The notes beneath the pieces are model-generated. The model saw only the letters and a program-made list of their open reading frames with translations. It did no database searches and was not told the DNA's origin. A stretch of 25,580 nucleotides of DNA from a virus. The position numbers were made by a program, and so were the translations under genes. This document shows, piece after piece, positions 1-25,580 of this stretch (position 1 is the stretch's first letter; each line of letters opens with the position of its first letter). The DNA is taken from the IMG/VR virus record IMGVR_UViG_3300046733_000117, positions 1-25,580 of that record; one strand, given 5' to 3'.

Positions 1-2602
1 TACTTGCACCGTGACCTGTTCCTGCCGAATTAATTGGATTCATAACAACTAATCCTTCTACTATACCTGCGGTTGCTGGTTTAGTTATTTGAACAGTACC
101 ACTAGAGTCTATACGCATTCGTTCGGTTGCATTGCTATATAGTGTAAGAGGATGATTAGTAATTGTTCCTATAATGCCCTCATCCGAGCCAGTAACTCCT
201 AAAATATTTGTTACATTTGGAGAAGTATATCTAATTTGATTTCCAGCAGGACCATTAACGTGTAATTTAGTACTCGGACTATCAGTACCTATTCCTACGT
301 TGCCAATAGAATTAATACGCATTCGTTCGGTTGCCGTACTATTAAAATCTCCAGACCCAAACACTAATGCTGCTCTCGCAAAAGCATCTTCATATTCTGC
401 CCTAACGAACGCCCTCGAATCTCTACCTGTACCCGAAAAATCATTACCCCAAAAATCTACCTCTCCTATTATTTCATTTGCTGCGCCTGAAGTATCACCG
501 CTTTCAATTCTAATAGTTGGAGCATTTGTTGCTTTAATATGAAAAATTTCATCAGGACTATCAGTCCCTATTCCCACGTTGCCACTAGAGTCTATGCGCA
601 TTGCTTCGGCAGCATTTACACGAAAAGCTAAAGAATTTACATTATGGTCATATCTTATACTTCCTGCATCATTATCATCAGGGTCAGCAAAATCAATAAA
701 AGTTTCAGAAGTATTTGCAGTTCTAAATCTTAAACCGTCTTGGTCTCCGTGTTCTATATGCATTTTCATTGCAGGACTATCAGTGCCAACTCCCAAGTTA
801 CCTGCTTGAGTTAAACGCATCTTTTCAGACCCGTTACCATTAAACTTTATACCATCAGCACTTGAACCGTAAATTTTTGCATTGCTATTGCCAAAATTAA
901 TACCTTGATTGTCATTAAAAAGAACAGAACCTGACGTACTAATATTGCCTAAAAAACTTCCTGTTGTTGCCCTTAATGAACCACTAATGTCTAACTTATA
1001 AGCAGGACTAGTAGTCCCTATTCCAACATTACCACTCGAATCTATACGCAGGCGCTCTACGGAATCAGCATCTTTTGCAGCGGTATAAAATGCCATACCA
1101 AAAGCATCTCCGTCTGAATGTTCAACAACAGGTAAGATTCGATTTATAGGCATACTTAATCTTCCCGAAGGGGGATTGTAACTAAAATCACTTGTATATA
1201 TATCAATTCCTGTTAAAGTATCACCTGTTGTTATAGAAGTTCGAGAATCGTTAATGCTAATAGTTCCATTTGTTTCAAGAATACTTCTTGCACTCGTAGT
1301 ACCTATCCCCACTCGATTATTAGCACTATCAACATACAAAGTGTTAGTGTCAACTATTAAGTCACCTGAGATACTACCTGAAGAAGCACTAAGACCTGCA
1401 ACATCTAAATCTGCTAAAGCATAGCCTGTACCTCCTGTGTCTATTGTAGTAGTAGGTTCTACCTCTAATCCTCTAAATAGTTTAAAAGTATCTGAATCAC
1501 TAGCATCCTTAAATAACCCTGCATACTTTGTAGTCACCCCTGAGTTCAAAGAGTATTTAGCATAGAATCCTGTATCAACTGAGTTAGCTGCATTTTGGTT
1601 AGCCATCTCTATTAATGGGTCTTCTACTGATAACGTCTCTGTATTTACTGTAGTAGTTGTACCATTTACTGTTAAGTCATCTGAGATAGTAACACTTCCT
1701 GAGATAGTACCACCTGTCTTATCATACTTGTCATTCTGTAAGGCTGTAATATCTGTATCATTGCTAGATATGTTTGTAGCGTTTGTTGCAATATTCGTTA
1801 CATTAGTTGCAATGTTAGCAGCATTAGTTGCTATATCAGTATCGTTAGAAGTAATGTTTCCTTCAGCAGTTGTTAAGCGTGTATCTAATCCTGCAATGTC
1901 AGTATCGTTACTAGATATGTTAGCAGTATTGGTGTCTATATTAGCTTGTAGAGTTGTATCTGCACTTGATCTAGTACTTGCCTCTGTGTCTATATTGCCT
2001 TGTAAGGTGTTATCATTAGCTAATCTTGTTGCAGCTTCAGCATCTATATTAGATTGTAAAGTAGAGTCAGCAGATGTTCTGTCAGATATCTCTGTAGCAA
2101 TATTAGCTGTATTAGTATCTATGTCAGCTTCTGCTGTTGTTAATCTCGTGTCTAAGGAAGATGTATCAATAGTAATAGTTTGTCCACTAGCAGTTGTTAC
2201 AACACCATTAGCACCTATTAGATTAAGCGTTTGGCTATCAAGATCAACTGCACCTGTTCCAGTATTTCCTGTAAAATCTAAATCTTGTGCTGTTACATTT
2301 GTATCTACATAATCTTTAACCGCAGCACTAGTAGGTATAGTAGTGTCATTGTTATTACTACCTATGCCATCTGCTTGATCTACAAATTTTACAATAGTAA
2401 TATCTTCACCAGTATCTTTTAATGATCCAAACTCTAAAATACCTGAAGCCTTTAAATCTCCGCTAGTATTAATGCTTATACCTGAACCATTTCCAAGACC
2501 ATCAGTTAGTTCCTGTAACGTAGCTGCAAGTTCTTCATTATCATTAACTTTTATTAATGACTTATAGGTGTCTTTTATTGTTGTTCCTGTTAGTGTTGCC
2601 AT
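1..2602 (-). CDS. Long tail fibre / receptor-binding-type structural protein, 3' end off window
   Basis: An open minus-strand frame runs from the ATG at 2602 (MATLTGTTIKDTYKSLIKV) through the window edge, giving 867 codons without a stop; the C-terminus is missing. Three parts are visible. The first is an N-terminal segment of about 140 residues, probably virion attachment. The second, at about residues 145-290, is rich in short N/T/D/I repeats such as IATNAANIATN, which look like a trimeric coiled coil or fibrous stalk. The third, a region from about residue 290, carries spaced copies of a module reading MRIDSSGNVGIGT followed by SP and a short beta segment. Such modules are typical of phage fibres that end in an S74-type intramolecular chaperone, so I would expect that domain just outside the window. 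It is the last gene of the portal transcription unit. Fibre identity is confident; receptor and exact position in the virion are unknown. Confidence 0.85.
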   Translation of the reverse strand, partial: MATLTGTTIKDTYKSLIKVNDNEELAATLQELTDGLGNGSGISINTSGDLKASGILEFGSLKDTGEDITIVKFVDQADGIGSNNNDTTIPTSAAVKDYVDTNVTAQDLDFTGNTGTGAVDLDSQTLNLIGANGVVTTASGQTITIDTSSLDTRLTTAEADIDTNTANIATEISDRTSADSTLQSNIDAEAATRLANDNTLQGNIDTEASTRSSADTTLQANIDTNTANISSNDTDIAGLDTRLTTAEGNITSNDTDIATNAANIATNVTNIATNATNISSNDTDITALQNDKYDKTGGTISGSVTISDDLTVNGTTTTVNTETLSVEDPLIEMANQNAANSVDTGFYAKYSLNSGVTTKYAGLFKDASDSDTFKLFRGLEVEPTTTIDTGGTGYALADLDVAGLSASSGSISGDLIVDTNTLYVDSANNRVGIGTTSARSILETNGTISINDSRTSITTGDTLTGIDIYTSDFSYNPPSGRLSMPINRILPVVEHSDGDAFGMAFYTAAKDADSVERLRIDSSGNVGIGTTSPAYKLDISGSLRATTGSFLGNISTSGSVLFNDNQGINFGNSNAKIYGSSADGIKFNGNGSEKMRLTQAGNLGVGTDSPAMKMHIEHGDQDGLRFRTANTSETFIDFADPDDNDAGSIRYDHNVNSLAFRVNAAEAMRIDSSGNVGIGTDSPDEIFHIKATNAPTIRIESGDTSGAANEIIGEVDFWGNDFSGTGRDSRAFVRAEYEDAFARAALVFGSGDFNSTATERMRINSIGNVGIGTDSPSTKLHVNGPAGNQIRYTSPNVTNILGVTGSDEGIIGTITNHPLTLYSNATERMRIDSSGTVQITKPATAGIVEGLVVMNPINSAGTGHGAS
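95..1330 (-). repeat. Tandem degenerate coding repeats in the fibre gene
   Basis: About six imperfect copies of a unit encoding (E/A)(R/A)MRIDSSGNVGIGT are spaced roughly 75-95 codons apart. They lie near 95-135, 290-335, 570-615, 780-830, 1015-1060 and 1300-1330. Nucleotide identity between copies is high around the IDSSGNVGIG core. They are in one frame, so they represent a protein repeat, and they also offer short homologies for recombination between fibres. Confidence 0.8.
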
Positions 2603-2669
2603 TGTTTATTATTTTGTTTAAATACTGTTTTAATTTTGTAATGTTGTTTTGCTTTGGCTTATATTTCAT
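2562..2669 (-). CDS. Possible 35-aa basic, Asn-rich small protein
   Basis: The ATG at 2669 overlaps the stop of the preceding gene as ATGA, and the frame ends at 2562, running 41 nt into the fibre gene in another frame. The peptide starts MKYKPKQNNITKLKQYLNK and is Lys/Asn-rich. The stop-start overlap is the pattern used by other accepted genes here and favours translation. The biased composition could equally arise from AT-rich noncoding DNA. No function recognised; this is a weak call. Confidence 0.3.
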   Translation of the reverse strand: MKYKPKQNNITKLKQYLNKIINNGNTNRNNNKRHL

Positions 2670-3166
2670 AGCACCCACCCATTAAAGTTTGCATCGTAGC
2701 TAGGACTTACATCGTCATTACTGTTAGATGTGTATTCAGGAAATTTAGCTTGGTTAAAACTCATATGGTCAATAAATCTTCTTGTATAATATTCTGCAAT
2801 ATCCATTTCTTTTTTAGCTAGGAAGTCTATTTCTTCTTTGCTAACAGATTCTGCTGCTTCACTAGTATGCTTAAATACGCCACCGTTTTTGATTGTAACA
2901 GAAGCAAAGGGCAAATAGTCAACCATTGCAAAATGGATCAACATAGGCTGTATGTAAGAGTTTACTAATTCTAAATAATCTCCTGTTAAGTTATTGGCTA
3001 GAATGTCATTGCTGATCTTGTTGTATAAATCAGTTCCTAGATAGTTTTTAATATGTATCTCTTGAGCAATCTTGATAAACTGAATAAACTTATCTGTGTC
3101 TACATTACCATCTAAGATGCTATTTCTTACTAAATCTGTTCTTGTTATAAATAGTGCTGTAGCCAT
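2666..3166 (-). CDS. Head-tail connector-like protein (putative)
   Basis: This 166-aa protein is largely helical. Its N-terminus (MATALFITRTDLVRNSILDG) is followed by a segment with IKIAQEIHIKNYLGTDLYNKI, and the C-terminal tail is Asn/Ser-rich and ends GWVL. The arrangement resembles small helical connector or head-completion proteins (gp6 type) encoded next to portals in Bacteroidetes phages. That assignment rests on size, fold impression and position, not on a diagnostic motif. Its ATG overlaps the last base of the portal stop, which suggests translational coupling. It probably shares the transcript that starts at the promoter at 5368-5396. Confidence 0.55.
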   Translation of the reverse strand: MATALFITRTDLVRNSILDGNVDTDKFIQFIKIAQEIHIKNYLGTDLYNKISNDILANNLTGDYLELVNSYIQPMLIHFAMVDYLPFASVTIKNGGVFKHTSEAAESVSKEEIDFLAKKEMDIAEYYTRRFIDHMSFNQAKFPEYTSNSNDDVSPSYDANFNGWVL

Positions 3167-4947
3167 TATCCTCTAGGTTTTATAAATCCTCTATTTTTCA
3201 TATCTTTTGGTCTCTTAGCTACTTTAGGATTGTTAACCTCAGGTGTAAATCCTTCCTTTTTAGCTTTGTTTACACTTATCTCTGCTTTAGGATTAGTAGC
3301 ATCAGGCTTAACATCTACTGCCATATAGGTTTTACGCATCCAAAAATGATGACAATCACCTCCGCCTTTGTAGAGCCATATGTCATAAGTAGCAGCACCA
3401 CCTTTACCCCATCCTGCATTTACTGCTCTTTGACTCATTGACATTATATCTTCTTTTCGATATATCTTTTTAGCAGACACCATCTTCTTACAAAACTCTC
3501 TACTATTAGCAGATGTTCTTAAAGGTGCATATTGATATCTTACTTTAAATTTCATATCCTCTACCTCACCATCTTGATCGCTTTTAGCATTTGGTCTTGC
3601 TGTTCCTGTAGAAGCTAAGCCTATCATTTTATCTAGCGTCTCTTCTTGATCGTAATCTACTTCTCTTTCATCGACTAAGACCCAATTTTCTAAATCTTCG
3701 TCTTCTCCAAATTCATCTAACAAGTCAGCAACTTCTTCTGTAGCTTCAGGTTTTTGCTCACTCATTTTTACACCAGTTTCTTCTTCTTGCGTTTCAGCAT
3801 CCTCTACATTCTCTAAGTCTGTAAATTCTAAAGGCTGTAAAGTTTTAAAGTATAGATTAAGTGAAATGCTATTGTAAGCTAGTATTTGATCAAAGGCATC
3901 TATTAGTAAAGTTTGAAAAGGTCTTATAACGGTGTTATCCATTAAAATAGAGGCTGTTTTTAACTCGTCTGCGTTGTTTCCTAACCCTGTACTATCCTTT
4001 ATGCCTAAAAGCATCGGAGAAACGATCCTATGGCTTACTAGTATCTTCCTAGCACTCTCATCTGAAAGGAACTGGTATTGGTTATGTGCATCAGATAATT
4101 GTACAGGCTCTATATTAGCTTGAGAGTCGGTATTGTCATTAAAACTAAGAATAAACTTACCAGCGTTAGAACTGCCTGAGAACTTCTCGTAGATTCTTTG
4201 CTCTATTAATCTTCTTTGTTCTTCATTAGGTACACCATTATTAAAGTTAATTAGCATACTAGGTGCTAGACCATTCATAATGTTGTTTAAGTGATAGTTG
4301 CTTATCTCTTCTTCTAGTTCGCTATATTGTAAGCCTCCTTGATAGTCTACTGGTGAGTAGTAATAGAATCCTGCTCTGTAAGGCTTAACTACATATATCT
4401 CTATTGATTCTTTGCTAGTTTCAAAACAAGGTATTCTTTTAGGCTGTTCACTAGGCTTTATACTAGACCAGTCTTTATGATAGTAGTATGCTTCTATATC
4501 TCCGTCTTCGTTGCATTTTTCAGCTCTTAGCGTTTCAATAGGAAAGTGTTCTACTTGTGCTACCTTAGTTCTATCCTTAGAATATATAATTTGCATTGCA
4601 CAGCTACCCATCAATTTAAGATCAAAAGCTAACTTTCTAACACAATCTTTTTTAAGTAAAGAAATTGCTTGTGCATATTGGTCAGGCTTTCTACTAGAAT
4701 CTGTAGCATCTAAACCTTTACCATATATCATTTCTGACAAGCCATTTATTGCAGCATTGTTTGTAGGAGAACCATTATATCTGTCAATTAAGAATTGATA
4801 GTAGTTATTATCCTCTCCGTAAGAAATCCAATCTTTATTTTTAACCTCTTTGATCTTAGGTGAAGTATAAGTGCTAAGATTTACCATATGCACCTCTGAA
4901 GATGTTTTAGGTCTTGGAGCAGGTCTGTAATTTTTTACTTTTTTCAT
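3166..4947 (-). CDS. Portal protein with C-terminal Cys/His domain
   Basis: This 593-aa protein has the layout of a phage portal. It has an N-terminal wing with WISYGEDNNYYQFLIDRYNG, then SLLKKDCVRKLAFDLKLMGS, a stem/clip region, and the segment RKILVSHRIVSPMLLGIKDS at roughly residues 300-320 that is typical of Bacteroidetes phage portals. After an acidic linker (about residues 385-440, many E/D) there is an extra domain at about 470-550. It contains SREFCKKMV and YDIWLYKGGGDCHHFW, so it has conserved-looking Cys and His residues, and a basic tail follows. The portal is the dodecameric head vertex and docks the terminase. Its ATG overlaps the stop of the gene before it by 4 nt. The C-terminal domain recalls the Cys-containing end of Mu F/SPP1 gp7-type minor head proteins, which would make this a natural fusion; that is inference. 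Confidence 0.85.
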   Translation of the reverse strand: MKKVKNYRPAPRPKTSSEVHMVNLSTYTSPKIKEVKNKDWISYGEDNNYYQFLIDRYNGSPTNNAAINGLSEMIYGKGLDATDSSRKPDQYAQAISLLKKDCVRKLAFDLKLMGSCAMQIIYSKDRTKVAQVEHFPIETLRAEKCNEDGDIEAYYYHKDWSSIKPSEQPKRIPCFETSKESIEIYVVKPYRAGFYYYSPVDYQGGLQYSELEEEISNYHLNNIMNGLAPSMLINFNNGVPNEEQRRLIEQRIYEKFSGSSNAGKFILSFNDNTDSQANIEPVQLSDAHNQYQFLSDESARKILVSHRIVSPMLLGIKDSTGLGNNADELKTASILMDNTVIRPFQTLLIDAFDQILAYNSISLNLYFKTLQPLEFTDLENVEDAETQEEETGVKMSEQKPEATEEVADLLDEFGEDEDLENWVLVDEREVDYDQEETLDKMIGLASTGTARPNAKSDQDGEVEDMKFKVRYQYAPLRTSANSREFCKKMVSAKKIYRKEDIMSMSQRAVNAGWGKGGAATYDIWLYKGGGDCHHFWMRKTYMAVDVKPDATNPKAEISVNKAKKEGFTPEVNNPKVAKRPKDMKNRGFIKPRG

Positions 4948-5363
4948 ATTATGATATAATCGTTGTCGTGTGTATTCTCTGTAACATATTCATCTTTATT
5001 GACGCTGTAATACTCATCCTCTGTTTGGTCTAAGTTTTGGTCTGTACAGAATACCTTATCTTTATATAGTGATAGTGCAGCACCTTGTGAAGCATCCCAA
5101 GTATCAGAGTTTAATTCCCACACTAAAGTATTTTGCTCAAATAAGTTAGGATCAACTACAAAATCAAAATCATAGAACCTACCCTCTATTAAGTTAAAAG
5201 TACTTGTGTAAATAAGTTCATCTTTTTCTTGTGTGAAATCGACTGTTTCATTAGTCACTACATTTGTACTATCATCTCTAATATATAGCGTAGCAGATAA
5301 AACATATTCTCTAGGTGTGAACCTTATACTTTGTTCTTCTGTGCTAGTAGTAAGTATCTTCAT
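4944..5363 (-). CDS. Uncharacterised beta-rich protein upstream of portal
   Basis: This 139-aa acidic protein has alternating hydrophobic/polar segments (YVLSATLYIRDDST, GRFYDFDFVVDPNLF), suggesting a beta-sandwich, and an Asp/Glu/Tyr-rich C-terminus. I do not recognise a family. It is the first gene of a transcription unit. A promoter-like element of the late class lies 4 nt before its ATG and a terminator lies just upstream of that. Its stop overlaps the portal ATG (ATGA), so it is probably translationally coupled to the portal. A structural role in the head vertex is plausible from context only. Confidence 0.75.
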   Translation of the reverse strand: MKILTTSTEEQSIRFTPREYVLSATLYIRDDSTNVVTNETVDFTQEKDELIYTSTFNLIEGRFYDFDFVVDPNLFEQNTLVWELNSDTWDASQGAALSLYKDKVFCTDQNLDQTEDEYYSVNKDEYVTENTHDNDYIII

Positions 5364-5367
5364 ACAT

Positions 5368-5396
5368 ATATAACGCTAAAAAGCAAATATTTTGCA
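5368..5396 (-). promoter_or_regulatory. Late-class promoter-like element P4
   Basis: On the minus strand, TGCAAA (5391-5396) is followed after 15 nt by CGTTATAT (5368-5375), 4 nt before the ATG at 5363. The same boxes and spacings occur at 7630-7658 and 10043-10071. It does not match the Bacteroidetes housekeeping consensus. The element lies 7 nt after a terminator, as expected for a new transcription unit. Confidence 0.75.
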
Positions 5397-5403
5397 TAGG
5401 TGC

Positions 5404-5432
5404 AAAAAAAAAGGCTAACATTTCTGCTAGCC
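5404..5432 (-). terminator. Rho-independent terminator after the tail tube gene
   Basis: On the minus strand an 8-bp stem GGCTAGCA / TGTTAGCC (one G-T pair) closes a GAAA tetraloop and is followed directly by nine Ts (5404-5412). It lies 21 nt past the tail tube stop and immediately before the next promoter-like element. Confidence 0.9.
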
Positions 5433-5453
5433 CTCCTTCTTATCAAACAATTA

Positions 5454-5981
5454 TTATGCGTCAGGGTCGATTTGACTAGCTGAAGCGTCATCTGTAATTA
5501 CTGTAGAAGTAACAAAGAATGCAGGAGATGTCTCCATAGCCTCAAAAGTTAAAGTGAATCCTGAAAGGTCTCCCATTGCTGCACCTGATACTACAGTTCC
5601 TCCTGTAACTTCAGCACCGTGTTCTAGTCCTACTAAGAAAAAGTTTCCGTTGTAGTCCTCGATAGCAATATGGGGTCTAGCTGCTGCTAGTAATTTAATT
5701 TCCTCTTGTGTTGCCTTATCTAAAAATGTCAAAGTCAAACTAAGAGTCTGTGTATAAAATGTTGTACCATTTTCACGTGAAGAGTTAATTGCAGTCTCTA
5801 AGCTAGAATTACCTTTAATATCAAATTGATACCAATCTGGTGATCCTGCTAAAGCTGTAATTTCTCCTGCGGCAATGGTAGCTGTACCTAGTGTACCGTA
5901 ATCTGCAAAGTAGACTGTTTTCAATCCACCTACAGCCGATTTACAAGGTAAACTTCTTCCTGTTGTTAAAGCGCAAGCCAT
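5454..5981 (-). CDS. Major tail tube protein (probable)
   Basis: This 175-aa protein begins MACALTTGRSLPCKSAVGG, a start seen in structural proteins of Bacteroidetes siphophages. It is beta-rich, with a central region (TQTLSLTLTFLDKATQEEIK) and a Gly/Thr-rich C-terminal half. The size and pattern suit a tail tube subunit, which polymerises as hexameric rings around the tape measure. It sits alone between two rho-independent terminators, directly after the capsid gene, which suits a high-copy structural protein whose dose is set separately. I see no promoter of either class in front of it, so it probably depends on read-through past the terminator at 5996-6030. A head decoration protein is the main alternative. 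Confidence 0.65.
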   Translation of the reverse strand: MACALTTGRSLPCKSAVGGLKTVYFADYGTLGTATIAAGEITALAGSPDWYQFDIKGNSSLETAINSSRENGTTFYTQTLSLTLTFLDKATQEEIKLLAAARPHIAIEDYNGNFFLVGLEHGAEVTGGTVVSGAAMGDLSGFTLTFEAMETSPAFFVTSTVITDDASASQIDPDA

Positions 5982-5995
5982 AGTTTTATATTATT

Positions 5996-6030
5996 AAAAA
6001 AGGGTGAGCAGGAATCTTCCTAACCCACCC
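5996..6030 (-). terminator. Terminator/attenuator between capsid and tail tube genes
   Basis: On the minus strand GGGTG (6026-6030) pairs with CACCC (6002-6006), with an inner AGGA/TCCT stem and an imperfect middle. Six Ts follow at 5996-6001. It lies 24 nt after the capsid stop and 15 nt before the tail tube ATG. With no promoter between, it may let only part of the transcripts pass. Confidence 0.8.
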
Positions 6031-6053
6031 TCTATATTAGACAATTATTGTTA

Positions 6054-7001
6054 TTATGCTAAAGTTAGTAAAGATAGGTCTGAACCAATTCCGTACTGTA
6101 CTCCTGCTGTAAATCTCATTACGACTCTTACATTTTGAGAACCGTCTAAGTCAGCCATATCTAACAATTTAACTTCTTGGTGATCTGATAATAGACCTGT
6201 ACCAAAGTAGATGTTAGACTTCTGTCCTGCTACGATGTGATCTGTAGGCATTCCAGGTGCTAGAACAACTTTGATTCCATCAAAAGAAAGTGCATTCCCT
6301 TGATTGTACCATAAGTTACCTCTGTTATCAACCCCTTGCGCTCCTACTCCTTGCGCTCCGTTTCCACCTAGATAGCGGATGTAAGATTGCCAAGCTGAAG
6401 TTGGTACATAGATGTTCAAGTCCTCTTTTCCATAGACTGCGCTAGGTAAAGAATCTACTACGTTTCCGAGTAGTGTAGCAATGTTTGTGCTAGAGAAAGC
6501 AGTTTCTCCACCATTAGCAGCATCGTTTACGTCAGCGTCAGCACCAGCTAATACTGTGATACCGTCAAACTCACCTGCGTTTCCGTTTACACCTGCCCAA
6601 ATGTTTTGCTCATTCTTCTCAGCTACTAATCCTGCAACGTGAGAAATTAAGAAGTCGCTAAATGCTGGTGGCAAGTTATCAAATGCAGAATATCCCATTT
6701 GTACTGCTTCCCAGTCGCTAGCAAAATCTTTCTTACATAACTCAAGGTTAACTTGAAACTCTTCAGGCTGAAGGATTCTTTCAGTAAGAGTGATAGTTGC
6801 TGTGTCTGTAAAGTCACAAGTAGCGTCTTTTATGACGTTAGCGTCTGTTGCTACTTTTTTGATAACCTCTTTGTATTTTACATTAGGTTTGATTTCGATA
6901 TTCCCCTGCTCGATAGTAGGAGAAGATAATAACGCTGCTGAAATATACTTTCCTGCAAATTCGCCAGCGTATGTAGTTGTGATACTAGTTGTAGTTGCCA
7001 T
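6054..7001 (-). CDS. Major capsid protein
   Basis: This 315-aa protein fits an HK97-fold coat protein of Bacteroidetes phages. The N-terminus is Thr-rich (MATTTSITTTYAGEFAGKYI), followed by a long beta/E-loop-like region (NIEIKPNVKYKEVIKKVATD). A helical spine-like stretch follows (about residues 95-150, CKKDFASDWEAVQMGYSAF), and then an A-domain-like C-terminal half (SAVYGKEDLNIYVPTSAWQS, then GIKVVLAPGMP). It follows the scaffold gene by 12 nt and is followed by a terminator, the usual setting of a coat gene. It shares the transcript of the promoter-like element at 7630-7658. No cleavage site can be proven from sequence alone, although a protease is encoded nearby. Confidence 0.85.
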   Translation of the reverse strand: MATTTSITTTYAGEFAGKYISAALLSSPTIEQGNIEIKPNVKYKEVIKKVATDANVIKDATCDFTDTATITLTERILQPEEFQVNLELCKKDFASDWEAVQMGYSAFDNLPPAFSDFLISHVAGLVAEKNEQNIWAGVNGNAGEFDGITVLAGADADVNDAANGGETAFSSTNIATLLGNVVDSLPSAVYGKEDLNIYVPTSAWQSYIRYLGGNGAQGVGAQGVDNRGNLWYNQGNALSFDGIKVVLAPGMPTDHIVAGQKSNIYFGTGLLSDHQEVKLLDMADLDGSQNVRVVMRFTAGVQYGIGSDLSLLTLA

Positions 7002-7013
7002 TTTTTAAATTTA

Positions 7014-7625
7014 TTATTTTAGGTTTGCAATTTTTTGAAATACTCTATCTCTTGTGCTAGTTGCTCTACGTTGGCTGAATAACACTTGATTTTTATTTGT
7101 TTCTGATTCAGGATTGTGCTTTAATGGAGCAGCAGCAGGTTTAGACAACTCTTCTTTTAGTTGCTCTTCTACTTCTTGCTCAGCCATTTCCTCTTTGTCT
7201 TTGATCATAGCTTTGATCTCCTCGATCATAGATTTAACCTCAGCTAGTTCTTCTTTAGTAGCATAAGCCATTTCTTCTTCTTGTGCCTCTACTTCTTCTT
7301 CTGCTTCAGCTTCTTTAATCTCTCCGATTATGCCTTCTTCAGCTACTACTAAAATCTTTCCGTCTTCCATTGTGTAGTCTCCTACAGGTACGGCTACTTT
7401 CTCATCTTCTGTTACTATGAAGATTTCATTTCCTGCTTCAAAAGCCTCAGCTTCTAAAACTGTTCCGTTCTCTAGTTTTGCTTGAGCCAATTCTACTTTT
7501 GTAGCTTCTTCTGCTTCTAAGTTAGTTTCTACTTGCTCAGTAGCCTCTACCTCTTTCACATCTTCCGATAACTCAATGCCTAGAATGTTTTTAATGTCCT
7601 TTAGCATTTCTGTTGGGTTTTTCAT
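7014..7625 (-). CDS. Capsid scaffolding protein (probable)
   Basis: This 203-aa protein is strongly acidic, with Glu/Ala/Val repeats. It has a small beta segment (NGTVLEAEAFEAGNEIFIV, about residues 53-71), a predicted coiled coil (ATKEELAEVKSMIEEIKAMI, about 122-141) and a basic C-terminus (FSQRRATSTRDRVFQKI). An acidic coiled-coil body with a basic tail directly upstream of the capsid gene is the classic layout of a prohead scaffold, whose C-terminus contacts the coat protein. The XkdF-like protease encoded upstream would be expected to degrade it during maturation. It is the first gene after the promoter-like element at 7630-7658. Confidence 0.8.
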   Translation of the reverse strand: MKNPTEMLKDIKNILGIELSEDVKEVEATEQVETNLEAEEATKVELAQAKLENGTVLEAEAFEAGNEIFIVTEDEKVAVPVGDYTMEDGKILVVAEEGIIGEIKEAEAEEEVEAQEEEMAYATKEELAEVKSMIEEIKAMIKDKEEMAEQEVEEQLKEELSKPAAAPLKHNPESETNKNQVLFSQRRATSTRDRVFQKIANLK

Positions 7626-7629
7626 ATTT

Positions 7630-7658
7630 ATATAACGATTAATAATTAGTATTTTGCA
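7630..7658 (-). promoter_or_regulatory. Late-class promoter-like element P3
   Basis: TGCAAA (7653-7658), 15 nt, CGTTATAT (7630-7637), then 4 nt to the scaffold ATG at 7625. No terminator precedes it; the upstream box lies 3 nt after the stop of the preceding small gene, so this would be an internal booster for scaffold and capsid. Confidence 0.75.
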
Positions 7659-7661
7659 TTT

Positions 7662-7811
7662 TCAGTCTGTTCCGTATATCTTACCTATGCCTTGAGACCA
7701 TAAAGACCCATCACAACATTTTCTTGAATAAGTATTAGTATCCTTGCAAAGGCAACCTCTTGCGCTGCTCTTAGGACTTGTTTTACTAGGAGTTTTCCAC
7801 CATCTACGCAT
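7662..7811 (-). CDS. Small Cys-rich basic protein (49 aa)
   Basis: I place the start at the ATG at 7811 (MRRWWKTPSKTSPKS), which overlaps the previous stop by 8 nt. An upstream ATG at 7865 would overlap that gene by 62 nt. The C-terminal half reads GCLCKDTNTYSRKCCDGSL followed by WSQGIGKI. Paired cysteines (CxC...CC) with TYSRKCCDGS and QGIG look like a conserved mini-protein of Bacteroidetes phages, possibly metal-binding or disulfide-bonded. It sits in the head module between a virion surface protein and the scaffold, so a minor virion component is possible. No known function. Confidence 0.7.
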   Translation of the reverse strand: MRRWWKTPSKTSPKSSARGCLCKDTNTYSRKCCDGSLWSQGIGKIYGTD

Positions 7812-8427
7812 AGTTCTGTGTTTTTTGTATAAAGTAAATAATATCCCAAACCTTTGAAGTACCACCTACCGAAGTTATTTTAAATTCAACACCATCTGCA
7901 ACAAAGTCAGCGTCTGTATAATATTGCATCACCATACTTTCTTGATGCTCTATATCATTTCCTTTAGGAAAAGCTAATGTACCTGATACTCTTGCTATTT
8001 GACCTGATCCTACAAGATTGTATTCTAAGAATGTTTGGTTTGCATTAGGTGCTTGTGCTTTAAAGGCTATTGTAAATAAATAAGTGTCGTTTACGTTTTC
8101 TCCTAGTATCTTCTGTGTGCTAGAATCATAATAGTCAAATCCTGTGTGACTTCTTACAACATTGCCTGCATTATTAGGAACAGTCGTTAGTGTGTCTGCT
8201 GCTAAAGATAACTTGTTAGTACTAGTGTAAACTGTGTCATCATATCTTGCCCATCCTAATCCACTATAAGCACCACCTTGAGGATAAATTTTTCTCCACT
8301 CTCCGTTCCAAACAGTATAGACACCTGTAGAAGTAGTTACGTAAGCACCCTCTTCTATTTTGTAGGCTTCTCTTATTTCATCAGAGTCTACATCTACCTG
8401 TACTTTGTATGAAGTGTTTTTAATCAT
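7804..8427 (-). CDS. Putative virion surface / head fibre protein
   Basis: This 207-aa protein has an N-terminal anchor-like portion (YKIEEGAYVTTSTGVYTVWN) and then a beta-rich domain beginning GGAYSGLGWARYDDTVYTS, with LSLAADTLTTVPNN and an aromatic-rich end (KVWDIIYFIQK). The pattern (WARYDDTxYT, then L-x-(V/L)PNN) resembles small jelly-roll proteins often found in marine phage virions as head fibres or decorations. That is a family-level impression without a hard motif. It lies in the head module between a coiled-coil protein and the scaffold and starts 16 nt after the previous stop. Confidence 0.5.
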   Translation of the reverse strand: MIKNTSYKVQVDVDSDEIREAYKIEEGAYVTTSTGVYTVWNGEWRKIYPQGGAYSGLGWARYDDTVYTSTNKLSLAADTLTTVPNNAGNVVRSHTGFDYYDSSTQKILGENVNDTYLFTIAFKAQAPNANQTFLEYNLVGSGQIARVSGTLAFPKGNDIEHQESMVMQYYTDADFVADGVEFKITSVGGTSKVWDIIYFIQKTQNYA

Positions 8428-8443
8428 TTAGATTGTTGTGTTT

Positions 8444-8869
8444 TTATTTCACAAAGAATTTAACATCGCTAATAAATTTAACAGCTTCTCTTACTAAGTC
8501 AATGTTTTCTTTTTTAGCTTGTAGCAATTTATTATACACATCTATTTGCTTAGGATTCATATCAAGTTCCTTAGCTGCTCTTTCAATGTCATTAATTGCT
8601 GTTTCATAGTAAGCTACATTAAATATAGCCGAACCATCTCTTAACGTATTTGTTTCGTTCATAAACTTTTTAGCTTCTGAATTTACATCTACAAGTTTTT
8701 TAATTAGAGATATAGCTTCTTTTTTTAATTTCTTTGCTCTTTGGTTTCCTTTTTCAATGTCCTTTAAAACATTCTTAGCTTCAATAGCTAACTCTACCTT
8801 TTCTAACTCTTTCTTATTGAGTTTCACCTCTGATAGCTTTGTAAAAATCTTTTGTAATTCAGGTTTCAT
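8444..8869 (-). CDS. Uncharacterised all-helical coiled-coil protein
   Basis: This 141-aa, Lys/Glu-rich protein is almost wholly helical, with heptad-like runs (LNKKELEKVELAIEAKNVLK, then KEAISLIKKLVDVNSEAKKF) and no cysteines or catalytic motifs. It lies directly after the prohead protease in the head module and probably on the transcript from 10043-10071. A scaffold- or core-like role is plausible, but nothing in the sequence is diagnostic. Confidence 0.7.
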   Translation of the reverse strand: MKPELQKIFTKLSEVKLNKKELEKVELAIEAKNVLKDIEKGNQRAKKLKKEAISLIKKLVDVNSEAKKFMNETNTLRDGSAIFNVAYYETAINDIERAAKELDMNPKQIDVYNKLLQAKKENIDLVREAVKFISDVKFFVK

Positions 8870-8880
8870 ATTTATTTATT

Positions 8881-10038
8881 TTAATTTATAGGTATACAAT
8901 TAGGCACTAACTTGCCATTTTTTCTTTTCATTCCGTATTGCTCATATCCTGCTTGACAAGGCTTTTTTAAATTGTGTTGCTCGCAAGGCATAAACCATAT
9001 CTTATCTTCAAATTCGTGTTCGTGATAACCATCACATCCTAAATCCTTTGCAGCTTCTAGTGCTTGTTCTTTAGTAGAGTAGGCTAGTCTGTCATCTATG
9101 ATAGCAGTATTCTCATCAATCACTTGTGATCCTACATACATATCTAGCTTTTTAAGTTTGTTGATTGCCCACTCAACTCCTGAAGTGCCACCCCAAGCAT
9201 CCCACATTAGTCCTCCACATCCTTCCGAGTAAGGTACATCTTTGTGTTGTTGGTGTCTTTTAAAGGATGCCATTCTAGCAATAGTATCTCTAGTGATTGG
9301 CTCTTTGTTAGCTAATTGGTTTGCTCTTTTTTTTCCTGTAGCTTCTCCACAAGAACCCCAACCATTCTTTTCTGCCCATTCTAAGGCTCTTTTAGCGTTA
9401 TTTGATGCTGAGTCAGGATAATCTGTATAAGATTCTAGTTCTTCCTTAAAAAGGTCTATTATTTGGTCTATCGTTTGTTTCGCATCTTGCTCTTCTTTTG
9501 ACATTCCTACAGCATCTTTGGGTCTTTCCATTTTATCTGCAAAGTAACCCTCAATAGAAAAGCCTTTTACCTTACCTGTTTTTACAAACTTCTCCCAAAC
9601 ATCATCATTATTTACTTTTACAGTACCCATCCAAGTTCCGATAGGCACATCCATACCGTACTTTCTGCTCTTATCGTGCACCTCATCCTCTACGATCCAA
9701 GACTCTACTAAGCTAAGTCCTGATAGTTCATACTGATGTTCTAGTGTTGAGTTGTTTTGATTGCCTTTCATTAAATACATTTGAGAGGCTTTTAAGACAG
9801 TATCTTTAGAAAAGTATATGTAGTACTCATCTTCTCCTGATCTTCTATATATAGGCTTGTTAGGTATCAATAAAGCACCCATAAGAATCTTTTTCTCACC
9901 TGATACTTCAGCTAGTTTTATTTCTTCTGCTTTTAGTGCTACAAAGTCCTCTTCTATTGCAGGATTCTCTACTACGCTTATAGCTTCGATTCCTACTGCA
10001 TCTTGGTCTTCGTCTAGTATAAGTTCTACGATTCTCAT
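8881..10038 (-). CDS. XkdF-like prohead serine protease fused to Cys-rich C-terminal domains
   Basis: Residues about 47-170 match the XkdF/S78-type phage maturation protease pattern: ALLIPNKPIYRR, YYIYFSKDTV, a candidate catalytic His in NSTLEHQ (about residue 100), Ser in LVESWIVEDE (about 112), PIGTWMGTVKV and GKVKGFSIEGYF. It would cut scaffold and coat proteins during prohead maturation. Two extra domains follow. Residues about 207-300 contain SASNNAKRALEWAEKNG, GSCGEATGKKRANQLA, and a His/Cys-rich GCGGLMWDAWGG. Residues about 315-385 contain LGCDGYHEHEFEDKIWFMPC and end GKLVPNCIPIN. The protein is 385 aa, far longer than a bare protease domain. It is first in its unit, 4 nt behind a late-class element. 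Confidence 0.8.
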   Translation of the reverse strand: MRIVELILDEDQDAVGIEAISVVENPAIEEDFVALKAEEIKLAEVSGEKKILMGALLIPNKPIYRRSGEDEYYIYFSKDTVLKASQMYLMKGNQNNSTLEHQYELSGLSLVESWIVEDEVHDKSRKYGMDVPIGTWMGTVKVNNDDVWEKFVKTGKVKGFSIEGYFADKMERPKDAVGMSKEEQDAKQTIDQIIDLFKEELESYTDYPDSASNNAKRALEWAEKNGWGSCGEATGKKRANQLANKEPITRDTIARMASFKRHQQHKDVPYSEGCGGLMWDAWGGTSGVEWAINKLKKLDMYVGSQVIDENTAIIDDRLAYSTKEQALEAAKDLGCDGYHEHEFEDKIWFMPCEQHNLKKPCQAGYEQYGMKRKNGKLVPNCIPIN

Positions 10039-10042
10039 AATA

Positions 10043-10071
10043 ATATAACGCTTATTTTAAATTAATTTGCA
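10043..10071 (-). promoter_or_regulatory. Late-class promoter-like element P2
   Basis: TGCAAA (10066-10071), 15 nt, CGTTATAT (10043-10050), then 4 nt to the protease ATG at 10038. The upstream box starts 3 nt after the tape measure stop codon; there is no terminator between the tail and head modules here. Confidence 0.75.
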
Positions 10072-10073
10072 TT

Positions 10074-11729
10074 TTAAATACTAGCAGATTCTACTATGTT
10101 TCTATCTAACCCTTGTGCAGTTGTTACATCGTTGCTTACTACGTAGGCTCTTTGTGGTTTAGCTTGTTGTCCTGATATAGCATCTGCAAGTTGATTAGTA
10201 CCTCCTACACCTACTACATTAAAGTCAGGTGCTTGTGCCTCTACTGTTGGTGCTTGTATCTGTGGTGTGCTTATACTTGCGCCTCCTCCTGTTGCTGCTG
10301 AAGCTGCTTTAGTTGCATTTACTGCTGATTTAACGCTAGAAATAATTCCTGCTGCTTGACCTGCAAAAGCAATTAACAAAGGAATGTTAGCAGGAAATCC
10401 TACTTTAGCTGTTGATGCTGCTCCTTTAGCTATATCAACTCCTGCTGCTGATGCTCTTAAAGATATTTCTGATAGTGTAGCTTTAGCTTGTTCTATTTGC
10501 TCTCTTAGTCTTATTCCTTGTTTAGCTATGAATAATGCTTTCCCAACTTTAGTTTCTTCTCCTGCTGCATTAATTGTAGCATCTAAAGTGTCATTTATTA
10601 ATTCTTTTCTTTTCTCTGCATCTTCTTCAGCCTTTTTTAAATCTTCTTCTGCTTGGAATATTTTAGCATCTCTTAAATCTTGATCTCTTTCTTGTAATTC
10701 TCTTTCTAAAGAAATAGCGTTGATTTTTTGCTCTGATCTAAATCCTTCAATCTGTGCTAGTACTGCTTCTCTTTCATTTTGTGCTTCTAATAAAGCTATG
10801 TAGTTTTCTTGATTTTGGTTTTTATCATATTCTGCTTGCGCTGCTGCTATAGTTATGTCAACATTTTCAAGCATTAATTTTTGTTGTTCTTCTAATACTT
10901 CGCTTAGCCTTTCATTAGCTGCTATCCTTTCTTCAATAGACAATGTCTCATCATCTCTTATTTGTCTTTGCTGCTCAGCTTGTCTATCATACTTTTCTAT
11001 TAAGCCTTGATTTATAACAGCAGCTACTTCTGCCTGTTTGTTTAATTCTACTGTACCTTTTGCAGCATCATAAGTAGACTTAGCATAATCTTTAATACTA
11101 TTTACTACAGAAGGAACTACCTCTGACACTTTATCGAAAGTATTGTTTACTCCTGTTACAACATCAAATAATTCTTTTCCTGCTTCTTTAGCACTTTCTG
11201 CTGCACCTGCAAAATCTCCTGCAAATACTTTAACTACAGCTTCTCCTAAAAATCCTAAAGCATCTAAGGCACTAGAGACTCTTTCTATTACATTGTCTAC
11301 AATAGCTTGACCAAAGTTTTTAAGAGACTGTACAGGGTTTTCAAATAGCCCTTTAAAGTAATCTATAACAGTTCCTACGTTTTGATCTAGGAATTTAAAT
11401 AGATCATTAAAAGCTATACTTAGTGCTTCGGTTGCAGTTGTAAAAGTGTCTACTACTTTTTGATTAGAGCTAAAAGTTTCTCTTAGTAAGTCAAAGGCTT
11501 TGATCACTACTGTTGCACCTAACGCACCCTTAAAAATGTTTTGGATTCCTTTTAATACTTTTGTAGATTTCTTAGCTTGTTTCTCTACACCATCTAAACC
11601 TTTCTCTATTGTGCTTGTTGCTGTTTCTGAGTTACTTTTTACATCTTTTAAAATATCTGATACATCGTTTAAAGTAGCTTCAGTTCCTTTAGCGTCTACC
11701 TCTAACTCTATTTTGTATTGTTGTGCCAT
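10074..11729 (-). CDS. Tail tape measure protein
   Basis: This 551-aa protein begins MAQQYKIELEVDAKGTEATL, the usual start of tape measures. A long coiled coil follows at about residues 25-65 (SNSETATSTIEKGLDGVEKQ). Hydrophobic segments lie near 65-85 and 110-190, and a very long Glu/Gln/Arg helix spans about 225-375 (QAEQQRQIRDDETLSIEERI). A small-residue hydrophobic helix follows at about 430-470 (PLLIAFAGQAAGIISSVKSA). It sets tail length and is carried in the tube lumen. At the usual 1.5 Å per residue this predicts a tail of about 80 nm. It unusually follows the tail-tip genes and precedes the head genes. Confidence 0.85.
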   Translation of the reverse strand: MAQQYKIELEVDAKGTEATLNDVSDILKDVKSNSETATSTIEKGLDGVEKQAKKSTKVLKGIQNIFKGALGATVVIKAFDLLRETFSSNQKVVDTFTTATEALSIAFNDLFKFLDQNVGTVIDYFKGLFENPVQSLKNFGQAIVDNVIERVSSALDALGFLGEAVVKVFAGDFAGAAESAKEAGKELFDVVTGVNNTFDKVSEVVPSVVNSIKDYAKSTYDAAKGTVELNKQAEVAAVINQGLIEKYDRQAEQQRQIRDDETLSIEERIAANERLSEVLEEQQKLMLENVDITIAAAQAEYDKNQNQENYIALLEAQNEREAVLAQIEGFRSEQKINAISLERELQERDQDLRDAKIFQAEEDLKKAEEDAEKRKELINDTLDATINAAGEETKVGKALFIAKQGIRLREQIEQAKATLSEISLRASAAGVDIAKGAASTAKVGFPANIPLLIAFAGQAAGIISSVKSAVNATKAASAATGGGASISTPQIQAPTVEAQAPDFNVVGVGGTNQLADAISGQQAKPQRAYVVSNDVTTAQGLDRNIVESASI

Positions 11730-11860
11730 TTTATTTCTTTTTTAATCTGTTTAAATGCTCCCTTAAAACTATCAGGCAAAGCATACTTACCTTGTGCTAT
11801 TCTTATATTTTCTGTGTCTCCTTTTGCTACGCTAAGTACTTCTAGTATATTCTCTAACAT
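11708..11860 (-). CDS. Small 50-aa protein coupled to the tape measure gene
   Basis: The frame starts at the ATG at 11860, one base after the stop of the tail hub gene (TAATATG), and ends with TAG at 11708, overlapping the tape measure start by 22 nt in another frame. The peptide begins MLENILEVLSVAKGDTENIR and ends with a basic segment KQIKKEIKWHNN. The tight fit between two genes, a soluble helical composition and the absence of another use for this DNA support coding. No known family; a tail assembly helper is possible from position. Confidence 0.65.
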   Translation of the reverse strand: MLENILEVLSVAKGDTENIRIAQGKYALPDSFKGAFKQIKKEIKWHNNTK

Positions 11861-11861
11861 A

Positions 11862-14800
11862 TTAATTATTAAAATCTATTCTAACAGCACTCAACAATGT
11901 AGAACTTGCTCTTGGGAAAACTCTAAATTGACCACTCAAATCTCCACCACCTTGTAAGTTGTTTGCTATCGTTACATCGTGTACCTGTGTACCCCCTGCG
12001 TCATTTGTTGATGGTGTTACATTTGTAGTTAATGTTGAGTTTGTTAATGTTACGTAGTAAGCACCATTTGAAACTACTTCAATTTGTAATACTACATTTT
12101 CAGGCACAACTACAGCACCAGTCACATTGTTCCAAGATGTTTGTGGACTTATTCTATATCTAAACGATACAGTTGTAGCAGGATCAGCAACTGGACTGCC
12201 TGAGTAACTAAGTGAAGCTGTTTTGTCACTAGCTTGTATTGATCCTGTCACTTCTATAACATAAGTAGAACTAGTGTGAGAATCTTTTACTACTGATACA
12301 CCTGTGCCACCTGGACTTACTGTTGGTGTTGTAATACTTCCTGCTGTAAATTCATATCCTGAATTGGCTGTGTATGTAAGCAAGTATCTATATGTGTCTC
12401 CACTCTCACCTCTTGGTTTAAGAACTGAATTGTTTCCTTCAAAGTCAGCTTTAGAGGCTTCATAAGATGGGTCTTTGTAAACACTCAGACTTGCATTCTG
12501 TACTGTTGTAGGAATAGAAATATCAGTTTGATAAACATCTACATTTGTCGCTGAAACGTGAATATTATAAGTGTGATTGCCATCGTTAGAAGCACTAGGG
12601 AAATTACCTCCAACTGTGATGTTCATAACATCTCCTACTAAGACTTTATCTAAAGTGTATTGGCTAGATACGTTAGTACCACTTTCAAAAAGCTGTATAC
12701 TTGTAACTTGACTTTCTGATAGCCACTCGCCTTCATTATTAGTAAATAAGAACTCAAGAGCAGGGCTTATAGCATTGCCACATTGACCTGTACTGTAAGA
12801 TATTTGACCAGTTCCTAAACTTGCATTTATGTTTGATATTACAGGGTTTTGGAAAGATAATGTACCACCACTACAAGTAGCTGCACTTTGTGTTGTAAAT
12901 GTTTGAATAGCACCATAGCTAGTGTCTACTGTATTGGTTGCATAAGCCCTGTAGGAATAAAACTGATTTGAGTTTAAGCCACTAATAGGAGCGTTATAGG
13001 ATCCTGCTGAAGTGCCTACTACTGTTACATTAGAAATAGTATTAGATAAAGATGGTGTTCCTGACCCTGTTATATACACAAATCCTTTTACTGTATAATT
13101 AGGATTACCTACATCGGTTACATTGCCTTCAAAAGTAACACTAGAAGTACCAACACTACTAGCTAGATTGGTTGTTACAGATGGAGCATATGTTGTTGGC
13201 GATGTTGCTGCTGTGGAAAATGTAAGAACGCTACCATATGCAGTTCCTTGAGTATTTATTGCAAATGCTCTATAAGAATACGAAGTGCTAGATGGCAACC
13301 CAGTTAATGCACCTGAAAAAGAACCTGAACTAGTTCCTGATACTGGCAAAGTAAGATTGCTTGAGTCAGGTGTACCTGATCCTTGCATATAATAAAAACC
13401 TTTAGAACTATAATTTGGAACTCCTACGTTTGTAACATTTCCTTGTAAAATTGTAGAACTACTTGTAGGTGTTGAATTACCTGACGTAATTACAGTAGCT
13501 AAACTTTGTGTTGCTGCTGTAGTAAAGGTTATTACATTCCCTGTAACTACTGTAGAAGAAGGTGTAATAGCATAAGCAACAAAAGAATAAGTAGATGAAG
13601 CTGATAGTGAAGTAATATTTGTAGAATACGCATTTGTATCTGTTCCTGAAACTATTACGTTATTATCAGAAGCTGTAGGTGTGACACTACCTACTGCCCA
13701 ATAGAATCCTCTAGTTGTATAGGCAGGGCTTCCTGCTGATGTTACTTGTCCATTTAAGGTAGCTGATGTTTGTTGTATAGGATTTGCATTAGATGTAACT
13801 ACTGTAGGTAACACATCTGCAACAGGTGCTACATAAGGATTAACAAGGTTTAAAAGTTCTAAGTTGCTTTCTCCTGTTTCTAGGTTACTTTCAATGCTGT
13901 TAATTTTATATATCCTATCTAATATCTGCACCTTGTCTGCTAAAGAATAGTTTAGCAAGAAGCTGATAGGCAAATAGGCTTTTACTTTTGTAAGTCTTAG
14001 CTTAGCATTGAATATTTCTTCTATGTATGTTTTGTAGTAGTCTTCAAATAAAGTTCCTTCAAAAGTAGTATCTAATGAGTATTCGTTTACCTCTAAGTTA
14101 AAGTTTATGTTTGAGTCATCAACTCCTGAATTAATAGTAACACTATTGGAAGGTATAAAGTATGTAGTTATATTAGTGAAACTACCGATCAAGTTATTTA
14201 AAAATCTTATTTGTGTAGGTGTGCTACTAACAGGATAAAATAATAAAGGCTTGCCAAAATAAGGATCATTGTTATCATCTACAAACCATCCTACTTGTGC
14301 AGATGTTAAAGCATTTGTTGCTCCGTTTATTAGTCTTTCGTATTTAAGGTGTTCAAATGGTGCTTTTACGCTGTATATATCACCTCCTGCATCAAAGTTA
14401 TCATCTCCCTTATATTCTACTGTACCCCACTCTACATTATTAGCTTGTTGATGTTGCAAGGCTAGCTTAGTTCCTAGTCCTTCATAACCAAAATCCACTT
14501 CTTTGAATGGTAAGGCTACATTCACATCCTTACTGGTTACTTCTACGTATTGTGTTATATCTCTTATTTCTGTAGAACTTGAATAAAAGCTATCAAGTGT
14601 TTTTACAGTTATTGTATCACCCTCGTAAAAAGCAGTCAAATTAAACATCTTAAATAACCCTGTGAGAAAGTCTATTACTTTCATCTTAGGTATTTGCTCT
14701 GTGATAATAAAGTTTTGTGCTGTTGAGACTAACAGCCCTGATGTTTGGTTATATGTTTTGCTTTCGCCTGTAAGATTATTTGATACTGCTAATGAGAATC

Positions 14801-15860
14801 CTGAGAAGTTTGTGTTACCTGCTGCGTATATAAAAATCTGATACCCTGTACTAGAGTTTGTAAGAAACCCTGTAAAATTATAAGCACCTGTAGTAGTTAC
14901 GTTTTCTTGTCTGTATATTTGACCATCCTTTTTTATTATTATAGAATAGTCGTTAGATGTTGTTTGAGTAGCAGTAAATGTGTAAGACATTTGCACAGGA
15001 CTTGCCATTCCAAAAACTTGAAAATTTGAACCATTACAAAATAAACCAGTAACATCTAAAGGAGGAGTGTCAGCAGGAAATCCTTCTATTAAAGTTGTAA
15101 CTAGTGCATCCTCATCAAAAGCACTTCCCTTTTTCCTATGAAGCCACATATATAGCTTGTAGTAAGGATCATTTGTAGAATCAAAGAAATCTGTAGAGAA
15201 TGTTATACCATAGGTTTCTTCTATTGCTTTGATAATTATATGCACAGGTATAGCATACTTTAACTCTTCATAATATACACCATTACCAGTAGCAGCATTT
15301 AAGTTGCCTATTGCTGTTGTGGCAGTATCATAAAACAATCTTGTAGTATGTGAAATAAGAGGAGCAACTAATGCGTCTGTGTAGGTTACACTATCAACTG
15401 TTTTATCGTGTCCATATCTTAAACCATCTAGGACTTCTGCTGCGCTATATTCGTGGCTGAAGTTGTCTAGCCATTCTAAAGAACTCAATGTGTCTTCTCC
15501 TAATAAGTCTTTTAGATCAATAGTATTTCCAAAGAATGTGATCTTGTAAGTATGTGGCTTGCCGTTTTTAAGATTGACACTATTTAGCTTGATCTTACCT
15601 TTTCTAAATTCTTTGTTGTTTAATTCTAATCTTGCTGTTGTTTTCTTTCTAGCATCGTAGCCATTGTCTATGTCGTAATTGTAATAGTGCTTGAATATTT
15701 TATTGTTAGTCTTAGATGCAGGCAAATTAAAAGTCTTGCTAAAATCTGTAAAGACCTTAGATATATCTTTTACGTTCTGTATGGTCTGAGTAACAGTTAC
15801 TGATTCATCTTTAAATAAATCAACTCTTTGACCCTCTATATACAACTGTAATACTTGCAT
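11862..15860 (-). CDS. Tail hub / tip protein with FN3-like repeats
   Basis: This is the longest gene here, 1332 aa. The N-terminal about 680 residues look like a tail-associated baseplate hub. They include MQVLQLYIEGQRVDLFKDES, a FSKTFNLPASKTNNKIFKHY segment, and ITFFGNTIDLKDLLGEDTLS. Three FN3-like repeats of about 100 residues follow (about 685-785, 785-890 and 890-992). Each opens with a VVTSNA-type strand, has the ATLNGQVTSAGSPAYTTRGF-type core and closes with an ITFTT-type strand. The final 340 residues are beta-rich, Ig-like or adhesin-like. The hub portion caps the tail tube and the repeats may reach toward cell-surface carbohydrate. Function of the extensions is inferred. Confidence 0.75.
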   Translation of the reverse strand: MQVLQLYIEGQRVDLFKDESVTVTQTIQNVKDISKVFTDFSKTFNLPASKTNNKIFKHYYNYDIDNGYDARKKTTARLELNNKEFRKGKIKLNSVNLKNGKPHTYKITFFGNTIDLKDLLGEDTLSSLEWLDNFSHEYSAAEVLDGLRYGHDKTVDSVTYTDALVAPLISHTTRLFYDTATTAIGNLNAATGNGVYYEELKYAIPVHIIIKAIEETYGITFSTDFFDSTNDPYYKLYMWLHRKKGSAFDEDALVTTLIEGFPADTPPLDVTGLFCNGSNFQVFGMASPVQMSYTFTATQTTSNDYSIIIKKDGQIYRQENVTTTGAYNFTGFLTNSSTGYQIFIYAAGNTNFSGFSLAVSNNLTGESKTYNQTSGLLVSTAQNFIITEQIPKMKVIDFLTGLFKMFNLTAFYEGDTITVKTLDSFYSSSTEIRDITQYVEVTSKDVNVALPFKEVDFGYEGLGTKLALQHQQANNVEWGTVEYKGDDNFDAGGDIYSVKAPFEHLKYERLINGATNALTSAQVGWFVDDNNDPYFGKPLLFYPVSSTPTQIRFLNNLIGSFTNITTYFIPSNSVTINSGVDDSNINFNLEVNEYSLDTTFEGTLFEDYYKTYIEEIFNAKLRLTKVKAYLPISFLLNYSLADKVQILDRIYKINSIESNLETGESNLELLNLVNPYVAPVADVLPTVVTSNANPIQQTSATLNGQVTSAGSPAYTTRGFYWAVGSVTPTASDNNVIVSGTDTNAYSTNITSLSASSTYSFVAYAITPSSTVVTGNVITFTTAATQSLATVITSGNSTPTSSSTILQGNVTNVGVPNYSSKGFYYMQGSGTPDSSNLTLPVSGTSSGSFSGALTGLPSSTSYSYRAFAINTQGTAYGSVLTFSTAATSPTTYAPSVTTNLASSVGTSSVTFEGNVTDVGNPNYTVKGFVYITGSGTPSLSNTISNVTVVGTSAGSYNAPISGLNSNQFYSYRAYATNTVDTSYGAIQTFTTQSAATCSGGTLSFQNPVISNINASLGTGQISYSTGQCGNAISPALEFLFTNNEGEWLSESQVTSIQLFESGTNVSSQYTLDKVLVGDVMNITVGGNFPSASNDGNHTYNIHVSATNVDVYQTDISIPTTVQNASLSVYKDPSYEASKADFEGNNSVLKPRGESGDTYRYLLTYTANSGYEFTAGSITTPTVSPGGTGVSVVKDSHTSSTYVIEVTGSIQASDKTASLSYSGSPVADPATTVSFRYRISPQTSWNNVTGAVVVPENVVLQIEVVSNGAYYVTLTNSTLTTNVTPSTNDAGGTQVHDVTIANNLQGGGDLSGQFRVFPRASSTLLSAVRIDFNN
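12880..13810 (-). repeat. Three tandem FN3-like domain repeats within the tail hub gene
   Basis: Three consecutive units of about 100 codons show the same order of motifs: a (T)xNGxVT core, then (G/K)GFxYxxGSxTP, an (S/T)SYSF/YRAYA strand, and a closing FTT. Unit boundaries lie near 13810, 13505, 13190 and 12880. Nucleotide divergence is considerable, so the duplication is old or under selection. Confidence 0.75.
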
Positions 15861-16775
15861 CTATCTTAAATCATTAATCACGTTAAAGGCATACTGTACA
15901 TTTATTGTGTAGTTTACTAGCCTGTCGTTTACGCTTGTTTTATATGTTAGCTGTGTTGTAGTAATATCTACAGGGATAACATCACTTCCTATTGTTGCCC
16001 ATACTTGTTCTGACAATAGCATTTCCTCAAAAGAAGCATTTAAAGCCTCTGATACGAATCCTGTGTTCATAGTGAGGCTAGTTGTACCCTGAGTATTTAA
16101 AACCCTCTTAGAATGCGTATTGATGTCGTATGTGCCCGTACTAGATACTAGCGATCTCTTATAAGTTTCTTTTGTAGTGTTGACGCTCTCTACTGACTTC
16201 TTAAAAAAGTACATATCTTGTAATGCTCCAAACTTATTTACAAAGGTCATTTTAATTGGTGTGTACTTAGGTTCGCAAACTCTTTTTATTGTTACTGTTT
16301 GACCACCTGCAAAAACACTTGTAGAGGCAGTTCCAAATAAATCATATACAATACCATTAGAACTTTCTTCTGCTACTTGCCCTGTTGTATTCTCAGGAAC
16401 ATATATTACAGTATTAGATTGCAATAAACTGTTAGAAGTTACTGTAGGACTTGCACCATCCATAAACTCACCATAACCATCGAAGCCTGTATGTGTGAAG
16501 TTTACATCTGATCCTACTTGAGCATCGCTAGTGTCGTAAAACTTAATAGTACCTGTGATATTTATTACCTGTGATGTATATGTGCCGTCAAAAGTTATGT
16601 CTATATAGTCTCTTGCTAGTTCGCTTATCTCAAACAATGCTCCGTCAGAACTATCTACATCTTTTGTGATAGTATAATGTTGCGTGCCTTCAACACTTAA
16701 ATCTAATGTAGCATAAGAACTACCTGCTTCGGTGTTGTAAATGTAGTAAGGACTTCTAAGTAATATATTTGCCAT
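15861..16775 (-). CDS. Putative distal tail / baseplate protein
   Basis: This 304-aa, beta-rich protein begins MANILLRSPYYIYNTEAGSS and has a central segment KFGALQDMYFFKKSVESVNT followed by a conserved-looking C-terminal domain (FVSEALNASFEEMLLSEQVW). It sits between a gp10-like protein and the tail hub gene, and its stop abuts the hub ATG (15861/15860). That is the position of a distal tail protein or baseplate adaptor. The fold cannot be confirmed here; the assignment is by position and composition. Confidence 0.55.
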   Translation of the reverse strand: MANILLRSPYYIYNTEAGSSYATLDLSVEGTQHYTITKDVDSSDGALFEISELARDYIDITFDGTYTSQVINITGTIKFYDTSDAQVGSDVNFTHTGFDGYGEFMDGASPTVTSNSLLQSNTVIYVPENTTGQVAEESSNGIVYDLFGTASTSVFAGGQTVTIKRVCEPKYTPIKMTFVNKFGALQDMYFFKKSVESVNTTKETYKRSLVSSTGTYDINTHSKRVLNTQGTTSLTMNTGFVSEALNASFEEMLLSEQVWATIGSDVIPVDITTTQLTYKTSVNDRLVNYTINVQYAFNVINDLR

Positions 16776-17278
16776 TATGTTGTAAAATCTAATAAATCGT
16801 CTATGTCTAAATTGAAGCTGTCTATAAGATCAGCAGGTAAATTATCAAAGGCTTTTTCGAAAGGTTTAGTAAAAAACAGGCTAGGCTTAATTCCTTTTTC
16901 TTTGATTGATCTTGCTAAAATAAATCCTATGCTTTTGTAGTTACCTTTCTTGTATCTTCCTTTCTCATCTCTTAGTCTAATGTTTCTAGCTTTTGCCCAC
17001 TTAGCTAATGCTTCAGAAGGTGGCTGCTTGTTAGAATAGCTAAAGATTGTATTGTACTTTTTTTTAGTTCCTGATACTCCCTGATCAACATACTGACCAT
17101 AAGGCAACATATAAAACTCTAATCCAAAACTATTAGGACTTACTTTTAAATCATATCCTAGAGAACCATATAAATCACTAGATACATTTTTGCCTTGCTT
17201 AGTAAGATTAGTCCTAGCCTGTTGTATTACATACTTAGCAAACCTATTTAATTCCTCTTTTGTTTTGTCAAAACTCAT
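16775..17278 (-). CDS. HK97 gp10-like neck/tail component
   Basis: This 167-aa protein has an N-terminal helix (FDKTKEELNRFAKYVIQQAR) and then a strand region containing LYGSLGYDLKVSPNSFGLEF and MLPYGQYVDQGVSGTKKKY. The pattern ('L..s....v......g.....YG.yvdqG..g') is characteristic of the HK97 gp10/tail-completion family. A basic insert and the segment ARSIKEKGIKPSLFFTKPFE follow, the latter also typical of that family. These proteins join head and tail. Its ATG overlaps the last base of the previous stop and its stop overlaps the next ATG, indicating a tightly coupled tail operon. Confidence 0.75.
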   Translation of the reverse strand: MSFDKTKEELNRFAKYVIQQARTNLTKQGKNVSSDLYGSLGYDLKVSPNSFGLEFYMLPYGQYVDQGVSGTKKKYNTIFSYSNKQPPSEALAKWAKARNIRLRDEKGRYKKGNYKSIGFILARSIKEKGIKPSLFFTKPFEKAFDNLPADLIDSFNLDIDDLLDFTT

Positions 17279-17745
17279 TAGCAGACTTCTTGATCGTTCT
17301 TAATCATTATATCAAATGTTGCTGCCCATCCTGCTAGCAAGTTTTCAAATCTATCTGTGAAAGGCTCAAAGGATACATCTCCTATGATCTGATAGCCCTC
17401 TCTGTACAAGCTACCTATTCTAATCTTTTGCAGTAAGTTGTTTAGTACTCTGAATTGTGCGTTAAGAATATCTTGCTCGTTCGTGTTGCCTCTAAATCTG
17501 TTTGTAGTAGGTTTCTTTTCTACATTAACAATATCCATTCCTAAAAGGCTAACATTGAAAGTAAGTGTTTGCTCTCCTGATGTAACAGAGTTTACTATAA
17601 GGTGTGCTAGTGGAAATATAGTTTGCTTGTTTAAATCTACATCAGAGATATCTCCATAGGTAACTGCATTTACATTGATGTCCTCTATAAGAAGATTCTC
17701 TATTAGGTCTGTTACTACATAAAAACCTCTTGCTGCTATATTCAT
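17278..17745 (-). CDS. Tail completion / terminator-type protein (putative)
   Basis: This 155-aa protein has a mixed alpha/beta pattern with FPLAHLIVNSVTSGEQTLTF, LLGMDIVNVEKKP, NEQDILNAQFRVLNNLLQKI and a C-terminal FEPFTDRFENLLAGWAATF. It resembles small proteins encoded next to gp10-like genes in Bacteroidetes siphophages, where tail terminators (gpU-like) are found. Its ATG overlaps the TGA of the -1 chaperone frame (ATGA), so translation of this gene is most naturally coupled to ribosomes that have frameshifted. The role is inferred from position and length. Confidence 0.55.
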   Translation of the reverse strand: MNIAARGFYVVTDLIENLLIEDINVNAVTYGDISDVDLNKQTIFPLAHLIVNSVTSGEQTLTFNVSLLGMDIVNVEKKPTTNRFRGNTNEQDILNAQFRVLNNLLQKIRIGSLYREGYQIIGDVSFEPFTDRFENLLAGWAATFDIMIKNDQEVC

Positions 17746-17996
17746 TTAAACTTACTTTTAATTTGTTTTGATTCTATGTCTGTTTTCTCTTTCATAAAGG
17801 ATAATGCTAATAGTGCCTTATGTACATTTAGTTTAGTGATATCTTCAAATCTTGTAATATCTCCTTGAGCGAGTGCGTGAACTGACGAGTACCAACCCCA
17901 CTTTGCTCCAAATTGAGAAACTGCTGTAAAGCTGTCTCCTCCTTGTGTTCCAAATAATTCATCATAGTCATTGACAAGTCGATCCCTAAATGATAA
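17742..17996 (-). CDS. -1 frame extension of the tail assembly chaperone (GT)
   Basis: This frame has no start codon of its own that is needed. From the T-run it is open for 84 codons to TGA at 17742, which overlaps the next ATG. It reads LSFRDRLVNDYDELFGTQGG and later GAKWGWYSSVHALAQGDITR and FEDITKLNVHKALLALSF. The pattern WGWYSS...LAQGDITRFEDITKL is what I expect from the second half of G/GT-type chaperones in Bacteroidetes phages. For about 170 nt it overlaps the 216-aa frame, so both frames encode protein. A -1 shift after Phe161 of the upstream frame would give a fusion of about 245 aa that recruits tail subunits to the tape measure. Confidence 0.75.
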   Translation of the reverse strand, partial: LSFRDRLVNDYDELFGTQGGDSFTAVSQFGAKWGWYSSVHALAQGDITRFEDITKLNVHKALLALSFMKEKTDIESKQIKSKFK

Positions 17997-18478
17997 AAAA
18001 AAAGTACCGCACTTAGTGCTGCATCTAAAGGCATAGCTTTCATATAGCCTGTCTCTTTTGCTGTGTACTCTTCTATTGAGTATCTTTCTCCATATCGATT
18101 CTTGATCGGTCTATATAGAACTCCCATTGCTCTATCCATCAATTCCCAGTCTGTAAGATAGTTATCCAGGTCTATGTATTCTCCAAAGGATATATCTTCT
18201 AGGTTAGGAATAAAACCATACTCTACACCATCCATAAAGAAAGTCTTTTTAAGTGCAGGCTTCTCATTAAACATATCTGATAGAATAGCACATATACCAT
18301 TTACATCTGCTAGCTTTAGCTTCATTACATCTGTAAGTTTCAACTCGCAGAATATCTCTATCATTTTGCTAGATAAGAATCTCTCATCTGTGTTCTCGTT
18401 CTGTATTTTTAAGAACTTCTGATATTGCCCTAGTGTGATCTCCGATAACTTGTCAGGAACTGTAATATCTATCTTCAT
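17828..18478 (-). CDS. Tail assembly chaperone (G-like), zero-frame product
   Basis: This 216-aa protein opens MKIDITVPDKLSEITLGQYQ, then has NLEDISFGEYIDLDNYLTDW and RAMGVLYRPIKNRYGERYSI. The region from about 145 (MPLDAALSAVLFFYHLGIDL) crosses a nine-T run. It ends GVGTRQFTHSLKEILQDLKI. I interpret it as the short, abundant chaperone of a G/GT pair, because a long protein-like -1 frame continues from the T-run to the next gene. The pair coats the tape measure before tube assembly and is absent from mature virions. It is the first gene of the tail unit, 4 nt behind a late-class element and past a strong terminator. Confidence 0.75.
   Translation of the reverse strand: MKIDITVPDKLSEITLGQYQKFLKIQNENTDERFLSSKMIEIFCELKLTDVMKLKLADVNGICAILSDMFNEKPALKKTFFMDGVEYGFIPNLEDISFGEYIDLDNYLTDWELMDRAMGVLYRPIKNRYGERYSIEEYTAKETGYMKAMPLDAALSAVLFFYHLGIDLSMTMMNYLEHKEETALQQFLNLEQSGVGTRQFTHSLKEILQDLKISLN
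17995..18003 (-). promoter_or_regulatory. Probable -1 frameshift slippery site
   Basis: Nine consecutive Ts on the minus strand cover two in-frame Phe codons (17999-18001 and 17996-17998), forming T TTT TTT. After a -1 slip the next codon is TTA at 17994-17996, in the frame that stays open to 17742. I see no strong stem-loop or pseudoknot just downstream, so the homopolymer may act alone. Confidence 0.7.
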
Positions 18479-18482
18479 ATAT

Positions 18483-18511
18483 ATATAACGTATTTTTCTA
18501 ATTATTTTTAA
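18483..18511 (-). promoter_or_regulatory. Late-class promoter-like element P1 (weak upstream box)
   Basis: CGTTATAT (18483-18490) lies 4 nt before the ATG at 18478, exactly as at the three other sites. Fifteen nt upstream stands TTAAAA (18506-18511), which matches the TGCAAA box at only four of six positions. A terminator ends 4 nt upstream, so a promoter is needed here for the tail unit. Confidence 0.6.
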
Positions 18512-18515
18512 AAAT

Positions 18516-18542
18516 AAAAAAAGGGCAACTAAAAAGCTACCC
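18516..18542 (-). terminator. Rho-independent terminator before the tail operon
   Basis: On the minus strand GGGTAGC pairs with GTTGCCC (7 bp, two G-T pairs) around a TTTTTA loop, followed by seven Ts (18516-18522). It closes the small-gene unit that begins at the host-type promoter at 19281-19311. Confidence 0.85.
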
Positions 18543-18571
18543 TAATTTAAACAAAAACATCTAACTAAAAA

Positions 18572-18679
18572 CTATGCGACTCCCATAGCTAAGTCTGCAA
18601 ATTTACATAGGATTAAAAAAGCTATGGTTCCTATGAGCGTTACCAAATGAAGAATGAAGTATTTTTTAAAGTGTATCAT
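18572..18679 (-). CDS. 35-aa single-pass membrane peptide
   Basis: The ATG at 18679 overlaps the TGA of the previous gene (ATGA), and the frame ends with TAG at 18572. The peptide starts MIHFKKYFILHLVTLIGTIA; residues about 8-26 are strongly hydrophobic and form one membrane helix, with a basic KK before it. It is the last gene before a terminator. Very small membrane proteins in phages can be holin-like or act on the host envelope. No lysin gene is nearby, so lysis function is only a guess. Confidence 0.65.
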   Translation of the reverse strand: MIHFKKYFILHLVTLIGTIAFLILCKFADLAMGVA

Positions 18680-18870
18680 AATTGTATCTGTTCTATTATT
18701 GCCTCCTCTATATTCGAGTTTATTAAGTTCTTTAATTCTCTGCCGTCTTCTGTAGTGACGCTTACTAAAGAATAGTTTCCTGCATATCCTACTGAGTAAT
18801 CAGCAGCTTCTTTTTCATACTCTATGTAGTATGTTCTATCGTTGTGATCAAGTGTTGTGCTGTGTATCAT
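18676..18870 (-). CDS. Small 64-aa protein of unknown function
   Basis: The protein starts MIHSTTLDHNDRTYYIEYEK and has beta-like segments (YAGNYSLVSVTTEDGRELKN) and a helical end (NSNIEEAIIEQIQL). It looks like a small beta-alpha domain and has no catalytic motif. It lies between a GNRA-looped hairpin just before its start and the membrane peptide coupled to its stop. The start is the first ATG after the hairpin. Function unknown. Confidence 0.65.
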   Translation of the reverse strand: MIHSTTLDHNDRTYYIEYEKEAADYSVGYAGNYSLVSVTTEDGRELKNLINSNIEEAIIEQIQL

Positions 18871-18882
18871 AATTGTAATTTT

Positions 18883-18902
18883 AAAAGGGGAGTTGCCTCC
18901 CC
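18883..18902 (-). terminator. GC-rich hairpin with GCAA tetraloop, weak terminator or 5' RNA element
   Basis: On the minus strand GGGGAG pairs perfectly with CTCCCC around GCAA (18887-18902), followed by only four Ts (18883-18886) before the A-rich leader. It ends about 13 nt before the ATG at 18870. With such a short T-run it may attenuate, protect the downstream mRNA from 3' decay, or affect translation of the 64-aa gene. Confidence 0.6.
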
Positions 18903-18911
18903 CTGTATTAA

Positions 18912-19112
18912 TTAAAAATTAACTCTTAAATTAAGCATTTTTTTTGCTGCAATTCTTAAAGGATCATTTACTTCCTTGTGTTCTAACATTTCTTTTTTTG
19001 CATAAAACGCTTTCAAAAACATTTCCTCATCTTCTTTATATTCAAATATTGGAATGTTTAGTTGTTCTTTTAAAGATTCTATCGCCCATTCTAATTCTTC
19101 ATATCGCTCCAT
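18912..19112 (-). CDS. Small acidic helical protein, possible longer 5' reading frame
   Basis: From the ATG at 19112 the product is 66 aa (MERYEELEWAIESLKEQLNI), Glu-rich and helical. The same frame is open and protein-like for 43 further codons upstream, to a TAA at 19242-19244, with segments such as ENFEILDNLFTVEDCQNLEE and FRVLNFIARIADEAFQERF. That stretch holds no ATG, GTG or TTG codon. Either translation starts at a rare codon within it, or the 5' end of an older gene of about 110 aa has been lost and the downstream Met is used. The extended frame lies downstream of the host-type promoter, so it is transcribed. No function recognised. Confidence 0.6.
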   Translation of the reverse strand: MERYEELEWAIESLKEQLNIPIFEYKEDEEMFLKAFYAKKEMLEHKEVNDPLRIAAKKMLNLRVNF

Positions 19113-19280
19113 AAATCTCTCTTGGAAGGCTTCATCAGCTATGCGTGCAATAAAGTTTAATACTCTAAATTGTTCTTCTAAATTTTGACAATCTTCTACT
19201 GTAAATAAGTTATCTAATATCTCGAAATTTTCGTGAGGCTCTTAACCCCTTTTATTAATTGTTTGCCATTATTGACACCA

Positions 19281-19311
19281 CAAATATATAATTATTTATT
19301 TAATTAACAAA
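19281..19311 (-). promoter_or_regulatory. Host-type Bacteroidetes promoter
   Basis: On the minus strand TTTG (19308-19311), exactly 19 nt, then TATATTTG (19281-19288) matches the Bacteroidetes housekeeping form TTTG-N19-TAnnTTTG. It lies just after the large terminase gene and would start transcription near 19274, driving the small genes down to the terminator at 18516. An ATG at 19269 opens only a four-codon leader (MANN) before stops. Confidence 0.75.
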
Positions 19312-19326
19312 TTTAAATAACTTTTT

Positions 19327-20475
19327 TTACCTAATGGCATATTTTCCGTAGTTAGGTCTTGATAGAACATTGTAAGTAGCGTACCTCAAAGAGTCAATAG
19401 TGTGGTCATTTGCAGCTACAGGCTTATTAAGCAGCTTTCCTGTACGATCTTCTTGCCACTTGTAGTTTCGCATCTCTCTTATTAGATTGTCGCTCTGTGG
19501 GTCTATAACTAGCTTGTATCGTTTTAGTAGATCGATTCCTGCTCTAATACTATCTTGCCCTTTAAGAGTTGGTCTAACCTTGTTGCCCATCCTTCTTAGT
19601 TCTTCTATTAGTCTAGGCTCTGCTGAATCTATATAAACATACTCTTGCAAGTTTTGTGTTTTAAGGAAGTTGTGTAAGTCAGCTGTTGTCATCATAGTTC
19701 TATAAAGCAGTTCCCTACAATATAGAGTGTAGTCTTTTTGATATACCTCAACTAAGGTACTAGGATCTACAGAGAATCCTAAGTCCATACCATATCCTAC
19801 AAGCTGTGCATCATCAGGTCTTTTACCTTCTGTAAAACTAAATATAGTAGCCTTACTTATTCCTCTTAATCCTAGTCCGTAGATTTGCCAGTATTGTTCG
19901 TCTGTTTCTTTTAGCCTCTCAATCTCTTCTACTAGAGTACGATCTAAGAATGGATTGTCTTTATACGTTGTGATGTAGAAATCACAGTCCTCCCTAGTTA
20001 GTATCTTATCGTATATGAAGTGAAATTCATCAGAAGGGTTAAAGTCTAATACTATCTTATCTAGTGTCCTAAATACAAGTTGATTCCATTGTTCGTATGT
20101 TAACTCGTTTGCCTCATTACAGAACAGCATATCTCTTTTCCTACCTCTTACTTTTTGTGGCTGATCTAAAGAAATAAATTCTACTAGGTTTCCAAATAGC
20201 TTATACTCTGAGTTTGTTTTATTATGATCTTGCTCTAAGTATATATCGTGCTTCTTTAGTATCTCAAAGAAATCTCTCATTACTGTGGCTCTAAGAGCAG
20301 GAAAAGTATTTCTACATATTGTAACAGTCTTGCCTGTGTTTATATTGCAGTAGTCAAATATTATCCATAGAAGTATATTATAAGTCTTACCTGACCTTGT
20401 TCCACCTTGATGTGCTACTATCTTCTTAGAAGTAGTTTGTAAGGAATGGAATACTTTGTTAGTCTTTATCTTCAA
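19327..20475 (-). CDS. terL: Terminase large subunit (PBSX/Terminase_3 type)
   Basis: This 382-aa packaging motor has an ATPase and a nuclease domain. Walker A is HQGGTRSGKTYN (G24-T31). Walker B with the catalytic acid is in KRDMLFCNEANEL (about residues 110-122). The nuclease domain begins near YGMDLGFSVDPSTLVEVY (about 227-245, first Asp), has YVYIDSAEPRLIEELRRMG (about 280-298) and ends with ANDHTIDSLRYATYN (about 357-371, last Asp). It cuts concatemeric DNA and drives it through the portal. It overlaps the small terminase stop by 17 nt. At 382 aa it is compact but has all key motifs. Confidence 0.95.
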   Translation of the reverse strand: MKIKTNKVFHSLQTTSKKIVAHQGGTRSGKTYNILLWIIFDYCNINTGKTVTICRNTFPALRATVMRDFFEILKKHDIYLEQDHNKTNSEYKLFGNLVEFISLDQPQKVRGRKRDMLFCNEANELTYEQWNQLVFRTLDKIVLDFNPSDEFHFIYDKILTREDCDFYITTYKDNPFLDRTLVEEIERLKETDEQYWQIYGLGLRGISKATIFSFTEGKRPDDAQLVGYGMDLGFSVDPSTLVEVYQKDYTLYCRELLYRTMMTTADLHNFLKTQNLQEYVYIDSAEPRLIEELRRMGNKVRPTLKGQDSIRAGIDLLKRYKLVIDPQSDNLIREMRNYKWQEDRTGKLLNKPVAANDHTIDSLRYATYNVLSRPNYGKYAIR

Positions 20476-20803
20476 ACTTGTTTACTATCTCGATTTCTAT
20501 TTTAGGAGGCATACCATCTGCTCCTGTTATTTCTTGTCGCTCTACATAGCCTCTATACTTTCCTTTTGTTTTTAGGTAGAATAGAATCTCATTTGTTTTG
20601 CCACTCTTAATATTATCTAGTAGCTTGCTTTCTGCCATATCTATTAAGCCTTCTTGTATTTCTTCTACAGCTTGTGCAAACTCTTCATCATTGTTTTTCC
20701 AGTTGTAATAGGTTTTTCTAGCAATCCCTGCTGCTTTACAAGAGTCTTGTACGTTGCCTAAGTTATTGGCAAACACTTCTAAAAACTTTTCTTTATCTCT
20801 CAT
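20459..20803 (-). CDS. terS: Terminase small subunit
   Basis: This 114-aa protein has an N-terminal helix-turn-helix (FLEVFANNLGNVQDSCKAAG then IARKTYYNWKNNDEEFAQAV), a central helical hairpin (DMAESKLLDNIKSGKTNEIL) and the short motif FYLKTKGKYRGYVERQE. The C-terminal segment PPKIEIEIVNKFEDK is typical of small terminases, where it contacts the large subunit or portal. It recognises the packaging site and feeds DNA to TerL, whose gene overlaps its end. Confidence 0.9.
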   Translation of the reverse strand: MRDKEKFLEVFANNLGNVQDSCKAAGIARKTYYNWKNNDEEFAQAVEEIQEGLIDMAESKLLDNIKSGKTNEILFYLKTKGKYRGYVERQEITGADGMPPKIEIEIVNKFEDKD

Positions 20804-20818
20804 ATTATTTAAATTATT

Positions 20819-21169
20819 TTAGGATATATAGTATGAATGTACAACAATAGGCATATCAAACTCAATTTCGTGCATAACAAAAAAATTGTATATAATAGGT
20901 TCTAATTCTTTTTTTACGTAATGATGTAATATTTTGCCCTGATATTTATTATCTACTCCTAATGCTATAAAATGTGGTACAGTTTTACTTTTATGTTTAT
21001 TTTGCAAACCATTAAATTCTATATACTCTTTGCTACAAGGATTTATAGATACTTTAGCACTTTTTAAAATAGACGCTGTATTGTAATTTTGTTTATTCTC
21101 TAAAATTTGTATATGACAATCAATTAAACTATTAATTATTTTAATACTAAATTGTAATTTATCCTTCAT
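20819..21169 (-). CDS. Uncharacterised 116-aa protein
   Basis: The product starts MKDKLQFSIKIINSLIDCHI, has a middle segment SKTVPHFIALGVDNKYQGKI and ends FDMPIVVHSYYIS. It looks like a small alpha/beta protein without recognisable catalytic residues or membrane segments. It is more AT-rich in codon choice than the terminase genes next to it, as are the methyltransferase and ParB-like genes, so these may be a more recently acquired set. Function unknown. Confidence 0.7.
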   Translation of the reverse strand: MKDKLQFSIKIINSLIDCHIQILENKQNYNTASILKSAKVSINPCSKEYIEFNGLQNKHKSKTVPHFIALGVDNKYQGKILHHYVKKELEPIIYNFFVMHEIEFDMPIVVHSYYIS

Positions 21170-21189
21170 TTGTGTGTATTTTGTGTATT

Positions 21190-21657
21190 CTAGTGTTCTC
21201 CTCCATAACTCATATCTAAGCTAGATTCCTGTAATCTCTTCTCTTCTTCCTCTATCCATTTAGCATCTTGTATTAGCTTTTCCTCATACATATCTCTAAC
21301 TTGATTACTAAGTTCTATTACGTCTTCGTCTAGCAAGTAGTCTACCTTGATCTTAATAAACTCTTTACGCATTCCTATCTTACCTTTCTTTTCGTTCATT
21401 AGGATTTCGTAGAGCCATCCTTCTAACTCAGAGTTGTAATGTATATAGATGTCAAAGTTTTTTAGTGAGTGTAGTATAGTAGCGTGGTTTCTATTCATTA
21501 TCTTGGCAATGTGATAGGGTTTCCTTTTATGGTACTTGCACAGCAAGTGTATGTATAACGCTCTTGATTCTACTGTCTCTCTTCTTCTGTTTCTATCGTA
21601 AGGATCATATCCTGTTACTTTTCTTACTTCTTCTCTTAATTTCTTTTCTATTGTCAT
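21190..21657 (-). CDS. DnaA domain IV-like DNA-binding protein
   Basis: In this 155-aa protein residues about 24-70 resemble the DNA-binding domain of DnaA: a helix with RRETVESRALYIHLLCKY, then the helix-turn-helix ending in the signature MNRNHATILHSLKNF (54-68), close to DnaA's (R)DHTTVLHA. It lacks the AAA+ domain, so it cannot be an initiator alone. It may bind DnaA-box-like sites at the phage origin, compete with host DnaA, or regulate transcription. The C-terminal half is helical, with KIKVDYLLDEDVIELSNQVR. It starts 1 nt after the methyltransferase stop. Confidence 0.75.
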   Translation of the reverse strand: MTIEKKLREEVRKVTGYDPYDRNRRRETVESRALYIHLLCKYHKRKPYHIAKIMNRNHATILHSLKNFDIYIHYNSELEGWLYEILMNEKKGKIGMRKEFIKIKVDYLLDEDVIELSNQVRDMYEEKLIQDAKWIEEEEKRLQESSLDMSYGGEH

Positions 21658-21658
21658 A

Positions 21659-22303
21659 TTAAAATATTTCTAATTGATTCTCATTTTGATTATTAATAAC
21701 ACCTAAGGCAGTTTGCAATATTGTTTTGCCTGCTTCATAGTCCACAAGATTTCTTGCCATTTTTAGTCTTGATTGATCACCATTATATTTATTAAAATCA
21801 AAATCGTGATAAATTGATAATTCTTTTATAAGCATATTACTTAAATTTTTACCTCGACCCCTATCACTTAATTTATTTGGTAAATTAAAATTAGACCAAT
21901 ATAAATGTCTATCTCTTTTTTTTGCCAATATTAAAGGCTCATAATATGGAACAACATTTTCAACTACATACTTTCCCTTAAAATAATGTTGTAAAAATAT
22001 TATTTCTTCATACAATTTCATATCAGGATATCTCGGTTTCCAAACATCTCTTGTTTTTTGACTTATATTTATTCTACTATGACTTGGACAAGGTGGTGAT
22101 GACCATATAAAATCAAATTCTTTATAATGATCGAGTAAATATTGATGTGCATCTGTTACTACCACTTTATCATTTGGAAATCTTTCTTGATATAATTTAG
22201 CAGCTTCAGGGTCATATTCTACAGCTGTAACATCAACATCTGTTATCTCATCCCATTTATATCTATTACCCCCTAAACAAGCATATAAATTAAGAATTTT
22301 CAT
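21659..22303 (-). CDS. DNA cytosine C5-methyltransferase
   Basis: This 214-aa protein has a motif I variant LNLYACLGGNRYKW (residues 4-17) that binds S-adenosylmethionine, and EYDPEAAKLYQERFP for motif II-like contact. It has motif IV SSPPCPSHSR with the catalytic Cys72, and motif VI VVENVVPYY (113-121). A motif X-like ALGVINNQ lies near the C-terminus. At 214 aa it is much shorter than typical Dcm enzymes, with little room for a target recognition domain. It is an orphan: no cognate restriction enzyme is visible. It probably protects phage DNA from host restriction or marks it. Recognition sequence unknown. Confidence 0.85.
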   Translation of the reverse strand: MKILNLYACLGGNRYKWDEITDVDVTAVEYDPEAAKLYQERFPNDKVVVTDAHQYLLDHYKEFDFIWSSPPCPSHSRINISQKTRDVWKPRYPDMKLYEEIIFLQHYFKGKYVVENVVPYYEPLILAKKRDRHLYWSNFNLPNKLSDRGRGKNLSNMLIKELSIYHDFDFNKYNGDQSRLKMARNLVDYEAGKTILQTALGVINNQNENQLEIF

Positions 22304-22350
22304 TATATCTTTTGTTTTTCAATCATATAATAATCATTTATGATTGTCAT
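22303..22350 (-). other. Possible 15-aa leader peptide between ParB-like and methyltransferase genes
   Basis: An ATG at 22350, 3 nt after the ParB-like stop, opens MTIINDYYMIEKQKI and ends in TAA that overlaps the methyltransferase ATG (TAATG). The exact tiling suggests translational coupling; the palindrome at 22320-22346 lies inside it. Too short to call a gene with confidence. Confidence 0.25.
22320..22346. repeat. Inverted repeat, candidate operator before the methyltransferase
   Basis: CAATCAT at 22320-22326 is repeated inverted as ATGATTG at 22340-22346, and AATCAT (22332-22337) with ATGATT (22340-22345) forms a perfect 6+2+6 palindrome. Three half-sites just before the methyltransferase start suit a dimeric regulator. 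AT-rich background makes chance occurrence possible. Confidence 0.4.
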
Positions 22351-22353
22351 ATC

Positions 22354-23115
22354 TTAAACTCTTTTGTATATAGTATCAACTAAGAAATCAAAATCTTCTC
22401 TTGAATTACAATTTCTATCTTCATTATTTCGTAATGCTAATTTTAATCTTGATTCTAACTTTAAAAAATCTATGTCTTTATTTTCTTTAAATTTTCTTCT
22501 AAAAGCCCAAACTCTTAAACCTTGCAAAGTAAAAGCCCCTTTTTTATAATTCATCTTTAACATATAGCAAATCTGTGTAACATTATCGCTAAACTCTCTG
22601 TCTCTAAATTGCAATCTTCCCTCTCTAAAATCATTTTTAGCAGTTGCATATATATCTATTAAGAGACCACAAGGCAATCCATTATAGATTTCTTTATACA
22701 TATTATACAAATAAGCATAGTTTGAAAAATACTTTAGATTACTTTTGCCAAATTTGTACCAAGATTCTAAATAATTCTCATCGTTCCAACTCTTCTGTAT
22801 ATTATTAAGTTTAGCAACATCTTTTATCACTTGACTTTTATCACCATATTCTTTTCTAACACAGTTTATAAATGGCTGTTTTGTTTTTAAAAAAGCAGAT
22901 AAAAGGTGCTGCCCATCTATAACAGCATTTTTTCTACGATCAGAATAATTTAATTTGCCAACTACTGGCAGCCTTAGAATGCCACATAACTTAATACTTT
23001 CAAGCATAGATTTAACGTGACGTGGTTTTATTGATCTGTTAAATTCTAATAGATTGTCTGTTTTTAATAAAGTCTTTACTTCTTCTCTTGATAATTGTTC
23101 AATATAATTTGTCAT
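22354..23115 (-). CDS. ParB-like N-terminal domain protein
   Basis: This 253-aa protein has an N-terminal portion showing the ParB/Srx pattern: FNRSIKPRHVKSMLESIKLC (25-44), GILRLPVVG and the motif AVIDGQHLLSAF (64-75), equivalent to the DGxHR motif. Downstream is a helical region with KLNNIQKSWNDENYLESWYK and LKYFSNYAYLYNMYKEIYN. The ParB fold binds and hydrolyses CTP in segregation proteins and has nuclease or regulatory roles in phages. The rest of ParB is not recognisable and no parA is present, so partition is unlikely. It lies beside a methyltransferase, where such phage ParB-like proteins often occur. Confidence 0.75.
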   Translation of the reverse strand: MTNYIEQLSREEVKTLLKTDNLLEFNRSIKPRHVKSMLESIKLCGILRLPVVGKLNYSDRRKNAVIDGQHLLSAFLKTKQPFINCVRKEYGDKSQVIKDVAKLNNIQKSWNDENYLESWYKFGKSNLKYFSNYAYLYNMYKEIYNGLPCGLLIDIYATAKNDFREGRLQFRDREFSDNVTQICYMLKMNYKKGAFTLQGLRVWAFRRKFKENKDIDFLKLESRLKLALRNNEDRNCNSREDFDFLVDTIYKRV

Positions 23116-23163
23116 AATAATTGTGTTTAATAATTCGCCTACTCTTTAGCTTTTCGGCTTCCG

Positions 23164-23934
23164 CTATAATATTCCTTCTAAATAATACTCATCTAAATCT
23201 ACTCCCTGTAAAAAGAAAGTCTCATATATCTTAATGGCTTCTTCTACTTTTGCTTTACCACTTAAATAGAATTCTTCTGAGCAATGATAGATTCCTATAT
23301 CTAAACTCTTCTTGTCAATGGCTATAAAAGTAAACGCATCGTAAGGCACGTCAAATAACTGACAATACAGATAGCATTGAACATTATAGGAAAATTTTTG
23401 AGATGTGTACCTAAAGCTGTTTTTTAGGTCTGTAGTCGTCTTAAGATCAACGATTCGATTCTTGCCTAGTACGTCTGCCTTGCCTCTAAATGGCATACCC
23501 ATTACTTCTCCTATCGCAGGAACTTCAAACTCTGTGTTTTGTAAATACTTTAATGCTTTCTCATTTCTTAGAAAGGCATCCGCTAATCTCTCTGCATCTC
23601 TCTTTTCTCTTTTAGTGAATACCTTTCCGTGTTCTTCCTTTGCTAACTTATAAGCCTTAGAGTTTTTTGATTCTACATCTACAAATACTTGCGAGTTAAA
23701 TACATCAGGTTCTAGTATTGCTGTGTGAAACAACCATCCATCTCTTAAAGGCTGTGATTCAGGATTGCCATACTTTGTTACATTGTAGTAAGTCTTAGGA
23801 CTTGTAAGCAATAACTTTAGAGATGAACTACTTAGTGCAGCTTTTGACAAGTAACCATAGTAGAAGCTATCGTCTTGCATCTTCTCTAGTATTTCTTTTT
23901 CTTCGTGCTGTGTTCCGTCTAGTAATGTGATCAT
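23164..23934 (-). CDS. PD-(D/E)XK nuclease (RecE/Cas4-like, DUF3799 type)
   Basis: This 256-aa protein has the layout of RecB-family phage exonucleases: YLSKAALSSSSLKLLLTSPK at 29-48, GWLFHTAILEPD (His70), GKADVLGKNRIVDLKTTT with Asp154, Asp163 and Lys165 as the active site, and a QxxxY motif (Gln186, Tyr190). Such enzymes resect double-strand ends for annealing-type recombination or process replication ends. No recT-like gene is seen in the window. Its ATG overlaps the preceding stop by 4 nt. Confidence 0.85.
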   Translation of the reverse strand: MITLLDGTQHEEKEILEKMQDDSFYYGYLSKAALSSSSLKLLLTSPKTYYNVTKYGNPESQPLRDGWLFHTAILEPDVFNSQVFVDVESKNSKAYKLAKEEHGKVFTKREKRDAERLADAFLRNEKALKYLQNTEFEVPAIGEVMGMPFRGKADVLGKNRIVDLKTTTDLKNSFRYTSQKFSYNVQCYLYCQLFDVPYDAFTFIAIDKKSLDIGIYHCSEEFYLSGKAKVEEAIKIYETFFLQGVDLDEYYLEGIL

Positions 23935-24236
23935 ATCTTGTTTAGTTTTTCTTCTGCTTTTCTTGCTCTTTGTACTGCTCTTAATTTATCTGCTCTATAT
24001 TCTGATACAATGTCAAGCATATTATCTCGCTCTTCTTTTAGCTTAATGTTATAAAATGCTATCTCACTCATAGCACTTATTATCTTATCAAGTTCTTTAT
24101 TGCTTTTTAACTTTGACCACTTTAATAAAACTTCTGATACTAAGTTAAAGTTGTTTATGTACTTAATATCTTGTAGTGTGTCAATCTTTAAATAGGTAGC
24201 TTCCTTTGAACTCCTATTGAGTATATTGTTTATCAT
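23931..24236 (-). CDS. Small coiled-coil protein
   Basis: This 101-aa protein is mostly helical, with MSEIAFYNIKLKEERDNMLD and a final KLRAVQRARKAEEKLNKI that is basic and coiled-coil-like. It is directly upstream of, and coupled to, the PD-(D/E)XK nuclease gene (ATGA overlap), so it may be a partner, but I recognise no family function. A host-type promoter ends about 17 nt before its ATG, giving a leader of about 10 nt. Confidence 0.7.
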   Translation of the reverse strand: MINNILNRSSKEATYLKIDTLQDIKYINNFNLVSEVLLKWSKLKSNKELDKIISAMSEIAFYNIKLKEERDNMLDIVSEYRADKLRAVQRARKAEEKLNKI

Positions 24237-24252
24237 ATCTAAAGGTTTTTAA

Positions 24253-24283
24253 CAAATATAAATAAAATATCTATACCTGCAAG
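24253..24283 (-). promoter_or_regulatory. Host-type Bacteroidetes promoter before the nuclease operon
   Basis: On the minus strand CTTG (24280-24283), 19 nt, then TATATTTG (24253-24260). The -7 box is a perfect TAnnTTTG; the -33 box keeps the TTG core. Spacing equals that of the promoter at 19281-19311. Expected start is near 24246, serving the genes from 24236 down. Confidence 0.7.
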
Positions 24284-24424
24284 TTATTTGTTTTTCTTTA
24301 TGTACTTAATTTGCTCTTCATTTTTCGCTTTGATGGATTGTAAACGATTATCAGGTGCATATCTATATCCTAGAATAGGATTGATTCCTAAGTTCCAAAA
24401 GTCATATCTATCTTCGTTATTCAT
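24284..24424 (-). CDS. Small 46-aa protein
   Basis: The ATG at 24424 overlaps the previous stop by 8 nt; the frame ends with TAA at 24284. The peptide begins MNNEDRYDFWNLGINPILGY and ends in a basic helix (AKNEEQIKYIKKNK). The Asp/Trp-rich start and ordered composition look like a real protein. It abuts the -33 box of the promoter at 24253-24283. Function unknown. Confidence 0.65.
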   Translation of the reverse strand: MNNEDRYDFWNLGINPILGYRYAPDNRLQSIKAKNEEQIKYIKKNK

Positions 24425-24830
24425 TGAGTTGCATTATTGTGGCTTGTGATTCTTCTAAAAGGTAAACAGCTTTGTTTGCTCGTTTCTTAGTCCATAGTGT
24501 AGTGTCAGGGCAATACATTTCTACTGGTTCAGGTAGTGTGATCTCATTTAGCCAAAACAAATAGTTGGCTTTAGGATCATTTACAAAATATAGCTTCACC
24601 ATATCGTGAGGCATATCCATTAGCTGATCGTATTTGTACTTCTCAAGCATCTTAGTCTCGTAGTACTTAGTTCTAAACTTCATCTCTACACAACACTCAT
24701 TTCCTTTAGGTGTAGAACCTACTGCATCGTAATGCTCAAAGCCACCACCACACCATTCTAAGTCCCAACCATCAAAATTAAGCAAAGCTATTAGTGCTTT
24801 CTCCCATTTATGTACATCACTAATCTGCAT
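24417..24830 (-). CDS. PD-(D/E)XK nuclease-like protein, resolvase-sized
   Basis: I choose the ATG at 24830 (MQISDVHKWEKALIALLNFD), which overlaps the previous gene by 11 nt; an alternative ATG at 24851 adds seven residues. The 137-aa product has DGWDLEWCGGGFEHYDAVGS and then NECCVEMKFRTKYYETKM. Asp35 with Glu49-x-Lys51 fits the D...ExK catalytic core of the PD-(D/E)XK superfamily. The size suits a Holliday junction resolvase or a small endonuclease, and MKFRTKYYETKMLEKYKYDQ could make substrate contacts. It lies in the recombination gene set. Specific substrate unknown. Confidence 0.65.
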   Translation of the reverse strand: MQISDVHKWEKALIALLNFDGWDLEWCGGGFEHYDAVGSTPKGNECCVEMKFRTKYYETKMLEKYKYDQLMDMPHDMVKLYFVNDPKANYLFWLNEITLPEPVEMYCPDTTLWTKKRANKAVYLLEESQATIMQLNE

Positions 24831-25026
24831 AAGGGAGAGCGTAAATATCATTTAAATCTTGTATCCACCTCTTAACTTCTTTAGGGTTACAAGTGCAAGG
24901 CTTGTAGTAAGTGTGCTTAAAATACAAAGCGTGTAACTCGCTAATCATAACAAGTTCTTCGTGTGTAACAGTATTCTTTTTTACTGATCTAAATTTTCTC
25001 CAAAGTTTTTTATCTTCTTCGTCCAT
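24820..25026 (-). CDS. Small Cys-containing helical protein
   Basis: I prefer the ATG at 25026 (MDEEDKKLWRKFRSVKKNTV, 68 aa) over 25080. The longer start would overlap the preceding 54-aa gene by 71 nt rather than 17, and the extra 18 residues are of low quality. The C-terminal part reads YKPCTCNPKEVKRWIQDLND. The CxC followed by WIxDLN is a pattern seen in small phage proteins near CGCxxR proteins such as its neighbour. A metal or disulfide site is possible. Function unknown. Confidence 0.65.
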   Translation of the reverse strand: MDEEDKKLWRKFRSVKKNTVTHEELVMISELHALYFKHTYYKPCTCNPKEVKRWIQDLNDIYALPYAD

Positions 25027-25174
25027 CTTTTCTGTTGATTTTAATGTTGTTGAGTGCTTCTTTTCTATCTTCACATCCACAGTCTTCTATTCCTATCAAG
25101 CCTGTAACTTTTTCTACAAGCCATTTTATTCCTGTGTATTTAAATATTGTTTCTAGTAAGTCTCCTAATCTCAT
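25010..25174 (-). CDS. Small CGC-motif protein (54 aa)
   Basis: The ATG at 25174 overlaps the stop of the sigma factor gene (ATGA) and the frame ends with TAA at 25010. The product begins MRLGDLLETIFKYTGIKWLV and continues EKVTGLIGIEDCGCEDRKEA. The pattern tGI...V...LGIxDCGCxxRxxxLN recurs in small Bacteroidetes phage proteins. The two cysteines may bind metal. Coupling to the sigma factor gene makes it a possible partner, for example an anti-sigma or co-regulator; this is speculation. Confidence 0.7.
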   Translation of the reverse strand: MRLGDLLETIFKYTGIKWLVEKVTGLIGIEDCGCEDRKEALNNIKINRKDGRRR

Positions 25175-25580
25175 AATAATCTTTCTTTTAAAATTTGTTT
25201 TACTTTCTTATAAGTGTTATATAAAGAGTAATAGCTTATTCCTGTGTTCCTAGATAACTCCGACACACTCATCTCACCATCTAAGAGTTCAAACACCTTT
25301 CTATCATACCAGTATAAATCCTCTAAGGTTTCCATTACATCTTTATGTATTTCATTATGTGTTTTGTCACCAATCATATCTTGATCTGCTTGCATCTCTA
25401 ACAACATAAATTCTGCTTCGTCTATATAGTTTACTCTTTTTTCTTTTCTCTTAAGGTCTAAAAATAATGTTCTAAGTATTTTGTATATGTAATAATAGTT
25501 TACTGTTTCATCGTATTTAATATCTAATCCTGATTCTAATAGTCCGTGAAGTTTTAAGTACATCTCCTGAACTAAGTCCT
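25171..25580 (-). CDS. Phage ECF-like RNA polymerase sigma factor, 5' end off window
   Basis: The ATG at 25563 is internal. Upstream the frame reads DLVQE directly into MYLKL, giving DLVQEMYLKL, the hallmark of sigma region 2.2, so the true start lies beyond the edge. Region 2.3/2.4-like sequence follows (YIYKILRTLFLDLKRKEKR), then an acidic linker (FMLLEMQADQDMIG). Region 4 contains ETLEDLYWYDRKVFELLDGE and a helix-turn-helix MSVSELSRNTGISYYSLYN. With only regions 2 and 4 visible it is ECF-like. It would redirect host RNA polymerase to phage promoters; the four late-class elements in this window are the obvious candidates. Confidence 0.8.
   Translation of the reverse strand, partial: DLVQEMYLKLHGLLESGLDIKYDETVNYYYIYKILRTLFLDLKRKEKRVNYIDEAEFMLLEMQADQDMIGDKTHNEIHKDVMETLEDLYWYDRKVFELLDGEMSVSELSRNTGISYYSLYNTYKKVKQILKERLL

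Follow-up and report, generated by a model that had tools for sequence, protein, structure and literature searches.

A hairpin followed by six Ts stands between two genes on the minus strand of virus record IMGVR_UViG_3300046733_000117, named capsid and tail tube by the first-pass annotation, and raises the question of how the tube message is made if transcription stops in front of it. We studied a stretch of 25,580 bases of this record, which is possibly a fragment; this stretch is called the window, and its longer reading frames lie on the minus strand. In the order of transcription the locus consists of a promoter motif, a scaffold-like gene, the capsid gene, the hairpin (T1), the tube gene, a second putative terminator (T2), another copy of the motif and the next genes (Table 1). 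Sequence comparison makes it fairly probable, in our judgement, that T1 is a partial intrinsic terminator and that read-through of transcripts begun at the promoter motif supplies the tube message, which ends at T2. In this phage and its uncultured relatives, polymerases leaking past T1 are thus the probable sole source of tail tube.

Table 1. Coordinates of the capsid-tube locus and of the motif copies in the window
Feature	Position	Strand	Remarks
Scaffold-like gene directly upstream of capsid	7014..7625	minus	phrog_24921; named by position only
Major capsid protein, predicted HK97 fold	6054..7001	minus	phrog_11320; Z up to 15.1, model mean pLDDT 63.5
Capsid-to-tube gap, 72 nt	5982..6053	minus	holds T1 and an AT-rich leader
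T1, putative terminator hairpin	6002..6030	minus	-16.9 kcal/mol; same-junction hairpin of <=-6 in 48/48 cluster representatives
T1 U-tract (T6)	5996..6001	minus	T-run of >=5 after the stem in 39/48 representatives
Tail tube protein	5454..5981	minus	phrog_19091; predicted-fold matches, model mean pLDDT 72.0
T2, putative terminator behind tube gene	stem 5432-5413, T9 5412-5404	minus	hairpin-plus-T scan
Motif behind tube gene and T2	5367..5396	minus	3 nt before ATG at 5363
Motif before gene upstream of capsid	7629..7658	minus	presumed source of capsid and tube mRNA
Motif with deviations	10071-10042	minus	before gene starting at 10038
Motif with deviations	18511-18482	minus	before gene starting at 18478

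The T1 stem reads GGGTGGGTTAGGA-AGAT-TCCTGCTCACCC on the minus strand (6030-6002) and is followed by the six Ts, a 14-nt AT-rich leader and the tail tube ATG at 5981. The six-T hairpin described in the first-pass annotation is thus present with its limits of 5996 and 6030 exact, and the spacer to the ATG is 14 nt. The whole capsid-tube gap folds at -21.4 kcal/mol (z -3.77), a value equalled by none of 200 shuffles. T1 is the top hairpin-plus-T site of the coding strand in a scan of the window; the best such sites in 20 shuffled windows (one strand each) range from -8.3 to -14.3. Three properties fit an intrinsic (Rho-independent) terminator: a stable G+C-rich hairpin, a U-tract adjoining the stem (T6 in the window, short or interrupted in 9 of 48 representative relatives) and base pairing that is preserved despite sequence change. 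A simple terminator scan omitted T1, presumably owing to an inner bulge, and also omitted the T2 hairpin, which apparently meets its rule; such an omission is weak evidence. No Rfam family was found at T1. Elsewhere in the window, DUF805b RNA (RF02914) matched with 44.7 bits at 23136-23167 on the minus strand, just upstream of a ParB-like gene (23115-22354).

The capsid, tube and scaffold-like genes belong to PHROG families annotated as function unknown, and a Pfam search returned nothing for capsid or tube. The AlphaFold model of the capsid protein resembles HK97-type capsids and encapsulins (best Z 15.1, rmsd 5.8 over 240 residues; Z 12.1-12.7 to HK97 entries). The AlphaFold tube model matches the SPP1 tail tube with Z 10.0 (rmsd 3.6, 122 residues), an 80alpha baseplate entry with Z 9.9 and lambda tail entries with Z 9.3-9.5. 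At E <= 0.001 Foldseek alone gave a single match to the tube model, a baseplate entry from a phage; the tail-tube identity derives from the Z-score matches to SPP1, 80alpha and lambda and not from Foldseek. At the level of predicted folds, T1 is flanked by a major capsid gene and a tail tube gene, as the gene names in the first-pass annotation had it.

Relatives were collected from viral contigs, which were scanned with the tube protein and with three capsid queries: the capsid itself, an alignment of capsids and the capsid of Nonlabens phage P12024L. This yielded at least 202 loci (the best 80 per scan). We dropped the copy of the window itself (L001) and loci without a usable capsid-tube pair (L004, L006, L017, L023, L031, L050, L082, L091, L173, L186 and L187). 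Inhavirus-type loci (L158 and L198-L204) were treated separately and lie outside the resulting 143 distinct capsid-tube gaps. A hairpin of <=-8 kcal/mol is present in 139 of these gaps, and in 121 it is additionally followed by a T-run of >=5. To curb repeated sampling, 48 representatives were chosen with tube proteins less than 85% identical. All 48 have a hairpin of <=-6 and 46 one of <=-8 kcal/mol. Stem and T-run of >=5 occur together in 38 of the representatives versus one of 480 dinucleotide-shuffled gaps, a hairpin of <=-8 by itself being reached in 52 of the shuffled gaps. The nine representatives with a T-run shorter than five or interrupted all retain the hairpin.

Covariation was assessed on a plain alignment of the 48 gaps, instead of a table of folded stems in which the pairs form by construction. 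Of all cells in the eight-pair stem 94.8% are paired, a proportion that none of 500 shuffles reaches. Both sides of a pair have changed in 16 cells, and 17 further pair types occur; neither number is reached by any of the 500 shuffles. The both-side changes are spread over five of the eight pairs, a count also attained in 68 of the 500 shuffles. When the partner is shifted by 1-3 columns, pairing drops to 42-71%; a second plain-alignment run gave identical pair counts. Covariation beyond these controls is support for the T1 stem and not proof of it, since related sequences can exceed such shuffles. Upstream of the stem, GTNTAA begins 9-17 nt before it in 56 of 123 gaps.

A covariance model of the gap was searched against 37 sources. 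The 28 best of the 67 places listed are capsid-tube junctions on the sense strand; L008 and L088 are the same contig, and many of the sequences at these 28 places also contributed to the model. Such a junction match at E <= 1 was found in 34 of the 37 sources, the window scoring 56.1 bits; L038, L158 and L199 gave none. Lower-scoring matches include the reverse strand of the nearly symmetric T1 hairpin and T2-type hairpins (best E 0.026). A separate hairpin of the window, GGGGGAGGCAACTCCCC at 18866-18927, lies between two small reading frames without a long T-run and matches the model weakly on both strands (E 0.23 and 0.39).

Where, then, could transcription of the tube gene begin? At four sites of the window a motif resembling a late promoter, TGCAAAAT-N13-CGTTATATA, ends 3 nt before an ATG. 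A matrix was built from these four sites with a cut-off score of >=10, and start codons were chosen by the best motif score in the same way for every gene, with shuffled sequences as the control. For the gene upstream of the capsid, 51 of 95 starts reach the cut-off (shuffled 1/105), and for the gene behind the tube 46 of 80 do so (shuffled 0/81). At this score the motif was detected at none of 103 capsid starts and none of 105 tube starts, as in the shuffled controls (0/103 and 0/105). It was not detected at the other 44 of the 95 upstream-gene starts, and with starts of that gene set by alignment alone 13 of 49 reach the cut-off. Position and conservation point to a late promoter, and if the motif is one, the resulting mRNAs would be leaderless, with their 5' ends on the start codon or right beside it. 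The motif copy at 18511-18482 is directly preceded by another minus-strand hairpin (18542-18523, -10.6 kcal/mol, then seven Ts), presumably a late-gene border.

No promoter of either class was recognised between T1 and the tube gene, in agreement with the first-pass annotation. The Bacteroidetes-type -7 box (TANNTTTG) is absent from the minus strand between 6453 and 5982 and, on either side of the hairpin, from all 123 gaps of relatives. The late motif scored >=10 in none of 110 gaps, starts with less than 80 nt upstream being left out; three gaps reach >=8, none with the motif ending within 8 nt of the ATG. The first-pass annotation had also allowed for an unrecognised promoter in the 3' end of the capsid gene, and this is disfavoured. 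In the last 400 nt of the capsid genes the late motif reaches the cut-off in 1 of 129 cases versus 9 of 129 shuffled ones, and conservation of synonymous sites is not raised at the capsid 3' end (0.40 in the two final bins of 15 columns versus 0.39-0.52 gene-wide). A Bacteroidetes-type promoter was sought in the last 400 nt of the capsid gene plus the gap in 47 of the 48 representatives, one being too short, and was rejected as a candidate: both boxes occur in none, and the -7 box alone in four, at scattered positions. Three sigma-70-like matches lie in the 3' part of the capsid gene on the minus strand, at 6331-6303 (10/12, with TG), 6217-6188 and 6072-6044 (9/12 each). Such matches are at chance level (34 found versus 41.3 expected in that half of the window), and a box pair similar to the first is found at the homologous place in 10 of 129 relatives and is not conserved. 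All three would start upstream of the T1 hairpin, and transcripts from any promoter upstream of T1 must also cross T1. Since T1 is conserved and no recognisable promoter lies behind it, read-through is the simplest source of tube mRNA.

A partial terminator should let some polymerases pass, and T2 offers a comparison within the same loci. T2 is widespread, being present at 67 of 98 junctions by a strict count and in all 84 distinct gaps by a looser one. Among loci with a run of at least four Ts (137 for T1, 112 for T2), the T1 run is mostly six (96/137) and the T2 run seven to nine (104/112). The 102 loci with both have the shorter run at T1 in 81 cases, equal runs in 15 and the longer run at T1 in six; these paired counts ignore kinship, and some contigs stand twice among the loci. 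Weighted T content is lower at T1 than at T2 in 29 of 31 representatives. Terminator strength was computed by a formula of the d'Aubenton-Carafa type, used only for comparing sites. The score is lower at T1 in 20 of the 31 representatives and higher in 11; in the window T1 scores 20.7, T2 36.4 and the terminator at 18542-18523 38.8. Stem stability goes the other way, T1 being stronger than T2 in 98 of the 102 loci. Given these stronger stems and the 11 higher scores, leakiness is not proved by sequence alone, and T1 as a moderate, leaky terminator is a plausible reading.

Under the read-through reading, RNA polymerase would start at the motif in front of the scaffold-like gene and transcribe this gene and the capsid gene. 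Part of the polymerases would stop at T1, leaving a scaffold-capsid mRNA with the hairpin at its 3' end, and the remainder would go on across the tube gene as far as T2, the more U-rich of the two. At the motif copy behind T2 transcription would begin anew, serving a small gene of unknown function and then the portal. The outcome would be more capsid than tube mRNA from a single promoter. The first-pass annotation had proposed that partial read-through fixes the ratio between capsid and tube subunits. Its footing, a conserved terminator-like element with no promoter behind it between genes with capsid and tube folds, is strengthened by the present data; that termination occurs, that it is partial, how efficient it may be and that the subunit ratio is its purpose, we infer.

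Other explanations assign the hairpin a different part. It is possible, if unlikely, that T1 is mainly a 3'-end barrier: the longer mRNAs ending at T2 would be trimmed by 3' exonucleases or cut, the capsid part would be protected, and mRNA stability, not termination, would set the ratio. All 48 representatives carry the hairpin and just 39 a T-run of >=5, and five loci (L018, L021, L028, L038 and L193) have essentially no T-run at T1, yet the tube gene of each is still followed by a hairpin with at least six Ts. Because these T-run-less lineages keep the hairpin, it may have a role in itself, for example in protecting the 3' end of the capsid mRNA. A barrier needs no T-run, yet stem and T-run occur together far more often than in shuffled gaps. 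Chance can account for weak hairpins, which are common in this AT-rich genome, as the shuffled gaps reaching -8 show; a functionless hairpin kept in every cluster, with covariation beyond the controls, is next to inconceivable.

Regulation of T1 seems improbable to us. Most polymerases would be stopped early in infection and the block later overcome by a phage or host antitermination factor, so that tube synthesis would be timed and not just lowered. The outer 5' arm of T1 has a mean identity of 0.80 versus 0.476 for that of T2 (113 loci, up to 4000 random pairs), and 37 of 123 gaps contain a TTGTNTAA stretch on the upstream side of the hairpin (6044-6037 in the window), which is perhaps faintly boxA-like. 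Lower variation is, however, to be expected of a 5' arm rich in G and T, as G-U wobble leaves the 3' arm free to drift, and the stretch is confined to part of the family. We give less credence again to a sequence-specific switch, with a phage or host factor reading the conserved 5' arm GGGTRGGT and the upstream stretch and changing read-through during infection. If this were true, capsid would come first and tail tube later, and the T-run-less lineages would keep only an RNA-binding hairpin. Least credible of the functional readings is a full terminator with an unrecognised tube promoter of its own. Only a start site within the 14-nt leader would bypass T1, promoters further upstream sending their transcripts through it. 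Late mRNAs of this phage may, by the position of the motif, have their 5' ends on the ATG or beside it, and the leader is rich in A and T. Yet the late motif is missing from all 105 tube starts, the upstream half of such a promoter would fall inside the hairpin, whose sequence is explained by base pairing, and the 48 aligned leaders contain no consistent -10-like sequence by eye.

Partial termination with read-through, the reading that we prefer, can be set against related and better-known phages. No named phage matched by DNA; by protein, the only named relatives found are Nonlabens phages P12024L and P12024S, and a pattern-based scan of bacterial genomes with the capsid gave no relative. P12024L (Inhavirus), the nearest named relative found (28% identity in capsid, 34% in tube), shares the order capsid, tube and, a little further, portal, and its tube gene too is followed by a hairpin, here with seven Ts. 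In the window the order capsid, tail tube, small gene, portal spans 3166-7001, with the portal behind the capsid in both phages. Unlike in the window, the capsid and tube genes of P12024L overlap and T1 is absent. In P12024L and five of the six other loci found by its capsid, the two genes abut or overlap without T1; this branch comprises L158 and L198-L203, and L204, which that query also returned, carries a hairpin followed by four Ts. The T1 device would thus be dispensable in the Inhavirus branch.

The arrangement recalls phage T7, whose gene 11 product is a tail tubular protein. According to PMC5592923, the sole terminator for the T7 phage polymerase, T-phi, directly follows capsid gene 10, and expression of genes 11 and 12 depends wholly on read-through. 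Like T-phi (PMC5592923), T1 lies behind the capsid gene with no recognisable promoter before the next gene. Predicted folds and gene positions place T1 between a major capsid gene and a tail gene, and by sequence motifs the interval from T1 to the downstream gene is promoterless. Both capsids have the HK97 fold, the T7 capsid entry 3j7v matching our capsid model with Z 12.8. A sequence relation to T7 genes was not found in protein searches of the phage collection, which returned Nonlabens phages only. The polymerase that T7 uses at T-phi is its own single-subunit enzyme. At the locus studied here, a single tail-tube gene would be reached by read-through, with T2 closing the region. Phage phiX174 is a small, tailless, single-stranded DNA phage with other genes. 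Its structural genes are separated by graded terminators, and read-through yields stepwise transcript levels suggested to aid stoichiometry, as described in PMC9135205. The present locus shares this alternating layout of genes and terminators, with read-through presumed. Passages of PMC4281155 place terminators between genes given by number and not by name. In Bacteroidetes phages the arrangement is not reported in the literature searched, subscription papers being mostly outside that coverage. The kind of arrangement is already known from T7; the novelty lies in its occurrence, its conservation and its natural variation in phages near Inhavirus that are known almost only from contigs. A phage group known almost solely from metagenome contigs would thus keep a T7-like gene-dosage device at its capsid/tail-tube junction, and its natural variants, with T-runs of nine, six, four or none and a branch without the device, could test read-through as the setter of the capsid-to-tube ratio.
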